A stretch of DNA of 64,000 nt from the NCBI RefSeq assembly GCF_016925535.1, contig NZ_CP070496.1:1798001-1862000 (forward strand), written 5' to 3'. A program made the translations under genes and the position numbers. The DNA comes from Natronoglycomyces albus (lineage in GTDB: Bacteria; Actinomycetota; Actinomycetes; Mycobacteriales; Micromonosporaceae). The notes under the pieces were generated by a model. It did no database searches, had not been told where the DNA came from, and saw only the letters and a list, made by a program, of their open reading frames with translations. Positions 1-64,000 of the stretch are shown here, piece by piece (positions within the stretch are counted from its first letter, which is position 1; each line of letters opens with the position of its first letter).

Positions 1-993
1 GACATCATTTCGCACTTTACGCCGTTTCTTGTGTCGCGGCAGGTGATGTGCGGAGCGGGGCGTATAGGTATTGGGCAAGACGCCTCGGAGTCGGGCTTCC
101 AGATAACGCAACGTTCGGACTTCTTTGAAGTCGAGGTCGGGCTTGAAACGACCTTGAAGCGGCCGATTATCAATACCCGTGATGAGCCGCACGCGGATGC
201 GGAGAGATATCGACGTCTACACGTGATCATCGGCGACGCCAACCTGGCTGAGTACGCGACATACTTGAAGTTGGGTACCGCCTCGATCGTGCTGGCGATG
301 ATTGAGGCGGGAGCGTTTGATGGGTCACTATCCATTGCGGACCCAGTTCCCGAGTTGCGGGCCGTTAGCCACGATCCGACTCTCCAACACGAGATCCGCC
401 TGCGTAATGGTAAGAAATTGACCGCCGTGCAATTGCAGCAGGAGATTCAGAAGCAAGCCGAGGCTTTTTGCGGTACTGACCCCGATGATGAGACCAAGCG
501 GGTCTTGGCACTGTGGGGAGAGGTTCTGGATAAGTTGGCGCGTGACCCGTTCGAGTGTGCCGACCTATTGGACTGGCCGGCGAAATTGCAACTGCTCAAC
601 CGCTACCGGGACCGGGAGAGTCTTGATTGGAACTCGACCAAGTTGCAAGCTATCGACCTGCAATATCACGATGTTCGACCTGAAAAGGGGCTGTACCACC
701 GTCTGGTTTCGCGGGGGCGGATGCGGCGTATGTTTACCGACGAACAGGTCAATGAGGCAATGTTTGAACCCCCGCATGACACTCGTGCTTTCTTCCGGGG
801 CCGGTGTCTTTCTCGGTATCCATCGGAAGTGGTTGCCGCATCGTGGGATTCGGTCATCTTCGATGTCGGATCTGACTCGTTGGTGCGAGTGCCCATGATG
901 GAGCCTGAGAAAGGTACGAAGGCTCATGTTGGTGATTTGTTCGACCGCTGCGCGGCGGCCAAGGACTTGCTCGACATCATCACAGGTGATTAG
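1..993 (+). CDS. dop: Depupylase/Pup deamidase Dop, 5'-truncated by window edge
   Basis: The reading frame is open from base 1, so the N-terminal part lies outside the window and 330 residues are visible. Dop deamidates the C-terminal glutamine of Pup to glutamate and also removes Pup from substrates. The visible part aligns by eye with PafA in this window: a PFLVSRQ segment, then the shared [23 protein letters not shown] block, then a DLQYHDVRPEKGLY stretch matching [14 protein letters not shown] of PafA. It lies about 480 bp upstream of pup, whose product ends in Gln and therefore needs Dop. The distinction from a second PafA rests on gene order and sequence divergence. Confidence 0.93.
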   Translation, partial: DIISHFTPFLVSRQVMCGAGRIGIGQDASESGFQITQRSDFFEVEVGLETTLKRPIINTRDEPHADAERYRRLHVIIGDANLAEYATYLKLGTASIVLAMIEAGAFDGSLSIADPVPELRAVSHDPTLQHEIRLRNGKKLTAVQLQQEIQKQAEAFCGTDPDDETKRVLALWGEVLDKLARDPFECADLLDWPAKLQLLNRYRDRESLDWNSTKLQAIDLQYHDVRPEKGLYHRLVSRGRMRRMFTDEQVNEAMFEPPHDTRAFFRGRCLSRYPSEVVAASWDSVIFDVGSDSLVRVPMMEPEKGTKAHVGDLFDRCAAAKDLLDIITGD

Positions 994-1114
994 GGATTGC
1001 TCTCTAGGAGGTCGTAACGTCCGCCCGTAGTATCCGGGGCCTAGGGGTGCGGTGCCATTGTGCGGTGGCCGCGAAACGCCATGTGGAACATGGAGCATTG
1101 CTCTGGTTTGCAGT

Positions 1115-1213
1115 GAGGCTTATGCAAAAGGTGCTTTCGGTTTCTCGCCAGCTCGTTTACCTGCGTAAACTTTGGCTACTGCGGCTTTGAGTTTGCCCTT
1201 ATGCATAAGCCTC
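1115..1213. repeat. 99-bp element with terminal inverted repeats, copy A
   Basis: The ends are GAGGCTTATGCAAAAGG and its near-perfect reverse complement CCCTTATGCATAAGCCTC. A related 100-bp copy lies at 11874-11973 in the same orientation; hand alignment gives about 72 identities in 100 positions, highest at the right end and in the core CCTGCxTAAACTT. It sits in the dop-pup spacer. No coding potential is visible. It could be a MITE-like non-autonomous element or a family of transcribed intergenic hairpins. Confidence 0.6.
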
Positions 1214-1469
1214 GGTGTCGGAGAGATGGATTTCACGGCAGACCGAACCGGAACGATCAGCCGTTCTAGCGGCGGCTTTGCCAGAGATTACGAATCGTGA
1301 ACCCGCTTTGGTCGGGAAGTTGCCGAACCCGGAAAGGGGTTTTTGTGACCAAAGCTCGGAATCGGGAATATGTAGCCGAGGTTGGGCGTAGGACTAGTAA
1401 AAGGTCGTAGACGCGCGGTAGTGTAACGGTCATACGACACGGATAGCTCTATATAGAGGGGAGTGCGAG

Positions 1470-1685
1470 ATGGCTACCAAGGATTCAGGCGGGCAGTCAC
1501 AGTCGCAACGTTCCCGTCAAGAAACCGAACACGAGGAAACCGAAGCCACAGTCGACTCGGATGTGGCTGAACGACACGAAGAGATCACCGAGGAAGTCGA
1601 TGACCTACTCGATGAGATCGACGATGTTCTGGAGACGAACGCCGATGAGTTCGTGCGCTCGTTTGTCCAGAAGGGCGGCCAGTAG
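1470..1685 (+). CDS. pup: Prokaryotic ubiquitin-like protein Pup
   Basis: A 71-residue, highly acidic, mostly disordered protein ending in Gly-Gly-Gln, the hallmark of a Pup that Dop must deamidate before PafA ligates it to substrate lysines. The centre (about 30-55) is a Glu/Asp/Val/Leu-rich helix ([15 protein letters not shown]) matching the segment that binds the Mpa/ARC coiled coil. An AGAGGGGAG ribosome-binding site lies just upstream of the ATG. Length is slightly above the usual 60-70 because of a Gln/Ser-rich N-terminus. It is followed by an unusually long 718-bp spacer before prcB. Confidence 0.97.
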
Positions 1686-2403
1686 TCGGCTGGCCCGACG
1701 GCACGCTAAGCGCGCGGTCGGCCTCAACGTTCGTCGCTGAGGCCCAGGGGGTTTCGAGGCCGTCTGATTTCGGCAATCATGCATTGCGGTAAACGGGGCT
1801 TCGAAAACCAGGAACGACGTTATACGGCAAGAAGAAGCAGGTGTCTGGTTGTCGACCTACCTGTTCGCACTCGATAGCCGTATGGCAGGTCCACTGACCC
1901 CCGTGCCATGCGTTCGTCTTGGATGGAATGCTGAACTTCGCTACGACGTGAACTGACCGCTGTGACTGTCTTGACGCAGTCGAGTTCGACGTCGAGATCC
2001 AAACAACCACCGGGCGCGACTGCGGTGCGTTTGTTCGGGTTGTCGGCCGTCGCCCCCGTAACATATTGGGGCACCACATCTTGTGAACAAACCGAGAATC
2101 CACGATGGTGGACCCGCAGGTTGGGTCCATTATTATTTTGGGCGGCGCAGGTGATGGGATGAACATACGCAGGCGTTGTGACGTCGCTAGTTGGGCTAGC
2201 TGCGTTGCGGTGCAACGTCTCGCCGGTGGTTCGCTGGTTGCGAAAATACGCCGGCTACCGCTTGCGTTCGAGCCCGATGCAGAGCAATCTTAGGGACAGC
2301 CTCGCGCGTTGTGCCGTTACGGTTGGTCGATCGGTTTGATCGAAACCGGTGTGGTCGCATGGGGCACCGATGATGAATATGGCGAATATTAGGAGGTCAG
2401 GTC
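1686..2403. other. 718-bp spacer between pup and prcB without a convincing gene
   Basis: Several open frames exist on both strands (for example 2105-2293 forward and 1777-2166 reverse), but none combines a ribosome-binding site, plausible composition and a recognisable motif. In some relatives a small HNH/endonuclease VII-like gene sits between pup and prcB. I looked for its Cys/His signature and did not find it, although a decayed relic cannot be excluded. The last bases carry the prcB ribosome-binding site TAGGAGG at about 2391-2397. Confidence 0.4.
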
Positions 2404-3243
2404 GTGACTACAGAGCAAGGATTCCCAGGCAAACTGCCGAGTGCGTATATGACGGCCGGCACCTCATCTTTTACTGACTTTCTTTCCCAGGTGGCACCGG
2501 ATTTGTTGCCAGGGCGGCGTCCGTTGCCGCCGGGAGACTACAGCGACTCCACCGCGCACGCGACGACGATCGTGGCGCTGCGGTGTGCCGACGGAGTTGT
2601 CATGGCTGGTGACAGGCGTGCTACTCAAGGAAACTACATCGCCAACCGGGACATGGAGAAGGTGTTCGCCGCCGATGCCTACTCGGTGGTTGGGATCGCT
2701 GGAGCAGCGGGCATGGGCTTGGAGTTGGTTAAGCTTTTCCAGCTTGAGCTTCAACATTATGAAAAAATTGAAGGCCAGTCGATGAGCCTCAATGGTAAGG
2801 CGAATCGGCTGGCGACGATGCTGCGCGGCAATTTGGCGGCCGCGATGCAAGGCCTAGCGGTGTTGCCGCTGTTTGCCGGGTTTGACACCTCCGCGGCGTC
2901 GCCGCAAGAGGCGGGCCGAATATTTTCCTTCGATGTCGTAGGCGGGCTCTACGAAGAGCGTGACTACGATGCGATCGGTTCGGGTTCGTTGTTTGCCAAG
3001 GGCGCGCTGAAAAAGCGCTACAGCCCGGGATTGGACACTGATGCGACCGTCCGGTTGGCGGTTGAGGCGCTGTATGACGCGGCTGACGATGACTCGGCGA
3101 CCGGTGGCCCGGACTTGACCCGCAAGATCTTCCCTGTCGTGTACACCGCGACGGCCGAAGGCGCCAACCGCATTGATCCCGACGAGGTGGCCGAGGTGTC
3201 GCGAGCCGTCGTGGAAGCCCGTCACGAAAACCCTGGTGGATAA
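2404..3243 (+). CDS. prcB: 20S proteasome beta subunit PrcB
   Basis: Catalytic subunit of the actinobacterial 20S core particle. Start is GTG 2404, with TAGGAGG 7 bases upstream. The first 53 residues are a propeptide. Autocleavage is expected before Thr54, where TTIVAL begins and the [14 protein letters not shown] strand follows with the conserved Asp and Arg. The residue before the nucleophile is Ala (HA|TT) rather than the usual Gly. [24 protein letters not shown] and [16 protein letters not shown] are typical PrcB blocks. It is co-oriented with prcA, 36 bp apart, so co-translation in one operon is likely. Confidence 0.96.
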
Positions 3244-3279
3244 CAACCCCCGCAACTGCTTATATGAAGGAGAACTGTT

Positions 3280-4047
3280 ATGGCTATGCAGTTTTACACC
3301 TCCCCTGAACAGATCATGCGGGATCGCTCCGAGTACGCCCGCAAGAACATCTCTCGGGGCCGCAACGTCGTGGTGCTTTCCTGTGCCGATGGCGTCCTGT
3401 TCGTGGCTGAGAATGTCTCGGCCTCTCTACATAAGGTCTATGAGCTGTATGACCGGATTGGTTTTGCGGCGATCGGCAAGTACAACGAGTTCGAGAACTT
3501 GCGTACCGCTGGTGTTCGTATGGCTGACTTGCGCGGCTACGCCTATGACCGCACTGACGTGACGGCGGCGTCCTTGGCCAAGGCCTATGCGCAGACATTG
3601 GGAACGATTTTCACTGAGCAAACGAAGCCTTTCGAAGTCGAGTTGTGCGTCGCCCAAGTCGGTCCGAACCCGAAGTCCGACGAGCTCTACCAGCTCACTT
3701 TTGATGGCGTCATCAACCCGCAGCCGGGTTACTTCGTCATGGGCGGGCAGGCCGAACAGCTGGTTGATCGCATCAAGGAAGGACACTCATTCGAGGCGGG
3801 ACTGGCCGAAGCGTTCCGCTTGGCGGTCCAGACGCTGGGCTCAAATGAGAACTCCGACCGGGAGATCACCACTGACGTGCTGGAAGTGGCGGTGTTGGAG
3901 CGAGCGCGCCCAGGGCGGGCGTTCCGTCGAATCACCGGCGCGGCGTTGGAGGCACTCATGCCTGAACCGGAGGCCGCATCGGAGTCCGAATCAGCCTCTG
4001 ATGACGATTCCGACGATGAGGGAGATTCCTCCGCCAAAGACTCCTAA
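3280..4047 (+). CDS. prcA: 20S proteasome alpha subunit PrcA
   Basis: Forms the outer rings of the 20S core and gates substrate entry from the Mpa/ARC ATPase. The ATG follows AAGGAGAA. The N-terminus [23 protein letters not shown] is the standard alpha-subunit H0 helix, followed by the beta-strand block [16 protein letters not shown]. The C-terminus has a roughly 30-residue Ser/Asp/Glu-rich tail, a common but variable feature of actinobacterial PrcA. It has no N-terminal threonine nucleophile, as expected for an alpha subunit. Confidence 0.95.
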
Positions 4048-4290
4048 TCCGACGGCGACGGCCCGTACCGCCGTCACCTAGCGCACGCCGTGCGCAGCCG
4101 GTCGCGGAGTGTGTATTCAGCACCTACCGTGGTGTCAGGACTGCGCACGGCTTTGCCATGTCGGAACTGTGATGCACTTGCGCCCCTTGCTAACTCGCGG
4201 GATTCCTCGGGCCCTGGCTGGGCCGTCTCATTCTGAAGTCATTCCGCCACAGGGGGTGTTTTTGTCAGGCGGACGGGGTAGAGTCTGCCC

Positions 4291-5649
4291 ATGGATAGGC
4301 GCATTTTCGGGATCGAAACCGAATACGGAGTGACCTGTACTTTTCGTGGACAACGGCGACTGTCGCCAGATGAAGTCGCGCGATACCTGTTCCGGCGGGT
4401 CGTTAGCTGGGGGCGTTCCTCCAATGTGTTTTTGCGCAATGGGGCCCGCCTGTACCTCGATGTCGGTTCTCACCCCGAGTACGCCACTCCCGAATGCGAT
4501 TCCATCGAAGATTTGGTGCGCCATGACCGTGCCGGGGAGCGCATTCTCGAAGGCTTGATGATCGACGCGGAGAAACGGCTGCACGATGAGGGCATCGCGG
4601 GTGACATCTATCTTTTCAAGAACAACACCGACTCAGCGGGCAACTCATATGGTTGTCACGAGAACTATTTGGTCTCGCGGCACGGAGAGTTTGGCCGGCT
4701 GGCCGAGGTTTTGATTCCATTCCTGGTGTCGCGGCAGCTTATTTGCGGGGCGGGCAAGGTGCTGCAGACTCCGCGCGGGGCTCGTTATTGCCTTTCGCAG
4801 CGAGCCGAGCACATCTGGGAGGGTGTCTCCTCCGCCACAACTCGGTCTCGCCCCATCATCAACACTCGTGATGAGCCGCATGCTGACGCGGAACGCTACC
4901 GCAGGCTGCACGTGATCGTCGGGGACTCGAACGTGAGCGAAGTGACCACCATGTTGAAGGTGGGATCGGCTGACTTGGTCTTGCGCATGATCGAAGCTGG
5001 CGTGGCCATGCGCGATTTCACCTTGGAGAATCCGATCCGGGCGATCCGGGAGATTTCCCACGACATCACCGGCAAGCGCAAAGTCAGGCTTTCCAACGGC
5101 AAGGAAGTCTCCGCGCTGGACATTCAGAAGGAATATCTGTCGAAGGCGATGGATTTCGTTGATCAACGTGGCGCCGACGCGACCACGAAGCGGGTCATCG
5201 AACTGTGGGGCCGCACGCTGCAGGCGGTTGAATCGGATGATTTGGACATGGTGGCTCGTGAGATCGACTGGGTTGCGAAATTGGCCCTGATCGAGCGCTA
5301 CCGGTCCAAGCGGGGCTTGCCGTTGTCCTCGCCCCGAGTGGCGCAATTGGACCTCTCCTACCACGACATTCGACGCGGGCGCGGACTGTTCGACATGCTG
5401 GAACGTCACGGCAACGTCGACCGCATCACGCAAGATGTCGAGGTTTTCGAGGCGAAGGAAGTGCCTCCACAGACCACCCGGGCGCGGTTGCGAGGGGAGT
5501 TCATTCGCAAGGCGCAGGAGCGTCGCCGCGACTTCACCGTCGACTGGGTGCACCTGAAATTGAACGATCAGGCACAACGTACCGTTTTGTGCAAGGACCC
5601 GTTCCGTTCGCGTGATGAGAGGGTCGACAAGCTGATCAACAGTATGTGA
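4291..5649 (+). CDS. pafA: Pup-protein ligase PafA
   Basis: Ligates the C-terminal Glu of deamidated Pup to lysines of target proteins using ATP; a carboxylate-amine ligase of the glutamine-synthetase-like fold. 452 residues is the normal length. Seen: GIETEYG (7-13) with the Mg-binding Glu9, the [13 protein letters not shown] block containing the catalytic Asp57, [17 protein letters not shown], and the nucleotide-binding block [22 protein letters not shown]. It follows prcA by 243 bp and the next small gene starts 10 bp after its stop. pafB and pafC, often close to pafA, lie 11.4 kb downstream here. Confidence 0.97.
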
Positions 5650-5659
5650 GAGTAGACCG

Positions 5660-5980
5660 GTGAATGAGCCTCGCCCCGACTTTGACGTGGCCGCATCCGA
5701 CGGTGTCGCCGAAAAGGCGACCTCTGAGCGCAACGCGCACGCTAGCCGCGCGGAGCCAAAGGTGGGTGATGACACCGCATCAAAACTCTCGCCTGCGGGA
5801 TCCGCAGCGCCTCGTTCCAACAGCATGGACCCATGGGTGCGCCACAAGCAGCGCTCACAGCGCATCCGCGAGGAGATAGCGCGAAATCGGCGGGGCGAGT
5901 ACACGATCCCAACCTGGGGTCTGATCCTCATCCTGCTAGGCCTCTTGGGCGTGTGGGCAGGCATCATCTGGCTGCCGTGA
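5660..5980 (+). CDS. Small single-pass membrane protein of unknown function
   Basis: 106 residues from GTG 5660, 10 bp after pafA, so probably in the same transcript. The first 60 residues are polar and low-complexity; then comes a basic helix (RHKQRSQRIREEIARNRRG) and a C-terminal transmembrane segment (WGLILILLGLLGVWAGIIWL). Topology would place the long N-terminus in the cytoplasm. I do not recognise a family; the link to pupylation is by position only. Confidence 0.7.
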   Translation: MNEPRPDFDVAASDGVAEKATSERNAHASRAEPKVGDDTASKLSPAGSAAPRSNSMDPWVRHKQRSQRIREEIARNRRGEYTIPTWGLILILLGLLGVWAGIIWLP

Positions 5981-6131
5981 GGCGGCCTTGCCCGCCGACG
6001 TAGCTTCGGCGATGGCTGGCTGCTTTATGTGCGCTAGTGCGAAGCAGGCCCGCGTAGCTCCGGGAGGTCGCCGCTAGACACAGTGCGACCTCAGCGTGAA
6101 GATTCGGTGAACTACGGCTCGATTCATTGCC

Positions 6132-6175
6132 GATTGATTCGAGACCTGTCAAATTAGACGCATGTCGAATCAATC
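6132..6175. promoter_or_regulatory. Putative ArsR operator over the arsR-acr3-arsC start
   Basis: A perfect 11-bp inverted repeat, GATTGATTCGA (6132-6142) and TCGAATCAATC (6165-6175), flanks the start codon of arsR at 6162. The spacing is 22 bp. The left arm overlaps a possible -35 region, so bound repressor would block transcription. The short distance to the ATG suggests an almost leaderless transcript. Confidence 0.6.
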
Positions 6176-6518
6176 TAATGAAGTCGTCGTCGATTGTGCG
6201 CGCACATTCGCCATCGACCACAACCTGACCGCTGCGCAGGCGCCCCAGCTCGCCGCAGCCTTCAAAGCCCTCGGAGACCCGGTCAGGCTGCGCCTCGTCG
6301 CCATGATCGCCGCGAACGCGGGCGACGCGGTATGCGTGTGCGACTTGAGCGAGCCCTTCGAACTGAGTGCCTCGACGATGTCCCACCACCTCAAGGTGCT
6401 ACGTGAAGCGGGCCTGGTCAGCCACGAGCGCCGAGGAACCTGGGTGTATTACCGCCTCAATGACGAGACCTTCACCTCTCTGTCTCAGGTGCTCCTCCTC
6501 AGGCAGGCGGTCCAATGA
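6162..6518 (+). CDS. arsR: ArsR-family arsenite-responsive repressor
   Basis: 118 residues with a winged helix: an ALGDPVRLRLVAMI helix, then a recognition helix in LSASTMSHHLKVLREAGLV and a wing at RRGTWVYYRL. A CVCDL motif in the DNA-binding helix region (about 47-51) is the classical As(III)/Sb(III) site of ArsR. An inverted repeat overlaps its start. The stop overlaps the acr3 start (ATGA), showing a tight operon arsR-acr3-arsC. Confidence 0.92.
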   Translation: MSNQSNEVVVDCARTFAIDHNLTAAQAPQLAAAFKALGDPVRLRLVAMIAANAGDAVCVCDLSEPFELSASTMSHHLKVLREAGLVSHERRGTWVYYRLNDETFTSLSQVLLLRQAVQ

Positions 6519-7615
6519 GCAACTCTTCTCCCACCGCGGCGCGCTTGAGCACCCTCGACCGCGGACTTCCCGTGTGGATCGGGCTGGCAATGATTCTCGG
6601 GCTGGGAATCGGCCGTCTCATGCCAGGCTTGGGCGACGTACTTGAATCCTTCACCATCGGCGGTATCTCCGTGCCCATCGCCGCTGGTCTGCTTCTGATG
6701 ATGTACCCGGTCCTAGCCAAGGTGCGGTACGACCGGCTCGATACCGTCACTCGCGACCGGAAACTTCTCATCGCCTCACTGGCGCTAAATTGGCTGGTCG
6801 GCCCCGCCTTCATGTTTGCCTTGGCGTGGCTTTTTCTGCCCGACCACCCCGAATTCCGCACCGGCCTCATCATCATCGGACTCGCCCGATGCATCGCCAT
6901 GGTCGTTATCTGGAATGACCTGGCACTGGGCGACCGTGAAGCCACCGCCGTCCTGGTCGCGTTGAACTCCCTGTTCCAAGTAGTGGCGTTCGCGGGCCTC
7001 GGATGGTTCTACCTAGACCTATTGCCCACCTGGCTGGGCCTCTCCGCCACCGGCCTGGACGTCTCGCCGGCGGCGATCGCGTTGAACGTACTGGTGTTCC
7101 TCGGCGTGCCCTTGGCCGCCGGTTACCTCACCCGTCGCGTCGGTGAACGTCGTCGCGGCCGCGACTGGTATGAGAACCGTTTCCTACCCCGAATCGGCCC
7201 GTTCGCGCTCTACGGGCTCTTGTTCACGGTGGTCATCTTGACCGCGTTGCAGGGCGAGGCAATCACCTCTCAACCCCTTGACGTGGCTCGCATCGCCATA
7301 CCGCTGTTGGCATACTTCAGTCTCATGTGGGCGGGCTCGTTCGTTCTCGGCCACGCGCTGGGATTGAACTACCCGCGTACGACAGCCTTGGCCTTCACCG
7401 CCGCCGGAAACAACTTCGAACTGGCCATCGCCGTGTCCATTGCCACGTTCGGCGTCAGCTCAGGCCAAGCGCTCGCTGGCGTTGTCGGTCCGTTGATCGA
7501 AGTGCCCGTCCTCGTGGGCCTCGTCTATGTGAGTTTGTGGGCCCGCCGATTCTTTACCGATTCCTCGACCGCCACCTCCGTGGCAGTACCCGTTACTAGC
7601 AAGGATTCGTCATGA
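6515..7615 (+). CDS. acr3: ACR3-type arsenite efflux permease
   Basis: 366-residue integral membrane protein with about ten hydrophobic segments. The signature GLARCIAMVVIWNDLALGD (about 128-146) contains the Cys needed by ACR3 transporters for As(III) transport. A second conserved block is FTAAGNNFELAIAVSIATFG. It exports arsenite made by the downstream reductase. It overlaps arsR by 4 bp upstream and arsC by 4 bp downstream. Confidence 0.95.
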   Translation: MSNSSPTAARLSTLDRGLPVWIGLAMILGLGIGRLMPGLGDVLESFTIGGISVPIAAGLLLMMYPVLAKVRYDRLDTVTRDRKLLIASLALNWLVGPAFMFALAWLFLPDHPEFRTGLIIIGLARCIAMVVIWNDLALGDREATAVLVALNSLFQVVAFAGLGWFYLDLLPTWLGLSATGLDVSPAAIALNVLVFLGVPLAAGYLTRRVGERRRGRDWYENRFLPRIGPFALYGLLFTVVILTALQGEAITSQPLDVARIAIPLLAYFSLMWAGSFVLGHALGLNYPRTTALAFTAAGNNFELAIAVSIATFGVSSGQALAGVVGPLIEVPVLVGLVYVSLWARRFFTDSSTATSVAVPVTSKDSS

Positions 7616-8172
7616 CCTCACCTCCACAAGTGCTCTTCGTCTGCGTCCACAACGCGGGCCGTTCCCAAATGGCCGCCGCTTTGCTGTCGCACTACTCGCA
7701 GGGACTCATCACAGTGCGCTCGGCCGGTTCGGCCCCGGCCGACACAGTGAATCCAACCGCCCTGGCTGTCCTAGCCGAACGTGGACTCAACGTGGAAGGC
7801 GCCTTCCCGCAAAAGCTCGACCCGGCCACAGTCGAGGCGTCGGATGTCGTAGTCACGATGGGATGTGGCGATGCATGCCCCGTTTTCCCAGGAAAGCGAT
7901 ACATGGATTGGAAGCTTGACGACCCGGCAGGTCAGCCCATCGAGGTCGTGCGCCACATTTGCGACGACATCGATACCCGGGTGCGGAGCCTGGCCCAGGA
8001 ACTTCTGGAACCGGCCCCGCCCCGAATCGATAACGGCTTATCCACAGCAACCAGTAGTCGCGGGAGCATCTTCAGCCGGGTCCTGTACGTCCTCGTCCGC
8101 GGAGTAGCCGTGCAGGACCCCGGTGGTCAAGCCAAGGGAAGCGCCGGCCTGGTTTTCCACGAGATCAGTTGA
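7612..8172 (+). CDS. arsC: Arsenate reductase ArsC, LMW-phosphatase type, with extended C-terminus
   Basis: Reduces arsenate to arsenite for export by the upstream permease. The CX5R P-loop CVHNAGR spans residues 11-17. TMGCGDACPV supplies further redox cysteines, and WKLDDPAG has the catalytic Asp. Homologues are about 130-140 residues, and the family match ends near residue 136. The remaining roughly 50 residues are unlike the family and lie antisense to the 3' end of arsO, overlapping it by 135 bp. A TAA at 8031-8033 is one frame away, so a small indel may have removed the ancestral stop. Confidence 0.9.
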   Translation: MTSPPQVLFVCVHNAGRSQMAAALLSHYSQGLITVRSAGSAPADTVNPTALAVLAERGLNVEGAFPQKLDPATVEASDVVVTMGCGDACPVFPGKRYMDWKLDDPAGQPIEVVRHICDDIDTRVRSLAQELLEPAPPRIDNGLSTATSSRGSIFSRVLYVLVRGVAVQDPGGQAKGSAGLVFHEIS

Positions 8173-9435
8173 GCACACGCCGGTTTCAGGCAAACTCAGA
8201 CGCACTTGGTCGGCAGCGGCTTGATCACCGGCGAGCGATGCGGCGATAGAACGCACTTGCTCGTACCCCGTCGCCAAGAGAAATGTCGGAGCGCGCCCGT
8301 AGCTTTTCGACCCCGCGAGATAAAACCCGTCATCGGGGTGGGCCAATTCCTTTTCTCCATGGGCGGGAACGGTGCCACAACTGTGAAAGTTCGGATCGAT
8401 CATCTGGGCGAGTGCCACCGGGGCCTCGACCGCCGGATCAAGACTGAGCCGAACTTCCCGTAGGAAATCTAGCTGGGGCCGAAAACCAGTGGCGTTGACA
8501 ATGACGTCGACGTCTAGTTTGTGCTCAGCCTCGAGGGTATGCCCGTATACGGTGGCCGGACCCGCCGAGGGGCCGCCCGCGGCACCCACAATTTTGTCGA
8601 CGGTGAAAGTTCGGATGAGCCTGACGCTGTCGGACTCGACTAGCTTGCGAAGGCGATCGCCCAGCGCTCCCCGGGCGGGCAACGCGTCGGCCGCGCCACC
8701 GCCGTATGCTCGCCGCACCGAAGCGGACCGCACGGCCCAGGTGATCGTGGTTTCGGGTTCCGCCTCAGCTAGGGCCGCCAGATTGAGTAGGCTGTTGACC
8801 GCCGAGTGACCCATACCAACGACTAGCGTGTGTTTACCAGCGAAACGTTTGCGATCCTGGCCGAGCACATCGGGCAGTGGGCCAGCGACGTAAGCGGCCG
8901 ATTCCACTTCGCCGGGGGCCAAGAGTCCGGCCGAACCCATCGGGTTGGGTTGATTCCAATTCCCGGAGGTGTCGATGACGGCATCCGCGGCGATGTCAGT
9001 GACCGCCCCGTTTGCCGTTGACACCCGCACCAGATACGGGCGACCTTCCCGACCAATGGTGCGACTCTTATCCATTCCCTGCCTTGACACGGCCTCGACG
9101 GTGCTGCCTAGGCGCACATAGGCACTTAGTTCCTCGGCCAGGGGTTCCAAATACAGGCCGACGAGTTCGGCTCCCGTGGGCAAGGCATCGAGATCGGGGC
9201 TTGACCAGCCGGTTTTCTCCAGCAAACGTACTGAAGCGGCGTCGAGGTTGTATCGCCAGGGCGAGAACATTCTGATGTGGCCCCAACTTCGCACGGCGCT
9301 GGCGATGTGGGGGCCGGACTCTACGACCGTGGGGTGAATGCCTCGTTCGAGTAGATGTGCGGCGGTGGCCAGGCCCACGGGTCCCGCTCCGATGACGATG
9401 GCGGTCGCGGCTGGTGGGCGGCTTGTGCGTGACAT
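8038..9435 (-). CDS. arsO: Flavin-dependent monooxygenase of arsenic clusters (ArsO-like)
   Basis: 465 residues from ATG 9435, chosen because AAGGAGA sits just upstream and the N-terminus then runs directly into the FAD-binding GAGPVGLATAAHLLERG motif. A second dinucleotide-binding motif, VVGMGHSAVNSLL, is central, and NATGFRPQLDFL is the FMO/thioredoxin-reductase-type ATG block. It ends in Gly-Cys-Cys-Gly. ArsO proteins occur beside arsR and acr3 genes; the exact substrate is unsettled. It is convergent with arsC and divergent from a second arsR, with an operator-like inverted repeat between. Confidence 0.87.
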   Translation of the reverse strand: MSRTSRPPAATAIVIGAGPVGLATAAHLLERGIHPTVVESGPHIASAVRSWGHIRMFSPWRYNLDAASVRLLEKTGWSSPDLDALPTGAELVGLYLEPLAEELSAYVRLGSTVEAVSRQGMDKSRTIGREGRPYLVRVSTANGAVTDIAADAVIDTSGNWNQPNPMGSAGLLAPGEVESAAYVAGPLPDVLGQDRKRFAGKHTLVVGMGHSAVNSLLNLAALAEAEPETTITWAVRSASVRRAYGGGAADALPARGALGDRLRKLVESDSVRLIRTFTVDKIVGAAGGPSAGPATVYGHTLEAEHKLDVDVIVNATGFRPQLDFLREVRLSLDPAVEAPVALAQMIDPNFHSCGTVPAHGEKELAHPDDGFYLAGSKSYGRAPTFLLATGYEQVRSIAASLAGDQAAADQVRLSLPETGVCSTDLVENQAGASLGLTTGVLHGYSADEDVQDPAEDAPATTGCCG

Positions 9436-9489
9436 GGGTTGTCTCCTTGAGATGGGCGATGACGAACATCGCACCCTTAAACAGCTGAT

Positions 9490-9519
9490 CCAATTAATAA
9501 CAGTGAATACTGGTATTGG
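9490..9519. promoter_or_regulatory. Putative operator between arsO and the second arsR
   Basis: Inverted repeat AATAACAGT (9496-9504) / ACTGGTATT (9509-9517) with one mismatch, enclosed by CCAAT (9490-9494) and ATTGG (9515-9519). Its position in the 108-bp divergent spacer is right for an ArsR site controlling both genes. The sequence differs clearly from the GATTGATTCGA site of the first arsR, implying separate regulation. Confidence 0.5.
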
Positions 9520-9543
9520 CAAGCGATGTGGTTTACTTGACCC

Positions 9544-9900
9544 ATGTCCAACGCTCGTGACCTCGCCTCTGCCACATCGGCCCTGCCGGCTGTCACCCAA
9601 CGAGCCCACAAGCTCGCACCCTGCTTCAAGGCACTCGCCGACGAGAACCGGCTAGCCCTGATCTTGCTGCTGGCCGAACGGCCTCACAGCGTCCGCGAAC
9701 TCACCGAGGCCACCGGGATGAGGCAAACCCTGGTCAGTCACCACCTGACGCCGCTACGGGAACAAGGACTCATCGTCGCCCAGCCCAAAGGCCGTAGCAA
9801 TATCTACTCACTTTGCTGCGATGCGTTGGAGGGCCCATTGAGAGAGCTCGCCGCATTGCTGCTCACTGATAGGGACGCTGAAGGAAACTGGCTGACCTGA
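9544..9900 (+). CDS. Second ArsR-family transcriptional regulator
   Basis: 118 residues: FKALADENRLALILLL, an HTH in TGMRQTLVSHHLTPLREQGLI and a wing around KGRSNIYSL. It lacks the CVCD motif of the first ArsR; possible metal ligands are Cys24 (APCFKAL) and the C-terminal LCCDAL pair, so the sensing site must be different. Divergent from arsO, which it probably controls. Arsenic or another thiophilic ligand is inferred from context only. Confidence 0.85.
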   Translation: MSNARDLASATSALPAVTQRAHKLAPCFKALADENRLALILLLAERPHSVRELTEATGMRQTLVSHHLTPLREQGLIVAQPKGRSNIYSLCCDALEGPLRELAALLLTDRDAEGNWLT

Positions 9901-10001
9901 GGGACATCGATCCTGCGCGGTTTTCGGACGCATGCGCGCCTGCGCGGAGGCTAATCCAGGTAGAGTGCGGTACTCATCAGTTACGCGAGAGGTTGTATCC
10001 A

Positions 10002-11099
10002 GTGTCGGACTCCAATCTGCGAACAGCATGGCTTGCCGATGAAATCCGAGCACAAGTCGCCTGTGGCCTGCACTATCCAGCAGATGAGGCAGACACCCGA
10101 CGATTGCTAGCCCTGCGAGATCTCGCAGCTACCTTGCTGGCAACGGTAGAAAAACGCGACGAGGGAACCCTGCGCACCTCATTTAGCCGTGACCAGGGAC
10201 TGCGCACGCCTTTGGTCGCGATCGCACTAGGACACGGCGACACCTGGCGCGCCACCTACCTTCGTGGCGACCACCTACTTGGGGACGTCCTCGATCGTCT
10301 GGAAAGCCACGGCACCCGAATAAATCGCGAACGCCTGCGAGTTGTCGACAGCCACAACCTCTCGCTAGCGATCCCACACACCTATATCCTCGCCTACCAG
10401 GCCGACCCGAGCGATACCTGGCCGTCAATGGAGGTCAACGAGCGGCTCTCCGAGACGCTAGGAGAACAAATAGATTCTGACCGGCTCAACGAGCTGGGGG
10501 CGCAGCTGCCTGAGAACGTCAGCCTCGAAACTGCCACTGTGTTGCGCCAAATCCACCAGCTCACCGCCACAGCAGCTCGCGAGAGCACCGATCGCCACAA
10601 CCAACATCGGTTCGCCTATCTGCGGCGGGCCACGGCAAGCTATGAGGTCGGGGCAGAGCCGCAAGCCCGTCTCGACGCGGGTGCTCTCAACGTCGCCACC
10701 CCAACCACAGGATCCGAAGCCGCCCTACTGCGCGGCGATCGCATACTACTGATGAAACGCTCTGACACCGGCCAATGGGCCATACCCGGCGGCGCCAGCG
10801 AAGTCGGAGAGTCCTCCGCGGCCACCGCGATCCGCGAAATGCGCGAAGAAACCGGACTCGACGTCACCGTCGACTCCCTACACAGCGTGCTCGACAATCG
10901 AGAAGTCTGCCAGGGGCCAACGGCGATCCACCTCATCGCCATCTGGCTGGTCACCCTCAAGAACCAGGCACAAGAACCAACCCGGACCGCTGAAGCGACT
11001 GACTTTGGTTGGTTCAATGCCTCCCAGATCGACGATGTGGATATGTTCGACGGCCACCGGTTCAAGGCCAAGGCGGTCCTGGATGGGGGACAACCATGA
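10002..11099 (+). CDS. NUDIX hydrolase with a helical N-terminal extension
   Basis: Start GTG 10002 is preferred over TTG 9993 because GAGAGG lies at a normal distance upstream. Residues 1 to about 200 are polar and helical with no family I recognise. The C-terminal third is a NUDIX domain with a complete box, GASEVGESSAATAIREMREE followed by TGL, preceded by RILLMKRSDTGQWAIPGG. Such proteins cleave nucleoside diphosphates linked to another group; the substrate is unknown. It overlaps the following acetyltransferase by 4 bp, so the two are co-transcribed. Confidence 0.82.
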   Translation: MSDSNLRTAWLADEIRAQVACGLHYPADEADTRRLLALRDLAATLLATVEKRDEGTLRTSFSRDQGLRTPLVAIALGHGDTWRATYLRGDHLLGDVLDRLESHGTRINRERLRVVDSHNLSLAIPHTYILAYQADPSDTWPSMEVNERLSETLGEQIDSDRLNELGAQLPENVSLETATVLRQIHQLTATAARESTDRHNQHRFAYLRRATASYEVGAEPQARLDAGALNVATPTTGSEAALLRGDRILLMKRSDTGQWAIPGGASEVGESSAATAIREMREETGLDVTVDSLHSVLDNREVCQGPTAIHLIAIWLVTLKNQAQEPTRTAEATDFGWFNASQIDDVDMFDGHRFKAKAVLDGGQP

Positions 11100-11863
11100 A
11101 CGGGACAGCCAACGCACGCGCCATCGAAGCCGTGATCACCGCGAAGATGTCCTTCGATTTCGCCTCAGCTAGTGGGGTTTTCTCCGGGGCGCACATGCAG
11201 TCCTTTGGCGGGACGGTCGCCACCAAGCTGCCCGAACTGGGCCATCTTCCGCAATACAACAAAGCCCGTGGCTTCGGAGCCGACGAACTACACCTGCTGC
11301 CAGACATCATCGACTACTACCGCGAAAGCGACCTTGCCGCCGCCATCGAAGTCTGGGAAGACGACGTGAATGAAGAAGTGGCCACTGCGCTGCGAGACGT
11401 GGGCCTGCACCCGCGAGATCACCTAGTTACGCTTCACGCGCCGCTACCGGGAAGCACGAGATCTCACACCGTTGAAGTGCGAGAAACCGAATCCGACGAG
11501 GAGTATCTGGACATCCTCTTCGCCGGCTATGAAGTCCGACGAGAACAGGCACACTTCCGCTCGATGCTGACAATCGAACACACCACGGCCGAGCTGAGAC
11601 GATATCTTGCCTTCGTCGAGGGCACACCGGCGGCGGCGGGGGCGCTGTTCATGCGCGCCGGTACAGGTCTCCTGGCAGGGGCGGCCACTATCCCTCAACT
11701 GCGGGCTAAGGGTTGCCAGAGTGCCTTGATCGGCCGCCGGATGGCCGACGCGGCATCGGCTGGGTGCGATTTGGTCGTCGTCACCGCCGCGGAAGATTCG
11801 CCCAGCCATATCAACCTACGTCGCCAATTTAGGACCACCCATCGGCGAACAGTGTGGCGATAA
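11096..11863 (+). CDS. GNAT-type acetyltransferase-like protein
   Basis: 255 residues from ATG 11096, overlapping the NUDIX stop. The C-terminal half looks like a GNAT fold: GAALFMRAGTGLLAGAATIPQLRAKG followed by QSALIGRRMADA resembles the acetyl-CoA loop (Q/RxxGxA-type, here degenerate), then CDLVVVTAAEDSPSHINLRRQFRTTHRRTVW matches the usual SxxNxxRxGF ending with the Gly missing. The acceptor is unknown. The missing Gly might indicate a small deletion near the end. Confidence 0.65.
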   Translation: MNGTANARAIEAVITAKMSFDFASASGVFSGAHMQSFGGTVATKLPELGHLPQYNKARGFGADELHLLPDIIDYYRESDLAAAIEVWEDDVNEEVATALRDVGLHPRDHLVTLHAPLPGSTRSHTVEVRETESDEEYLDILFAGYEVRREQAHFRSMLTIEHTTAELRRYLAFVEGTPAAAGALFMRAGTGLLAGAATIPQLRAKGCQSALIGRRMADAASAGCDLVVVTAAEDSPSHINLRRQFRTTHRRTVWR

Positions 11864-11873
11864 GTAAACCAGC

Positions 11874-11973
11874 GAGGCTCACACACAAGGCACTTGCGGC
11901 GTTCTCCTCGGCTAGTTCGCCTGCCTAAACTTCGCCCCTCGCGGTCTTGAATTCGCACTTTTGCATAAGCCTC
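11874..11973. repeat. 100-bp element with terminal inverted repeats, copy B
   Basis: Related to 1115-1213 (about 72 percent by hand). The right end CACTTTTGCATAAGCCTC is well kept and the left end is decayed to GAGGCTCACACACAAGG. It lies between the stop of the acetyltransferase and the likely start of the next gene at 12021, so it may carry or disturb that gene's promoter. Confidence 0.55.
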
Positions 11974-12020
11974 AGCGTCATCTTGACCAGCAGAGCCAGG
12001 GAAGGGGGATAATCGACTTT

Positions 12021-12872
12021 GTGACCGCTACGGACTACTTCCTTTTGAGCCTGGGCCTCGCAGGCGTCGCAGGTGCGATCATCGCGCCCTGGTGGTTCAT
12101 TGCGGCCGCATACCGCCGGGCCTGGAGCGCCGGAAGGCCCACTCAGGACCCCGATCTGATCGACTGGGGGCATCGCCATGGCTGCACTTATTCGAAACAA
12201 GACGACCGCTGGCTTGAGATCAGTGACGCGGCCCCGCTGCGAAAGGTCGACCCACAAGAAGTACAGCGAACCGATGGCGACGTCGTGTACTTGGACGATG
12301 TGGAATGGGCGTTCTTTAACACGAAGCGCAACGTGGTCGAAGAACATGCCAACGACGTTCTAGTCCGTAACCGCGAAGGCCAGAGGTTTGTCGCGTTCAC
12401 CCACGGCCCGATCGTGGGTAAGCCGAGCGTCAAGACCCCTGGAGCGCAAGCCGTGGTGGCGGTCGAGATGGAACGTGAGGTGCCTTTCCTCTTGGTCATG
12501 CATAAAGTGGGCCCTTTGCGGCTACTGGAGTCAGCCGAAAGCAAACTAACGTCGCCTCCATTCGATTCTGCCCAGCTGGACTTCAACATCCGCTACCTGG
12601 TCCAGGGAGCGGATGAAGAATTCACCCGCGCATTTCTTAACGTTGAGAACATGGACTGGCTGCAACAGAGCCCCACATTCCATGTGCCGGGCCGAGGCCG
12701 AGGCGCTCTGGTGGCTCATGGCAGATGGGCATACTTCATCACCGCCGAACCACCGGTTCCCGATCTGTTGCATGATCGACTGGCCCTGGTCAAGGAATTC
12801 ACCCAACGCCTCCTCTCGGCATCGTCGGCGGAGCAGGTCAGCGGCACGAACGAGCCGGAGAACAACGTCTAA
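12021..12872 (+). CDS. Membrane-anchored protein of unknown function
   Basis: 283 residues from GTG 12021. An ATG at 11961 is in frame but lies inside repeat copy B, and a GGGGG ribosome-binding site at about 12005 favours the GTG. One N-terminal transmembrane helix (FLLSLGLAGVAGAIIAPWWFIAAAY) is followed by a roughly 230-residue soluble domain rich in beta-strand patterns and aromatic residues. I do not recognise the fold. It is followed by a convergent HAD gene. Confidence 0.7.
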   Translation: MTATDYFLLSLGLAGVAGAIIAPWWFIAAAYRRAWSAGRPTQDPDLIDWGHRHGCTYSKQDDRWLEISDAAPLRKVDPQEVQRTDGDVVYLDDVEWAFFNTKRNVVEEHANDVLVRNREGQRFVAFTHGPIVGKPSVKTPGAQAVVAVEMEREVPFLLVMHKVGPLRLLESAESKLTSPPFDSAQLDFNIRYLVQGADEEFTRAFLNVENMDWLQQSPTFHVPGRGRGALVAHGRWAYFITAEPPVPDLLHDRLALVKEFTQRLLSASSAEQVSGTNEPENNV

Positions 12873-12936
12873 CGACCGTGGCACCCACAACCACGATCAT
12901 GATTAGACGGTCGATCACGGTGGACTCCCGGCTGAT

Positions 12937-13599
12937 TCACCAGGCGCCGATCCAGTTGCGCAGTTGCGGGCTCTGCAAAGATGTGACCACTAGCTCGGCG
13001 GGAAAGTCGAAGTGTTCGAGCGTGGGGACGGCGACAAGCTTCATTCCGGCGGCGCGTGCCGCGCGTGCGCCGGTCATCGAATCCTCAAAGGCCAGTGAAT
13101 CTTCGGGGGAGAAACCAAGTAGCTCGCACGCCCGGGCGTACATATCCGGCGCAGGCTTGGGATTGCCGACCTCGTCGGCGGCGATGACGACAGGGAACAC
13201 CTGGGCAAAGCCTCCACGTCGCAACGTCACCTCGAGCAGCGAGCGCGGGGAGTTGCTGGCGACGGCGACCGGGACCTTATCCGCGATGAGTTTAACGAGT
13301 TCGTGTGCGCCCGGCATGGCTTCGGCCTGGGTCGCGATGACATCGGTGACCAGCTCTAGCTGTTCTTCGATTAGCGCGGGACCGGAGTTCGGTTCGTTGA
13401 ACATGACCGCCATTGCCTCACTGGCCGCTGCGACTGACTTGCCGATGACCTTGGCCTTCTGCTCGGGCCCGAACGGCAGGCCACGGCGGGCGAACATCTG
13501 AGTTTCGGCGACCGTCCAGCATGGCTCGGTGTCCATGAGGAGGCCATCGCAGTCGAAGACGACGGCGGATGGTGACCAGTCCAGCAGCGTGAAGTTCAT
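12937..13599 (-). CDS. HAD-superfamily hydrolase, beta-phosphoglucomutase/phosphatase type
   Basis: 220 residues with all HAD motifs: DCDGLLMDTEP (16-26; nucleophile Asp16 and acid Asp18), a VAVASNSPRS Ser motif, Lys in NPKPAPDMY, and FEDSMTGARAARAAGM as motif IV. The cap domain lies between residues 20 and 90. Probably a sugar-phosphate or small phosphoester phosphatase; the substrate is not predictable. Convergent with the preceding gene. Confidence 0.88.
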   Translation of the reverse strand: MNFTLLDWSPSAVVFDCDGLLMDTEPCWTVAETQMFARRGLPFGPEQKAKVIGKSVAAASEAMAVMFNEPNSGPALIEEQLELVTDVIATQAEAMPGAHELVKLIADKVPVAVASNSPRSLLEVTLRRGGFAQVFPVVIAADEVGNPKPAPDMYARACELLGFSPEDSLAFEDSMTGARAARAAGMKLVAVPTLEHFDFPAELVVTSLQSPQLRNWIGAW

Positions 13600-13693
13600 G
13601 ACTGGATGCTAGCTGAGCCGGTAAGTCATGGCCCGGACGTGGTGTTTGCTGTGGATGGTGAGGCGCTGGCCGGATGGTGTTTTCCGCTAGGGC

Positions 13694-13737
13694 CACTTGT
13701 GCCCGGCTCAGCCGCGCGACTGAGCCGGGCACAAGTG
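13694..13737 (-). terminator. Long hairpin terminator
   Basis: An 18-bp perfect stem, CACTTGTGCCCGGCTCAG and its complement, with an 8-base loop. It lies 9 bp beyond the stop of the leftward gene 13747-14094. It has no long U tract, as is common in high-GC actinobacteria. Confidence 0.7.
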
Positions 13738-13746
13738 TTGTTCGGC

Positions 13747-14094
13747 TTATAGGTCGTGGTTTTCTGATAGGTGTAGAAGGAAGTTGGCCCGGAAGCGGGT
13801 GAGCCCTTCGGCTGCGGGGCCGAAGACATACCATTGAATCCACCATCCGCCTTTGGGCGTCAGGTAGGCGCGGCCGATGGGCTTGTCTGTGCGGGTCTCG
13901 GTGCGCATGATCTCGATGGAGTCTCCCCGGGCCGAGCCGTAGAGGTAGAAGTAGTCGTTCTCGTTGAGAAAGCGACCGTAGTACTTATCAGGTTTGACGT
14001 TGGCTCCCCAGGTGTGGAGTCCGAACCGGTGTCGGTTGGCCGCCAGCGATACGGTTGTATTGGCGCTGCGGGTTAGCCGGATGCGTGGCCTCAT
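13747..14094 (-). CDS. Hypothetical protein, second gene of a two-gene operon
   Basis: 115 residues from ATG 14094, with AAGGAG 6 bases upstream lying inside the end of the preceding gene. Rich in Arg and aromatic residues: RFGLHTWGANVKPDKYYGRFLNENDY, then GGWWIQWYVFGPAAEGLTRFRANFL. Likely a small soluble beta-rich protein. No family recognised. The ATGA overlap with the upstream gene implies translational coupling and possibly a complex. Confidence 0.65.
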   Translation of the reverse strand: MRPRIRLTRSANTTVSLAANRHRFGLHTWGANVKPDKYYGRFLNENDYFYLYGSARGDSIEIMRTETRTDKPIGRAYLTPKGGWWIQWYVFGPAAEGLTRFRANFLLHLSENHDL

Positions 14095-14393
14095 ACGGGC
14101 TCCTTCATGGCGGGGTCGCAGTTTTCGGTAACGAGTTCGCCGATGGCGTCGTGCCATTGGCTCGGGTAGCCAGAAAACGGCGTTTCCCATTCGATGCCGA
14201 GGATGCGGCCGCGTTGGATGAGGATGGTGGCGACGCGGATGGGCATGCTGTGCCCTTGCATAGTCAGGGCGAGCGCCGAGCCGCGTTCGGGATGCGGCGA
14301 CACCATGTAAGTGTCGAAGTTGTACACAAACTCCACCACGGCGTCGCTGGTTGTCTTTTCGGCCTTGGCGGGACGGTCGTGGGTGTCATTCAT
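14091..14393 (-). CDS. Hypothetical protein, first gene of a two-gene operon
   Basis: 100 residues from ATG 14393. The frame stays open upstream to 14573, and an alternative ATG exists at 14432, so the start is uncertain and has no clear ribosome-binding site. The sequence includes VVEFVYNFDTYMVSPHPERG and ATILIQRGRILGIEWETPF. No family recognised. It shares an operon with the following gene and lies divergent from an XRE regulator, but nothing shows a functional tie. Confidence 0.55.
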   Translation of the reverse strand: MNDTHDRPAKAEKTTSDAVVEFVYNFDTYMVSPHPERGSALALTMQGHSMPIRVATILIQRGRILGIEWETPFSGYPSQWHDAIGELVTENCDPAMKEPV

Positions 14394-14818
14394 CGCGTGT
14401 GGCCAAAGAACTGAGTCGAAACATGAACTCATGACGCGCCCGATGAGTGAAGCGTCGCGAACATGACAGTAGAGTCGGTGAAGACATCTCGAAACTCGCT
14501 TTCGTTGTGTCGGAGGCGGCCGCTGAATAGTTTGCAGACCGTGCAGCGGCCGCCGTCTCATCGCTGGTTGCAAGCCACGTCTGTTGTCAGGAAACGGTTC
14601 CTGAACAGCAGGTCAGCGCCAACGTGGTTCTGGGAAGCTCAACCGATCACCAGCGGGATACGGCCGAGAGTCTATGCCCCGAATGAGGAACATATCCTGA
14701 CGATACGGCCATGTTGTTGCAACAGAAAGAGATTGAAACCCAGTTAGTTTGATCGGGTTCAAATGACCGGACAAGTTGAGATCCAAGTCGGTGTTGAATT
14801 CGTGGCAAACTGCTATGC
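14394..14818. other. 425-bp divergent spacer
   Basis: Separates the unknown two-gene operon (leftward) from the XRE regulator (rightward). It contains a GC-rich hairpin at 14515-14554 with arms GGCGGCCGCTG and CAGCGGCCGCC and an 18-base loop. No credible gene is seen; the open frame at 14463-14747 has a Ser/Arg/Pro composition typical of out-of-frame reading. Confidence 0.4.
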
Positions 14819-15640
14819 ATGAGCAACTCTCCTCAAATCGCGCGGTCGATTCTCGGCCAGCAGCTTAGAAAATTTCGGAAGAGAGCGGGCATTGGAGTCG
14901 CTGAGGCTTGTCGAGAGACGGGTATTTCGGAGTCGAAGCTTCGTAAACTTGAAAACGGAACGAACGATGCCGTCAAACTCCCCGACATTTATGCCTGCGG
15001 CACTGTCTATGGCTGCTCAAGCTACGAGGTATCACATCTGAAAGATCTGGCGCTGGGTGCGGACCAGGCGGGCTGGTACCACCCCTATGACGTTCCCACC
15101 GAGTTCGCGCACTTCATCGAGCTGGAAGGCGCAGCTAGAACGATCCACATCAATGAGATGGAAGTGGTCACGGGTCTGTTCCAGATTCCTGAGTACATCG
15201 AAGCTCTACGTGCGAGTGCCACCGACCAGGAGCAAGCAGTTGACTCAAGCTTCAGAACTTTGAGACAACGCCGGGTCTTGGACAGCGTGGACCCGCCGGA
15301 AGTCACTTATGTGACTAGTGAGAGCACGCTGAGGCGGCAGGTAGGAGGGCGGGAAGTCGCGCAAGCTCAGCTTCGTCACTTGGTGGTAATGGCTGAGAGG
15401 CCGAACATCTCGATCCATGTGGTGCCCTTTGCGGCAGGGGATTACCCAGCGATGATTTCACCATTCATAGTCTTCCAGTTCGACTCCGAGTTCCCCTCAG
15501 TCGTATATATGGAATACGGTTACGGCAGCCGGTACGAAGAGGGCGAATGCGTTAACTACCAGCTGGACGTCCTGAAGCGTACGATGCCTAGCGCAAAACC
15601 TATTGGGGAGTTCGTCAATGAAGCTAACCTCTTGGCGTAA
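14819..15640 (+). CDS. XRE-family regulator with DUF5753 ligand/partner domain
   Basis: 273 residues. The N-terminal HTH (about 10-65) reads LGQQLRKFRKRAGIGVAEAC, then TGISESKLRKLENG. The C-terminal DUF5753 part includes GLFQIPEYIEALRA, RQRRVLDSVDPPEVTYVTSESTL and FIVFQFDSEFPSVVYMEY. This family is typically followed by a DUF397 gene, as here, and the pairs act as regulators of morphological or antibiotic programmes in streptomycete-like bacteria. No clear SD is seen before the ATG. Confidence 0.9.
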   Translation: MSNSPQIARSILGQQLRKFRKRAGIGVAEACRETGISESKLRKLENGTNDAVKLPDIYACGTVYGCSSYEVSHLKDLALGADQAGWYHPYDVPTEFAHFIELEGAARTIHINEMEVVTGLFQIPEYIEALRASATDQEQAVDSSFRTLRQRRVLDSVDPPEVTYVTSESTLRRQVGGREVAQAQLRHLVVMAERPNISIHVVPFAAGDYPAMISPFIVFQFDSEFPSVVYMEYGYGSRYEEGECVNYQLDVLKRTMPSAKPIGEFVNEANLLA

Positions 15641-15983
15641 AAGCAGCCGCAGCAGTAACAGTGGACCTGACCAAACGTGTGTTGAGTCCCGGCTTGCCGA
15701 GGTGAACCAGCAGTTCAGGGACTCGAAGCTTGGTGACTCTTCGCCGATTTTCACCGTGGCGAAGTCCGACTTTGCTGCCCTTCTGAACCACGTCAAGTTA
15801 CCCTCGCAACGTATGAAAGTAGGGCCGCGCGAAGCGCGGCCCTTGTGTTGTCTTGCGGTTGCGTTTGGCTCTTCTTCTCGTCTTAGCCGTTCAGCAGATG
15901 CGCCGCGTGGCGGCCTGCGGCTGCGGCGGCCACGAAGTAGCCACGGTCGCGGTCTAGCCCACGTCCCATCGTGGAGAGCCTGA
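15618..15983 (+). CDS. DUF397 protein with no stop at the usual position
   Basis: Starts at ATG 15618, inside the end of the XRE gene, with GGGGAG 8 bases upstream. Residues 1-59 are a DUF397 domain: WRKSSRSSNSGPDQTCVESR and FRDSKLGDSSPIFTVAKSDF followed by AALL. DUF397 proteins normally stop a few residues later. Here the frame continues 60 residues through a hairpin terminator (15822-15842) and 101 bp into the antisense end of the next gene. The tail is Arg/Ser-rich and unlikely to be functional. Confidence 0.7.
   Translation: MKLTSWRKSSRSSNSGPDQTCVESRLAEVNQQFRDSKLGDSSPIFTVAKSDFAALLNHVKLPSQRMKVGPREARPLCCLAVAFGSSSRLSRSADAPRGGLRLRRPRSSHGRGLAHVPSWRA
15822..15842. terminator. Hairpin terminator inside the DUF397 reading frame
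   Basis: GGGCCGCGC-GAA-GCGCGGCCC, a 9-bp stem with a tight loop followed by TTGTGTTGTCTT. It can serve both the XRE/DUF397 pair and the convergent DUF3866 gene. A transcript ending here would contain no in-frame stop for the DUF397 gene. Confidence 0.7.
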
Positions 15984-16965
15984 CGGGCAGTTTTTCCATT
16001 TCCTCCACCAGGCCGTCGGTGTTGATCTGGATCTGTCGATGCCGCTGGGGCAGCTGGGCCAGCTGGGCGCGGATCTTCGCTTCCCATTCTTTTGGCAGTT
16101 CGGCGGGCACGGGCACGTCGGCCCCGGCGAGGGCGACCTTCCCATAGGCGGTCATGGAGTGGTGCGAGATGCCCTGGTGTCGTTCGCGCGCGTCGCCCTC
16201 CGAGATGCGCAGACTCGCCACAGGCCGTCCCGATAGCACGGCGGCGGCGTTGATGGCCTCACCGGCGGCGGTGCCGGAGAAGCCCCAGCGCGTCCCGGTC
16301 CCAAGGTTCCCCGGCCCTTGCGCCACGATGGCGATATCAGCCTCGGACACGACCTTCGCGGCTATGAGAGCGTTGTGAACATTCGTAGCCTCAAGCTCGC
16401 CGCCGAAGCACTGGCCTGCGGTGATAACGACTTCGATCCAGTCGCTTAGCTGATCGAGGCTCTTGGAGAACCACGAGGGCAGCGACCCGCCGTCGGTCAT
16501 GATGTAGGCGACCCTCGTTCCAGGCCTGGTGGCGGTGATCCCAGCCAGAATCGGAGCGAGCGCCGAATGGAGGTCGGCGACGACGACGGGCATACCGTCC
16601 AACGAGTCACACGATTCGACAGCCTCCCTGTATGGCGAGTCATCCTCGTCCACGGCAAGCGTCATCGCCTGCATGGGGGTGTAGCGGGCCTTGACGATGT
16701 GTCCGACGTTTTCCGGGTCGGCCGGAAGCCGGTCCACGTTGGCGACGACCATCGCGTATCCGCCTGTGCCCAGCCCTTTGGCTATGGCGTTGCAGTTGAG
16801 CAGTAGCCGGTCTCCTACCTGGGCTTGCCCCACAAGCTTGGTATAGGCCAACGCCTTGACCTGGAGCGCATCCTCGCCCTGGCGTGCCTCGGTGTTAACG
16901 GTGAGTTCCTGGCAGCCATTCCAGCCGCCTCGAATGCCCTCTACGGTGCCGTATCGCCATCTCAT
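15883..16965 (-). CDS. DUF3866 family protein
   Basis: 360 residues from ATG 16965 (GTG 16968 is also possible). The N-terminus MRWRYGTVEGIRGGWNG and the block GDRLLLNCNAIAKGLGTGGYAMVVA are typical of actinobacterial DUF3866 proteins. Later blocks are VAYIMTDGGSLPSWFS, GQCFGGELEATNVHNALIAA and GPGNLGTGTRWGFSG. The function is unknown. Convergent with the XRE/DUF397 pair and divergent from pafB. Confidence 0.85.
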   Translation of the reverse strand: MRWRYGTVEGIRGGWNGCQELTVNTEARQGEDALQVKALAYTKLVGQAQVGDRLLLNCNAIAKGLGTGGYAMVVANVDRLPADPENVGHIVKARYTPMQAMTLAVDEDDSPYREAVESCDSLDGMPVVVADLHSALAPILAGITATRPGTRVAYIMTDGGSLPSWFSKSLDQLSDWIEVVITAGQCFGGELEATNVHNALIAAKVVSEADIAIVAQGPGNLGTGTRWGFSGTAAGEAINAAAVLSGRPVASLRISEGDARERHQGISHHSMTAYGKVALAGADVPVPAELPKEWEAKIRAQLAQLPQRHRQIQINTDGLVEEMEKLPVRLSTMGRGLDRDRGYFVAAAAAGRHAAHLLNG

Positions 16966-17064
16966 CACGGGCTTGGACGCTACCAGGCCGACCAGATGGA
17001 ATTCCCATGAGCACCGGGGCGCATTCCTGTGGTGAAGTCACGCGCGAGAGCATAGGGTAGTACC

Positions 17065-18051
17065 GTGTCGAACGATCGCACTGAAAGACTCATTAACCTG
17101 GTGCTTTGTCTGCTTTCGCAGCACCAGTTCCACACTGTGGAGAAAATCGCGCAGACAGTGCCCGGATACGAGCACAATGTCGATGATCCGAAAGCGCATG
17201 AAGCCTTCCAAAGAAAGTTCGAGCGAGACAAGGCCGAGCTGCGCCGATTGGGGATTCCGCTCGAGTCGCGAACGGATGCCTCGATTGATTGGGAAAAGGG
17301 CTACCGCATCCCACGGGGTGACTTCGAGTTGCCTGAAATCGCGCTGACGGCCGAAGAGGCCGCTGTGGTCGCGACGGCGGCGAAGATGTGGCGCGAGCCG
17401 CAACTGCAAACCGGTGCCCAGTCGGCGCTGTGGAAGTTGCGTGCATCGGGCCTGGATATCGACATGACCGAGCCCAGCGCGGTCCGTCCCCAGATTATGG
17501 CCGAGGAGGCCTTCGCGCCGATCATGGACGCCATCGAAGCTCGCCGGGTGGTGAAGTTTGACTACCTGGGCCGCCGTGACGAGGAGCCGCAGCGGCGCAC
17601 CGTCCATCCCTATAGCTGCGCCTCGTGGCGCGGACACTGGTACATGGTTGGTTTTGACGTGGACCGGGGCGCTGAACGGTGCTTTCGTCTCTCGCGGGTA
17701 CGCGGCAAAGTCCGCCACACTGGGCCGGCGGGAGGCTATGAGATCCCCTCTGAGGTGGACGCGTTGGCTTACCTTTCAGACATCGATCCACCGCCGACAG
17801 CTCCGCAGCGAGCCAAACTACTCATACGCCCACGTGCCGCATGGGGAGTGCGGCGGCGGGCGGACCTGATGGGCCCGCGCACCAAAGACGGCGACGAGGT
17901 CCATCTTCCCTTCCACGATGTGGAGCGCACCGCGACATGGCTAGCCTCATTCGGCTCCGACGTGGTGGTGTGCGCTCCGCCAGAATTGGTCAAGGCGACC
18001 ATGACGGTGTTGCACGGCATAGCCGATTCCTATCCTGGGGAGGACCGATGA
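17065..18051 (+). CDS. pafB: WYL-domain transcriptional activator PafB
   Basis: 328 residues: a winged helix (1-75; TERLINLVLCLLSQHQFHTV), a middle helical part, the WYL domain (about 150-220; RRVVKFDYLGRRDE, HPYSCASWRGHWYMVGFD, FRLSRVRG), then a WCX extension. PafB forms a heterodimer with PafC and activates the RecA/LexA-independent DNA damage response in mycobacteria. It overlaps pafC by 4 bp. Separated here from pafA by an 11-kb block. Confidence 0.93.
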   Translation: MSNDRTERLINLVLCLLSQHQFHTVEKIAQTVPGYEHNVDDPKAHEAFQRKFERDKAELRRLGIPLESRTDASIDWEKGYRIPRGDFELPEIALTAEEAAVVATAAKMWREPQLQTGAQSALWKLRASGLDIDMTEPSAVRPQIMAEEAFAPIMDAIEARRVVKFDYLGRRDEEPQRRTVHPYSCASWRGHWYMVGFDVDRGAERCFRLSRVRGKVRHTGPAGGYEIPSEVDALAYLSDIDPPPTAPQRAKLLIRPRAAWGVRRRADLMGPRTKDGDEVHLPFHDVERTATWLASFGSDVVVCAPPELVKATMTVLHGIADSYPGEDR

Positions 18052-19010
18052 GTACCAGCGCCGACCTTTCCCGGTTGTTCAACCTCATCCCATACTTGGC
18101 CGCGCGTCCCGAGGGCGTCAGCTATGAACAAGCGGCAGCCGACTTCGGGACGACCGTTGAGAAATTGCAACGGGACTTGAAACTGTTGTGGATGTGTGGC
18201 CTGCCCGGATATGGCCCCGGGGACCTCATCGACATCGCCTTTGACGATGATGGCGTTCGCGTCAAGTTCGACGCGGGAATGAGCCGTCCGGTGCGCCTGG
18301 CCCCACAGGAGGCTATGGCGTTGCAGGTGGCGCTGCGGGTGCTGGCTGGCACCCCAGGAGTGGCCAACCATGAGGCCATTACCAGCGCCATGGACAAGAT
18401 CGCCTCTGCCGCCGGCCGCGCCCATGTTCCCTCAGCCACGGTGGCCGAGACGGTGGCCGAACGTAACGCCTCGGAGTTTGTCGCCTTGGTTGAGTCGGGC
18501 CGTGCCGCGCGCATCACCTATTATTCTCCGGCGCGCGACGCCTCCTCCGAGCGTGTCATCGACCCGGTCGAGGTTGTGACCTCAGGCGGCCACGCCTACC
18601 TGCGGGCATGGTGTCGTTCCTCGGAGTCGATGCGTCAGTTCCGGCTGGATCGGATCGATTCGTGCACCTGGCTCGACGAGGAGGCTGTCACCGACCGGGT
18701 CAGCGACGAAGAGCCGGCCGCGCCGACGGATTTCCTCTCCGGCCAGCTGCCGGTGCTGGAATTGAACATCGGCACTAGCTTGCGGTGGATCGCCGAGGCG
18801 TATCCGTGCGAGGAGTTGACCGCGGTGGCCTCGGGGCGCTGGCGGGTGAGGTTGCGGTACCGCGATATCGACTGGGCGAAGCGGTTCATTCTCGGTTTGG
18901 GACCGGATGCCGAGGTCATCGCGCCCGAACAGTTGCGGCGTTCGGTGGTATCGGAGGCACGGGCGGCGCTGCAACGATATGCCGACTTGGAGGATAGGAT
19001 CGCGCTGTGA
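18048..19010 (+). CDS. pafC: WYL-domain transcriptional activator PafC
   Basis: 320 residues from ATG 18048, overlapping the pafB stop. HTH at about 5-60 (LFNLIPYLAARPEGVSYEQA, then DFGTTVEKLQRDLKLLWMCG), WYL domain at about 145-215 (ARITYYSPARDASSERVIDP, HAYLRAWCRSSESMRQFRLD) and a C-terminal WCX domain. Partner of PafB. A 76-residue membrane protein gene starts over its stop. Confidence 0.92.
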   Translation: MSTSADLSRLFNLIPYLAARPEGVSYEQAAADFGTTVEKLQRDLKLLWMCGLPGYGPGDLIDIAFDDDGVRVKFDAGMSRPVRLAPQEAMALQVALRVLAGTPGVANHEAITSAMDKIASAAGRAHVPSATVAETVAERNASEFVALVESGRAARITYYSPARDASSERVIDPVEVVTSGGHAYLRAWCRSSESMRQFRLDRIDSCTWLDEEAVTDRVSDEEPAAPTDFLSGQLPVLELNIGTSLRWIAEAYPCEELTAVASGRWRVRLRYRDIDWAKRFILGLGPDAEVIAPEQLRRSVVSEARAALQRYADLEDRIAL

Positions 19011-19237
19011 TGTGGATTTCGGGAGCTTTGATCCTGCTTGGCCTGATCGTACTGGTGGTCGCGGCGCTGATGGTGCTGCCACATGTTGCCGGTCTGACGA
19101 AGCGGTTGGAGCGTTTGCAGCGACGTAAGCAACAAGTCGAGGTATTGCAGACGCGAGTCGAGGAGTTGCAAACGGACGTGGAGGCTCTACAGGAGAAGCT
19201 TCCCACCCCCGATTCTCTCCCGCAGGGGCGACGGTAG
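19007..19237 (+). CDS. Small membrane protein with a coiled coil
   Basis: 76 residues from GTG 19007 (ATG 19010 also possible), overlapping the pafC stop. An N-terminal transmembrane helix (ISGALILLGLIVLVVAALMVL) is followed by a heptad-patterned helix (LERLQRRKQQVEVLQTRVEE, continuing to about residue 62). It occupies the slot between pafC and tatA. Unknown function; membrane tethering or oligomerisation is suggested only by its architecture. Confidence 0.7.
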   Translation: MMWISGALILLGLIVLVVAALMVLPHVAGLTKRLERLQRRKQQVEVLQTRVEELQTDVEALQEKLPTPDSLPQGRR

Positions 19238-19520
19238 CGGAACCTTGCGCTGTGGTGGCCGTTTGGGCCTTTTGCGCATGAGGTGAATTAAACTAGTATT
19301 TATAGGTGTGCTCCGTGGGCCGCAGCTGCCGTGCTAGCGGCTGGCACAGTAGGCCACAATATGATTAACAATCTTTAAATTTTACTGGTTGACCTTGACT
19401 CACAGCAGTCACATGCGCGAAGCTGAGTCCGCCCAGGTCAACCAAACCCACAGCGGTCTGGATTCATAAGACCAAGCAGCATAGGATTGACTACCCGACC
19501 GCAACCGGAGGTTTTGAAAC

Positions 19521-19802
19521 ATGGGTGCATTTAAGCCCTGGCACATAGTCGTCATGATCCTCGTGGTCGTGTTGCTCTTCGGCTCGAAGAAACTGCCCGA
19601 CATGGCACGCGGGCTAGGCCGCTCCATGCGCATTCTCAAGAGCGAGACCGAAGCCATGCGCGGCGAGGACAAAAACGACGAAGACGATGGCCGCGCAGAA
19701 CCCAAGCACTCCCGCCAGCCACTGGACAGCCAGCCCGCCGACAAGACCGATAGCGCAGTGATCGAAGGGGAGTCCGTCAAGGACGACCGCAAGACCTACT
19801 AG
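19521..19802 (+). CDS. tatA: Sec-independent translocase subunit TatA
   Basis: 93 residues: a short N-terminus with the typical FKPWHIVVMILVVVLLFGSKKLPDMARGLG arrangement, that is a transmembrane helix, the FGxKKLP hinge and an amphipathic helix to about residue 45, then a hydrophilic tail rich in Asp, Glu and Lys. Forms the translocation pore for folded twin-arginine substrates together with TatC. An AACCGGAGG ribosome-binding site precedes the ATG. An AT-rich 283-bp spacer upstream (AT run at 19360-19390) probably holds its promoter. Confidence 0.95.
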   Translation: MGAFKPWHIVVMILVVVLLFGSKKLPDMARGLGRSMRILKSETEAMRGEDKNDEDDGRAEPKHSRQPLDSQPADKTDSAVIEGESVKDDRKTY

Positions 19803-19846
19803 CGAACACCTAGCAGCCAAAGGACGCCCCCACCTAACCGACTCAG

Positions 19847-20791
19847 ATGCCTCTGTTCAAAAGAAAACGTGCAACTCGGTTCCAACGTGCTCAAGACGGT
19901 TCCATGTCCCTCATGGAACATGTGCAAGATCTACGCTCCAGGTTGCTGGTGGCAGTCCTCGCCATCGTCGTGGCCACAGTGATCGGCCTCTTCTTCTCGC
20001 AAGATGTGATCAGCTTCCTCTCGCAGCCCTATTGCACCATGAAGGAGAACTTGGAGGGGCGCGAGCAAGAAATCTGCCAGTTCAACCTCTCCTCGCCGAT
20101 TTCCGAATTCACCCTCATGCTGAAGGTGGCCCTCTACATGGGGCTCGTCGCTTCGGCTCCCATCTGGATGTACCAACTGTGGGCCTTCATCGCGCCGGGC
20201 CTCCACCGGCACGAACGTAAGTACGCCTACGCCTTCGCCGCCATCGCCACCCCCTTGTTCGCCGGAGGGGCCTTCCTGGCCTACTTCGTCGTTTCGCGAG
20301 GCATGCAGTTCTTCATGAACATCAACCCCAACTTCAACATCACGATCGACCTGGAGAAGTACATCAACTTCTACCTGGGGGTCATGATCGTGTTCGGCCT
20401 TGGGTTTGAGTTCCCCCTCATTATGCTGATGCTCAACGTTGTCGGCCTCGTCACCGCCAAACGGATGCTCAGCTGGTGGCGCATCGTCGTATTCGTCAGC
20501 TTCTTGTTCACCGCGATCATGACGCCCACGCCCGACCCGTTCGGAATGACGGCGCTGGCGATCTGCATGATCATCCTGTACCTAGGAGCGGTGGGGATCG
20601 CGAGTATCAACGACAAGCGACGTGGCCGCAAGGAAGAGTCGCTAGCCGACGATGAGTCTTCCGATATCGAGGAGGCCACGGGTGTGCAAGTGGCGTCCTC
20701 CCTCGACGAAGACGACTCGGAGGGCGAGGAAGGGACTGTCCGACGCGGTCGTTTCGGTCGCCGCCGCAACTTTGACTCCGATGCGACCTAG
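19847..20791 (+). CDS. tatC: Sec-independent translocase subunit TatC
   Basis: 314 residues with six hydrophobic segments. Typical blocks: MSLMEHVQDLRSRLLVAVLA at the N-terminus, FTLMLKVALYMGLVASAPIW, QLWAFIAPGLHRHERKY, FGLGFEFPLIMLMLN and TPTPDPFGMTALAICM. It recognises twin-arginine signal peptides. The C-terminal 65 residues are an acidic then Arg-rich extension beyond the core. It lies 44 bp after tatA. Confidence 0.96.
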   Translation: MPLFKRKRATRFQRAQDGSMSLMEHVQDLRSRLLVAVLAIVVATVIGLFFSQDVISFLSQPYCTMKENLEGREQEICQFNLSSPISEFTLMLKVALYMGLVASAPIWMYQLWAFIAPGLHRHERKYAYAFAAIATPLFAGGAFLAYFVVSRGMQFFMNINPNFNITIDLEKYINFYLGVMIVFGLGFEFPLIMLMLNVVGLVTAKRMLSWWRIVVFVSFLFTAIMTPTPDPFGMTALAICMIILYLGAVGIASINDKRRGRKEESLADDESSDIEEATGVQVASSLDEDDSEGEEGTVRRGRFGRRRNFDSDAT

Positions 20792-20808
20792 CCACAAGTA
20801 GCGAGACA

Positions 20809-20854
20809 TAGTGCCGTTGACTCTCCCGCGTCTATGGGGGAGTCAACGGCACTA
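20809..20854. terminator. Bidirectional hairpin terminator after tatC
   Basis: A stem of about 19 bp, TAGTGCCGTTGACTC extended by TCCC/GGGGA pairing, lies between the convergent tatC and HAD genes. Confidence 0.75.
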
Positions 20855-20920
20855 TTGGGCCCGATGCCATTTGTGGCCACTGCGGCGGCCGGCGTGGGCG
20901 CGGCTTCGCGCCTGAGATGA

Positions 20921-21658
20921 TTAAGGGCACGAGGAGGCGAGCTTGATGACCGCGTCCAGCCCCAGCGTCTCTCCTGGTCCGGCATGGGGGAGCAGATAGG
21001 TCCGGCAGCCAAGTTCATTGGCTCCGGCGTCGGCGAGGGTATCGCCGACCATGAGGCTACGGCGCGGCTCGACCATGAGCGCAAGGCACGCTTCATAGAA
21101 GATCCGGGCATCAGGTTTGCAGTAGCCGACTTCGTAAGACAGTATCCACGCGTCGATGAGGTGGTCAAAGCCCAGATGTTTGATGATGGGGCGTGCGTCG
21201 AAACCGATGTTGCTGACCAGCGCGATGGGGAAACCCTGAGCCTTGAGGCCCATGAGCGTAGGGATGGTGTCGGCAAAGGCGACCCACCCGTCTGGAGTCA
21301 ACAAGCGGTCGTACAGAGCCTCGGCGAACCCGTCGAAGGTGCCATGTGCCTGGTCGATCAACGCGGTGAAGGCTTCACGATGGGCCTCCTCGCTCAGGTC
21401 GCGGTCGGCCCAGGCGGCGGCGAAATGGGGCCGCACGCGCGGAGCGATCCCGGTGCCGACCCAGCCTTGCGCTCCGACCGACTCGGCCAGGGCGGTGGCT
21501 TCCAGGTGCGATAGCGTTCGTCCGCAGCGCTCGGCTGCCAGGGTCACCGACTTGGTCAGCGATTCCACTTGCGCTAGCGTGCCGTGGAAATCAAAGAGGA
21601 CCGCGCCGATGCCCGGTTTGTCGAATTGATGTCCGCTGTGAGAAGACCCCTCATGCAC
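20921..21658 (-). CDS. HAD-like hydrolase with an altered motif I
   Basis: 245 residues. Motif I is LFDFHGTLA: the nucleophile Asp23 is present, but the second Asp (general acid) is His25. Motif II is ALVSNIG, motif III Lys in YCKPDARIF, and motif IV MVGDTLADAGAN. A cap domain of about 100 residues follows motif I. The family resembles haloacid-dehalogenase/phosphoglycolate-phosphatase-like proteins. The DxH change may alter or reduce phosphatase activity. Confidence 0.85.
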   Translation of the reverse strand: MHEGSSHSGHQFDKPGIGAVLFDFHGTLAQVESLTKSVTLAAERCGRTLSHLEATALAESVGAQGWVGTGIAPRVRPHFAAAWADRDLSEEAHREAFTALIDQAHGTFDGFAEALYDRLLTPDGWVAFADTIPTLMGLKAQGFPIALVSNIGFDARPIIKHLGFDHLIDAWILSYEVGYCKPDARIFYEACLALMVEPRRSLMVGDTLADAGANELGCRTYLLPHAGPGETLGLDAVIKLASSCP

Positions 21659-21872
21659 AGACGGACCATACCGCGACTTGTATCGCCGCTCACAGCCGGT
21701 GCGGCCCTAAGAGGTGTGACCCGCACTGACGCGCCAAGACTCGCGAGAAGTCCGCTGTTTGCCGATGCGCGGATATTGATGACGGCTACGAAGCGCGGCC
21801 AGAGAGCGTCAATTGCTGTGGTCGGTGGTGCCGGTGTCGCCGATGCCATTTTCAGCGCCTAATCTGGGGGAC

Positions 21873-24590
21873 ATGGTGTCTTCTGCCTCCCCGTCTCCGG
21901 CCGAGCGTTATAGCGCTGCCAAACTTCGCTCCGAATACCAATCTTTGAGCGCCTTTCAAGAAACGTATCCGTTTGAACTCGATGAGTTTCAAATGGACGC
22001 CTGCCAAGCCGTGGAGAAAGGTCATGGAGTCTTGGTCTGCGCTCCCACCGGCGCGGGTAAGACCGTGGTGGGGGAGTTCGCCGTTCACTTGGCGCAAGAA
22101 TACGAGGGAAAGTGCTTCTATACGACACCTATCAAGGCGCTGTCTAACCAGAAGTACCACGACCTGGTGGCCGCCTACGGTACCGAAAAAGTCGGTCTTC
22201 TCACTGGTGACACGGTTATTAACCCGGATGCGTCGGTGGTCGTTATGACCACCGAGGTTTTGCGGAACATGATTTACGCGTCCTCTCCGGCGCTGAAGAA
22301 CCTTCGCTATGTGGTCATGGACGAAGTTCACTACTTGGCCGACCGTTTTCGGGGCCCGGTGTGGGAAGAAATCATTATTCATCTACCACAGTCGGTGGCT
22401 GTGATCAGCTTGTCCGCCACAGTCTCCAATGCTGAGGAATTCGGCGACTGGCTCAAAAGCGTGCGCGGATCGACCGAAGTGGTCGTCTCCGAAGAACGAC
22501 CCGTGCCGTTGTGGCAGCACATGATGGTCGGCAATGTTCTGTTCGACGTATTCGACCACCACGGCAACCTCAATCCCGACCTGCGGCAAAAGGCCAAGCG
22601 CAAACTCGAACAGGGGGAGCGGTATCGGGGCCGGGGAAAGAAACGACGCAGCTTCGCCGACCGAGCCCAAATCGTGGCCAACCTCGATCGGGAAGCGCTG
22701 CTACCGGCGATCTACTTCATCTTTTCGCGCGTCGGTTGTGACGCGGCGGTAGAAGAGTGCGTTCATTCGGACCTGAAACTGACCACCCCCGAGGAACGTT
22801 CCCAAATTATGGCGCTGGCCGAGGAACGCACCGCGCACATTGAATCAGATGACTTGCAAGCAGTCGGGTATTGGCGGTGGATGGACGGCCTAGCGCGTGG
22901 GGTGGCCGCACACCACGCTGGGCTGCTACCGGTGTTCAAGGAAACCGTTGAGGAGTTGTTCCTGCGCGGCTTGATCAAGGTGGTCTTCGCCACTGAGACC
23001 TTGGCACTGGGCATCAATATGCCCGCCCGCACGGTGGTGTTGGAACGGCTGGTCAAGTATGACGGCGAGTCGCACGTGATGCTGACTCCCGGGCAATACA
23101 CACAGCTGACGGGCCGGGCCGGCCGACGGGGAATCGACGTGGAGGGCCACGCGGTGACGATCTGGAGCGAGGAAGTACATCCGCGAGATGTAGCGGGCCT
23201 GGCTTCGAAGCGAACCTATCCGTTGAACTCTTCGTTTGCCCCCTCGTACAACATGGCGGTCAATCTTATCGGCACGGCTGGGCGCAAGCGCGCCGCCGAA
23301 GTCTTGTCCTCGTCGTTCGCTCAATTCCAGACCGACGCGGCGGCGGTACACATATCAGAACAGGCCCGGCGGGCCGAGGCGAAAGCCGACGCGGTGGTGG
23401 CCGATCTGGAGTGCGATCGCGGGGACTTCTTGTCCTATTACGAGCTGTCGCAGGAACTGGCGAAGGCGGAGAAACAGGCCCAGAAGCGTAACCGTGGGCT
23501 GCGGCGCGATGAGGCGATTCATACGCTGAACAACTTGCGGCCAGGGGACATCATTTGGATGTCTTCGGGTAAACGCGCTGGCTGGGCGGTTTTCATTGAT
23601 CGTGGGTTGGGTCGGTCTGGTTCCGAACCGCGTCCGTTGTTGTTGACGGCCTCGGGGTGGGCGGGCAAAGTCGCGGGTGCGAGCTTGCAGTCGGGGGTGG
23701 AGAAGCACGGCTGGATGAAGTTGCCCAAGCGGTTCAACCATCGTGATCCGCGGCAACGGCGTGACCTGACGGCGAGTTTGCGGGAACAGACGAAGTATCT
23801 TGATACGCCGAAGCGGCGACGGCGCACGCGCAGCCAGGAGGACCCCGAAGTCGATCGTCTGCGTGAGCAGTTGCGGTCGCATCCGTGTCATGGCTGTCCG
23901 CAGACGGCCTCGCATACTTCGATTGCGGCCCGGTGGTTCCTGCTGAATAAAGACGCCAAGGTGTCTCGGGAGCGGTTGCAGAAGCGGTCCTCCTCGCTTG
24001 ACCGGCAATTCCAGGCCGTTTGCGCGGTTCTAGAGGAGTTCGACTATCTCTCCGGTGACGCGGTGACCGATTCGGGACAGCTGCTGCGACGGATTTTTTG
24101 CGAATCGGACCTCTTGGTGGCTCGCTGCCTAGAAGAGGGCGTGTGGGAAGGGTTGCAGCCAGCGGAGCTGGCGGCGGTGGCTTCGGCGGTGATCTATGAG
24201 TCGCGCTTCGAGGAGGATGAGTGGCTGGTGGCGATACCCTCGGGCCGAATCGCCGATGTCATGGAGGTGACCCAGCGCCGCTGGGACGCCATCCACGGAT
24301 GCGAGAAACGCAATAACGTGGCTTTGACGAGCAAGCCGCAAATGGGGTTGGTGTGGCCGATGTATCGCTGGGCTCGTGGTGAACCGCTGGCGCAGGCGCT
24401 CAAAGCCGCCGATGGGCCCTACCCGATGCCCGGTGGGGACTTCGTGCGGTGGGCGCGCCGCACGATAGACCTCTTGCACCAAGTAGGGGACGCTGCGAAG
24501 GCAATCGACACTTCAGGGTCGCGCGACTTGGCCAATAAGGCATTCGCCGCCGTTGACTTGGTCCGACGGGGAGTGGTGGCTGACTTGTAG
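21873..24590 (+). CDS. helY: HelY-type DEAD/DEAH-box superfamily 2 helicase
   Basis: 905 residues from ATG 21873 after CTGGGGG (spacing short; ATG 21843 is an alternative). Ski2/Mtr4-like RNA helicase: Q-like FELDEFQMDAC, Walker A APTGAGKT, TTPIKALSNQK, the DEVH box VMDEVHYLAD, SLSATVSNAEEFG, motif V ATETLALGINMPARTVV and motif VI QLTGRAGRRGID. The C-terminal half carries the DSHCT-like extension. Linkage to tatA and tatC is conserved in actinobacteria. The role is RNA metabolism, poorly defined. Confidence 0.93.
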   Translation: MVSSASPSPAERYSAAKLRSEYQSLSAFQETYPFELDEFQMDACQAVEKGHGVLVCAPTGAGKTVVGEFAVHLAQEYEGKCFYTTPIKALSNQKYHDLVAAYGTEKVGLLTGDTVINPDASVVVMTTEVLRNMIYASSPALKNLRYVVMDEVHYLADRFRGPVWEEIIIHLPQSVAVISLSATVSNAEEFGDWLKSVRGSTEVVVSEERPVPLWQHMMVGNVLFDVFDHHGNLNPDLRQKAKRKLEQGERYRGRGKKRRSFADRAQIVANLDREALLPAIYFIFSRVGCDAAVEECVHSDLKLTTPEERSQIMALAEERTAHIESDDLQAVGYWRWMDGLARGVAAHHAGLLPVFKETVEELFLRGLIKVVFATETLALGINMPARTVVLERLVKYDGESHVMLTPGQYTQLTGRAGRRGIDVEGHAVTIWSEEVHPRDVAGLASKRTYPLNSSFAPSYNMAVNLIGTAGRKRAAEVLSSSFAQFQTDAAAVHISEQARRAEAKADAVVADLECDRGDFLSYYELSQELAKAEKQAQKRNRGLRRDEAIHTLNNLRPGDIIWMSSGKRAGWAVFIDRGLGRSGSEPRPLLLTASGWAGKVAGASLQSGVEKHGWMKLPKRFNHRDPRQRRDLTASLREQTKYLDTPKRRRRTRSQEDPEVDRLREQLRSHPCHGCPQTASHTSIAARWFLLNKDAKVSRERLQKRSSSLDRQFQAVCAVLEEFDYLSGDAVTDSGQLLRRIFCESDLLVARCLEEGVWEGLQPAELAAVASAVIYESRFEEDEWLVAIPSGRIADVMEVTQRRWDAIHGCEKRNNVALTSKPQMGLVWPMYRWARGEPLAQALKAADGPYPMPGGDFVRWARRTIDLLHQVGDAAKAIDTSGSRDLANKAFAAVDLVRRGVVADL

Positions 24591-24595
24591 CCGGG

Positions 24596-25501
24596 TCAGG
24601 GCCTGACTTTGGCCATAGTCGTGGTGAGCCGTTCGATCACGTTGGCTAGTCCCCATTCTTTGACCAAGGACTCCACCTGGTCCGCCTCGACGGGTTCTCT
24701 AGGCAAGGTGGGGTCAATGTCGGGGATGTCGACGCTGGTGATGGCCGTGGAGACGCTGGCTGCCTTCGCTAGATAGTGTTCGGCCTCTAGCAACGCGGTG
24801 CGTTGCCGTTTGGGGATGGTCGACTCAGCGTCATGGGCGATCATCACCAAGTCGTCGAGGTCGCCGTATGCGTGGAGGAGTGTAGCGGCTCCCTTTTCTC
24901 CGATTCCCTTCACGCCCGGCAGCCCGTCGGAGGCATCGCCACGCAAGACGGCGAAATCGCGATACTGATCGGGCCGTACTCCGTACTTTTCCATCACGGC
25001 CGCAGCGTCCCAACGTTTCGATTTGGCCAGGCCGCCACCCATATAGATCACGCTAATGTCGCGCTCGTCGTCGACGAGTTGGAATAGGTCGCGGTCTCCC
25101 GTGACAATCGCCGCTGGCCCTTCGGATCGCTGCACGAGCGTGGCGATGACGTCATCGGCCTCAAAGTCGGGGTGGGAGGCAGTCGCGATGCCCAGGGCCA
25201 CCAGCAGCTCTTCGATGGCGGCCACTTGTTCGTCAAGGCCCTCGGGAGTGTCTTCCGAGCCATCGGCCAGAGTGCGGTTTACCTTGTATCCCGGCAGCAG
25301 GTCCAACCTCCACTGTGGCCGCCAATTCCCCTCCAGGCAGCACACCATTCCCGTGGCGTCAAATTGGCCGGTCAAGAACGACAGGCCATCGAAGAATCCG
25401 CGAATCGCACCAGAGCGTTTTCCGTTGGGTGCCGTCACTGAAGACGGGATCGCATGATATGACCGGTACCACAACGATGCTGCATCCACATACAAGTCCA
25501 T
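24596..25501 (-). CDS. 5'-3' exonuclease (Pol I-type FEN domain), standalone
   Basis: 301 residues from ATG 25501, where the family N-terminus MDLYVDAASLWYRSYHAIP begins. Acidic metal-binding residues are visible in DFEADDVIATL, VTGDRDLFQLV, and the H3TH region LRGDASDGLPGVKGIGEKGA. It corresponds to the 5'-nuclease domain of DNA polymerase I as a separate protein, used for flap or primer removal. Convergent with helY with only 5 bp between the stops. Confidence 0.93.
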   Translation of the reverse strand: MDLYVDAASLWYRSYHAIPSSVTAPNGKRSGAIRGFFDGLSFLTGQFDATGMVCCLEGNWRPQWRLDLLPGYKVNRTLADGSEDTPEGLDEQVAAIEELLVALGIATASHPDFEADDVIATLVQRSEGPAAIVTGDRDLFQLVDDERDISVIYMGGGLAKSKRWDAAAVMEKYGVRPDQYRDFAVLRGDASDGLPGVKGIGEKGAATLLHAYGDLDDLVMIAHDAESTIPKRQRTALLEAEHYLAKAASVSTAITSVDIPDIDPTLPREPVEADQVESLVKEWGLANVIERLTTTMAKVRP

Positions 25502-25870
25502 ATGCTCAAGCCTGCCACGAGTCCCTGACACTGTATGGCAGAGGGCGAGAACGGCGCAGTCTGTTCCCTGGCGATCATGGCCCCAGTTCGTTAGATGGCC
25601 TGAGGCCTTTGCCGGAAGTATCGAGCCATGTGCCAAGGCTTATGCGGTTTGGGTTCGAATGAGCAGGGCGACCCATTGCCGCCAGCCTGTCCGGATTTTA
25701 TCGGTCGATACATGCTCATAGAAGCGCCACCCTGAAAGGAACGCTGAACAATCCCGTGTTGAGTGACACAATCGCAGGTAGAAGAACAATGCGCCATCAA
25801 AACTGAAGCTACTTTCAGGACTGACTATATATTCATAAGACTGATTAACTATTACAACTGGGGAGTTCCG
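25502..25870. other. 369-bp spacer with the presumed promoter of the ABC transporter operon
   Basis: The right part (25790-25865) is strikingly AT-rich for this genome, with ACTATATATTCATAAGACTG and TTAACTATTACAAC just before the ribosome-binding site GGGGAG of the binding-protein gene. The left part shows nothing I can assign; AAGGCTTATGC at about 25636 resembles the end of the 99-bp repeat but no second end is present. Confidence 0.4.
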
Positions 25871-26764
25871 GTGAACACCAAAGCCCAACCCGTCCGGCGC
25901 AGCGCCGCTGCCGCCGCCGCGGTCGCACTGTCCCTCGGCCTTGCCGCCTGCGGCCTCGGAGATGACGAAGACACCCTAGTCGTGTGTACTTCGATTCCGT
26001 TTCACCCCTTTGAATTCCGCGAGGGGCAACTAGACGAGGACGAAGAATCCGGCGAAGAAGACCGCGGCGAAGTCTCCGACATCGTCGGCTTCGACGCTGA
26101 CATGATGGCCCTCCTAGCCGATCGCACCGACCAAGACGTCGACTGGCTTGACGTCCGCTTCGAATCGATCGCCTCCTCCCAAGCGTTGAACGCCAACCGC
26201 TGCGACATCGCCGCGGCCGCCCTGTCCATCACCGAAGAACGCCAGGCCGCCATGGGCATGTCCGACCCTTACTTCCGGGTCGACCAATCGCTCGTAGCCC
26301 CCACCGACTCGTCGGTGAACTCCCTGGAAGATCTCGACGGCCTCCAAGTGGGTGTCCAATCGGGCTCCACCGGTGAAGCCTATGCCGAATCCGTCGCCGA
26401 CGAATATGGCTTCACCCCCGTGTCCTTTGACAACATGGGCCAAGTCCAGCAAGCCCTCACCGCAGGGACCGTGGACGCCTCCTTCGCCGATATCGTCGCC
26501 TGGTCCTCCATGATCGAACGCGGTGGCCTCGACCTGGAGGTTAAGGAAAGCTTCGAGACCAACGAGTACTACGCCTTCGCCGTCCAACGCGACAACACCG
26601 ACCTGCTCAACGAAGTCAACGCCATGCTGGCCGAAGCCTTCGAATCGGGCGAATACGCCGAGATCTACGAACGCTGGATCGGCGAACCCTACGAGGGCGG
26701 CGCCATCGACCCCGACGCCGATGCCGACATCGACATCGACGACGAAGAAGATAGCGACGAGTAA
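25871..26764 (+). CDS. Polar amino-acid (glutamate-type) ABC transporter substrate-binding lipoprotein
   Basis: 297 residues from GTG 25871, with GGGGAG upstream. Signal peptide with lipobox LAAC at about residues 25-28, so lipid-anchored outside the membrane. SBP family 3 blocks: VGFDADMMALLADR, RFESIASSQALNANRCDIAA, MGMSDPYF, LQVGVQSGSTGEAYA and EYAEIYERW. An acidic insert (EDEESGEEDRGEV) near residue 60 and an Asp/Glu-only tail are unusual. First gene of a three-gene transporter operon. Confidence 0.92.
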   Translation: MNTKAQPVRRSAAAAAAVALSLGLAACGLGDDEDTLVVCTSIPFHPFEFREGQLDEDEESGEEDRGEVSDIVGFDADMMALLADRTDQDVDWLDVRFESIASSQALNANRCDIAAAALSITEERQAAMGMSDPYFRVDQSLVAPTDSSVNSLEDLDGLQVGVQSGSTGEAYAESVADEYGFTPVSFDNMGQVQQALTAGTVDASFADIVAWSSMIERGGLDLEVKESFETNEYYAFAVQRDNTDLLNEVNAMLAEAFESGEYAEIYERWIGEPYEGGAIDPDADADIDIDDEEDSDE

Positions 26765-26770
26765 ACCTCG

Positions 26771-27592
26771 ATGGTAAAAACCGAACCCACAACCACACCG
26801 AACAGGAAACTCACCGTACGACAGCGGCGGCGACTAAGCCTGACCATTCAGTACCTCGCCTTCATCGCCGCAGTGGGCATCGTGGCCTGGATTGCCGACT
26901 GGGCCACCATCGCCGACTCGTTCTTCGACCTGTCGGTAGCCTCGGGAATGTTCCCCGACGCCTACCGGGCGCTGGCCAACACCGTCACCTATACGGTGCT
27001 CGCCTACGCGGTAGGTTCGCTCATCGGCGTGCCGCTAGCGCTTATGCGCATATCGGCGAACTTCGTCTATCGATGGTTCGCCATGATCTACATCGAAATC
27101 TTCCGTGGGCTGCCAGCCCTGCTGGTGCTATTCCTGGTCGGTTTCGGTCTTCCCATGGCCTTCCCAGGGCTCTCCTTGCCCGGCGGGGTCTATGGCACCG
27201 TGGCCCTGGCACTAGGTCTCACCTCCTCGGCATACATCGCCGAGACAGTGCGCGCTGGCATCCAAGCGGTGCCCTCGGGGCAGGTGGAGGCGGCTCGGTC
27301 GTTGGGAATGTCGCACTCGCGCACCATGACCACGGTCGTGTTGCCGCAGGCGATTCGCATCGTCATTCCGCCGTTGACAAATGAGTTCGTGATGCTCACC
27401 AAGGACTCCTCCTTGGTGTTCGCCATCGGGCTCACGGCGGCGACGATGGAGATAACCCGATTGGCCGACAGCACGCTCAATGCCGAGGCCAATGCCACGC
27501 CACTGGTGGTGGGTGGCCTGCTGTATCTGATGTTGACCGTCCCCTTGGGATATGTGGCCCGGTTGCTAGAGAACAAGGGAGGTCGCTCATGA
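26771..27592 (+). CDS. Polar amino-acid ABC transporter permease (HisM/GlnP type)
   Basis: 273 residues with about five membrane segments. The EAA loop with the cytoplasmic coupling helix is [20 protein letters not shown], followed by [26 protein letters not shown], the usual family ending. It begins 6 bp after the binding-protein gene and overlaps the ATPase gene by 4 bp. The N-terminal 45 residues form an extra helix and cytoplasmic tail. Only one permease gene is present, so it would act as a homodimer. Confidence 0.93.
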
Positions 27593-28353
27593 CCGATGTC
27601 GAGGCCGATCAGTCCCCACCCATCGTGTCTGTGTCGCAGTTGCATAAGTACTTCGGCAAGAATGAAGTCCTCAAAGGCATCGACCTGGAGATCAACGAAG
27701 GAGAGGTTGTCTGTGTCATCGGGCCCTCTGGCTCGGGCAAGTCAACCCTGCTGCGTTGCATCAACCTGTTGGAGGAAGTCACCTCTGGCTACATCTGGGC
27801 GGCTGGACATGAGATGACCCACCCCGATTGCGACGTCGACGCCGCGCGGCGTGACATCGGAATGGTCTTTCAGCACTTTAATCTCTTCGAGCACATGACG
27901 ATTCTGCAAAATGTCACCATCGCTCAACGCAAGGTGCTCAAACGTTCCAAGGCCGAGGCGGGCCATATGGCACGTCAACAGTTGGAATCGGTGGGAGTGG
28001 GGGAGAAGGTCGACGCCAAACCCTCCCAGCTCTCCGGCGGACAAAAACAGCGTGTGGCTATCGCCAGAGCCTTGGCGATGCAGCCACAGCTGATGCTGTT
28101 CGACGAGCCCACCTCAGCGCTCGATCCGGAGCTAGTGGGCGACGTGCTGGCGGTTATGAAGGAACTGGCCACACAGGGCATGACGATGATCGTGGTGACC
28201 CACGAGATGGGATTTGCTCGTGAGGTGGCCGACCGGGTGGTGTTCATGGACGGCGGCGTGGTCGTCGAACAGGGGCCGCCCTCCGAGGTATTGACCGATC
28301 CGCAGGAAGAACGCACCCGCAGTTTCCTGGCGCGGGTGTTGGAGAAGACCTAG
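27589..28353 (+). CDS. Polar amino-acid ABC transporter ATP-binding protein (GlnQ type)
   Basis: 254 residues. Walker [11 protein letters not shown]-loop [11 protein letters not shown], signature LSGGQKQR, Walker [16 protein letters not shown]-loop and H-loop VVTHEMGFA are all intact. [21 protein letters not shown] is the usual C-terminal block of the glutamine/glutamate importer ATPases. Last gene of the operon, followed by a strong hairpin terminator. Confidence 0.95.
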
Positions 28354-28370
28354 CGTCGAATCCGCCAAAC

Positions 28371-28418
28371 CGCCAGTGGGGTGGGATGCCGTGCCAGCGG
28401 CGTCCCACCCCACTGGCG
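28371..28418 (+). terminator. Strong hairpin terminator after the amino-acid transporter operon
   Basis: CGCCAGTGGGGTGGGATGCC and its near-perfect complement form a stem of about 19 bp with an 8-10 base loop. It starts 18 bp after the ATPase stop. Confidence 0.8.
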
Positions 28419-28468
28419 TGAGGACGGTCCGGGGTGGGACGCGCAGGGGCGGTAGAGATAATGAGGCC

Positions 28469-30076
28469 ATGAGCGCATCGTCTGATTCCACGTTTCCCCC
28501 ACATGTTTCCGCGACGCCGAACGCCGCCTCTGGCGCTGAGACGACGCTGTGGAGATCAAAGTCGGTGGTGAGTCCGGTCAGCCGCGATGCCGACGCCATC
28601 CAGACCACCGGTGAATTCATCACCTGGGTTGGCCGGGCGAGCGAAGCCCCGGCCTCGGATACCACGGTGGACCTGGGCGCGACCGTGGTGACACCGGCCT
28701 TCGTCGACTCCCATGCGCATATGCTGTTCACCGGATCGGAGCTATCCAACCCGAGTTTGTCGGCGGCGACCTCGGCGGAGTCGTTTCTCGACATCGTCGC
28801 CTCTCACGCGGCCACCCTCGCCCCAAGCGACCCGGTGATTCTGCGAGGCTGGGACGAGACCACCTGGGCTGATGCGACCTTCCCCGAGACCGAGAAATTG
28901 GTCAACGCCGCAGGAGGGCGCGATTACTACTTTCCACGCGCCTGCGGCCATATCGGCCTTGCCTCCCCGTCCTTGGTCGCCGCGCATCCGCAGCTGGCCC
29001 AACTTGACGGCTACGACGCTGGCGGCATTATGCGTCAGGCCGCCCACCGGGCCACGTTTTCCCTGTTGACCCGGCATGTTGGCTTGTCGTTGCGTCAAAG
29101 TTGGAATTCGGCGGCACTCAAACACGCCGCCAGCCTTGGTGTCGCTGCTGTGGTGGAGTGCGCGATCTCCACCGACGACCCCTACTGCGAACAGGACTTC
29201 CAACAGCTGCTCGCCCTCGGTGAGCGCAGCGACCACCCAGCGGTCTTCGGGTGGTGGGCCGAACTGTGCGCCGCTGAGAAAGCACGTGACCTCGGAGCTT
29301 ATGGATGCGGGGGTGATTTGAACATGGATGGCTCCATCGGCGCGCGCACCGCGGCGCTGAAAGAACCATACTTCGACGAGGAGTCCACCAGCGGCCACCT
29401 GTACTTGACGGCCGACCAAGTCCATGAGCATTTGCTCGACTGCCGTCGTTTCGGCCTACCCGCCGCGTTTCACTCGATCGGTGACGCCGCCACGGCCACG
29501 GTCATCGACGCATTCCATAAACTGGCCGCCCACGTGGATGTCGAGGAGATCCGGCTGGCCCGCCACCGGGTCGAACACTGCGAAATGGTCGACAAGGACC
29601 TCATCGCCGGCCTGGTCAAGTATGGCCTGTACGCCTCAGTGCAACCGTCGTTCGACGCGGCCTGGGGCGGGCTGGAGAAGATGTACGCCTCGCGGCTGGG
29701 TAAGCAACGCTCACTCGAGGCCAACCCCTTGGCCAGCTTGGCTGGAGTCGGTGTTCCCCTAGCGTTCGGTTCAGACTCGCCGGTGACGGCAATCGACCCC
29801 TGGGGTGGGGTGCGCGCCGCAGTTCATCTGCACAACCCGACGCAGCGGCTCGGGATGGCCACGGCGTTTGCCGCCGCCACTCGCGGCGGATGGAGGGCGT
29901 TGGGCATCGACGACGCCGGGGCGATCATGCCCGGCCAACGGGCACATTTCGCGGCTTGGGAAATCGCCCAGGACAGCCTCGACGCCACCGGTTTGCCCGA
30001 CATCGCCGACCAAAGTGTGGCCACTCCCCGTTGCGGCGCCACAGTCTCCTCCGGGCATCTCATACACCAAAATTAG
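28469..30076 (+). CDS. YtcJ-like metal-dependent amidohydrolase
   Basis: 535 residues from ATG 28469, just after the transporter terminator. Amidohydrolase family 3: metal-binding DSHAHM (His82 and His84), FHSIGDAAT, RHRVEHCEMV and LAFGSDSPVTAIDPW are visible in the expected order, and GRVxG-like end blocks follow (GIDDAGAIMPGQRAHFA). Such enzymes hydrolyse C-N bonds in cyclic or formylated substrates; the substrate is unknown. It is not in an operon with its neighbours. Confidence 0.9.
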   Translation: MSASSDSTFPPHVSATPNAASGAETTLWRSKSVVSPVSRDADAIQTTGEFITWVGRASEAPASDTTVDLGATVVTPAFVDSHAHMLFTGSELSNPSLSAATSAESFLDIVASHAATLAPSDPVILRGWDETTWADATFPETEKLVNAAGGRDYYFPRACGHIGLASPSLVAAHPQLAQLDGYDAGGIMRQAAHRATFSLLTRHVGLSLRQSWNSAALKHAASLGVAAVVECAISTDDPYCEQDFQQLLALGERSDHPAVFGWWAELCAAEKARDLGAYGCGGDLNMDGSIGARTAALKEPYFDEESTSGHLYLTADQVHEHLLDCRRFGLPAAFHSIGDAATATVIDAFHKLAAHVDVEEIRLARHRVEHCEMVDKDLIAGLVKYGLYASVQPSFDAAWGGLEKMYASRLGKQRSLEANPLASLAGVGVPLAFGSDSPVTAIDPWGGVRAAVHLHNPTQRLGMATAFAAATRGGWRALGIDDAGAIMPGQRAHFAAWEIAQDSLDATGLPDIADQSVATPRCGATVSSGHLIHQN

Positions 30077-30793
30077 GGTCCGCGCGGGGGCTTGCCCGAA
30101 GCGAACGTGCCACTTTTCACGCGAGGCCCAAGCGGCGAATTACGTTGCTACGCAGGCAAAACACAATCCACAATGTAAAGATGAATAAATTTGTAGAACG
30201 GGTTTTGCGGACCCGGTTGACAGCCCCCCATAGGGAGGGCTTACCGTTTGTAAGTCCACGGCGAACAGCGCTTTGCTGGACGTCAATACACTCGGGGGCG
30301 ACTCGACTTGTTTCTCTCCCACGCAGACTGGACAAACGGTGGCTCGCGGCCGCAAGCCACCGGCGGCCAGGTCCAGATCGCGGGGGTCGGCGGAGCGAGG
30401 CGAGCAAGTCGCCGGTAGCGCCTTCTTAGCTGCCGATAACGATCAGTAGACAACAGTTCGTTGCCGCTCAGCCTGACGGTCACGAATTGGTCCGAAGGTC
30501 GTTGTCGAACGCAGAGAATGCGCTGGCCGTACAGGGACTGGGAGAAACCCGTGCGAGGGGCGCAATGCATCTGAGGCATGCGCCCCTTTGCCGTATCCAC
30601 CAACAGCCCACAAAACGGTGAACCCCCAGCGGCGCCAATCGCCCCACTCGACCTCGCCGCACACCCCAAACCACCCCAAAAACACCGCCACCGAGCCCCG
30701 GCCCATAACGGCACCAAGCAGGAGTGGGACCAAAAACGACCACCGGCTACAGTGGTGCCCGAACCGATATCCCCACCGGTCGCAAGGAGACCA
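30077..30793. other. 717-bp spacer, AT-rich at left, structured and terminated at right
   Basis: The left part (30140-30200) is AT-rich. A 79- to 82-codon frame from ATG 30181 has no ribosome-binding site and Arg/Pro/Ser composition, so I do not call it. The middle has a promoter-like site and nested hairpins (see the separate ncRNA entry). The right end (30590-30793) is C/A-rich with no start signal until the lnt ribosome-binding site AAGGAG at about 30783. Confidence 0.4.
30217..30588 (+). ncRNA. Candidate structured non-coding RNA with promoter and terminator
   Basis: TTGACA at 30217-30222 followed 17 bp later by CTTACC could be a sigma-70 type promoter. Downstream, CTGGAC and GTCCAG enclose a hairpin GGTGGCT/AGCCACC, and GGTCGGCG pairs with a later CGCCGG region. 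The stretch ends in a terminator-like hairpin, AGGGGCGCAATGC / GCATGCGCCCCT followed by TTG (30556-30588). I compared it in memory with RNase P, tmRNA, SRP and 6S RNAs and could not match it. An alternative is a decayed gene or a long leader of lnt. Confidence 0.3.
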
Positions 30794-32449
30794 ATGACCA
30801 CCAGTGAACCACCGCCTTCGCCCTTGCCCCGACTCGTGGCGTCACTGGTCACCGACTCCGCGCCGAACAAAGCCGCCCCCGGCCCCCGGTTCACACTCCC
30901 CGTAGCACTCGCCCTCGCCATCATCGCTGGATTGGCCCTCGTAGCCGCATTCCCACCCATAGGCTGGTGGCCCCTAGCCCCCATCTCCGTGGCGCTCATG
31001 GCCGCAGCAGTCCACCGCCGGCGCCCACGCGGCGGATTCGGCATCGGATTCGTCGCCGGACTCGCCTTCTTCCTACCCCTGTTGTCATGGGCCTCCACCC
31101 AAGTGGGCCAATGGCCCTGGATCTTCCTCTCCGCATTGCAAGCGGTCTTCCTAGGACTCATCGGCCTAGCCCTAGCCGCCGCCAGCGGCCTCATCGACCG
31201 CCACCGCGCCCTATGGCCCCTCGCCATCGCCCTAGCCTGGGTCGCGCAAGAAGCCCTGCGCTCCCGCCAACCCTGGGGAGGATTCCCCTGGGGCCGACTG
31301 GCCTTCAGTCAAGCCGACTCACCCACCGTCGCCGCCGCCTGGCTCGGCGGAGCGCCACTAGTCACCTTCATCACCGCGCTGGCCGCCGGAACACTCCTGA
31401 CCGCAGCCTGGAGGCGGCGCTGGTTTAGCAAACCATCCCCACAGACCCTCACCAGACCACTGGCCCTCGCCGGTACCGCCGCGATCCTCATGGTGGTGCC
31501 CATGTGGCTGCCGCTGCACCTGAGTGCCCCCGACGGCGACGACATCACCGTGGGCGTCGTACAAGGCAACGTGCCCCGCATCGGGCTGGACTTCAACGCC
31601 CAACGCCGAGCCGTCCTCGACAACCACGTCCAAGGCACCATCGAGTTGGCCCAACGCGCGGACGCCGGAGAGATCCCCCGGCCCGACCTAGTCGTATGGC
31701 CCGAAAACGCCTCCGACATCGACCCCATCGCCAACGAAGACGCCTACGAGGAGATCTCCCGCGCGGCCGAAGCCATCGCCGCGCCCATCGTCGTTGGCGG
31801 CATCGTCCGTGACCAAGACGGTCTGCACAACGCCAGCCTGGTATGGGACCCCGTCACCGGCCCCGGGTACATGTACTCCAAACAGCATCCGGTGCCGTTC
31901 GCCGAATACGTTCCCGCCAAGGACTTCTTTCGCACCATCGCCGGATGGATTGACCAACGTATGGCCGATGGCCTCGACTCCGTCGCCGGATTCACCCCCG
32001 GAGACCAACCAGGCGTCATCCCCGTCGCCGACACCGCCATCTCCGGCATCATCTGCTTCGAAGTCGCCTATGACGGCCTGGTCGCCGAAGGAGTCCGCGA
32101 AGGCAGCGAAATCATCGCCGTGCAAACGAACAACGCCACCTTCAACAACGCCGAAGCCACCCAACAACTGGCCATGGTGCAGCTGCGCTCAGTCGAACAC
32201 GCCCGCCACGGCCTCATGGCCTCCACAGTCGGCGTCTCGGGCTTCACCGACGAATACGGCAACGTCTCCCAGGCCACCACCTTCAACACCCCGGCCGCGC
32301 TCTCGCAGACACTCCAACTGGGCGAAGCCACCACACCCGCCACGAAACTGGGTATCCTTCCCGAAATGATCATGGTCGCACTGGCCCTGATCGCACTCGG
32401 CTACACCGTCGCCGTGCGCACCCGAGATCGCCGGGCAGGAAAGGGCTGA
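30794..32449 (+). CDS. lnt: Apolipoprotein N-acyltransferase Lnt
   Basis: 551 residues from ATG 30794, preceded by AAGGAGACC. The N-terminal half has 6-7 membrane segments; the C-terminal half is a nitrilase domain on the outer face. The catalytic triad is visible as Glu304 (VVWPEN), Lys363 (YSKQHPVPFAEYVP) and Cys421 (GIICFEVAY). It transfers the third acyl chain to lipoproteins. The dolichol-phosphate-mannose synthase gene follows after 6 bp, the arrangement known as split Ppm1 in several actinobacteria. Confidence 0.95.
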   Translation: MTTSEPPPSPLPRLVASLVTDSAPNKAAPGPRFTLPVALALAIIAGLALVAAFPPIGWWPLAPISVALMAAAVHRRRPRGGFGIGFVAGLAFFLPLLSWASTQVGQWPWIFLSALQAVFLGLIGLALAAASGLIDRHRALWPLAIALAWVAQEALRSRQPWGGFPWGRLAFSQADSPTVAAAWLGGAPLVTFITALAAGTLLTAAWRRRWFSKPSPQTLTRPLALAGTAAILMVVPMWLPLHLSAPDGDDITVGVVQGNVPRIGLDFNAQRRAVLDNHVQGTIELAQRADAGEIPRPDLVVWPENASDIDPIANEDAYEEISRAAEAIAAPIVVGGIVRDQDGLHNASLVWDPVTGPGYMYSKQHPVPFAEYVPAKDFFRTIAGWIDQRMADGLDSVAGFTPGDQPGVIPVADTAISGIICFEVAYDGLVAEGVREGSEIIAVQTNNATFNNAEATQQLAMVQLRSVEHARHGLMASTVGVSGFTDEYGNVSQATTFNTPAALSQTLQLGEATTPATKLGILPEMIMVALALIALGYTVAVRTRDRRAGKG

Positions 32450-32455
32450 CCACAC

Positions 32456-33238
32456 ATGACCGACACGCCACCACCCGAAGAGAGTGGGGCTGAGGCCTAC
32501 AACCCCGGAAAAGTCCTCGTCGCCATCCCCACCTACAACGAACGCGACAACATCACCGACATCGTCGCCGCCGTGCGAGAACACGCGCCAGCGGCCGACA
32601 TCCTCGTCGTCGACGACAACTCCCCAGACGGCACCGGAGCCATCGCCGAGGACCTCTCCAGCACCTCTAAGGCCGTCCACGTACTCCACCGCGCCAAGAA
32701 AGCCGGACTTGGAGCCGCCTACCTGGCCGCATTCGCCTGGGCCCGCGAACAACACTACGACGTCGTCGTCGAAATGGACGCCGACGGCTCCCACGACGCA
32801 GCCGACCTACCCCGCCTGCTCGCCGCCCTCGACGGCTGCGAAGTCGTCATCGGCTCCCGCTATATCCCCGGCGGACGCATCGTCAACTGGCCCAAACGCC
32901 GCGAGCTGCTTTCGCGCGGAGCCTCCCTGTACACGCGCTTCATGCTCAGCCTGCCCATTCGCGACGTCACCGCAGGCTTTCGCGCCTACAAAATCCCCAG
33001 CCTGCACCGACTCGACCTCACCTCAGTGACCTCAGTGGGCTACTGCTTCCAAATCGACCTCACCCGCCGCGCCGTCGCCGCAGGTCAGATCGTCACCGAA
33101 GTCCCCATCGTGTTCACCGAACGACGCCTCGGAGCCTCCAAAATGAGCGGAACGATCGCGGTCGAAGCCCTCCGTAACGTCACCAGATGGGGCCTCACCC
33201 ATCGCCTGCACCAGCTACGACGCCTGATAAAAAAGTGA
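32456..33238 (+). CDS. ppm1: Polyprenol-monophosphomannose synthase (Ppm1 catalytic domain)
   Basis: 260 residues, GT2 fold: VAIPTYNERDNITDIV, LVVDDNSPDGTG, the metal-binding VVEMDADGSHD, GSRYIPGGRIVNWP, then VTAGFRAYK and GYCFQIDL. It transfers mannose from GDP-mannose to a polyprenyl phosphate, feeding extracytoplasmic mannosyltransferases and protein O-mannosylation. No C-terminal membrane segments; the adjacent Lnt may anchor it to the membrane. Confidence 0.94.
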   Translation: MTDTPPPEESGAEAYNPGKVLVAIPTYNERDNITDIVAAVREHAPAADILVVDDNSPDGTGAIAEDLSSTSKAVHVLHRAKKAGLGAAYLAAFAWAREQHYDVVVEMDADGSHDAADLPRLLAALDGCEVVIGSRYIPGGRIVNWPKRRELLSRGASLYTRFMLSLPIRDVTAGFRAYKIPSLHRLDLTSVTSVGYCFQIDLTRRAVAAGQIVTEVPIVFTERRLGASKMSGTIAVEALRNVTRWGLTHRLHQLRRLIKK

Positions 33239-33346
33239 CAACCACCGCCGTCGACACAGGCCACAGCGCAAACGCAGTGCCAACTGCCCCCATCCAGACC
33301 GCGCAGGATTGCACCCCAACAACCCTCAAGTGGCACAATGGGAACC

Positions 33347-33913
33347 ATGACAGACCCACGCACGCGATCCGGACAGCCCGGACGAACCTTCACCGGCCGC
33401 ATGAGCTACCCCATCCGCCTCTCATTCGCCCTGTGGCTGATCGCCGAATTCGCGCTCGTCGTGCTCGCCGTATGGGGCCTGGGAGTGGGTTGGACCATCG
33501 TCCTCTTCCTCGGCACCAGCGTGCTCGGCGTCATCCTCATCAACATATGGGGAATGAAATCCCTGCGCACGCTTCAGGAAGCTTACCGGCTGGGCAAAGA
33601 CCCCCGTAGCCACATGCCATCCGGGTTCGCCACCGTCGGCTCAATCCTGCTCATCGTGCCCGGATTCGTCACCGACCTGCTCGGGTTGCTGCTGATCCTG
33701 CCGCCCACCCGATTCCTCTTCAAGAAACTAGCCCTCTACATCAGCGCGATGCTGCCCTCACCGGCCACCATCATCAACCGCAACCGGTCGGGCCGCGACA
33801 CCCCACTAGGCGAGGACATCATCGACGGGGAAGTCCTCAACGACGACCCACCCATCCGCAAACCCGCCGAAGACCCCCGCCGCATCGAAGGCGAGGACCC
33901 ACCCAAGAACTAA
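33347..33913 (+). CDS. fxsA: FxsA family membrane protein
   Basis: 188 residues from ATG 33347 (ATG 33338 is also possible). Four hydrophobic segments and the family blocks EFALVVLAVWGLGVGWTIV, and then LLIVPGFVTDLLGLLLILPPTR, are typical of FxsA, whose E. coli member relieves phage T7 exclusion when overproduced. A polar tail of about 60 residues ends the protein. It lies 108 bp after ppm1. Confidence 0.9.
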   Translation: MTDPRTRSGQPGRTFTGRMSYPIRLSFALWLIAEFALVVLAVWGLGVGWTIVLFLGTSVLGVILINIWGMKSLRTLQEAYRLGKDPRSHMPSGFATVGSILLIVPGFVTDLLGLLLILPPTRFLFKKLALYISAMLPSPATIINRNRSGRDTPLGEDIIDGEVLNDDPPIRKPAEDPRRIEGEDPPKN

Positions 33914-33961
33914 ACATCGGTTGGGCCCCGAGAGCATGCTCTCGGGGCCCAACCGATGTTT
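33912..33961. terminator. Perfect 50-bp palindromic terminator between fxsA and rbpA
   Basis: The sequence AAACATCGG...CCGATGTTT is a perfect palindrome over 50 bp with no loop bases except those forced by folding. It begins just over the fxsA stop and ends 35 bp before the convergent rbpA stop, so it can serve both. Confidence 0.85.
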
Positions 33962-33995
33962 ACATCGACCCGGGCCTCAGGCCCGAAGTCCTAGC

Positions 33996-34337
33996 TTATG
34001 ACTCACCGCGCCGAGCCCGCATCTCCTGCAGGCGCTCGTTGAGAATCTCCTCCAGCTCCTCCATGGAGCGGCGCTCCAGCAGCATGTCCCAGTGGGTGCG
34101 CGGAGGCTTCGTCTTCTTCGTCTGCGGCTCCTCGCCGTCGACCAACTTGGCGACCGAACCGTCAAGCCGGCACTCCCACGTAGCCGGGATCTCCGCCTCG
34201 GCCGCGAACGGCACCTCAAAACGGTGACCCTGCGGACACACGAAGTCCCGAGACTGGCGCGGAGCCAGTTCGGTATTGCGGTCAGATTCGTAGGAGACAG
34301 CCCCAAGTCGGCTGCCGCGTAGCATTCGCTCGCCCAT
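33996..34337 (-). CDS. rbpA: RNA polymerase-binding protein RbpA
   Basis: 113 residues from ATG 34337. The N-terminal tail MGERMLRGSRLGAVSYESDR and the sigma-binding C-terminal block PPRTHWDMLLERRSMEELEE are nearly invariant in the family. RbpA stabilises the housekeeping sigma factor-RNA polymerase open complex. The core carries CPQGH and WECRLDG; the two Cys plus the His may bind zinc as in streptomycete RbpA (mycobacterial RbpA lacks them). Confidence 0.96.
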   Translation of the reverse strand: MGERMLRGSRLGAVSYESDRNTELAPRQSRDFVCPQGHRFEVPFAAEAEIPATWECRLDGSVAKLVDGEEPQTKKTKPPRTHWDMLLERRSMEELEEILNERLQEMRARRGES

Positions 34338-34717
34338 TATCCCTGCACTTCCCCTTGTAGCCATCAACCCAGCGCGTCGACATTGACCGTGCTCAGAGTT
34401 CAACGACGCACACAGCCGAAATGTTTCCGGCCCCGACCATCTCACAGTCGACGCACCTGACGTTTCGGCCCAACTCACCATCTTCCCAGCAAGTGAGGCT
34501 TACGTCCCTCAAGTGTTACCGATATCGCGTCATCTCGCCCGCATCCGACCCCATGAATGTGACACAAGACTAGCTACAGGCCACGTCAACTCTACCCACA
34601 ATCGCCGCCGACGTCGCAACGGCAGGCAACCACACACAAGCACCAGCCGCCCACAACCCTACGTCTGGCCACCTCAAAGGGCCGGTGGACTCCGGACACC
34701 ACCACGAACCCGGCCAG
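34338..34717. other. 380-bp spacer upstream of rbpA
   Basis: It must contain the rbpA promoter. I see no reliable gene; the forward open frame at 34513-34812 runs antisense into tdk with Pro/Thr/His composition and no ribosome-binding site. GTGAGGCTTAC at about 34492 resembles the left end of the 99-bp repeat, but no matching right end follows. Confidence 0.35.
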
Positions 34718-35395
34718 CTAACTCCCCACATTGGGGGACAACTCACCGCGCATATAGTGCTTGCGACACAGCACCTGATAGTGCAACTCGCCCTCATCGG
34801 TATCCCCGATGACGACCCGCTGCCCCTGCCGCACCAAATCACCTCGGAACACACGCCCATTCAACTGCCCAGCAGCCCCACACCAGCACAACACCTCCAC
34901 CTGCAAACGACACACCTCATCGGCCAACTCGAACAGACGCGCGCTGGCGGGGAACAAGGTCGAGGTGAAATCTGAGTTCAAGCCGAAGGCGTAGCAGTCC
35001 ACTCCGTGTTCGTCGACGAGAGTCGCCAGCTGTTCTATCTGTGGGATCGAGTAGAACTGGGCTTCGTCGCCGATGATGTAGTCCACGTCCAAGGACCGTG
35101 CCAAGGCTAGGACGTCCTCTTCGTCACTGAGCAGGTGTGCGTCCTTGCTCAGTCCGATGCGGGTGGTGACCTGTGAGTGTCCGGACCTGTCGTGGGCGGT
35201 CAACAGAAGCCCACGTCGCCCTTGGCGAGTGTGGTTGTAGTGGATTTGCAGAGCCAGAGTGGACTTTCCGCAGTCCATGGGGCCATAGAAGAACTTAAAA
35301 CGGGCGGCCGGGCGTTGATGGGCCGCGACACCTGTAGCCGGTTGCAAAGGCACTTGGCCGGCCCCGAAATCCTGTGCACCACTGAAATTTGTCAC
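34718..35395 (-). CDS. tdk: Thymidine kinase (type II)
   Basis: 225 residues if GTG 35395 is the start; upstream in-frame codons overlap a terminator palindrome, so the longer frame to 35452 is unlikely. P-loop GPMDCGKST at about 38-46, the DYIIGDEAQFYS Walker B-like motif, and a lasso with zinc cysteines (VLCWCGAAGQLNGR and VLCRKHY). It phosphorylates thymidine in nucleoside salvage. Confidence 0.92.
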   Translation of the reverse strand: MTNFSGAQDFGAGQVPLQPATGVAAHQRPAARFKFFYGPMDCGKSTLALQIHYNHTRQGRRGLLLTAHDRSGHSQVTTRIGLSKDAHLLSDEEDVLALARSLDVDYIIGDEAQFYSIPQIEQLATLVDEHGVDCYAFGLNSDFTSTLFPASARLFELADEVCRLQVEVLCWCGAAGQLNGRVFRGDLVRQGQRVVIGDTDEGELHYQVLCRKHYMRGELSPNVGS

Positions 35396-35438
35396 GGGCG
35401 TCGAGCTTAGTGGCGGCGCGCCACCTGAGCGCACGCGG

Positions 35439-35468
35439 GAGGTGGCCCGCACCGGTGCGGGCCACCTC
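35439..35468 (-). terminator. Perfect 30-bp palindromic terminator
   Basis: GAGGTGGCCCGCACC and its exact complement, 21 bp after the stop of the leftward MFS gene and before tdk in the same direction. It therefore separates the two transcripts. Confidence 0.8.
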
Positions 35469-35488
35469 TGCTATGTGCGGGTTGGCAC

Positions 35489-36859
35489 CTAGACCTTCGC
35501 CGGTGGGGTGTTGCCCACGGCTTCGATGGCTTTGCGAATGGGCACCATCGCCAACAGGATGAAACCGAGGATGAAGAAGGCCAGTAGGGCGAAGATCCCG
35601 GCGCGCATACTGCCGGTCATCTGCACGATGACACCGAAGACGAGTGGACCGATCCACGAGGTGCCTCGGTCGGCGATTTGGTAGATGCCAAAGTAGGCCG
35701 CTTCGCGGCCCTCGGGGATCAGCTGGCTAAATAGCGAACGTGACAGGGCCTGAGTGCCCCCCATGACCATGCCCAAGGCCACACCGAGGGCTAGGAACCA
35801 CCCTGGTGACCCGGCGGGCATCCAAAAAGCCGCCAAGACGACGCCGGACCAGCCTATGAGGCCCAGCAGGATCGTCTTTTTCGCGCCGATGCGCACTGCG
35901 ATCGCTTTGAGAGTCAGGGCTCCGGCGAAGTTGACGAACTGGACGATGAGAATCGTCAACACGAGTACATCGGTGCTCAGGCCCAGCTCTTGGTCGCCAT
36001 AGGTGCTCGACAGGGCAATCACTGTGGAGATGCCGTCCGAATACAGCAGGAACGCGCCCAGGAACAGCAACGTGTACGGGTAGCGCTTCAGTTCAGAGAA
36101 GTTTTGCTTGAGTTCCTTCAGGGAGCCCTTGACCATGCCCGAGTCGGTGAACTTCGATTCCAGCAGCGGGCGGTTCTCTAGGCGGGAAAGTGTGAACATC
36201 GTCCAGGCGATCCACCAGATGCCGGTGGCAGCCATTCCATACTGGACTGCGATGAGTGGGTTGATGCCTTGAGCTTCGGCCAGATTGAGCGTCAATAGGT
36301 TGAGCATGAGGAACACGCCACCGGAGATGTATCCGCCAGCCCAGCCGATGCTAGAGACTCGGTCCCGGTCGGCGGGTCCCGCCAACTGCGGAAGGTAGGA
36401 GTCGTAGACGACCGAGGCGCACGCGTAGAAGATGTTCGCCCCCAGAATCAAGAACGCCGCGAATAGGTAGTTCCCCGAGTCAATGCCGACGAAGACAAAC
36501 GAGAACATGAACAGCGCGCCGATGACGGCGAAAAAGACCAATAGTCGTCTTTTGTTGGGGCTGCGGTCGGCGATCGTGCCGACAATGGGCAGCATCACCA
36601 CCGCGAAAAGCACCGATACCGATGTCGTATACGCCCATAGTGACCCGATGGGGATGTCGAACCACAAGACCGGCACCTGGCGGTCGGCGCAGCCGCCTTG
36701 GTCGGGGTTGCAACCGGCGGCGATGCCTGCCAGCCGGGTCAGGTAGATGGTGCCGAGCACGGTCATCACGGTCGTGACGAACGGTTGGTCGGCAAGGGCG
36801 TAGGCGTACCAGCCGACGCGTTCGCGGCGAGTGGAGTGCGTGTTGGCTATGGGGGACAC
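35489..36859 (-). CDS. MFS transporter, UMF1/Atg22-like
   Basis: 456 residues from GTG 36859, where the typical RRERVGWYAYALADQPFVTTV begins. About twelve membrane segments. YDSYLPQLAGPADRDRVSSIGWAGGYISGG is the diagnostic block of the Atg22/UMF1 group, and GRSLFSQLIPEGREAAYFG-like text (ALSRSLFSQLIPEGREAAYF) is the second. The substrate is unknown, with amino-acid efflux inferred from yeast Atg22. Confidence 0.9.
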   Translation of the reverse strand: MSPIANTHSTRRERVGWYAYALADQPFVTTVMTVLGTIYLTRLAGIAAGCNPDQGGCADRQVPVLWFDIPIGSLWAYTTSVSVLFAVVMLPIVGTIADRSPNKRRLLVFFAVIGALFMFSFVFVGIDSGNYLFAAFLILGANIFYACASVVYDSYLPQLAGPADRDRVSSIGWAGGYISGGVFLMLNLLTLNLAEAQGINPLIAVQYGMAATGIWWIAWTMFTLSRLENRPLLESKFTDSGMVKGSLKELKQNFSELKRYPYTLLFLGAFLLYSDGISTVIALSSTYGDQELGLSTDVLVLTILIVQFVNFAGALTLKAIAVRIGAKKTILLGLIGWSGVVLAAFWMPAGSPGWFLALGVALGMVMGGTQALSRSLFSQLIPEGREAAYFGIYQIADRGTSWIGPLVFGVIVQMTGSMRAGIFALLAFFILGFILLAMVPIRKAIEAVGNTPPAKV

Positions 36860-37095
36860 GTCGTGACTTTCTGGGCGAGTCGAAAAGTGGGCGAAAAGGT
36901 TGTGGGGCGGGCCGAAGCGGACGGTTACGTTGTCATGGTGGTTGGGAACGGGTCTAGCGCAGAGCATTCACTGGAGTGGCCCAACCGAGTCCTTGCCGAG
37001 TTCGCAGGGCGAGCAATCGGGTGGTGCCTACGCGGGTGATGCTTTGTCGAGTAGATCCGGTAAGACCGTACTGCCTCTGCGGTGGCAGCGGGCGG

Positions 37096-37956
37096 TCAGC
37101 TGGAATCGGGCGTTTTGGGTGGGTGGAGCGGCACCGGCCAATGGCCTCTTTCGTGGTAGACGTGGGTGAGTGCGGCAAGGTCATCGGTCATGATGCCATC
37201 GACACCCATGTCAAGTAGCGAACGCATGGTGTCTGGGTCGTTAATGGTCCATACGTGTACTTGAATCCCCAGTCGGTGGGCCCAGTCGACAAAACGGGGA
37301 GTGACCACGCGCACGGCACCGGATCGGGCAGGCACTTGCACGGCGGGCACATTGCGCACGAATCCCCACCAACCGGTGCGGCCGCGAGAGGCCATCCAGA
37401 GGCGGGCGACTTCGCCTAGGCCCATGGACGTGGCCAGGCGGGGCCCGGCTAGTCTTCGGGCGCGGTGGAGGCGCCAATCAGAGAACGATGCTACGAGGAC
37501 CCGGTCGAAGGCGTTGCTGCGTCGGATGGTCTCGAGGGTGATGTCTACGGCGGCGTCTACTTTGAGGTCGAGGTTCCAGCGAACATCGTCCCAGGAGTTG
37601 AGGGCTTGGGCCAGGGATGGCACGAGGGGGTTCCCGGCGATGGTGATGGTACGCAGTTGTGCCCAGGTGAACTCGCAGATGGGGCGCTGGTCGCCGGTCA
37701 TGCGTTCCAGGGTTTTGTCGTGGAAGAGCACGGGCACGCCATCGGCGGTGACGTGGACGTCGGTTTCCATGAACCAGCATCCTGCGTCGACGGCGCGTTG
37801 AAAGGCGGCCAGTGAGTTTTCGTCCTGGGAGTCGGACCAGCCACGGTGTGCGAAGGCCAGCGGCGTCGCGCCAGCGAGCACGGGATAGGGGCCGACTGGG
37901 CGGCGTAGCGCCTGGGGTGTGAGTCGGCGTCGCGGTGGACGTGATGAAAGTGACAC
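37096..37956 (-). CDS. Glycerophosphodiester phosphodiesterase
   Basis: 286 residues from GTG 37956. GDPD motifs: FAHRGWSDSQDENSLAAF (catalytic His and Arg), ETDVHVTADGVPVLFHDKTLERMT (metal ligands and second His), then LDLKVD and the ending HVWTINDPDTMRSLLDMGVD, GIMTDD. It releases glycerol-3-phosphate from deacylated phospholipids. It has an Arg-rich N-terminus without a signal peptide, so it is probably cytoplasmic. It follows a PadR gene in the same direction. Confidence 0.92.
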   Translation of the reverse strand: MSLSSRPPRRRLTPQALRRPVGPYPVLAGATPLAFAHRGWSDSQDENSLAAFQRAVDAGCWFMETDVHVTADGVPVLFHDKTLERMTGDQRPICEFTWAQLRTITIAGNPLVPSLAQALNSWDDVRWNLDLKVDAAVDITLETIRRSNAFDRVLVASFSDWRLHRARRLAGPRLATSMGLGEVARLWMASRGRTGWWGFVRNVPAVQVPARSGAVRVVTPRFVDWAHRLGIQVHVWTINDPDTMRSLLDMGVDGIMTDDLAALTHVYHERGHWPVPLHPPKTPDSS

Positions 37957-37988
37957 GTGCTAAGTGTGCCTCATGTGTGCCAGGCCTG

Positions 37989-38528
37989 TCAGTACCCGGC
38001 CCGGTTGTTGAGTTCTTCGATGGTCTTCTCCAGCCAACGGTGTTCGGCGTGGTTGGACGAGCGGTGGATGCTGAGCAGACCGAGCCGGAAGGGGTCGGTG
38101 ATGTCCTCGGCGTCTTGGGCCCGGCCGTGTTCGTCCATGAACAAAACTGCGGGGGTGGAGAGGAATGCGAGTCGTTTTTGCAGTACGAGTGCTTGTTCGC
38201 GGGGGTTGTCCAGGTGGCGTAGAAAGGCCAGGAGCACATACCAGCGATTGTCGTCGGTGATGAAGACCGGCTTGGGGTCGCGCAGCCATCGACGGAGTTG
38301 GTTGGTGCCTTCTTGGGTGATTTCGAGCATGTGGCGGGGGGCGGCCACCGAGCCTGGTGCGGTGCGTCGTGTGAGGTAGTTGGCCTCGTCGAGGCGCTTG
38401 ATGGTCGGATAGAGGGTTCCGTCTGCGACGGGCCGCACGTGTCCGGCTAGGGCGGCGACTCGGGTCTTGAGGTCGTATCCGTGGAGTGGGTAGTCGCTGA
38501 GGAATCCCAATATGGCCAGTTTAAGCAT
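37989..38528 (-). CDS. PadR-family transcriptional regulator
   Basis: 179 residues with a good ribosome-binding site (GAGAGGAGAGG) before ATG 38528. The N-terminal winged helix MLKLAILGFLSDYPLHGYDL, VADGTLYPTIKRLDEANYL is classic PadR, followed by an all-helical C-terminal dimerisation domain (about 95-179), as in the larger subfamily. An ATATATCG motif lies just upstream, suggesting autoregulation. Confidence 0.92.
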   Translation of the reverse strand: MLKLAILGFLSDYPLHGYDLKTRVAALAGHVRPVADGTLYPTIKRLDEANYLTRRTAPGSVAAPRHMLEITQEGTNQLRRWLRDPKPVFITDDNRWYVLLAFLRHLDNPREQALVLQKRLAFLSTPAVLFMDEHGRAQDAEDITDPFRLGLLSIHRSSNHAEHRWLEKTIEELNNRAGY

Positions 38529-38556
38529 GTTTCCTCTCCTCTCACCGTTTTCGCAA

Positions 38557-38569
38557 ATATATATCGGCA
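38557..38569. promoter_or_regulatory. ATATATCG motif upstream of padR
   Basis: ATATATATCGGCA, 28 bp before the padR start. The same core, ATATATCGACA, recurs at 38852-38862. Shared AT-rich words of this kind in a GC-rich background are good candidates for PadR sites. I see no full palindrome. Confidence 0.4.
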
Positions 38570-38841
38570 GCGAGGTTTAAGCAAGATGCCGCTGCGCGGC
38601 GTGTCCCGGTTCGATGAGTGCGGGCCTGAGACTGGTTGGCAGGGGTTTCGCGGGGGCGTTGTCGGCTTTTGTGTCCGGGGTGTGGCCAACGGATGGGCTC
38701 GGGCCGGGTGAGCGGTTCGCGGCCGGGCAGCGGCCAGGGGCGGGGCGAACGTATTTGGTGTCGAGCGTCCTTCCTAGGGCAGGGGTTGGGCCGGTGTGAT
38801 CGGCCGAGTGTGGATGGTTCCTCGTCGGTGATTTTTCCATC

Positions 38842-38862
38842 TATAATAGAGATATATCGACA
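38842..38862 (+). promoter_or_regulatory. TATAAT promoter element with an ATATATCG motif
   Basis: TATAAT (38842-38847) is a perfect -10 box, followed at once by GAGATATATCGACATGG. The ATATATCG word matches the one before padR, so the promoter may be PadR-controlled. The first ATG is at 38862, about 8 bases after the expected transcription start. Confidence 0.4.
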
Positions 38863-38987
38863 TGGAGGTAGGGCCTCCTGTGGTCAGTTCCGCTCATCTG
38901 TCGACTCACCGTCGTGAAGAAGGAACGCAGGCTCCGCCTGCGCACTCACCAAAAAGAGAGCTGTTTGACCCGGGTGAGTGTGTCTAG
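38862..38987 (+). CDS. Possible 41-residue peptide gene downstream of a PadR-like site
   Basis: ATG 38862 begins a 41-codon frame (MEVGPPVVSSAHLSTHRREE, ending in KRELFDPGECV) directly downstream of the TATAAT box, which would make it nearly leaderless. The peptide is polar and has no family I know. It may instead be a short leader or relic of a PadR target gene. Confidence 0.2.
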   Translation: MEVGPPVVSSAHLSTHRREEGTQAPPAHSPKRELFDPGECV

Positions 38988-39010
38988 GTCGTCCATCCTT
39001 TACCGCAGCA

Positions 39011-39044
39011 CTGTGGGCCCTCACGACTACGTGAGGGCCCACAG
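39011..39044 (-). terminator. Hairpin terminator after the HTH-MurA gene
   Basis: CTGTGGGCCCTCACG and its complement around a 4-base loop, 12 bp beyond the stop of the leftward gene at 39057. Confidence 0.75.
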
Positions 39045-39056
39045 ATGTAGCTGTGT

Positions 39057-40604
39057 TTAGTCTCCTCGGAAGACTTCAATCTTCGCCCCGAGTTTGCCGA
39101 GCCTTTCGGCCAGCTGCTCGTAGCCGCGGTGGATGACGTTGACATGGCGCAGCACGGAGGTCCCCTTGGCTCGCAGCATGGCCAATAGCAAGACGACGGC
39201 CGGTCGCAAGGCTGGCGGGCAAACAATCTCGGCGCCTGACCAGCGGGTGGGGCCTTCCACCAGCACCCGGTGCGGGTCCATAAGGGACACATCGGCTCCG
39301 AGTCGGTTGAGCTCTGCCAAATAGATGGCCCGGTTTTCATACACCCAGTCGTGGACGAGCGTTGAGCCCTCGGCGCAGGCGGCGATAAGGGCGAAGAATG
39401 GAAGGTTGTCGATGTTGAGCCCGGGAAAGGGCATCGGGTGAATCTTGTCAGCGCGGGCCACCAGAGTCGAGGGATACAAGGTGATGTCGGCAAGCCGTGT
39501 GCGGCCGTTCTCGGCCGGATACTCCTCTGACCGTCGATAGTCCAGACCCATCTCCTCGAGCAGCGCGAGTTCGATTTCCAGGAACTCGATAGGCACCCGG
39601 CAGACACTGATTTCAGATTCGGTGACGATCCCCGCGGTGATGAGGCTCATCGCCTCGATAGGGTCCTCCGAGAGCGCGTAGTCGACATCGGCGTCAATCT
39701 CGGGTTGTCCGTGGACGATGAGGGTCGTGGTGCCGATGCCCTCGATGCTGACGCCGAGTTTCTCGAGGAAGAAACACAGATCTTGCACCATGTAGTTGGG
39801 TGATGCGTTGATCAAGGTGGTCTCGCCTGGGCAGCGGGCGGCGGCCATGATCGCGTTTTCGGTGACGGTGTCTCCGCGTTCGGTCAAGACAATCTTGCGT
39901 GGCGCGACAGTGCCATCAGAGACCGACGCGTGGTAGGTGCCGTGGGAGGTCTCAACCTCCAGACCGAAGGGTCGCAGCACGGACAGATGCGGCTCGACCG
40001 AACGGGTGCCCAAGTTGCAGCCCCCGGCAAAGGGCAGATCGAACTGCGGGTGATCATGGAGCAGCGGGCCCAAGAACATGATGATGCTGCGGGTACGGCG
40101 GGCGGCCTCGGCGTTGATATTGCTCAGGTCCAACTTTGCCGGGGGAGTGATCTCCAAATCCCCATTGTCGCCCAACCACCGGTATTGCACGCCCATCGAG
40201 GCGAGCACTTCCAGAATGCGGTTGACCTCATCGATCCGGGCCACTCGACGCAACGTCGTGGTACCGGAGGTGAGCAGGCTAGCGCACAGCAGGGACACCC
40301 CGGCGTTCTTGGAGGTCTTGACATCGATGGAGCCCGATAGCGTCACCCCGCCATGCACTCGCAGATGCACTGGAGTGGGAGAAGAGGGTGCGGATGCCTC
40401 GGCCTCCAAAGCGGCCGAGACCCGAGAAATGACGTCCGGGTCCAAGGCTATAGCGCCTTGCTCGATGTGTTCCAGGACAGACATGGGGACGCCGGCACGC
40501 TTAGCCAATTGGGCGCTTTCCATTCCCTGCCCGCGCCGAGCGGTGCGAATCAGAGAACCGATCTGGGTTCGGAACCTCTCGGGTCCGCCTGCGTATGTGT
40601 CCAT
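39057..40604 (-). CDS. HTH domain fused to UDP-GlcNAc 1-carboxyvinyltransferase (MurA-like)
   Basis: 515 residues. Residues 10-68 form an XRE-like helix-turn-helix (SLIRTARRGQGMESAQLAKR, followed by PMSVLEHIEQG). From about 80 a complete EPSP-synthase-fold MurA follows: Lys99-Asn100 (SKNAGVSLL), the catalytic Cys196 in GGCNLGTRSVEPHL, the Asp of FPGLNIDNLP and Arg in RPAVVLLL and HRGYEQL. All residues needed for enolpyruvyl transfer to UDP-GlcNAc appear present, and the Cys predicts fosfomycin sensitivity. The fused HTH may regulate or localise the enzyme. A conventional murA presumably lies elsewhere. Confidence 0.88.
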   Translation of the reverse strand: MDTYAGGPERFRTQIGSLIRTARRGQGMESAQLAKRAGVPMSVLEHIEQGAIALDPDVISRVSAALEAEASAPSSPTPVHLRVHGGVTLSGSIDVKTSKNAGVSLLCASLLTSGTTTLRRVARIDEVNRILEVLASMGVQYRWLGDNGDLEITPPAKLDLSNINAEAARRTRSIIMFLGPLLHDHPQFDLPFAGGCNLGTRSVEPHLSVLRPFGLEVETSHGTYHASVSDGTVAPRKIVLTERGDTVTENAIMAAARCPGETTLINASPNYMVQDLCFFLEKLGVSIEGIGTTTLIVHGQPEIDADVDYALSEDPIEAMSLITAGIVTESEISVCRVPIEFLEIELALLEEMGLDYRRSEEYPAENGRTRLADITLYPSTLVARADKIHPMPFPGLNIDNLPFFALIAACAEGSTLVHDWVYENRAIYLAELNRLGADVSLMDPHRVLVEGPTRWSGAEIVCPPALRPAVVLLLAMLRAKGTSVLRHVNVIHRGYEQLAERLGKLGAKIEVFRGD

Positions 40605-40688
40605 GTGGAAAAGGCTAGCCTACGAAATGGCCCCCAGGGCGCAATACCTCTCCTGGCACGTCAGAGGCGGTGTGGCGCGTGGCGCGGC

Positions 40689-41609
40689 TCAGGTGCCGAT
40701 GACAGCCGCTTCGCTCACCAGCTCATCGAGAATGGCCAGGACAGCGGACACATTGGGCCGGTTGCGGGCCCCACGCAACGTCGCGGTGAGAAAGTGGCGG
40801 AAGGGAAGGTGGGGGCCAGTGATGGGAATCCGACACAACTCCAAGTGTGGCGGCAAGTCAACTAGTCGGGGGATGAGCGCGACACCCAACTCGTGGGCGA
40901 CAAGCGCGGCCACAACAGACCATTCACGGGCCTCGTGAGCGATCGTGGGACGAAAACCCGCGTTCGTGCATGCGGTCAACACGTGTTGACGGTGCACCGA
41001 CCCGGGCACCCCGATAATCCACCCCTCGCGCATGAGACTGCGCAAAGCGACCGCCTTTTCGTCCCCGGCCCAATGGCGAGGAGCCACGACCAGGTCAAAC
41101 GGGTCGTAAAAAAGGGGCTGCTGGTCAAAACGGATGTCATCGAGCGGCGGGCTATCGGTCGTGGCCTCGACTACGGCCAGGTCGGAGCTGCCAGCAAAGA
41201 GCCGATCGAAGCTCTCTTCGGCTTCGGCCTCCCGTAGCCGCAACTCCAAGGATGGGTACTCGCGGGAGGCCCGTTGCGCCAGTGGGGCCAAGAGCGTCGC
41301 GGTAGCGGTGGGAAATCCGCACAAACGCAGGATGCCTGACGGCTCGCCCTCAGTGGCTTCGATCTCGGCTTCAGCCAGCCTCCACATAGCCTCAATCGCA
41401 TCGGCGTGAGCCATCAAAATCTGGGCAGCCGAGGTGAGTTTGATGCGCCTGCCGATGGGCTCAAGTAGCGGCACACCGAGCTCTTTGGAAAGTTGCCGGA
41501 TCTGTTGGGAGGCAGCCGAAGTGGACATGTGTAGAGACTTGGCCGCTCCTGAGACCGTCCCATAGTGTGCCACTGCTCTCAACACGTGCAACCGACGTAG
41601 ATCAATCAC
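40689..41609 (-). CDS. LysR-family transcriptional regulator
   Basis: 306 residues from GTG 41609. The winged helix is at 1-60: LRRLHVLRAVAHYGTVSGAA, then STSAASQQIRQLSKELGVPL. The substrate-binding domain follows from about 90 (LRLCGFPTATATLLAPL). It lies 84 bp upstream of the HTH-MurA gene in the same direction; its target could be either neighbour. The effector is unknown. Confidence 0.9.
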   Translation of the reverse strand: MIDLRRLHVLRAVAHYGTVSGAAKSLHMSTSAASQQIRQLSKELGVPLLEPIGRRIKLTSAAQILMAHADAIEAMWRLAEAEIEATEGEPSGILRLCGFPTATATLLAPLAQRASREYPSLELRLREAEAEESFDRLFAGSSDLAVVEATTDSPPLDDIRFDQQPLFYDPFDLVVAPRHWAGDEKAVALRSLMREGWIIGVPGSVHRQHVLTACTNAGFRPTIAHEAREWSVVAALVAHELGVALIPRLVDLPPHLELCRIPITGPHLPFRHFLTATLRGARNRPNVSAVLAILDELVSEAAVIGT

Positions 41610-41894
41610 AATAAAACACCTGGTCACAAACTGAATACAAAGGTTAACTCAATACTTCACGATCACGTTAAGAAATTCAAGACACGCCTGTATTGTGCAG
41701 GGAATCAGGGAAGAATAGGCTCGAAGAGTACCAGAAAATCAGTATTCCTTCGCATTCACCAGTGCTTTGTAAGACACTCGAAAGCACGGGATCTTGTGAA
41801 TCGAAGGTCTGTGACCCCGGGGGCTGCACAAACACGTCATTGTGCGTCGACCGGGTGATTCGAACCCATGTTGACAACGTATCGGAGGAGGACA

Positions 41895-42101
41895 ATGAAG
41901 ATGTGCTGCCCATTCTGTGGATGGCCAGACGAACAGCCGTACACGACCGTCTCGGTGCATCAGACCAATTCCGGTGCCACGATGTGGACTCGATGCATGT
42001 GTGGTTCGTTGCAAACGCGGGTTATGCAAGGCGCGCAGGCGGTCGTGACCGCCCGTGGCAAGCCCACCAACCTCGAAGTGGTCAACCAAGCCGCCGCCTA
42101 A
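41895..42101 (+). CDS. Small zinc-ribbon protein of unknown function
   Basis: 68 residues from ATG 41895, with GGAGGAGGA immediately upstream. MKMCCPFCGWPDEQPYTTV carries a Cys-x2-Cys pair and MWTRCMCGSLQ a Cys-x-Cys pair, enough for one zinc knuckle. The layout recalls Lar/ComR-type small zinc ribbons, but the match is weak. It is followed by a textbook terminator, which supports real transcription as a single gene. Confidence 0.65.
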   Translation: MKMCCPFCGWPDEQPYTTVSVHQTNSGATMWTRCMCGSLQTRVMQGAQAVVTARGKPTNLEVVNQAAA

Positions 42102-42133
42102 GACACCACCCGTTCCAAAACTGTGCAAAGACG

Positions 42134-42165
42134 ATCTCTGCTCGCCTGCCGAGCAGAGATTTTTC
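42134..42165 (+). terminator. Intrinsic terminator with U tract
   Basis: ATCTCTGCTCG-CCTGC-CGAGCAGAGAT followed by TTTT. This is the only hairpin in the window with a proper T run and lies 32 bp after the zinc-ribbon gene. Confidence 0.9.
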
Positions 42166-42228
42166 ATGTCCACAGCCGGTGAATCCCTACCAGCCTCCCC
42201 ACAGCCCAACTCGCGGAACGAAAACGAC

Positions 42229-42257
42229 TTGCGGTTGACTCAACGTCAACTTCTAAC
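42229..42257 (+). promoter_or_regulatory. MerR-type promoter and operator of the TipA-like gene
   Basis: TTGCGG (42229-42234) and TCTAAC (42252-42257) are -35 and -10 boxes 17 bp apart. The inverted repeat GTTGAC-TCAAC-GTCAAC (42234-42250) fills the spacer, the place where MerR proteins bind and distort DNA. The gene starts 75 bp downstream, so it probably regulates itself. Confidence 0.6.
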
Positions 42258-42331
42258 GTGGTGTGAGTCAGAACAACACCCACCAGCCACCCGGGGAAAC
42301 GCAACCCAGGCGAGCTGTTGAGGAGGTCCAC

Positions 42332-43090
42332 ATGAGCTGGTCGACGTCCCAAGTGGCGTCCATGGCACACCTGACCGCACGCACTCTGCGGCACTGGGAC
42401 GCCATCGGGCTACTTCGCCCTGCCCACACCGCAAGCACAGGGCTGCGCTACTACAACGAAGAACAACTACTGCGGCTGCAACAAATCCTGCTGCTGCGCC
42501 GACTCGGACTCCCCCTAGCCCACATCGGCAAAATCCTCGATGGAGACCTCGACCAGGTCGCCGCCCTTCGTCGCCACGGTGACCAACTCCGCCAAGAGAA
42601 GGAACGCCTGGAAGCACTGAGTGCCACCGTAGAGGCCACCATCCGCCAACTAGAAGGACACGCACCCATGTCACCAACCCAATGGTTCGACGGACTCACC
42701 GATGAGACCCGAGCCGAATACGAAGCCGAGGCCCGCCGCCGCTGGGGCGACCAAGCCGTGGACGACTCCCACGCCGCACTCGCGGCCCTACCCGAAACAG
42801 AGCAGCGCCGCATGGCGCGACAATGGGAGAACCTCCACCAACGTCTGGCCGACCTAGTCGACCAGGGACACTCGCCTAGCGACGCGGCGATTCAAGAACT
42901 CATTGCCAAACACCACGCCCTGGTGAGCAAAGCCTGGACCCCAGAACGGACCTCATACATCGGGCTGGGCGCCATGTACGTGGAGGACCCGCGCTTCCGC
43001 GCCACGTTCGACCGTATTCACCCACGCCTAGCGCACACCCTGCGCGAAGGCATCGACCACTTTGCTCACCAACACCTCAACGACGCATAG
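42332..43090 (+). CDS. MerR-family regulator with a TipAS antibiotic-recognition domain
   Basis: 252 residues from ATG 42332, with GAGGAGG upstream. MerR winged helix at 1-70 (TSQVASMAHLTARTLRHWDA, GLRYYNEEQL), a coiled-coil dimer helix at about 75-110, then a TipAS-like domain of about 140 residues (QWFDGLTDETRAEYEAEARR, ending in HPRLAHTLREGIDHFAHQ). TipA proteins bind thiopeptide-like or other antibiotics and activate their own promoter. No resistance gene is adjacent. Confidence 0.9.
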   Translation: MSWSTSQVASMAHLTARTLRHWDAIGLLRPAHTASTGLRYYNEEQLLRLQQILLLRRLGLPLAHIGKILDGDLDQVAALRRHGDQLRQEKERLEALSATVEATIRQLEGHAPMSPTQWFDGLTDETRAEYEAEARRRWGDQAVDDSHAALAALPETEQRRMARQWENLHQRLADLVDQGHSPSDAAIQELIAKHHALVSKAWTPERTSYIGLGAMYVEDPRFRATFDRIHPRLAHTLREGIDHFAHQHLNDA

Positions 43091-43109
43091 GACCGACATT
43101 GACCCGAAC

Positions 43110-43143
43110 GGGGGTAGCCAACCGAGTTTGGTTGGCTACCCCC
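43110..43143. terminator. Bidirectional hairpin terminator
   Basis: GGGGGTAGCCAACC and its complement around a 6-base loop, between the convergent TipA-like and decarboxylase genes. Confidence 0.8.
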
Positions 43144-43146
43144 GCC

Positions 43147-44340
43147 TCAATCGGCCAACAACAATTGCGGCGGCTCATGCCGCAAAAACCGATCATGCGA
43201 AATCTCCCACCCATAGGCTCCGGTACGCGCAAACACCAGCCGATCCCCAACCCGAAGCCGACGCACCGGCTGCCGACGCGCCAACACATCCTTAGTCGTA
43301 CACAACTCCCCAGCCACCGTGACCAGCTCATCGACCAGGCCAGGTCGATCCCACACATACGGCCACTCGTCGCGCTCCACCACCACAAACGGATGACTAT
43401 AACCCCAGGAAGCCGGAAGCCGGAAATGATGTGTCCCGCCCCGCACCACCGCAAACGCCTGCCCGTGACTGACCTTCACATCCACGACCTCCGTGACATA
43501 CCAACCCGCATCAGCGGCAAGATAACGCCCCGGTTCAAACACCAACTGCGCCGAGCCCACCTCACAGTCAGCCAACAACTCGCCCAGCACCTTCACATCA
43601 ATGCGATCCCCACGCGGATCCGCACCCAAACCCCCGCCCACATTCACATACCGCAATCGCACGTCAAACTGCCCAGCCAGTCGCCGACTATAGGCAACCG
43701 CCTCGCGCACATGATGCGCGTACGTACGCGCATCCACACAATTGGACACCGCATGGTGATGAAAACCCACCACATCGACATCCCTCATCCCCAACGCCAG
43801 CGCCAATACCGAAGGCACTTGGTCCTCACTGATTCCAAATGCCGTTGGCTCTCCTGACATGCGGTGTGAACCAGACACTGGGGAGGAGGAGCGATTAACT
43901 CGTAGGGCTACCTGTGCCTTGGCTTTTGCGGTCTTGGCGGCGGCCGCCAGACGATGTAGTTCGTGCACGCTTTCCACGTGCACCACGATGTCAGCTTCTG
44001 CTGTCAGTGCCGTTTGCAACGCCATGTCGCTTTTGGCTGGGCCTGACAAGGCCACTTGCATTGCTCCTGCTTCTAGCGCTGCGACCAATTCTCCGGCGCT
44101 GGCGACTTCGATGCCGTCGCATGAGTGGACCGCTCGTGCCAAGAGGCCAGGTATGGAGCAGGCTTTCATCGCGTAGAGGATCTGTGCCCCTGCTGGTAGG
44201 TGTGTGCGTAGTTGTTCGATGTTGCGCGTGAAGGAGTCTCGGCTGTAGAGGTAGGCCGGGGCTTCGCATGTGGTGGCGAGGTCGGCCACGTGCGTTGGTA
44301 TGGCATCGGGTGTGGGTTGGTCGTGGTCGTGAAGCGTCAC
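43147..44340 (-). CDS. Fold-type III PLP-dependent decarboxylase of a siderophore operon
   Basis: 397 residues. PLP lysine Lys59 in ILYAMKA, the VGGGLG phosphate loop, EPGRYLAADAG, and the C-terminal active-site block GELCTTKDVL, which corresponds to GPxCDSxD of diaminopimelate/ornithine decarboxylases. It follows two NIS synthetases (11-bp gap), the same partnership as SbnH in staphyloferrin B and PvsE in vibrioferrin biosynthesis, so it probably decarboxylates an amino-acid building block or a citryl-amino-acid intermediate. Last gene of its operon. Confidence 0.88.
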   Translation of the reverse strand: MTLHDHDQPTPDAIPTHVADLATTCEAPAYLYSRDSFTRNIEQLRTHLPAGAQILYAMKACSIPGLLARAVHSCDGIEVASAGELVAALEAGAMQVALSGPAKSDMALQTALTAEADIVVHVESVHELHRLAAAAKTAKAKAQVALRVNRSSSPVSGSHRMSGEPTAFGISEDQVPSVLALALGMRDVDVVGFHHHAVSNCVDARTYAHHVREAVAYSRRLAGQFDVRLRYVNVGGGLGADPRGDRIDVKVLGELLADCEVGSAQLVFEPGRYLAADAGWYVTEVVDVKVSHGQAFAVVRGGTHHFRLPASWGYSHPFVVVERDEWPYVWDRPGLVDELVTVAGELCTTKDVLARRQPVRRLRVGDRLVFARTGAYGWEISHDRFLRHEPPQLLLAD

Positions 44341-44351
44341 AGAGGTCTCTC

Positions 44352-45980
44352 CTATGGTGCTCTGCGTCGTTCCCGATGAGCATGTAGCGGATTGTCCACG
44401 GGCAGGTATTGATCAGAGGTCTGCCGCAGCCGCATCGTCAACATTGCTTTGGTGGGAAGCGTCGCGGCGAAGTAGTAGTCACGGTCCTGGGCGGGTATGT
44501 CGGTTTGGGCGATGAGGTCGGCAACGATCGCCCATGCCTCTTGGTGCTTGATGAGACTGTCGCTTACCAGTGCCTCGATGACAGCGCCAAGGTGGTTGTG
44601 TATCACCGTGAACGCGACCTTGCGGTGGGTTTGCATGCGGTCGGTTGTGGCGATGGGAGCGTTGTCTGGGAAGTTGACTGTGAAAGGCAATTGTGGTTTC
44701 CACAGACGTATTCCGCCCAGGTCTCGCACAATAACCGCTTCTGGGTGTGGACCGTTGAAAGCGATCAGCGTGTTTTGTTGGTGTCCTTCGATTCCGATGC
44801 CGAAGTGAGCCGATAGATGTAGTGCGGGTGGCAGTAGGAGGCGCACATATTTTTCCAGCCAGTTTTGCGCGGCAACCTGTGGCGCACACGTGTTTTGGCT
44901 GGCTGCCCAGGAGATGTATTCGCCGGCTAGGGATGTTGTTGCGGTGGGTGAGGGGCATGGCAGCGCGAGTGCTGGTACTGGGGTGGTTCCGGGTGGGGTT
45001 ACCTCGGCGAGGCTGGATCGGGCGATGGCGGTTATGTCTCGACTGTGTGGATGCCAGGCGGAGGCGGTGTCGGTGAGAAATCGCCAGTTTTTGAGGATTG
45101 GGTCTTGTAGGGCGTTGAGTTTGCGCGACAGCTTTGGTGCCAATCGGGCTGTGGTTGGTGAGATTCCGCGGTCGGTTGAGGTGATGCGGATGCCGAGGGA
45201 CAATTTCACGAATCCGCTGCGGTGTGGTGTGTGCAGGGTGCGTATGGATGCGGTTGGCCACGCTGTGAGGGTGTCTCCGGTTAGTGTCAAGGATTTGTCG
45301 GTGAATAGTTCGGGGTGTCGGTGGCGCAGGTGTTGTAGTTGCCAGGGGTGGATGGGCAACACTGTGGCGTCGCCGTCGGGTTCGATGAGTCCGGGTATGG
45401 GGTGCCCGGCAGTTTTTAGTCCTTGTGCGCGTACTAGGGGGACATTGAGTGGTTCGGTGGTCTCGAGGTCGTATGCGGTGAAGTCGTGTGGTTTCCATCC
45501 CAGTCGTGTGCGGGCTAGGGCGTGTAGCCAGTGTCCACCGGTGGCTAGTGGTTCGAGGTGTCGGGTGATGTGGTGGTCGAATTGGTGTGGTTGGAGTGCG
45601 GCGGTGTAGTGCGCTAGTCCTTTGTCGGGCGAGGTTGCGACTGTGGTGGCTAGGGTGTCTCGATGTGTGGTGGCGCGATTGGTGGCTAGTTGGTGGCCGT
45701 GGACGGCGCTGGCGAAGTCGGCGGTTAGGTGGGTGGGGGTGGGTTGTCCGGTGATGGCGGTGAGGATGTCGTCGGCGGGTGCGGGTTGGCCGTTGAGGGT
45801 GGGTGGTTGGTGGAGGGTGAGGTGGTTGAAGGGGCTGTGGGTGGCGGTGAAGTGCAGGGGCCCGGATGCGGTGTTGAGTTGGTGGTGGTCGCCGTTGATG
45901 GTGGTGCGGTTTCGGATGTGGTTGAGGTTTTCGCGCCAGGCGGCGGCGATGGTGCGGGTGGCGACGTGGGTGTGGGTCAC
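44352..45980 (-). CDS. NIS siderophore synthetase (IucA/IucC family), second copy
   Basis: 542 residues from GTG 45980, which overlaps the stop of the upstream synthetase. Family blocks: GGHWLHALARTRLGW, LPIHPWQLQHLR, KLSLGIRITSTDRGISP, HFGIGIEGHQQNTLIAFNG and EAVIVRDLGGI. These enzymes activate citrate-like carboxylates with ATP and condense them with amines or alcohols. The first 100 residues are His/Thr-rich, reflecting very C-rich codons. The product is unknown. Confidence 0.92.
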   Translation of the reverse strand: MTHTHVATRTIAAAWRENLNHIRNRTTINGDHHQLNTASGPLHFTATHSPFNHLTLHQPPTLNGQPAPADDILTAITGQPTPTHLTADFASAVHGHQLATNRATTHRDTLATTVATSPDKGLAHYTAALQPHQFDHHITRHLEPLATGGHWLHALARTRLGWKPHDFTAYDLETTEPLNVPLVRAQGLKTAGHPIPGLIEPDGDATVLPIHPWQLQHLRHRHPELFTDKSLTLTGDTLTAWPTASIRTLHTPHRSGFVKLSLGIRITSTDRGISPTTARLAPKLSRKLNALQDPILKNWRFLTDTASAWHPHSRDITAIARSSLAEVTPPGTTPVPALALPCPSPTATTSLAGEYISWAASQNTCAPQVAAQNWLEKYVRLLLPPALHLSAHFGIGIEGHQQNTLIAFNGPHPEAVIVRDLGGIRLWKPQLPFTVNFPDNAPIATTDRMQTHRKVAFTVIHNHLGAVIEALVSDSLIKHQEAWAIVADLIAQTDIPAQDRDYYFAATLPTKAMLTMRLRQTSDQYLPVDNPLHAHRERRRAP

Positions 45981-47389
45981 GGTGTGGTCGTCCGTTTGGT
46001 GAGTGGGTTGGTGGTGTATGCCCATATTTCGGCGGTGGGTTGGTGGGAGAGTCGCATGGCGGTGGTGGCTTTGAGGGGCCACGGTTTGCTTAGGGTTGCC
46101 TTAGCTATTTCAGGATAGTCTCTTGTGGCGGCGTGGGCGGCCTCTGCTAGGTGTGTCCACCACATGTGGGGGTCGATGTGTGTGTACCAGTGGCTGAGCG
46201 CGTCAACTAGTTGGTTGAGGGTGGTGTGGTAGGCGGCCAGGAGTTTGCGGGTGCGGGCGGGGGCGTGGGCTTCGTGGAGTGTTCCGGGGAGTTCTGGGGC
46301 GAGGTCGGCTGGTATGGCGATGCCGCCGAGGTCGCGGTAGATGATTCCGGTCGGGTTGGGGCCGGTGAGGGTGATGATGGTGTTTTGCCCGTGGGCTTCG
46401 AGGGCGACTCCGGTGGTGCCGAGGAAGGTCAGTGGCCGGGTGTAGAGCTCGCATAGTTGTGCCCACCATTGTTCGACGCTGTGTTGCGATTGTTCGATGA
46501 GGGCGGCGGCGATGGGGCGGCCGGTGGTGGGGCATTTTTCGGCCAGCGCGGCGATGGGTGTGGGGGTGGTGCCGGGGTGGAGGGTGTGGGGGGCGGGGCG
46601 GGTGATGGCGGAGAGTGCGCCGGGTTGGGGGTGGTTGGTGGTGATGGAGGATTCGCCTTGGAGGGTGATGCCGTGGTCGGCGAGGGGGTCGGTGAGGTGG
46701 GTGGTGAGGTGGGGTCCGCAGGTGGTGGCGTTGGGGGAGACGCCGCGGATGGCGGAGGTCATTTGGATGTCGATGGCGAGTTTGATGTGGTGGGTGCCGG
46801 TGGAGAGGGTGCGGAGGTTGGCGAGGGGGGCGGTGTTGGGCAGGTGGTGGGTGGGGTCTCCGAGTTGGGTTTGGTAGCGGTTGGCTTGCCAGGGGTGGAC
46901 GGGTAGGGAGGTGGGTGGGTGGGTGCCGGCGGTGGTGGTGCCGGTGGGTGGTTGGTGGTGGGGGAGGTTGATGGTGGGTTGGTGTTCGGGGGCGTAGGTG
47001 CGGGTTTGGGTGTCGGTGAGGGGGTGGCGGTGGCGGGCGAGGGGGTGGGTGGGGTGTCCGGTGAGGATGAGTTGTTCGAAGAGGACGGAGGGGTCGGGGT
47101 GGTGTTGGTGGGCGGCGGTGAGGATGTTGGTGGGGTGGGTGGTGGCGGCGGTGAGGGCGAGGGCGTAGCCGTGGGTGGCGTGGGTGATTTCTTGGGTGAA
47201 GCGGTGGGCGTGGGGTGAGTTGCCGGCGAGGTGGGTGGCTAGGTGGGTGGGGTTGGTTTCGGTGCCGGTGTTGGTGCCGGGGAGGGGTTCGTGTTTGGCG
47301 GCGTGGTGGAGGCGTTGGCAGATGGCGGTGCGGGCTTGTTGGTGGTGGTGGGGGGTGATGGTGGTGTTTTGGTGTGCGTTGGTTTCCAC
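45977..47389 (-). CDS. NIS siderophore synthetase (IucA/IucC family), first copy, short
   Basis: 470 residues if GTG 47389 is the start. The frame is open far upstream, but that part is antisense-like reading of the J-protein gene. Blocks: LFEQLILTGHPTHPLARHR, LPVHPWQANRY, KLAIDIQMTSAIRGVSP, GVALEAHGQNTIITLTG and TGIIYRDLGGIA. It is about 100 residues shorter than usual, mostly at the N-terminus, and strongly His/Thr/Pro-rich. It overlaps the second synthetase by 4 bp (GTGA), so the pair is translationally coupled. Confidence 0.88.
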   Translation of the reverse strand: METNAHQNTTITPHHHQQARTAICQRLHHAAKHEPLPGTNTGTETNPTHLATHLAGNSPHAHRFTQEITHATHGYALALTAATTHPTNILTAAHQHHPDPSVLFEQLILTGHPTHPLARHRHPLTDTQTRTYAPEHQPTINLPHHQPPTGTTTAGTHPPTSLPVHPWQANRYQTQLGDPTHHLPNTAPLANLRTLSTGTHHIKLAIDIQMTSAIRGVSPNATTCGPHLTTHLTDPLADHGITLQGESSITTNHPQPGALSAITRPAPHTLHPGTTPTPIAALAEKCPTTGRPIAAALIEQSQHSVEQWWAQLCELYTRPLTFLGTTGVALEAHGQNTIITLTGPNPTGIIYRDLGGIAIPADLAPELPGTLHEAHAPARTRKLLAAYHTTLNQLVDALSHWYTHIDPHMWWTHLAEAAHAATRDYPEIAKATLSKPWPLKATTAMRLSHQPTAEIWAYTTNPLTKRTTTP

Positions 47390-47454
47390 GCCTCGAAGGT
47401 ACTCGGGGTGGGGTGGGGGTGGGTAGGGGTTGTGGTGGGGGTGACGGTGTGGGG

Positions 47455-48693
47455 TTAGACGGGGCTGGTGTCGGGTTGGGTGGGGGTGAGTTGGATGGCG
47501 GTGAGGCGGTCGCGGAGGCGGCGGAGGGTGGGGAGGTGGAGGTGGTGGGCTTGGGGGGTGAGCCAGGTTCCGATGTCGGAGGCGGCTTGGTTGGTGGGGA
47601 GGTGGCTGATGGTGGTTTCGGTGCTGATGATGCGGTCGTCGGGGAGGGTGGGCCAGATGATCCAGCCGCGGATGTGGGTGTCGGGGAGGGTGTGGCGTAG
47701 TTCGTTGATGATGTCGGGGAGGGTTTCGGGTGTGGCGTCGTGGGGGTGGCGGGGGATGGGTGAGGCGATGATGGCGGCGCGGTTGCCGGCGAGGATGAGG
47801 TAGTCGGCGTGGTGTCCGGTGGTGGTGGGTACGGCGGCGAAGAGTCGGGCGGAGGGGATGTGGGTGAGGAGTTCGCGGAGGAGGGCGCCGGTGGCGCGGT
47901 CGGCGCGGGGTTGTTGGCCTGGTGGGGCGAAGGCGTTGTATTGGGTGAGTGCGGGTTTGATGGTGGCGCGTAGTTGGATGGTGAGGCGGAGTCGGCGGAT
48001 GGTCCAGGGGACGGCTAGGCAGGCGAGGGCGTGGAGGGTGAAGGTGATGCCGATGGGGGAGGCGGAGGTGAGGTAGAGCATGGTGAGGGTGGCTAGGCCG
48101 GTGAGGATGGGGCCGGTTTTGGGGGTTTTGGGGGTGGCGGGGCGGGTGGATGCGTAGGTGATGAGGATGGCGGTGGTGGAGAGGAGGGGGATGGCGGTGG
48201 CGTGGAGGAGGGCGCCGTGGGTGTGGGTGAGGAGGGTGTGGGTGTAGAGGATGGCGGTGGCGATCCAGGTGAGGATGGCGCCTGCGGCGAGGCTGGTGCG
48301 GGTGAGGAGTGAGGGGGTGTGGGTGAGGCGGTTTTTGTGTATGCGGGCGTGCCAGGGTAGGGCGATGAGTTCGGTGGTGGTGGGGTTGTTGGTGGGGGGT
48401 TGTTTGGTGGTGGGGTTGATGCGCCAGGAGTGGGGGCGGCGGTGTTTTGAGCGGGTGTGGGTTTTGCCGTAGCGGCGGGCGGCGCGTTTGCCGTATTGGG
48501 CGAGGTCGTATTCGCGTCGGTGGCTGGGGTTGGAGAGGGTTTCCCAGGCGGTTTGGACGGCGTGGAATTCGGTGGTGGTGCCTCCGGCGTCGGGGTGGGT
48601 TTCGTGGAGGCGGCGCAGGTATGCGCTGCGGATGGTTTTGGGGTCCGCTTCGGGTGTGATGTGAAGTGTGCGGTAGTGGTCGGGTTCGCTCAC
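47455..48693 (-). CDS. J-domain membrane protein with a C-terminal soluble domain
   Basis: 412 residues. Residues 6-68 are a J domain with HPD at 33-35 (IRSAYLRRLHETHPDAGG, then AWETLSNPSHRREYDLAQ). About 130-240 hold three or four hydrophobic segments. The last 150 residues are soluble, with HADYLILAGNRAAIIASP and GWIIWPTLPDDRIISTET, vaguely recalling the early strands of NERD-type nucleases. It would recruit an Hsp70 to the membrane. It lies upstream of the NIS operon (65-bp gap) and downstream of the dynamin operon, all in the same direction. Confidence 0.8.
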   Translation of the reverse strand: MSEPDHYRTLHITPEADPKTIRSAYLRRLHETHPDAGGTTTEFHAVQTAWETLSNPSHRREYDLAQYGKRAARRYGKTHTRSKHRRPHSWRINPTTKQPPTNNPTTTELIALPWHARIHKNRLTHTPSLLTRTSLAAGAILTWIATAILYTHTLLTHTHGALLHATAIPLLSTTAILITYASTRPATPKTPKTGPILTGLATLTMLYLTSASPIGITFTLHALACLAVPWTIRRLRLTIQLRATIKPALTQYNAFAPPGQQPRADRATGALLRELLTHIPSARLFAAVPTTTGHHADYLILAGNRAAIIASPIPRHPHDATPETLPDIINELRHTLPDTHIRGWIIWPTLPDDRIISTETTISHLPTNQAASDIGTWLTPQAHHLHLPTLRRLRDRLTAIQLTPTQPDTSPV

Positions 48694-49076
48694 GCCGTTG
48701 CTCCCGGATCAAGGTCAGGCGAGTGTGGGAGTTGCGCGCATGTGTGGGGGAGCGTGTGGTGTTGGCGTTGTGGTGTGTCCCCGTGGTGTCGCGCGTGTCC
48801 CGTGTCTGGTGACGGATTTACGACAGGTTCTCAGGGAGGGAAGTGTATCTATTGTTGGTTGGTTTGGGCTAGGGATTGGCGTGACTTTTGCTGGAGTTTG
48901 TGGATTTGTTGGTGGTTGGTGTTGTACCCGCACCTACCTGCGGATTGACTTTTGTCGATTTGGTTGTTGCGTTTGTCCTGACGCGACAAGTGAATGCCTC
49001 ATTGGACAGTCGAATGGTGCGACGGTGGACGCGTTTTTGTTCGCCACCGGCCATCGCAAGGAATGTTCGAGTTCTT
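48694..49076. other. 383-bp spacer between the dynamin operon and the J-protein gene
   Basis: G/T-rich on the forward strand. It should contain the promoter of the J-protein and possibly of the NIS genes. I looked for an IdeR/DmdR iron box (TTAGGTTAGGCTAACC-like palindrome) and found none. No credible gene is seen on either strand. Confidence 0.4.
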
Positions 49077-49592
49077 TTAGTTACTCCACCAGCGCGCCAA
49101 CGCCGAAATGCTGGGGTCACGGTCGGCCTGGGCCGCCTCCCACGTGTCGTGGCCGCCCAGATCCGCCGGAGAGGGTGAGTCGAAATCCCCGCCGGGAATG
49201 AAGGCGACCGATTCGTGGCTGCCCAAGGCATCCACATCGGTCCAAGGGAACCCGTCAGATGGTTCAGGGGTGTCAATGTCCAGAATGGGTGGGGCCTGCC
49301 ACGCCTGATCGGTGTCGCTGTAATTCTCAGCCACCAAAGGCAACTGCGGATGAGCCTCCACCGGGCCGGAATCGTCCAGAAACGTCCACTCCTCTTCGGG
49401 GAGACTCCCATTGGGTTCACCCTGACCCTGCAAGCCCACATCGCCCTCAGCGGCATCGCCAGTGTCGTTGACATCCAGATTGGCCCACGCATCAAGGTCT
49501 TCAAAGTCCGAGGGAAACAGCGGCCCATAGGCCTCGTCTGACTCGTGTCCCTCGGGTTCGTGGTCGTCGAGGTAGTCGTTGAAGTCATCCAT
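49077..49592 (-). CDS. Highly acidic protein encoded after the dynamin pair
   Basis: 171 residues with a very high Asp/Glu content and many Pro, Gly and Trp; it starts MDDFNDYLDDHEPEGHESDE and ends SALARWWSN. Likely disordered apart from a few aromatic motifs. The start overlaps the end of the second GTPase gene by 8 bp, so it is translationally coupled. By position it could be the counterpart of IniB in the mycobacterial iniBAC cluster, but no sequence similarity to IniB is evident to me. Confidence 0.75.
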   Translation of the reverse strand: MDDFNDYLDDHEPEGHESDEAYGPLFPSDFEDLDAWANLDVNDTGDAAEGDVGLQGQGEPNGSLPEEEWTFLDDSGPVEAHPQLPLVAENYSDTDQAWQAPPILDIDTPEPSDGFPWTDVDALGSHESVAFIPGGDFDSPSPADLGGHDTWEAAQADRDPSISALARWWSN

Positions 49593-51444
49593 GGAAGGCC
49601 CCTTGGGGAGTGATGGTGCGGGTCTTGGCCAGAACTTCGTCCAGCTGGCGAACTTTTTGACTCATGGCATCACGGCGACGCTTGAGCTGATCCTTTTTCT
49701 TAGCGCGAAGGTCCTTGTCAGCAACAGCGGCGGCCTCGGCGGTGCTGATACGGGCATCGATGGCCTCACCACGACGTCGCAAAGCCTCATCCAAAGCAGT
49801 GGTAAAGACGTACTCGATCTCGGTAAACCGATAGGCCACCTCCTCTTGCAGCGCAATACGAGCATCGACGAGAACATCGCGAACCCACCGGGCCGCGGCC
49901 TGCCGGTCACCGGTGATCTTGCGCCGATACAACAAAAACGCCCCAGCGGCGACCCCAATACCGATACCAGTGGCCGACAGCGCGGCGGTGGCCACCGTAC
50001 CCAGGGCCCCCAACCCCAAAGCCCCAGCCCCAGCGGTGGCGGCCCGACCAGCCAGGAAAGCCACCCCAGCGGTGGAGGCAATCAAGAGAGCCGAATCGGC
50101 GTTGGCCTCCCTGCGGCGCCTACTCGGAGAAGTCGCGGTCAGCTGCGTGTGAATAGAACGGGTCGCCCTATCAAGCTCCGATTCAGTCAACAACTCAGAC
50201 AACACCCGATGAGCCAGCAGCATAAACCTCTCGTGCAACTCCTGAGACAAACGCGAAGAGATAACCTGAAGAGCAACATCAAGCTTCTGCGGAAGAGCCT
50301 CGAGATCACTCTTCGAGGCACGTTCAGTATCGGTCAACAAAGACTCTTCGAGCTCCTTGAGATGACCCTTCAACCGAGAACCAACCTCAAGACGAGCACG
50401 AGCCGTCTCAGTACGCAAAGCCAAGTTCGCGCTGCGACTTTCGCTGTTCTTACGCTGAGCCAACAGCTTCTTCTCTTCACGCAGACGACTCACCACCTCA
50501 GGATCGGGATCCCAATCGGCCATCTCCTCCCCAGCCTCGGTAGCCAAACGCGCGAACTCAGAACGAGCCGCCCGCACCACGTTAGCCTCAGCCAACGCAG
50601 TGGAGGCCGAAGCGGCCGCCAACAGCGCCCTTTGCAGTTCACCCAAGCCCGACTGGGTGATGAGGGTGTGCTTGAGGTCGCCCTCGTAATGGTGGGCCTG
50701 TTGAGCCAAAAGAGCCGAGACCGGGTAATGAGCAGCAGTGCGGAAGCGGGAGGCGTGAGCGGCCAGGAGGTTCTTGTTTTCGGTGGCGATGGTGTGCCAT
50801 CCAGGGTAGGCGTCGATCTTGGTGGTAGCGAAGACGACGTGATTGACCCGGCGGGAAGCCTCGACCAGGAAGGCCAGTTCAGTGGCGGTCATGGGAGTGG
50901 AAGCGTCGGTGACCATGAGCAGACAGGTGGCGCTGGCGGCGGCTTCGAGAGCGATGTGGGCGTGGTCGGGGTCCAGCCCGCCAGTGCCGGGGGTGTCGAT
51001 GAGTCGGATGTGTTTGAGCAGCCCAGCGGGGTGACTGATACGCATGCGGCGTGGGGGCGCGATGCCCTCGGGTAGTTGTCCCAGCGCCGAGGCCCAGTTG
51101 GGGATGTCCTCGATCGGCACAGCGATGGGCTGATCGTGTCCAGGTTGCCAAGCTTGGGCTGCCAGGGTGGGGCCATGGACGAATTCGATGTAGGTGGAGG
51201 TGGCGGTGCGAACATCGACCGGGGAGAGTCCCGGCGCGGCCAACAGGGCGTTGATGAGGGAGGATTTGCCGCGTTTGGTTTCGCCGACCACGACGATGGA
51301 TGCCTCACCGTGGGTGGATTGGGCCAACTGGTCGATGCTGGCCGCGGCAGTGGGATCGATAGTGCGCAGGCTTTGCCGAGCCGCTTGAGCGGCCTTACGG
51401 CACAAGTGCGTGATGTCGCTGCCGTGTGCGGAGGCGGTACTCAT
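49585..51444 (-). CDS. Dynamin-like GTPase, IniA-type size
   Basis: 619 residues from ATG 51444, overlapping the stop of the first GTPase (ATGA). GTPase domain: G1 GETKRGKSS (54-62), G3 as LIDTPGTGG, G4 as TTKID. Then a long helical region with coiled coils, a hydrophobic Ala/Gly-rich hairpin (about 455-510: IASTAGVAFLAGRAATAGAG, VAAGAFLLYRR) that can insert into membrane as a paddle, and a C-terminal helical stalk. This is the layout of bacterial dynamins such as IniA, which remodel the cytoplasmic membrane. Confidence 0.9.
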   Translation of the reverse strand: MSTASAHGSDITHLCRKAAQAARQSLRTIDPTAAASIDQLAQSTHGEASIVVVGETKRGKSSLINALLAAPGLSPVDVRTATSTYIEFVHGPTLAAQAWQPGHDQPIAVPIEDIPNWASALGQLPEGIAPPRRMRISHPAGLLKHIRLIDTPGTGGLDPDHAHIALEAAASATCLLMVTDASTPMTATELAFLVEASRRVNHVVFATTKIDAYPGWHTIATENKNLLAAHASRFRTAAHYPVSALLAQQAHHYEGDLKHTLITQSGLGELQRALLAAASASTALAEANVVRAARSEFARLATEAGEEMADWDPDPEVVSRLREEKKLLAQRKNSESRSANLALRTETARARLEVGSRLKGHLKELEESLLTDTERASKSDLEALPQKLDVALQVISSRLSQELHERFMLLAHRVLSELLTESELDRATRSIHTQLTATSPSRRRREANADSALLIASTAGVAFLAGRAATAGAGALGLGALGTVATAALSATGIGIGVAAGAFLLYRRKITGDRQAAARWVRDVLVDARIALQEEVAYRFTEIEYVFTTALDEALRRRGEAIDARISTAEAAAVADKDLRAKKKDQLKRRRDAMSQKVRQLDEVLAKTRTITPQGAFHG

Positions 51445-52964
51445 GAGGCGGCCTCCTGCTGAGAGTTGAGCTGTTGGGCCAGGAGGAAGAAACCACGGTG
51501 GGCCACGTGAGCGACGCGGGCTTGTTGAGGGGTGGCCATGCCGTTGGCGAAGGCACGCCAGCGTGAAGCGGCACTGAGTGCGGCGGTGCGTAGTTGCCGG
51601 TCGGTAGCCCCGGGCATGGCCAGCACCTGTGCGGGATCTTGGGTCAGCGCTAGCCGGGCCACCTCGGCTTCCATGTCTTCGGGGAGTGCCACCTGAGCGG
51701 TGGTGACCGCTGCGGCGGCGTCGAGAATCTTCAGCTGGTGGAATTCGGGCTTGGCCAGCAGCGTTTCGATGCCAGCGCGGATGATGTCGCGGTCGGCGTC
51801 GGTGGCGTTGGCCGCGTGTGCGCTCAGGCGCGAAAGCGCGAAGGAGGCTTTGATGATGTCGGCCCTTTGGGCGAAGGACTTGTGGAGGGTTTGTTGCAAT
51901 CGGGGGTAGCCCGAGGCGGCTTGGAGCAATCGCAGCAGGTCGGCGGTGGCCAGGTGTGGGTTGGCGCGTAGTTGGGACAGTGCGAAGGAGATGCCGTACA
52001 AATCGAGGCGTTCCAGCAATCGGGTGCGGGCCTCGACGTCGACATCGCACGGCAGGGAGGTGAACAGGCCCACCGCTGTGCACATGAGCTGTTGGGTGGT
52101 TTGGGGGAGGGTCGCGATGGTGCGCAGGTGTTGGCAGTCGGTGGCGGTTAGCTGCCCGGCTTGAGCGGTTTCGGCTAGGAGGCCCACCAGTGGCACCACG
52201 TCGCAGACGTTGCGGCGTAGTACTTGGGCTTGTTCGCGGGCCAGTTCATCGGCGGTGGGCCAGGGGTCGGCTCCTGCTTGGGGGGCTAGGTGGTCGATTT
52301 TGTTGAACAGGGCCAGCGAGTTGACCGGGGAGGAGGACAGCTTGTGGGTGAGGGAGGCAAACGCTTCGAGGGCGTCGATGTCGTCGGAGCGTACTTGTTG
52401 GGTGAATACGTAGATGATTGCCTCGGCGGCTTCGGCGGCCGATTGGGAGTCATCGTCGATGTCCTCGGCTAGGGGCGCGTGGGAGAGGGCGGCGCGTGCG
52501 GCCTCGGAGATGGAGTCGTTGACTGATTGCAGCCCGGGGGTGTCGATGACGGTTAGCTCGCGCAGGTTGTCCGAGGCCAGGGTGACGTTGAGGTAGGCGA
52601 TGTGGGAGGTGGGGCGGTCCAGGTGTTGTGGCACCATGCCCGCGTCGTCCAATGGCATTGAGCAGGTGGTGCCGTCGCGGCCGACGATGTCGACTCGGTC
52701 GGTGGGCCCATAGTGGTATTCGGTGACCAGTCGGGTGCATTCACCAGCGGCGGTGGGGGCTACGCGGCGCCCAATCAGGGCATTCACTAGAGTGGATTTT
52801 CCGGCCTTGAGGCGACCGGCGACAGCTACCCGCAGGGGCTGGTTGAGTTTGTCGGAGACTGGTTGGATCTTGGCGCGCGTCGCAGGTGTGACCTCGGTGA
52901 CCAATTGCCGACACAAGGCAAGTACTTGGCCTGTTAGTTCACCGGTCACCTGCATACTCCTCAT
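51441..52964 (-). CDS. Dynamin-like GTPase, IniC-type size
   Basis: 507 residues from ATG 52964 (ATG 52955 is also possible). G1 is GRLKAGKST (50-58), followed by TAAGECTRLVT (switch I Thr), G3 VIDTPGLQS and G4 FNKID. No obvious membrane paddle; the C-terminal half is helical. Its length is close to mycobacterial IniC, and it precedes the longer GTPase, so the two may form a heteromeric membrane-remodelling machine. First gene of the operon, 150 bp from a divergent regulator. Confidence 0.9.
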   Translation of the reverse strand: MRSMQVTGELTGQVLALCRQLVTEVTPATRAKIQPVSDKLNQPLRVAVAGRLKAGKSTLVNALIGRRVAPTAAGECTRLVTEYHYGPTDRVDIVGRDGTTCSMPLDDAGMVPQHLDRPTSHIAYLNVTLASDNLRELTVIDTPGLQSVNDSISEAARAALSHAPLAEDIDDDSQSAAEAAEAIIYVFTQQVRSDDIDALEAFASLTHKLSSSPVNSLALFNKIDHLAPQAGADPWPTADELAREQAQVLRRNVCDVVPLVGLLAETAQAGQLTATDCQHLRTIATLPQTTQQLMCTAVGLFTSLPCDVDVEARTRLLERLDLYGISFALSQLRANPHLATADLLRLLQAASGYPRLQQTLHKSFAQRADIIKASFALSRLSAHAANATDADRDIIRAGIETLLAKPEFHQLKILDAAAAVTTAQVALPEDMEAEVARLALTQDPAQVLAMPGATDRQLRTAALSAASRWRAFANGMATPQQARVAHVAHRGFFLLAQQLNSQQEAAS

Positions 52965-53113
52965 CGCCTCTAGTGTGCATGGACTAAATCGTGGACTGCA
53001 ATATGTCGGGCGCTCTCATATGATGTCACTATCGGCCCGTTGTGCTTTCCAACTTAATGCCGCAACGCTTGCTTTCACCTCCCTGATTCGTGCCAAACGA
53101 AGGAGCGTCCCTC

Positions 53114-55534
53114 GTGCCCGAGACGGCCCACCTGCACCCTGCCAGCCACGCCCGTGCCGTGGAGAGGGTGTGCGACCTGGCCGACCAGGGTGCCTTCGTT
53201 ACGCTTGTGGGGGCCGCCGGGGCTGGCCGATCGTGGGTGTTGCAGCAGGTTGCGCACCGATTTGGGTCCCGAGCGTTTGTGGGTGGCGGATTGGCCGCGC
53301 TTTCGTCCCATCCGGCGTTGGCGCTCATGCGAGCGCTGCGGGTGTCACTGCCGGGCGATGATGTGGCTCTATGCGCTGAGGCGGTCCTGTCGCGCACTCG
53401 TGGCGGCGTGGTGATCATTGACGATGCCCAGTTTTGCGATCCGGTCACCTTGGCGGCCCTGCCGCTTTTGGCTGGGCGGGTGCCCGTGGTGGTGGCGTTG
53501 CGTCAACCACATCGGCTCAGCGATACGGTCGAGGCCGCGCTGCTGGAATGCTCCCAGGTGGTCACCCTTGGCCCCTTGGAATACCAGGAAGCCGCCAGCA
53601 TTGTCACCGCGATTCATCCCACCGCCCACCGGGTCGACATCGACCGTATCGTCAAAGCCTCAGGCGGTAACGCGGTGGCGCTCAAAGCCCTGGCGTGGCG
53701 TCACCGTACTGGCGCTGCGCACCGGGTGGCCGCCTCCGATGCGGAACTCACAGCGCATCGCGACAGCGATGCGGCCCTAGAGGCCATCGCCGAGGCCATC
53801 GCGGATGTGGATCGGGCCTGCCGTACCGCCTTGGTCGCCTTGGGGCTCCTGGGGCGACCCGCCCACGCCAGTTTGCTGGGAGACGCCGCTGGGCGCCTAG
53901 CCGAGGCAGGTTGGCTACGAGCAAGCCGGCACGGGCAAGGCTTTTGGGAACCGGTCTCCTGGTGGATGGCCGAATGCGCCGCCGGGCTGGCTGAAAAAAC
54001 CGAACGAGACGACATTCACCGCCGATTGGGCATGGCCACCAAAGGTGTCGAATCAGCCCGCCACCTGGCTGCGGCCGGACTCGACGTCCCGGCCCGGGCC
54101 GCGGCCCTGACCGCAGCCGAGGAGACCACTTCGATTACCGACAAAGCCGAAGCCCTCCTGATAGCCCACCGGCTTAGCGACCAACCCGACCCCGACCTGG
54201 CAGTACAAGCCGGTCGGGCCGCGTTGGAGGCCGGACGCGGCCAGCAGGCGCTCGACGCGGTCGATGGCGTCGCCGGAGACCAGGCGGCCTGTATCCGCTC
54301 CTGGGCCCACCTATCGGCCGGACGTCGCAGCCAGGCATTGGAGGCAATCGACCAGGTGAAGGGGGCCGAAGCGGCCCGGCTGCGACTGCTGGCCAACCCC
54401 GAAGCATCCGTGGCTGACCACCTTGAGGATGAAACCGACCCGGCCTTGCAATGCGCCATCGCCGTAGCGCGCGCCCGCACCCGCCCCGGCTGGGAAGGCG
54501 ACATCTCCCGGGCCGCGGCGATGGCAGAATCCAACGCAGACCTCCTGACGGCCCGGTGGGCCCTGTGGGCACTCACCTGCGCGCTCATCGACGAAGAACG
54601 CCTGGAGGAAGCCCACACCACCGCCACGGCCGCAGCGGCAGAGGCCAAGGCCGCAGGAGCCTACTCCTGGCACACCCGATTCATCTCCGCGGCCCTGTGG
54701 TGCCGCGCCTTGCAAAGCCACAGCCTCGATGAGGTCATCGCCGAGGGAGGAGACCTGGCCGACCGGGCCCTACCCGCTCACGCCCACGGACTCACCACCG
54801 CGGCCGTGGCGTTGGCCGAGGCCGACACCGGCGCGCTTCGCTCGGCGCGAGACCGGCTCGAAGCGGTAGGTGGCATCCCCACCGATATTGCCGCCTCGGT
54901 GGCCTGGGTTGCCTGCGAGGCGGCCTGGCTGGATGGACAACCGGCCGCGTTTGCTCACATCCCCTCGACGGGCCGTTCTCTGCCGGGGGGACTGGCTCAC
55001 ATCACCGCGCATTGGGCCGCTAGCGATGCCGGTATTTTCCCACCCCAGACCCCCGATGGGCGCTGGGGTGGCGCCGTGGAGACCACCTTGGAGGCCTGGC
55101 GGAAAGAAAACCCGCAGTCTTTTTGCCACGCCGCGGCCGCCTGGGATGGTCTGGCCGTGCGCGAACAGGCCCGATCGTTGATCGCCGAGGCCATGTTCGA
55201 GTCCGATCGTGACCGCGCCATCGCCTGTTTGCAACAGGCTGAGGCACTAGCCACCCAGGCGGGATTGGCGGTGCTGTGTGGCCGCATCCGCCGTTTGCTC
55301 CGCCAGCACAACGTGCGCCGTGATTCCCGGTCGCAACGTTCGGTCGGTGACATCACTCGCCGGGAAGCCGAAGTGTTGCATTTGGTCGCCGCTGGCGAAC
55401 CCACCCGTCGTATCGGCCAGACCCTTGGCATCACCCCAGAGACCGTTGAGACGCATATCCGTTCGGGGATGCGTAAACTCGGCGCCCGTACTCGCACCGA
55501 AGCCGCTGTGCTCTTGGCCCGTCGAACCCAATGA
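53114..55534 (+). CDS. LAL-type LuxR regulator with a modified Walker A motif
   Basis: 806 residues from GTG 53114, preceded by GAAGGAG. N-terminal ATPase: Walker A GAAGAGRS (33-40) has Arg in place of the catalytic Lys, and Walker B is VVIIDDAQF. A helical TPR-like middle region of about 450 residues follows. The C-terminal LuxR HTH is DITRREAEVLHLVAAGEPTR, then TLGITPETVETHIRSGMRKL. Such large regulators sense a ligand through the ATPase/TPR part. It is divergent from the dynamin operon, the most likely target, and is followed after 7 bp by a second LuxR-like gene. Confidence 0.87.
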   Translation: MPETAHLHPASHARAVERVCDLADQGAFVTLVGAAGAGRSWVLQQVAHRFGSRAFVGGGLAALSSHPALALMRALRVSLPGDDVALCAEAVLSRTRGGVVIIDDAQFCDPVTLAALPLLAGRVPVVVALRQPHRLSDTVEAALLECSQVVTLGPLEYQEAASIVTAIHPTAHRVDIDRIVKASGGNAVALKALAWRHRTGAAHRVAASDAELTAHRDSDAALEAIAEAIADVDRACRTALVALGLLGRPAHASLLGDAAGRLAEAGWLRASRHGQGFWEPVSWWMAECAAGLAEKTERDDIHRRLGMATKGVESARHLAAAGLDVPARAAALTAAEETTSITDKAEALLIAHRLSDQPDPDLAVQAGRAALEAGRGQQALDAVDGVAGDQAACIRSWAHLSAGRRSQALEAIDQVKGAEAARLRLLANPEASVADHLEDETDPALQCAIAVARARTRPGWEGDISRAAAMAESNADLLTARWALWALTCALIDEERLEEAHTTATAAAAEAKAAGAYSWHTRFISAALWCRALQSHSLDEVIAEGGDLADRALPAHAHGLTTAAVALAEADTGALRSARDRLEAVGGIPTDIAASVAWVACEAAWLDGQPAAFAHIPSTGRSLPGGLAHITAHWAASDAGIFPPQTPDGRWGGAVETTLEAWRKENPQSFCHAAAAWDGLAVREQARSLIAEAMFESDRDRAIACLQQAEALATQAGLAVLCGRIRRLLRQHNVRRDSRSQRSVGDITRREAEVLHLVAAGEPTRRIGQTLGITPETVETHIRSGMRKLGARTRTEAAVLLARRTQ

Positions 55535-55541
55535 GGTCACC

Positions 55542-56063
55542 ATGCGCCCGCTACACGTTGTCGCCTCCACGGCCGAAGCCGAGGCCCTGATACGTAAATT
55601 GAGCCTGGCCGGATGGACCCGCCGCGACGGGTTCGCCCTCATGGACACCTCCTGGGACATCGGGCCGCAAACGCTGGTGTGCGTGGGGCGCCTGGGCGAT
55701 ACCCACACCGCCTCCCAAGCGGTGTTGGCGGCGGCTCGCGGCGCTGGCGTGGTGGCCATTTGCGACCCTACCGGGGCGTTGGGGCGGCGGGTGCGCAGAG
55801 ACCTTGAGCGTATCGGCCCGCTGGGGTGGATGCCCGGTACAGGTGAGGCCAGCGCCAATGATGTGGGTTTGGATGAGCAGCAGTGCAAGCTGTTGGATCA
55901 TTTGGCGCAAGGGTTGACCATTGCCGCTGCCGCCGAGGCTGAGTTTATTTCCTTGCGTACGGCCAATCGGCGTATTGCCGCGGCTCGGCGGTCTTTTGGT
56001 GTCTCCACTACTCGGCAGGCTGTGGTGGCTTATGTGCAGCACATTTCGGCGGCCGATGGCTAG
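55542..56063 (+). CDS. Small LuxR-like DNA-binding protein with a receiver-like N-terminus
   Basis: 173 residues from ATG 55542, preceded by GAGGT. Residues 1-105 alternate strands and helices (LHVVASTAEAEALIRKLSLA, VVAICDPTGALGRRVRRDLE) in the manner of a receiver fold, but without the phosphoacceptor Asp pocket. The C-terminal 60 residues look like a LuxR HTH: DEQQCKLLDHLAQGLTIAAA, then FISLRTANRRIAAARRSFGV. Co-transcribed with the LAL regulator. Its last 4 bp overlap the convergent TetR gene. Confidence 0.75.
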   Translation: MRPLHVVASTAEAEALIRKLSLAGWTRRDGFALMDTSWDIGPQTLVCVGRLGDTHTASQAVLAAARGAGVVAICDPTGALGRRVRRDLERIGPLGWMPGTGEASANDVGLDEQQCKLLDHLAQGLTIAAAAEAEFISLRTANRRIAAARRSFGVSTTRQAVVAYVQHISAADG

Positions 56064-56857
56064 GTGTGCCGGTCGGTGGCGCGGTTGGCTTTTTCCAGTT
56101 CAGCGATGCGGGCCTCGAGGCCGTCGAGGAGTGCGCTGAGTCCGAAGTGTAGTGGGTGGGGATGTCCGGGTGCGTTGTCGTCCCATACGTCTTCGTCCAA
56201 CGCCTTCATGTGGGGGTATTCGCCGGTTTCCATGGCTCGTTCTAGGTAGGGCATTTGTGCTTGCCAGTATTCTTCGTCGCTGGCTTGCAGGTCGTCGGGG
56301 TGTTGTTGTGCGGCGGCCATGGCGGTGCGGGCGCATCCGTTGATGAAGTTGTCGATTGTTAGCAAGATGGCGATTTTTTCTTTGTCTGTGATGTTGAGGT
56401 TGGCGTAGGAGGCCAGTGTGGCTTCGAATCCGCGCAGCATTTTGGGGCCGAACACGGGGCGGGCTTGGTTGATTTCCAGCATCCAGGGGTGGGCCCGGTA
56501 GGTTTCCCACGCTTTGTCTGCCATGTGTTCGGCGGCCTGTCGCCAATGAGAGTTGCGGTAGGTGGCTTCGGCTTCGTCATCGATGGCGTTGAGGGTTTCG
56601 ACCATGAGGTCCAGTAGTTCTCCTTTTCCGGGTACGTATCGGTAGAGGCTCATGGTGCCCGCGCCGAGTTTGTCGGCGACTGAGCGCATGGACAGGGCCG
56701 CTAGGCCTTCGGTGTCGGCGATGTCGATGGCGGCGTTGACGATGGCGGTGAGGGTCAGTTTTGGTTTGGGGCCGGGTTTGGAGGTCTCGTTGGGGGGCGT
56801 CCACATCAGTTCCAGTGAACGTTGTGGGTTACCTGCACCGGTGTGATAGCCAGCCAT
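56060..56857 (-). CDS. TetR-family repressor of an ABC-2 exporter
   Basis: 265 residues. ATG 56857 has GGAGGT 9 bases upstream. TetR HTH at about 35-80: LTAIVNAAIDIADTEGLAAL, SMRSVADKLGAGTMSLYRYV. The C-terminal domain (NSHWRQAAEHMADKAWETYR through SALLDGLEARIAELEKANRA) is of the TetR_C_1 kind found beside drug exporters. Divergent from the exporter genes; three repeated half-sites lie between. Confidence 0.9.
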   Translation of the reverse strand: MAGYHTGAGNPQRSLELMWTPPNETSKPGPKPKLTLTAIVNAAIDIADTEGLAALSMRSVADKLGAGTMSLYRYVPGKGELLDLMVETLNAIDDEAEATYRNSHWRQAAEHMADKAWETYRAHPWMLEINQARPVFGPKMLRGFEATLASYANLNITDKEKIAILLTIDNFINGCARTAMAAAQQHPDDLQASDEEYWQAQMPYLERAMETGEYPHMKALDEDVWDDNAPGHPHPLHFGLSALLDGLEARIAELEKANRATDRHT

Positions 56858-56876
56858 AATTAACAGACCTCCATAT

Positions 56877-56936
56877 GGGTATGTTGTACGCGATCATTGG
56901 GTATAGTGTACGTTGATAAGTGAGTACGCGATACCC
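56877..56936. promoter_or_regulatory. TetR operator region with three half-sites
   Basis: GGGTATGTTGTAC (56877-56889), GGGTATAGTGTAC (56899-56911) and, inverted, GTACGCGATACCC (56924-56936). The last two make a 13-bp inverted repeat with 11 matches; the first adds a direct repeat 22 bp upstream. The whole 60 bp fills the divergent promoter space between tetR (56857) and the ATPase gene (56967). Confidence 0.65.
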
Positions 56937-56966
56937 AAACAGGGATTAGTTCTGAGGAGTACCACC

Positions 56967-57906
56967 GTGAACACGCCCACCGTCGAAGCGACAGGCATCG
57001 GCAAAAACTACAAAAAAAACCACCGCCCTCACCGACTTCGGCCTCACCGTCCCCAGCGGAGAAGTCCGCGGACTCCTCGGCCCCAACGGGGCAGGCAAAA
57101 CCACCGCCGTCAAGATACTCACCACCTTGCTACGCCCCGACACAGGGACCGCCCACGTTGGCGGCCACAACATCCGCACCCACCCAGCCCAAGTGCGCTC
57201 CTGCATCGGACTCACCGGCCAACACACCACCGTCGACGACGTCCTCTCCGCCAAACAAAACCTCACCCTCTTCGGCCGCCTCTTCCACCTGTCCAAAGCC
57301 GACGCCATGCGCCGCGCCGAGGAACTACTCGACCAATTCCACCTACGCCAAGTCGCCAACAAAGCCCCCTCCACCTTCTCCGGCGGCATGCGCCGCCGCC
57401 TCGACCTCGCCGCCAGCATGATCCTCGCCCCCAAAGTCCTCTTCCTCGACGAACCCACCACCGGCCTCGACCCCGCCGGCCGCCGCGAAGTATGGAACAC
57501 CATCGGCCACCTGGCCTCCGGCGGCACCACCGTCCTGCTCACCACCCACTACCTGGACGAAGCCGACCAACTCTGCGACCGCATCACCCTGATCAACCAC
57601 GGCCGCAACATCCGCGAAGACACCCCCGAAGGCCTCAAAAGAGCCATCGGCGCCGAAAGCCTCCACATCGTCGCCCACCACAGCGAAGACCTCAACACCA
57701 TCAACACCATCATGGCCAAACACACCCACAGCGAACCGACCATCAACACCGAAACCCTCACCATCACCGCCACCTGCGACACCGGCGTGACCGCCCTCGC
57801 CGCCACCGCCGCAGACCTACGAGACCACCACATCGACCTAGCCGACATCAGCCTGCGCAAACCCACCCTCGACGAAGCCTTCATCGCCCTGACCACCGAC
57901 GCCTAA
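56967..57906 (+). pseudogene. DrrA-type ABC exporter ATPase, frameshifted at an A8 run
   Basis: GTG 56967 (TGAGGAG upstream) encodes VNTPTVEATGIGKNYKK, then an A8 run at 57012-57019 puts the rest one base out of frame. With seven A residues the text reads YKKTTALTDFGLTVPSGEVR, then GLLGPNGAGKTTAVKILTTL, and continues intact to 57906: Walker A, signature FSGGMRRRLDLA, Walker B LFLDEPTTGLDP, TTHYLDEADQL and the DrrA-type C-terminus. The remainder of the gene shows no decay, so this is either a recent loss, a slippage-dependent gene or a base-call error. It is followed after 10 bp by the permease. Confidence 0.8.
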
Positions 57907-57916
57907 GGACACCACC

Positions 57917-58753
57917 ATGACCACCATCACCACACCCACCCCACCGAAGAACACCACCATGCGCGCCTACTGGGCGGTGCGCGACTGCTGGACCATCGTG
58001 GTCCAAGAACTCCACCACCACATCCGCCAACCCTCCATCTTCGCCTGGCAACTCGGCTTCCCCGTCGTCATGGTCTTGCTATTCGTCTACGTCTTCGGAT
58101 CAGCCATGGACGTCACCGGAGCCGGAGCCGGCGAAGGATACCTCGCCTTCGCCATCCCCGGACTCCTCGCCATGACCATGTCATTCGGATTCATGAACAC
58201 AGCCGTAGCCGTCGCCTACGCCAAAGAAAAAGGCTTCACCGACCGCTTCCGCTCCATGCCCATGGCCCCATCAGCCTTCGTCACCGGACGCGGCGTCGCC
58301 GACATCATCCACGCCGCAGTCGACCTCACCATCCTCATCCTCCTAGCCCTAGCCCTCGGATGGCGACCCGACAACCTCAGCGGAGTACTAGCCGCAGCCG
58401 CCATCCTCCTATGGCTACGCCTAGCACTCATCTGGGTCGGCGTCTGGATCGGCCTCCTCGTCGGCAACAGCGAAGGCGCCAACAACCTCTTCGCCCTCGC
58501 CTTCCCCGTCGGCATGATCTCCTCAGTCTTCACCCCACCAAGCATGATGCCCAACTGGCTAGGCACCATCGCCGCGTGGAACCCCGTCTCCGCCACCGCC
58601 ACCACCGCCCGCGACCTCTTCGGAGCCCACAGCATCGCCTCAGACACCTGGATCGAAAACAACGCCGCAGCCGCCTCACTCATCTGGCCACTCATCATCA
58701 CCGCGATCTTCCTACCCCTGGCCATCCACCGCTGGAAAAAACTCAGCCGCTAA
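57917..58753 (+). CDS. ABC-2 type exporter permease (DrrB-like)
   Basis: 278 residues with six membrane segments. HHHIRQPSIFAWQLGFPVVM, YLAFAIPGLLAMTMSFGF, and AKEKGFTDRFRSMPMAPSAF are the DrrB-type blocks, and AAWNPVSATATTARDLFG is the usual late motif. It pairs with the ATPase encoded 10 bp upstream to export a lipophilic compound, under the divergent TetR. The permease itself is intact, which argues that the transporter is still in use. Confidence 0.92.
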   Translation: MTTITTPTPPKNTTMRAYWAVRDCWTIVVQELHHHIRQPSIFAWQLGFPVVMVLLFVYVFGSAMDVTGAGAGEGYLAFAIPGLLAMTMSFGFMNTAVAVAYAKEKGFTDRFRSMPMAPSAFVTGRGVADIIHAAVDLTILILLALALGWRPDNLSGVLAAAAILLWLRLALIWVGVWIGLLVGNSEGANNLFALAFPVGMISSVFTPPSMMPNWLGTIAAWNPVSATATTARDLFGAHSIASDTWIENNAAAASLIWPLIITAIFLPLAIHRWKKLSR

Positions 58754-58766
58754 CACCAAAGGGAAA

Positions 58767-58793
58767 GCCCGGGAGCCCGAAAAACTCCCGGGC
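58767..58793 (+). terminator. Hairpin terminator after the exporter operon
   Basis: GCCCGGGAG-CCCGAAAAA-CTCCCGGGC, a 9-bp stem beginning 14 bp after the permease stop. Confidence 0.75.
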
Positions 58794-58882
58794 CCCACCC
58801 ACACCAACCAACACCGCCAGCGCCTCTGGCCCCACCACAAATCGATCTAGCCAACCAAGCCACCGACAGCTACAGTCTGGAC

Positions 58883-59191
58883 ATGATCGTCGTACACGTC
58901 ACCTTGCGCACCAACGAAAAAAACCGCCCCGCCACCATTGAGGCGCTGCGACAACTCCAAGACAACACCCGCAAAAAAGACCGAGGATGCCTCGCCTACA
59001 ACTTCTCGGCCGACCTCGACGACGCGAACACCTTCTACTGCACCGAAGAGTGGACCTCCATGGGCGCGCTAGAAACCCACCTAGCCTCCGACCACATGGC
59101 CCAATCCGACGCGACCCTAGAAAAACTCCTCACCAGCAAAGCCGACGTCTCGGTCTTCACCGCCCAGAAAGCCCACATCCCCCAGCCCTAA
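58883..59191 (+). CDS. YgiN-like antibiotic biosynthesis monooxygenase domain protein
   Basis: 102 residues, the size of a single ABM ferredoxin-like domain. VTLRTNEKNRPATIEALRQL, DRGCLAYNFSADLDDANTFY and the EEWTSMGALETHLASDHMAQ block (with the conserved W, H and HxxS-like end) are typical. Members act as cofactor-free quinol monooxygenases or heme-degrading enzymes; the role here is unknown. A hairpin terminator follows 18 bp after the stop. Confidence 0.85.
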   Translation: MIVVHVTLRTNEKNRPATIEALRQLQDNTRKKDRGCLAYNFSADLDDANTFYCTEEWTSMGALETHLASDHMAQSDATLEKLLTSKADVSVFTAQKAHIPQP

Positions 59192-59209
59192 ACCAGCCCC
59201 ACACAAACA

Positions 59210-59235
59210 TCCCCCGCATCGGACGATGCGGGGGA
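59210..59235. terminator. Bidirectional hairpin terminator
   Basis: TCCCCCGCATCG and CGATGCGGGGGA, 11-12 bp stem, between the convergent monooxygenase gene and the coiled-coil protein gene. Confidence 0.8.
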
Positions 59236-59247
59236 GTGCCTTTATCC

Positions 59248-59979
59248 CTACTGCAACTGCGCCAAACGCGCCTCAGCGGCCTCCAACTGTGCCCGCAGCG
59301 CCTCAGCCTCAGCGCGCGCCTTCTGACGCACGCCCTCCAAGACCTCCTCAGCCACCGCATCCACCTCAGCAACCTCAGCGGCGTGAATCATCTTCTGCGC
59401 CACCGAAATATCCACCGCCGTAGCCGCCACCACCTTGCGCGCACCACGCGAAGCCGACACCTCCCAGGCCCCATCATGGAACGTCAACGTCACCGTCAAC
59501 TCCGGATGCTTATCCTTAACCTTCGCCCGCTGCCGTGGAGCCGACTTCTTCTTAATCTTCGGCTCAACTACCTCAGACACACCATCCCCCTTCTTTGACA
59601 CCGAATCTTCCTTCACCACAGAGGCGACCGACGAAGCCCTCTGACGAGGCACATCGGGCTCATCGTCATCCAACAACAAACCCGGCCCCGGCGGCGCAGC
59701 CACAGACTCCACCACCGGCGCAGGCTCGGAAGACTTCCGACGCCGCGACAACTCGCCGCGCTGCGGAAGCCGCACCTCATCGGCCGCGAACGGCAACTGA
59801 TCGCGACCAAACGCCACCACCACAAAGTCACCCTCACGCGGCTGCGTCAGCTCAACAACCTTCCCAGTCCGGCCCGACACCTGCCCGGCCAGCTCCGTGA
59901 ACACCACTCGCGGCTTCTTACCCGAGGCCAACGTCGACTCAACCGTGGCAATATCTGCCTCAGACAGACCCACAACCAT
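59248..59979 (-). CDS. Conserved coiled-coil protein, possibly DUF6319
   Basis: 243 residues from ATG 59979 (AAAGGGA upstream). N-terminal region LSEADIATVESTLASGKKPR, RVVFTELAGQVSGRTGKVVE; a basic, disordered middle; a strand pair LTVTLTFHDGAWEVSASRGA with RKVVAATAVD; and a C-terminal coiled coil of about 45 residues rich in Ala and Glu. The layout recalls actinobacterial DUF6319 proteins, from memory and unverified. No known function. Confidence 0.7.
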   Translation of the reverse strand: MVVGLSEADIATVESTLASGKKPRVVFTELAGQVSGRTGKVVELTQPREGDFVVVAFGRDQLPFAADEVRLPQRGELSRRRKSSEPAPVVESVAAPPGPGLLLDDDEPDVPRQRASSVASVVKEDSVSKKGDGVSEVVEPKIKKKSAPRQRAKVKDKHPELTVTLTFHDGAWEVSASRGARKVVAATAVDISVAQKMIHAAEVAEVDAVAEEVLEGVRQKARAEAEALRAQLEAAEARLAQLQ

Positions 59980-59995
59980 CACATCCCTTTACACA

Positions 59996-60018
59996 GGTAG
60001 GTCACCTATACACCTACC
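59996..60018. promoter_or_regulatory. Inverted repeat in a divergent promoter region
   Basis: GGTAGGT (59996-60002) and ACCTACC (60012-60018) form outer arms, with TAGGT-C-ACCTA nested in them (59998-60008). On the reverse strand TATAGG overlaps the repeat and could be the -10 box of the coiled-coil gene that starts 17-26 bp downstream. Likely an operator for that gene; the forward mannosyltransferase gene starts 145 bp away. Confidence 0.4.
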
Positions 60019-60162
60019 GCATGCCCCCGACACCCCACACCACAACCCGCCCCTCACCAGCAGCAACGAACCCACCCCGGTTAGCGAGAACGACCACCCA
60101 AAGCCACCACGACGTCAACACCGATCCACCACGACGTCAACCAAACCCGCCACAGTGACACC

Positions 60163-61302
60163 ATGAAAGTCGCACTCATCACCGAATCCTTCCCACCACA
60201 CATAGACGGAGTCGCCGGAAGCGTCCTCCGCAGCGCCGAACACCTCCACGCCACCGGCCACCAACCCCACATCATCGCCCCCGCCCCACCCCGAAGCCAC
60301 CACCGCGACCACTACCCCTGGCCAGTCAACTACGTACCCTCAATCCCCATACCCAGCTACCGCAGCTTCCGCGCCGGACTACCCACCGCCACCCTGACCG
60401 ACACCCTCAACCACATCCGACCCGACATCATCCACCTAGCCAGCCCCATCGGATACACCACCACCGCCACCACCTGGGCCACCAAAACCCACACCCCAAC
60501 CGTCGCCATCTGGCAAACCGACCTCCCCTCCTACACCGAGGCCTACCACCTAAAAAGCGCCGCAAACCTCCTATGGAAACACCTACGCCGCATCCACAAC
60601 CGCGCCAACCTCACCCTCGCCCCCTCCCACAACGCCCGCACCCGACTCGAAACCAACGGCATCAACAACGTCAAAATCTGGCCCCGCGGCGTCAACCTCA
60701 CCCAATTCCACCCCCGCCACCACAACCAAACCCTCAAAGACGCCCTATGCCCCAACGGAGAACTCCTCGTGGGCTACATCGGCCGCCTCGCCCGAGAAAA
60801 AGAACTCCCCACCCTCAAACCCCTCACCGAACTACCCGGCATCCGCCTGGTCATCGCAGGAACCGGCCCCCAACGCCGCCGCCTCGAACGCACCCTCCCA
60901 CGCGCACTCTTCCTCGGCAAACTCACCGGAAACCACCTCAGCGCCCTCTACGCCACCCTCGACCTCTTCATCCACACCGGCCCCCACGAAACCTTCGGCC
61001 AAACCCTCCAAGAAGCCCACGCCAGCGCCACCCCCGTAGCCACGGTCAACGCCGGCGGAGCAGCCGAACTCGTCACCCACCACCGCGACGGAATCCTCCT
61101 ACCAACCAACAACCCCGGCACCATCGCCCGCACCATCGGCCAACTACAACCCCAACGCCACACCCTGGCAACCTGGGGCCAAGCCGGACGCGCCAAAGTC
61201 GAACACCGCAGCTGGCACGCCATCGGCAACCAACTCATCACCCACTACCAGCACGCCCAAGGCCACCACCGCGAAAACCAACCCGACCCTACTGGCGCGT
61301 AA
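60163..61302 (+). CDS. GT4 glycosyltransferase, GDP-mannose-dependent type (MgtA/PimB-like)
   Basis: 379 residues of GT-B fold. The N-terminal acceptor domain starts MKVALITESFPPHIDGVAGS, the family signature of actinobacterial mannosyltransferases that act on phosphatidylinositol mannosides or glucuronosyl-diacylglycerol. The C-terminal nucleotide-sugar domain has VGYIGRLAREKELPTL, VIAGTGPQRRRLE and the E-x7-E motif in HETFGQTLQEAHASATPVA. No signal peptide; it acts on the inner face of the membrane. Codon composition is extremely C-rich and G-poor. Confidence 0.9.
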   Translation: MKVALITESFPPHIDGVAGSVLRSAEHLHATGHQPHIIAPAPPRSHHRDHYPWPVNYVPSIPIPSYRSFRAGLPTATLTDTLNHIRPDIIHLASPIGYTTTATTWATKTHTPTVAIWQTDLPSYTEAYHLKSAANLLWKHLRRIHNRANLTLAPSHNARTRLETNGINNVKIWPRGVNLTQFHPRHHNQTLKDALCPNGELLVGYIGRLAREKELPTLKPLTELPGIRLVIAGTGPQRRRLERTLPRALFLGKLTGNHLSALYATLDLFIHTGPHETFGQTLQEAHASATPVATVNAGGAAELVTHHRDGILLPTNNPGTIARTIGQLQPQRHTLATWGQAGRAKVEHRSWHAIGNQLITHYQHAQGHHRENQPDPTGA

Positions 61303-61326
61303 CCACGCGTGTCGTAATATCAGCCC

Positions 61327-61983
61327 ATGACAACCGCCACCACCACCGACACCACCCCCCGCCTACGCGGCTGGCTCCACCTAGCCACCCTCCCGATCAT
61401 CATCATCGCCGGACTCACCCTCACCGCCCTCGGGCCCACCCTCCCCGCCCGCGCCGCCGCCGCCATCTACGCCCTAGCCTCCATGTCACTCTTTGGCATC
61501 TCCGCCCTCTACCACCGCGCCAACCTCACCACCCGCACCCGCCTAGCCCTCAAACGCTTCGACCACGCAAACATCTACCTCATCATCGCCGGCACCTACA
61601 CACCCATCGCCCTCATCGCCCTCGAAGGCACCCCCCGCATCATCGTCCTCGCCACCATCTGGATCGGCGCCACCGCCGGAGTCATCTTCCGCACCGCCTG
61701 GACCGCCGCCCCCCGCTGGCTCTACACCGGCCTCTACATCGCCCTAGGCTGGATCGCCATCTTCTTCATCCCCCAACTCCTCCAAGGAGCCGGAATCACC
61801 GCCACCATCCTCGTCATCTGCGGCGGCATCCTCTACACCATCGGCGGCATCATCTACGCCCTCAAACGCCCCAACCCCTCCCCCCAATGGTTCGGATTCC
61901 ACGAACTATTCCACTCCTTCACCATCGCCGCCTACATCACCCAATACATCGCCGTCTCCATCGTCATCTACACCGCCACCTAA
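61327..61983 (+). CDS. trhA: TrhA/hemolysin III (PAQR) family membrane protein
   Basis: 218 residues with seven membrane segments. Family motifs: SLFGISALYHRANLTTRTRL with the Ser and His metal ligands, LKRFDHANIYLIIAGTYTPI, and FGFHELFHSFTIAAYITQYI near the end with the two other His. The metal-dependent active site is thus complete. The bacterial members affect membrane lipid homeostasis. It lies 24 bp after the glycosyltransferase, probably the same operon. Confidence 0.93.
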   Translation: MTTATTTDTTPRLRGWLHLATLPIIIIAGLTLTALGPTLPARAAAAIYALASMSLFGISALYHRANLTTRTRLALKRFDHANIYLIIAGTYTPIALIALEGTPRIIVLATIWIGATAGVIFRTAWTAAPRWLYTGLYIALGWIAIFFIPQLLQGAGITATILVICGGILYTIGGIIYALKRPNPSPQWFGFHELFHSFTIAAYITQYIAVSIVIYTAT

Positions 61984-62057
61984 CCACCCCCACCACCACC
62001 AAAGGAACCATCACATACCCTCAACACCACACCCACCACAAACAAAAGGAAACACCC

Positions 62058-62639
62058 ATGGGGCAGCCAGAACCACCAGCACTACCAATCACCCACCACA
62101 TCGCCAACAGCACCACCAAAAACCGAGCCCTCGCCGCCCTATGCGCCACCATGGCCCTCAGCTGGACCATCACCACCCTCCTCGTAACAACCAACAACCC
62201 CGCCCGAGAACTCGCCTCCACCATCGACTACGCCATCAACCTCACCCTGCTAGCCGCCAACCTCATCGCCGCGACCGGACTATGGATCACCGCCAACAAC
62301 CTCACCCACGGCGAAACATCCACCCCCGCCGAACGCAACAAACACTTCCTCATCGCCGCCCTATGCATCGTCACCGCCAGCGCCATCATGACCATGACCG
62401 ACGTAGCCATGTACAACGAACGCATCGCCCACGCCACCGAACACGAACTAGAATCCGGCGACATCACCGCACTACAAAACATCACCCGCTGGACAGTCTT
62501 CACCTTCTGCATAGCCGCCAGCGCCGTCATCGTCGCCATATTCGCCATGCTGGCCCGACACCGCGCCGCCAGCGCACTCACCAAAGAAACCTTCATCGCC
62601 CAGCGCCAAGAACGCTCCAACGACCACACCGGCTGGTAA
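62058..62639 (+). CDS. Four-helix membrane protein of unknown function
   Basis: 193 residues from ATG 62058 after AAAGGAAAC. Four membrane segments (about 24-45, 62-82, 100-120, 148-170): ALCATMALSWTITTLLVTT, YAINLTLLAANLIAATGLWI, FLIAALCIVTASAIMTMTDV, TFCIAASAVIVAIFAMLA. Both ends are cytoplasmic by charge. No family recognised. The frame is open for 1.5 kb upstream because of C-rich composition, but the ribosome-binding site fixes this start. Third gene of a possible operon. Confidence 0.75.
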   Translation: MGQPEPPALPITHHIANSTTKNRALAALCATMALSWTITTLLVTTNNPARELASTIDYAINLTLLAANLIAATGLWITANNLTHGETSTPAERNKHFLIAALCIVTASAIMTMTDVAMYNERIAHATEHELESGDITALQNITRWTVFTFCIAASAVIVAIFAMLARHRAASALTKETFIAQRQERSNDHTGW

Positions 62640-62690
62640 ACCCAACGCACAACAGTTGAGCCACCACCCCCACAGCCCTAAACTCAAACC

Positions 62691-63308
62691 ATGCTCACAG
62701 TCATCGGAGCCGGCCTACCACGCACCGGAACATCCACATTGCGCCAAGCGCTCACCGAACTACTCGGCCAACCCTGCCACCACATGACCGCCGTAGCAGC
62801 CGACCCAGAAACAAACATCCCCGCCTTCACCAAAGCAGCCCAAAACCACCCAGTGAACTGGGACAACATATACTCCAACTACGCGGCCGCCGTCGACTGG
62901 CCCACCTCCGCATTCTGGCCCGAACTCACCGCGCACTACCCCCAAGCACTAGTCATCCTCTCCGTACGCGACACCCCACAGGACTGGGCTCGCTCCATGA
63001 GCGACACCATCATCCCCACAATCCTGAACCCACAAAACCGCGACCACGAACCACCCGGATTCGACCGCATGGTCAACCTCATCTGGAAACGCGCACTGGG
63101 AATAACACCACAGGCCGACCCCAAAGACCTCGCCGAAGCCTACACAGCACACTGCCAGGCAGTCCGCCACCACATCGACCCCGCACGACTCCTGGAATGG
63201 AACGCACGCCAAGGCTGGCAACCACTGTGCGACGCCCTACAACTACCCGTCCCCAACAAACCATTCCCACACCTAAACACCACCGCAGACTTCAACCGCG
63301 ACCACTAA
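62691..63308 (+). CDS. Sulfotransferase-like P-loop protein
   Basis: 205 residues. The 5'-phosphosulfate-binding loop GAGLPRTGTSTLRQAL is at the N-terminus, and VILSVRDTPQDWARSMSDTI contains the 3'-phosphate-binding Arg and Ser of PAPS-dependent sulfotransferases. FPHLNTTADF is a typical family ending. About the length of the short sulfotransferase_4 group. The acceptor is unknown. A long hairpin terminator follows 12 bp after the stop. Confidence 0.85.
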   Translation: MLTVIGAGLPRTGTSTLRQALTELLGQPCHHMTAVAADPETNIPAFTKAAQNHPVNWDNIYSNYAAAVDWPTSAFWPELTAHYPQALVILSVRDTPQDWARSMSDTIIPTILNPQNRDHEPPGFDRMVNLIWKRALGITPQADPKDLAEAYTAHCQAVRHHIDPARLLEWNARQGWQPLCDALQLPVPNKPFPHLNTTADFNRDH

Positions 63309-63320
63309 AACCCACACAAA

Positions 63321-63370
63321 ACCGCGCTGGCCGCACCCCACGTTCACATGTGGGGTGCGGCCAGCGCGGT
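63321..63370. terminator. Bidirectional terminator with a 20-bp stem
   Basis: ACCGCGCTGGCCGCACCCCA and its complement with a loop of about 10 bases, between the convergent sulfotransferase and SDR genes; it ends 3 bp before the SDR stop. Confidence 0.85.
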
Positions 63371-63373
63371 GGG

Positions 63374-64000
63374 TTAGCGGGTTGTGTGGGCTCCGCCGTT
63401 GACGCGGATGGATTGGCCGGTGATGTGGGAGGCTCCTTCGGAGGCTAGGAAGAATGCTGTGTTGGCGATGTCGGTGACGGTGCCGGGGCGTTTGTTGTGG
63501 GTTTGACTGATGAGGCGGTCGTGTCGTTGGTCGGTCATGGCTCCTTTGAAGAATGCTGTGTCGACCACATAGCCTGCGGCGATGACGTTGCAGGTGATGC
63601 CGCGTGGGGCGAGGGTTTGTGACAGGGAGATGTTCCAGTTGGCCAAGGCGGCTTTTGCTGCTCCGTAGTTGCCTGCTCCGGTGTCGGCGGCGATGGAGCC
63701 GACACTGATGACGCGGCCGTTGTCGGCCAGGCGGTCTTTGAGCGCTTCGACGGTGAGGACTGCCGAGGTGACGTTGAGCGCGAAGGAGTCGGCCCAGGCG
63801 TTGGCGATTTTGGTCAGTGGGGGAGTGTCGCTGTGGTCGGCGTCGATGAGGCCGCCAGCGGAGTTGAATATGACGTCGACGGGGTCGCCGATGTGTTCGG
63901 GTAGGGCCGCGACTTGGGTGGGGTCGGTCGCGTCGCAGGCGATGGCGGTGGCGCCGATGTGTTCGGCTGCGGCGGTGACGGTGGTGTGGTTGCGGCCGGT
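63374..64000 (-). CDS. Short-chain dehydrogenase/reductase, 5'-truncated by window edge
   Basis: The frame runs to the window end, so about 209 C-terminal residues are visible. SDR motifs: DVIFNSAGG (NNAG-like), SVGSIAAD with the catalytic Ser, and NYGAAKAAL with the catalytic Tyr and Lys. IAYFLAS-type ending: NTAFFLASEGASHITGQSIR and VNGGAHTTR. The cofactor-binding glycine motif is outside the window. The substrate is unknown. Confidence 0.9.
   Translation of the reverse strand, partial: TGRNHTTVTAAAEHIGATAIACDATDPTQVAALPEHIGDPVDVIFNSAGGLIDADHSDTPPLTKIANAWADSFALNVTSAVLTVEALKDRLADNGRVISVGSIAADTGAGNYGAAKAALANWNISLSQTLAPRGITCNVIAAGYVVDTAFFKGAMTDQRHDRLISQTHNKRPGTVTDIANTAFFLASEGASHITGQSIRVNGGAHTTR

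Follow-up and report, generated by a model that had tools for sequence, protein, structure and literature searches.

RNAs known to be spread over whole bacterial classes, such as 6S RNA, Ms1, tmRNA, RNase P RNA and SRP RNA, serve basic processes, and to our knowledge few independent structured RNAs are common to much of a bacterial class. 6S RNA binds the sigma-70 holoenzyme and templates pRNA, and Ms1, whose forms include Ms1 of M. smegmatis, MTS2823 and scr3559 of S. coelicolor, binds the RNA polymerase core. In the accessible part of one study, Ms1 is described as a structured, independent RNA of about 300 nt that is spread over the Actinobacteria with conserved neighbors, adjoins a HAD-IB gene and went undetected in Glycomycetales when sought by synteny (PMC9130861). 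Here we analyzed a window of 64,000 nt of the 4.0-Mb genome of Natronoglycomyces albus, in which the spacer before lnt holds what is most likely, judging from its sequence and from that of its relatives, an independent RNA gene and not an lnt leader. Like Ms1, it is a structured RNA of similar size that is spread over Actinobacteria with conserved neighbors; Ms1 has a HAD-IB (TIGR01490) neighbor, whereas the RNA of the window adjoins lnt or ppm1 instead (146 of 167 loci).

According to Pfam, the spacer is flanked by an amidohydrolase gene on one side and by lnt, a family-2 glycosyltransferase gene and fxsA on the other. The next gene downstream, lnt, is given as context only (30794 to 32449, forward strand; LNT_N, 2e-33; CN_hydrolase, 2.7e-8; start codon taken from the sequence). 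From its place, we take the family-2 glycosyltransferase gene beyond lnt to be ppm1, and we assume that SCO1423, a name that occurs in papers on ppm1, is ppm1 as well. The original prediction had pointed to a TTGACA promoter-like site, nested complementary segments and a terminator around a stretch with no credible gene. The TTGACA site is present at positions 30217 to 30222 (forward strand), where it reads as the -35 box of a putative RNA promoter, and the pattern recurs upstream of the conserved core in relatives. A candidate -10 box, TACCGT, follows at 30242 to 30247 (forward strand) with a spacing of 19 nt, and TA[CG][CG]GT is aligned there in relatives. The terminator hairpin with its short T run lies where it had been claimed (30556 to 30589, forward strand); its arms of 9 nt each are perfect (30556 to 30564 and 30579 to 30587), TTT alone follows, and 204 nt separate the end of the T run from the ATG of lnt. 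The terminator stem, helix 11 of the consensus of the 29 sequences described below, was 97.1% paired, with changes on both sides in 5 of its 12 pairs. A strict consensus scan reported neither the RNA promoter nor the terminator, support for both being comparative, and a separate terminator was not identified in many distant relatives. Together, sequence and conservation suggest that these elements would function as the RNA's own promoter and terminator, delimiting a predicted noncoding RNA of about 335 nt (30254 to 30589, forward strand; both ends inferred), for which fold energy, covariation and the lack of a conserved frame argue.

The stretch from 30245 to 30592 had a predicted folding energy of -162.1 kcal/mol, compared with -138.7 (standard deviation, 6.5) for dinucleotide shuffles, none of which was as low (0 of 100; z = -3.58). 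A blastn search with the region found full-length or near-full-length relatives in the window's own family, and further ones were recovered from the lnt-upstream regions of other genomes of that family. Alignment A2 comprised the window and 28 relatives (29 of 32 candidates; L177, L283 and L284 were dropped) and spanned the stretch from just after the -10 box to the terminator. Its RNAalifold consensus consisted of a closing helix, a long 5' arm, a 3' arm and the terminator. Standard pairs were found in 89.9% of 2,968 cells, and both-sided changes were found in 45 of 104 pairs, compared with 24.9 in shuffles. The covariation score was 0.225 versus 0.154 for shuffles, and it fell to 0.100 or less with the pairing partners slid. 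The 5' arm (30298 to 30413, forward strand) is formed by consensus helices 2 and 3 (94.8% and 83.1% of cells paired, respectively) and contains the nested segments of the original prediction, CTGGAC (30328 to 30333) and GTCCAG (30371 to 30376) around GGTGGCT (30338 to 30344) and AGCCACC (30355 to 30361). Two relatives (L004 and L006) read CTGGGC/GCTCAG at the outer segments, a compensatory change; in Micromonospora-like relatives the outer segment is mostly CTGGCC, for which an alternative pairing with the adjoining GGCCAG is possible. In three loci of the window's own family f1 (L085, L087 and L089), the RNA was shrunk to little beyond the promoter, the core hairpin and the terminator; the 5' arm may therefore be dispensable. 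GC-rich DNA folds readily, and long frames overlap the region on both strands, as would be expected if the structure had arisen by chance in a GC-rich spacer or belonged to a coding region. However, the compensatory changes fall on one structure and are lost when the columns are slid by 1 to 3, and no frame was constant in place and length across the 29 aligned sequences, so that this explanation is hardly credible. The covariance search across related genomes thus bore out the claim of a new structured RNA, as homologous spacers exist and carry many compensatory changes. Related sequences in these alignments are not statistically independent.

The boundaries originally proposed were nearly right, but the most widely conserved part of the RNA is the hairpin at 30429 to 30513 (forward strand) and not the segments that had been named. 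Other families of the same order were found to have this 3' arm before lnt. Alignment A1 contained 40 of 41 pattern hits (L085 was dropped). It showed both-sided changes in 12 of 16 pairs and a covariation score of 0.471 versus 0.229 for shuffles, a score reached by 0 of 500 shuffles. A covariance model of 84 positions, R1, represents this class-wide core and scored the window's locus at 68.2 bits, the next best match in the genome being 18.6 bits. Through R1 matches, 39 loci from other families, outside the R1 training set, were fetched and their rows fitted to the R1 structure (alignment A3; L156, which has masked letters nearby, was omitted from the covariation set). Both-sided changes were found in 14 of 16 pairs of A3, and the covariation score was 0.554 versus 0.218 for shuffles. 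In A1, A2 and A3, the signal was gone when the pairing partners were slid by 1 to 3 columns.

From the outer strands inward, the core consists of helix P1, an internal loop in which AGUA lies opposite GAA between a C-G and a G-C pair, ACAA opposite GUC, helix P2 and a small apical hairpin, P3. The 5' strand of the internal loop, CAGUAGACAAC (30444 to 30454, forward strand), was identical in all 11 letters in 33 of the 39 model-found loci, and the 3' strand, GGUCCGAAGG (30489 to 30498, forward strand), was the consensus of these loci. AGUA occupied its place in 34 of the 39 loci, with other letters in 5, and the outer closing C-G pair was present in 35 of 38 distinct rows. CGAAG was invariant in A1, whose rows had been picked by a pattern that required CGAAG. 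Because the A1 rows and the 182 loci used for the promoter count below were picked by a pattern of core letters, letter conservation is inflated there; pair covariation was not selected for by this pattern. The strands C-AGUA-G and C-GAA-G presumably match the consensus of the bulged-G module (loop E, sarcin-ricin type), a likeness of letters alone to what is a structural module and not an RNA family.

The RNA is not confined to the order. The initial blastn search with the whole region gave matches in 20 of 61 genomes. Short blastn matches away from lnt (L018 to L020, L023 and L024) were dropped; four of these places, refetched as L046 to L049, look like chance hits. Among genomes drawn from the class Actinomycetes, R1 matched 142 of 296, belonging to 65 of 115 genera, a count that may be low because of the strict filters of the survey. 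One match was found in 140 of the positive genomes and two in the other 2. The remaining 154 of the 296 genomes had no R1 match under these filters, so the RNA is not universal. None of the 19 family f8 genomes among those listed had a match, with 134 further genomes lacking one, and R1 found nothing above chance in the lnt-upstream regions of two f8 genomes (L050 and L051). In a sample of the phylum, 11 of 198 genomes matched, ten of them in Actinomycetes. The eleventh (G359; 27.9 bits), the only match outside the class, was doubtful; its printed sequence has no CGAAG strand, and it was not counted as real. The hosts named among the matches listed, taken from the exact core pattern, include Nonomuraea, Kribbella, Nocardioides, Micromonospora, Salinispora, Actinoplanes, Nocardiopsis, Kineosporia, Oerskovia and Frankiaceae. 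Streptomyces sp. BHT-5-2 carries the RNA as well (56 bits). That copy (L327) lies on NZ_CP081497.1, a 2.8-Mb record called plasmid p1; because the record carries a normally chromosomal region, it may be part of a chromosome. In a contig labelled Candidatus Melainabacteria bacterium (L265; CAJCIY010000090.1), the RNA lies upstream of ppm1, which suggests a mislabelled actinobacterial contig.

The original prediction had left open whether the RNA would be independent or an attenuator. If the RNA controlled the lnt-ppm1 operon in cis, as a leader or attenuator, the conserved hairpin would sense a signal and the terminator would decide on read-through, and a terminator hairpin does lie between the RNA and lnt in the window. 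We examined the neighbors of 195 loci, of which 12 without a single pattern fit were left out and the other 183 gave 167 distinct loci, with distances measured to the first aligned Lnt residue. lnt was found downstream on the same strand in 135 of the 167 and ppm1 in 11, a count that favors lnt since 20 loci had been fetched at lnt. In the rest, lnt was on the other strand in 1, neither gene was present in 3, 1 was ambiguous, and 16 had neither gene but were short of room. Such constancy before lnt or ppm1 on the same strand is more than a free gene would need. However, the constant same-strand place directly before the gene that a leader would have, found in most loci, was absent from nine. 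In four loci, a foreign gene stands between the RNA and lnt. It encodes a TauE/SafE protein in L138 and L170 and an MFS protein in L039, each time on the opposite strand, and a CoA-transferase in L133. In L224, L225 and L290, neither lnt nor ppm1 was found within at least 3 kb, with more than 3 kb on both sides. L141 and L162 have the amidohydrolase gene on one side of the RNA and lnt on the other, both encoded on the opposite strand, an arrangement impossible for an lnt leader; L141, whose 3' strand is TTCGAAG, is among the 12 loci omitted from the count. Because of these intervening genes, absent neighbors and reversed strands, independence fits better than attenuation. The RNA is separable from lnt in some genomes, no antiterminator pairing was noticed, and we regard the leader explanation as unlikely. 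Where the RNA sits close before lnt, it may have an added role in cis. Upstream of the RNA in L224, L225, L259, L133, L137, L138 and L170, we noticed frames that we take for lysine 5,6-aminomutase (KamE-like), and in Micromonospora loci a presumed MutL-like gene stands beside such frames.

In the 420 nt that precede the core, 131 of 182 loci carried the promoter pattern TTGAC-N15..19-[TG]A...T, compared with a mean of 1.85 and a maximum of 5 in 20 mononucleotide shuffles. Upstream DNA was compared among the 123 loci that had a promoter and enough sequence, again with expectations from mononucleotide shuffles. GACACGCC occurred within 160 nt before the -35 box in 66 of the 123 (0.68 expected), mostly at the preferred distances of 26, 38, 43 and 97 nt. 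The inverted repeat GACCTGC/GCAGGTC was present in 25 of the 123 (0 expected) and always ended 9 to 10 nt before the -35 box. Both elements look like transcription factor sites from their sequence and placement; we take GACAC to be a WhiA site. Neither GACACGCC nor the GACCTGC/GCAGGTC repeat was found upstream of the promoter in the window. An independent gene with a conserved promoter and upstream elements is usual for regulatory small RNAs that base pair with mRNAs. The most conserved letters of this RNA, however, are not in an exposed single strand but in an internal loop within helices. Such a placement is more in keeping with binding to a protein than with regulation by base pairing, and we consider a base-pairing regulator improbable.

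We compared the RNA with described families. A scan of Rfam 15 (4,227 models), a check suggested with the original prediction, gave no match in the window at gathering scores and none in the region from 30080 to 30800 up to an E value of 10. Sixteen relatives gave just 7 rows, all with microRNA models and all below gathering. tmRNA and riboswitches were set aside, as neither had an Rfam match in the window or the region. RNase P RNA was rejected too: RF00010 had no match, and the genome's own copy lies elsewhere (G000:C1:1389073-1389472; 304.7 bits). Ms1 was considered because of its published gap in Glycomycetales, and an RNA that binds RNA polymerase in the manner of 6S or Ms1 would agree with the size and breadth seen here, which resemble those of Ms1 (PMC9130861, in the accessible part). 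However, in 12 genomes the R1 scores at 22 loci of the HAD-IB gene family did not rise above chance, and Ms1 identity was rejected on this ground. A Streptomyces-type genome and a Micromonospora-like one share a conserved stretch outside the HAD-IB frame, where Ms1 would be expected, and this stretch is a putative Ms1. 6S RNA is rod-like and independent, as is the RNA of the window, but its length is given as about 180 nt in the accessible text of PMC11077062, compared with about 335 nt here, and no 6S model of Rfam matched. In that same part, the RNA polymerase pull-down from S. coelicolor names scr3559 and scr0792 and no scr142x or SCO142x RNA (PMC11077062). A polymerase-binding RNA of this type is thus, to our judgment, very unlikely, slightly more so than a base-pairing regulator.

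Y RNA, or YrlA, came into consideration because the letters of GGUCCGAAGG presumably recur in a vertebrate Y RNA strand. The partner of these RNAs is Ro60, and the Ro60 (TROVE, PF05731) search led to their rejection: the gene was found in 36 of the 296 class genomes, 30 of them among the 142 hosts, and was absent from the window's genome (G000) and from the other 112 hosts. The RNA is not described in the accessible parts of PMC9130861, PMC11077062, PMC8079986 and PMC11678152, and a tabulated transcript in supplements or subscription papers is possible. A word search of PMC3765725 gave no match, and in the literature searched the core letters occurred in two papers, one on a coronavirus and one on C. 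elegans, both unrelated by title. The RNA therefore looks like an undescribed noncoding RNA that belongs to none of the families tested here, within the already known broad kind of independent structured bacterial RNAs. The observation behind the original prediction was confirmed and its interpretation supported, and the finding was larger than first thought.

Because protein binding fits the constrained internal loop, we propose, with some confidence, that the locus is an independent gene for a structured noncoding RNA of about 335 nt that acts in trans as a component of a ribonucleoprotein. Transcription would start from its own sigma-70-type promoter and end at its own terminator, with the amount of RNA set by control at the promoter. 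The transcript would fold into two long arms, and the near-invariant internal loop of the 3' arm (C-AGUA-G/C-GAA-G) would be where a conserved protein docks; the complex of the two would then act in trans. The odds seem even that its physiological role would be that of an undescribed housekeeping-type RNA of the Actinomycetes, with a breadth like that of Ms1, present in antibiotic-producing genera, forming a dedicated RNA-protein complex through the bulged-G-like loop and switched by transcription factors of its own. Nearly half of the Actinomycetes genomes sampled carry the RNA, including Streptomyces, yet it is missing from Rfam. If the proposal is true, this RNA would open the way to an unknown process in the chief producers of antibiotics.

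Follow-up and report, generated by a model that had tools for sequence, protein, structure and literature searches.

A pair of adjacent dynamin-like GTPases in Natronoglycomyces albus, together with a small acidic protein and two divergently transcribed regulators, probably constitutes a dedicated, inducible locus for remodelling the membrane of the cell envelope. Since the dynamins are relatives of IniA and IniC and the LAL-type regulator resembles IniR in layout, we consider it a likely variant of iniR-iniBAC, the stress locus of the mycobacteria; it would be activated through a single operator-like box and assisted by chaperones. In mycobacteria the iniBAC operon is the classic marker for stress from cell-wall drugs. 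Other actinomycetes possess a related dynamin pair, which is accompanied by chaperones and has different regulators; a literature search for the locus outside the mycobacteria returned no paper.

Organization of the locus

The locus lies in a stretch of 64,000 nucleotides that was analysed as a whole and is referred to as the window. All five genes that an earlier note on this DNA had named were found at the positions and with the lengths given there (Table 1). The three genes on the minus strand overlap by a few bases (iniA and iniC in the sequence ATGA, the acidic gene and iniA by 8 bp) and therefore very likely form a single operon. The fourth codon of iniC, at 52955, is preceded by GAGGAG and may be the better start, in which case the protein would count 504 residues. 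On the other side of a divergent gap of 149 bp (52965-53113) the gene of the LAL-type regulator (LAL) and that of the small regulator (lux) are separated by 7 bp; a longer open reading frame from 55278 was considered for lux and rejected.

The gene of the J-domain protein, which the earlier note had not included, is located downstream of the acidic gene, a position common to the Glycomyces-group relatives. In these relatives, as in the window, it is followed by two IucA/IucC-type siderophore synthetase genes (44352-47389, minus strand). Elsewhere on this strand (39057-40604) an EPSP-synthase-like protein is fused to an N-terminal helix-turn-helix, which is an uncommon combination.

Table 1. 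Genes and sequence features of the dynamin locus (positions within the window).
Feature	Position	Strand	Remarks
J-domain protein, 412 aa, with hydrophobic segments	47455..48693	-	Pfam DnaJ E 1.7e-13; synteny
Acidic protein, 171 aa	49077..49592	-	
Conserved C-terminal motif DPSISALARWW, acidic protein	49086..49118	-	alignment of 18 sequences
Conserved short motif PEPSDGFPW, acidic protein	49242..49268	-	alignment of 18 sequences
IniA-like dynamin GTPase, 619 aa	49585..51444	-	
Hydrophobic segment of the IniA-like protein, about residues 452-507	49924..50091	-	alignment, hydropathy
IniC-like dynamin GTPase, 507 aa	51441..52964	-	
-10 hexamer TAAGTT (predicted)	53051..53056	-	21 bp after the box, towards iniC
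Conserved box TGGCACGAATCAGGGAGG	53078..53095	-	consensus TGGCACGAAnnnGGGA
LAL-type regulator, 806 aa	53114..55534	+	start GTG
Parts of LAL			N-terminal P-loop NTPase-like domain, long helical-repeat-like middle, C-terminal LuxR/GerE HTH
Small regulator (lux), 173 aa	55542..56063	+	start ATG

The dynamin pair and the acidic protein

The likeness of the two GTPases to IniC and IniA, noticed earlier from the letters of the sequence, is borne out by profile match, phylogeny and fold match. More specifically, the profile of the IniA-like protein matched IniA of M. smegmatis (6j72) with an E-value of 1.3e-28 over columns 47-603, which is nearly its full length. The predicted model of this protein, with a mean pLDDT of 80 and low values in the hydrophobic segment, also found IniA 6j72 as its best match in the PDB, although with low whole-chain TM-scores (0.34-0.38). 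Hinged dynamins and an uncertain placement of domains in the model can have this effect, and the match therefore rests on the E-value and the sequence. A tree of 53 sequences contained an IniC clade and an IniA clade, each with an SH-aLRT of 100 and with a largely matching inner order. The mycobacterial counterparts fell inside the respective clades, together with the adjacent pair of the window. Because the tree places the mycobacterial pairs, with one pair from Phytohabitans, in a separate subtype, the pair in the window is of the IniA/IniC kind and not necessarily a strict orthologue of that in iniBAC. Phytohabitans maris (L098) has a mycobacterial-type IniR-Hsp70-IniA-IniC locus within the Micromonosporaceae.

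The GTPase motifs of both dynamins are intact (G1 GRLKAGKS and GETKRGKS, DTPG, NKxD and TKxD), including G1, G3 and G4 of the IniC-like protein. The hydrophobic segment of the IniA-like protein occupies the position of the paddle or lipid loop, the structure of which was modelled with low confidence, and a strongly hydrophobic segment was not found in the IniC-like protein.

The acidic protein has a pI of 4.05 and consists for 25% of Asp and Glu. Its N-terminal part is unconserved and probably disordered. Identification as IniB was rejected, as its profile gave no match to the mycobacterial IniB or IniB*, and no IniB-like gene was seen in the operon.

Conservation of the locus

We surveyed 151 genomes of the family to which the organism belongs, the nearest named relatives being Glycomyces, and found orthologues of IniC (E <= 1e-100) in 100 of them. 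The earlier note had let its proposal depend on the regulators being conserved beside the dynamins, and this they are: LAL, lux, IniC and IniA were kept together in all of 20 loci from 16 genera, and the acidic gene was detected by tblastn, through its C-terminal part, in 19 of these. A set of 30 loci that comprised the window's own showed the arrangement LAL-IniC-IniA without exception, with LAL divergent. Lux and IniC were found together in 95 of the family genomes and neither in 48; the exceptions, five genomes with IniC and without lux (each assembled in more than 300 contigs) and three with the reverse, are mostly fragmented assemblies. One of the three lux-only genomes (G008, locus L146) lacks LAL, IniC, IniA, the acidic gene and Hsp70 en bloc, and the gap sits between the usual flanking genes. 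Matches to lux that were limited to the HTH (about 63-70 residues) occurred in G009, G015, G038, G050 and others, which have no strong IniC orthologue.

This distribution bears on two other functions that the dynamins might have. The first, a suggestion already made in the earlier note, is protection against phages, in which the pair would seal membranes or delay the lysis of infected cells upon induction by the LAL sensor. DynA of B. subtilis indeed protects against phage lysis (PMC8844932), and the PADLOC profiles LeoBC and LeoA match the IniA-like protein (E 5.5e-17 and 7.6e-14, respectively). Nevertheless, these matches are modest and reflect general dynamin homology, and beyond them the suggestion found no support: the locus follows the lineage in its inheritance, often beside the same flanking genes, and is not patchy like defence islands, and no defence genes were found among the neighbours examined. 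We therefore regard a role in defence as very improbable.

The second is a role in development or division, in which the pair would support septation or sporulation in the manner of DynA and DynB of Streptomyces and the regulators would be developmental. The long vertical inheritance in filamentous families agrees with such a role, as does the connection of Streptomyces DynB with cell division (PMC8748795). Against it, in most genomes outside the order the IniC profile found nothing beyond weak and partial matches, so that the Streptomyces pair probably belongs to another subfamily; in addition, a regulator dedicated to one target suggests inducible use, and the block was lost cleanly from G008. 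On balance this role seems rather unlikely, although less so than the previous one. The best functional reading is that of an inducible membrane machine for envelope stress, by analogy with iniBAC, which cell-wall inhibitors induce by way of IniR (PMC5760070), and with the ability of IniA to bind and cut membranes (PMC6715688).

The divergent regulators

LAL has the layout of the LAL regulators, with an N-terminal NTPase, a long helical middle and a C-terminal LuxR HTH, and matched GerE (E 5.5e-15) and, weakly, AAA_22. The Walker A motif, however, reads GAAGAGRS, in which Arg replaces the Lys (GxxGxGR[ST]). The same replacement was found in 21 of the 22 relatives with a readable motif, and Leu in one; the Walker A of STAND proteins, GxxGxGK[ST], is thus absent from the window and from nearly all relatives. 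A Walker-B-like hhhhDD is present in most of them. Because the P-loop Lys has been replaced, LAL would not be an ordinary ATPase switch and ATP-driven switching as in MalT is doubtful, and so is the earlier description of the regulator as STAND-like.

The alignment of IniR retains the P-loop Lys. A search with the IniR profile against the LAL proteins yielded zero matches, and the LAL profile recovered IniR only with the filters off. The two profiles did align with each other end to end over 705 columns (probability 98.7), a comparison of these two families alone, which could be inflated by the shared architecture and the Ala-rich composition.

The AlphaFold model of lux (pLDDT 86) shows a shortened alpha/beta domain and a NarL/FixJ-type HTH. 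The best fold matches in the PDB were FixJ and RcsB (E 2e-4), closest over the HTH. Ordinary phosphorylation of lux is unlikely, since the alignment has no conserved acidic pair after strand 1.

A conserved box in the divergent gap

A motif search in 23 divergent regions returned TGGCACGAAnnnGGGATCC with 23 bits, versus 10.5-11.2 bits in shuffles. The box always points towards iniC. In all 53 homologous regions that hold it a TAnnnT follows at a spacing of 20-22 bp (20-21 bp in 52 of them). The consensus TGGCACGAAnnnGGGA occurs once per gap in all 26 loci with a divergent LAL/lux pair and is absent from all 38 dynamin-pair loci with other regulators (two-component systems or IniR). It is lacking as well in Geodermatophilus (L073), in which both regulator genes lie downstream of the dynamin genes in the same orientation. 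A single exact copy is present in the window's genome; nine additional sites with one mismatch, compared with four for the reversed control, were unconvincing as further copies. The stricter form TGGCACGAANNNGGGATC was found in 75 of the 151 genomes and its reversed control in none.

Conservation alone is no proof of function, because related sequences share their ancestry, but the remainder of the gap varies widely between genera in length and sequence. The gap has a plain -10 and no good -35, and a box that adjoins the -35 region in such a setting is the classic layout of an activator-dependent promoter. We predict that TGGCACGAATCAGGGAGG is the operator of the LAL/lux pair; the box could also bind the small regulator or something else rather than LAL. 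In either case the shared divergent control region proposed in the earlier note is real, as the box and its promoter-like spacing attest; the box itself is new, as are the J-domain gene and the wider link to chaperones. The box might instead be an element of the promoter or be recognized by a sigma factor or global regulator, with LAL acting elsewhere. Its core TGGCAC resembles the -24 element of sigma-54 promoters and a -10-like TAnnnT follows it, but there is one exact copy per genome, and the box is tied to the divergent LAL/lux pair and missing where two-component or IniR regulators take its place, which makes this alternative improbable. The sigma-54 variant was rejected, as no sigma-54 (RpoN) domain was found in the window's genome.

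Linkage to chaperones

A GrpE-like protein with hydrophobic N-terminal stretches is encoded between IniC and IniA in 14 of 20 family loci, the C-terminus of these proteins scoring above the cut-off for Pfam GrpE, and several family loci contain a tail-anchored Hsp70 or a J-domain membrane protein. The association extends over the Actinomycetota: in 54 of 64 dynamin-pair loci at least one chaperone gene (membrane GrpE-like, J-domain or Hsp70) lies within 8 kb of IniC, compared with 0 of 27 unrelated control loci, which were drawn from other taxa. The other 10 dynamin-pair loci have no linked chaperone. In an Amycolatopsis locus (L064:11604-13387) IniC and the GrpE-like gene are separated by three extra genes, one of them TetR-like.

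In the window's genome a membrane GrpE-like gene was not found, only the ordinary GrpE beside dnaK, and the best candidate for a membrane Hsp70 is unlinked to the dynamins, near 1.08 Mb. This Hsp70 (L150, G000:C1:1079000-1090000) contains a membrane segment, and its long C-terminal part resembles WD40 repeats.

A dnaK-like gene was noted in M. smegmatis by Boot et al. (PMC5760070); we found no paper on a general link between dynamin pairs and chaperones, and one on GTPase-Hsp70 conflict systems does not mention dynamins or IniA (PMC7159879). Tentatively, a membrane-linked Hsp70 cycle, made up of the J-domain membrane protein, the membrane GrpE-like exchange factor and an anchored Hsp70, may act on the IniA/IniC coat to assemble or dismantle it, and may have been kept across the Actinomycetota while the regulators were exchanged. 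If true, this would be a bacterial counterpart of the uncoating by Hsc70 and auxilin.

A model for the locus

Taken together, we propose that LAL would bind the single box, which lies immediately upstream of the -35 region, probably together with its small FixJ-like partner, and would thereby activate transcription of the iniC-iniA-acidic operon from its promoter. IniC and IniA would then form a heterotypic dynamin pair, which may contact the cytoplasmic membrane via the hydrophobic segment of IniA and reshape or repair it under envelope stress. The acidic protein is a candidate adaptor or assembly regulator, acting via its C-terminal LARWW motif. The dynamin complex is probably assembled or recycled with the help of the nearby Hsp70 system, represented by the J-domain protein in the window and by membrane GrpE-like and Hsp70 proteins in relatives. 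In this arrangement the conserved machine (dynamin pair, acidic partner and chaperones) is separable from the lineage-specific sensing, and the one-target operator would offer a means to measure induction in harmless actinomycetes such as Glycomyces or Actinoplanes.

Comparison with known systems

MalT and other LAL regulators share the architecture of NTPase, repeats and LuxR HTH with LAL, which differs from them in its P-loop Arg. DLP1/DLP2 of Campylobacter and LeoA/B/C of ETEC are likewise bacterial dynamins encoded side by side, with a fold of the same broad class, but distant in sequence, and these systems are not known to have a LAL regulator, acidic partner or chaperones.

The iniC-grpE-iniA loci of the Pseudonocardiaceae have dynamins of a sister clade, the same gene order and an acidic protein after IniA. 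Their divergent regulators, however, are a histidine kinase and a NarL-type response regulator, they lack the TGGCACGAA box, and their acidic protein is of another family (DUF6802). As this kinase and response regulator, like the mycobacterial IniR, hold the same divergent place as LAL and lux, the dynamin machine is kept while its sensors and regulators are exchanged between lineages. Mycolic acids are not expected in the family of the window's organism, and the mycobacterial trehalose cue may therefore not apply.

Compared with iniR-iniB*-iniBAC (Rv0339c-Rv0343) of the mycobacteria, the locus has the gene order C-A instead of A-C, an acidic protein after IniA, no IniB or IniB*, an extra FixJ-like regulator, and dynamins of a separate subclade. 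The earlier note had held that regulation differs from that in mycobacteria; this is probably correct for the sequence families, LAL and the Lys-retaining IniR appearing distinct, but not for the kind of regulator, since IniR too is a nearby, oppositely transcribed protein with NTPase, MalT-like and LuxR-like parts (PMC5760070). IniR binds ahead of iniBAC and had no other target by RNA-seq (PMC5760070). The two systems have in common the homologues of IniA and IniC, an oppositely oriented regulator of similar size with NTPase, MalT-like repeats and LuxR HTH, its dedication to a single operon, and an Hsp70-like gene that often adjoins them.
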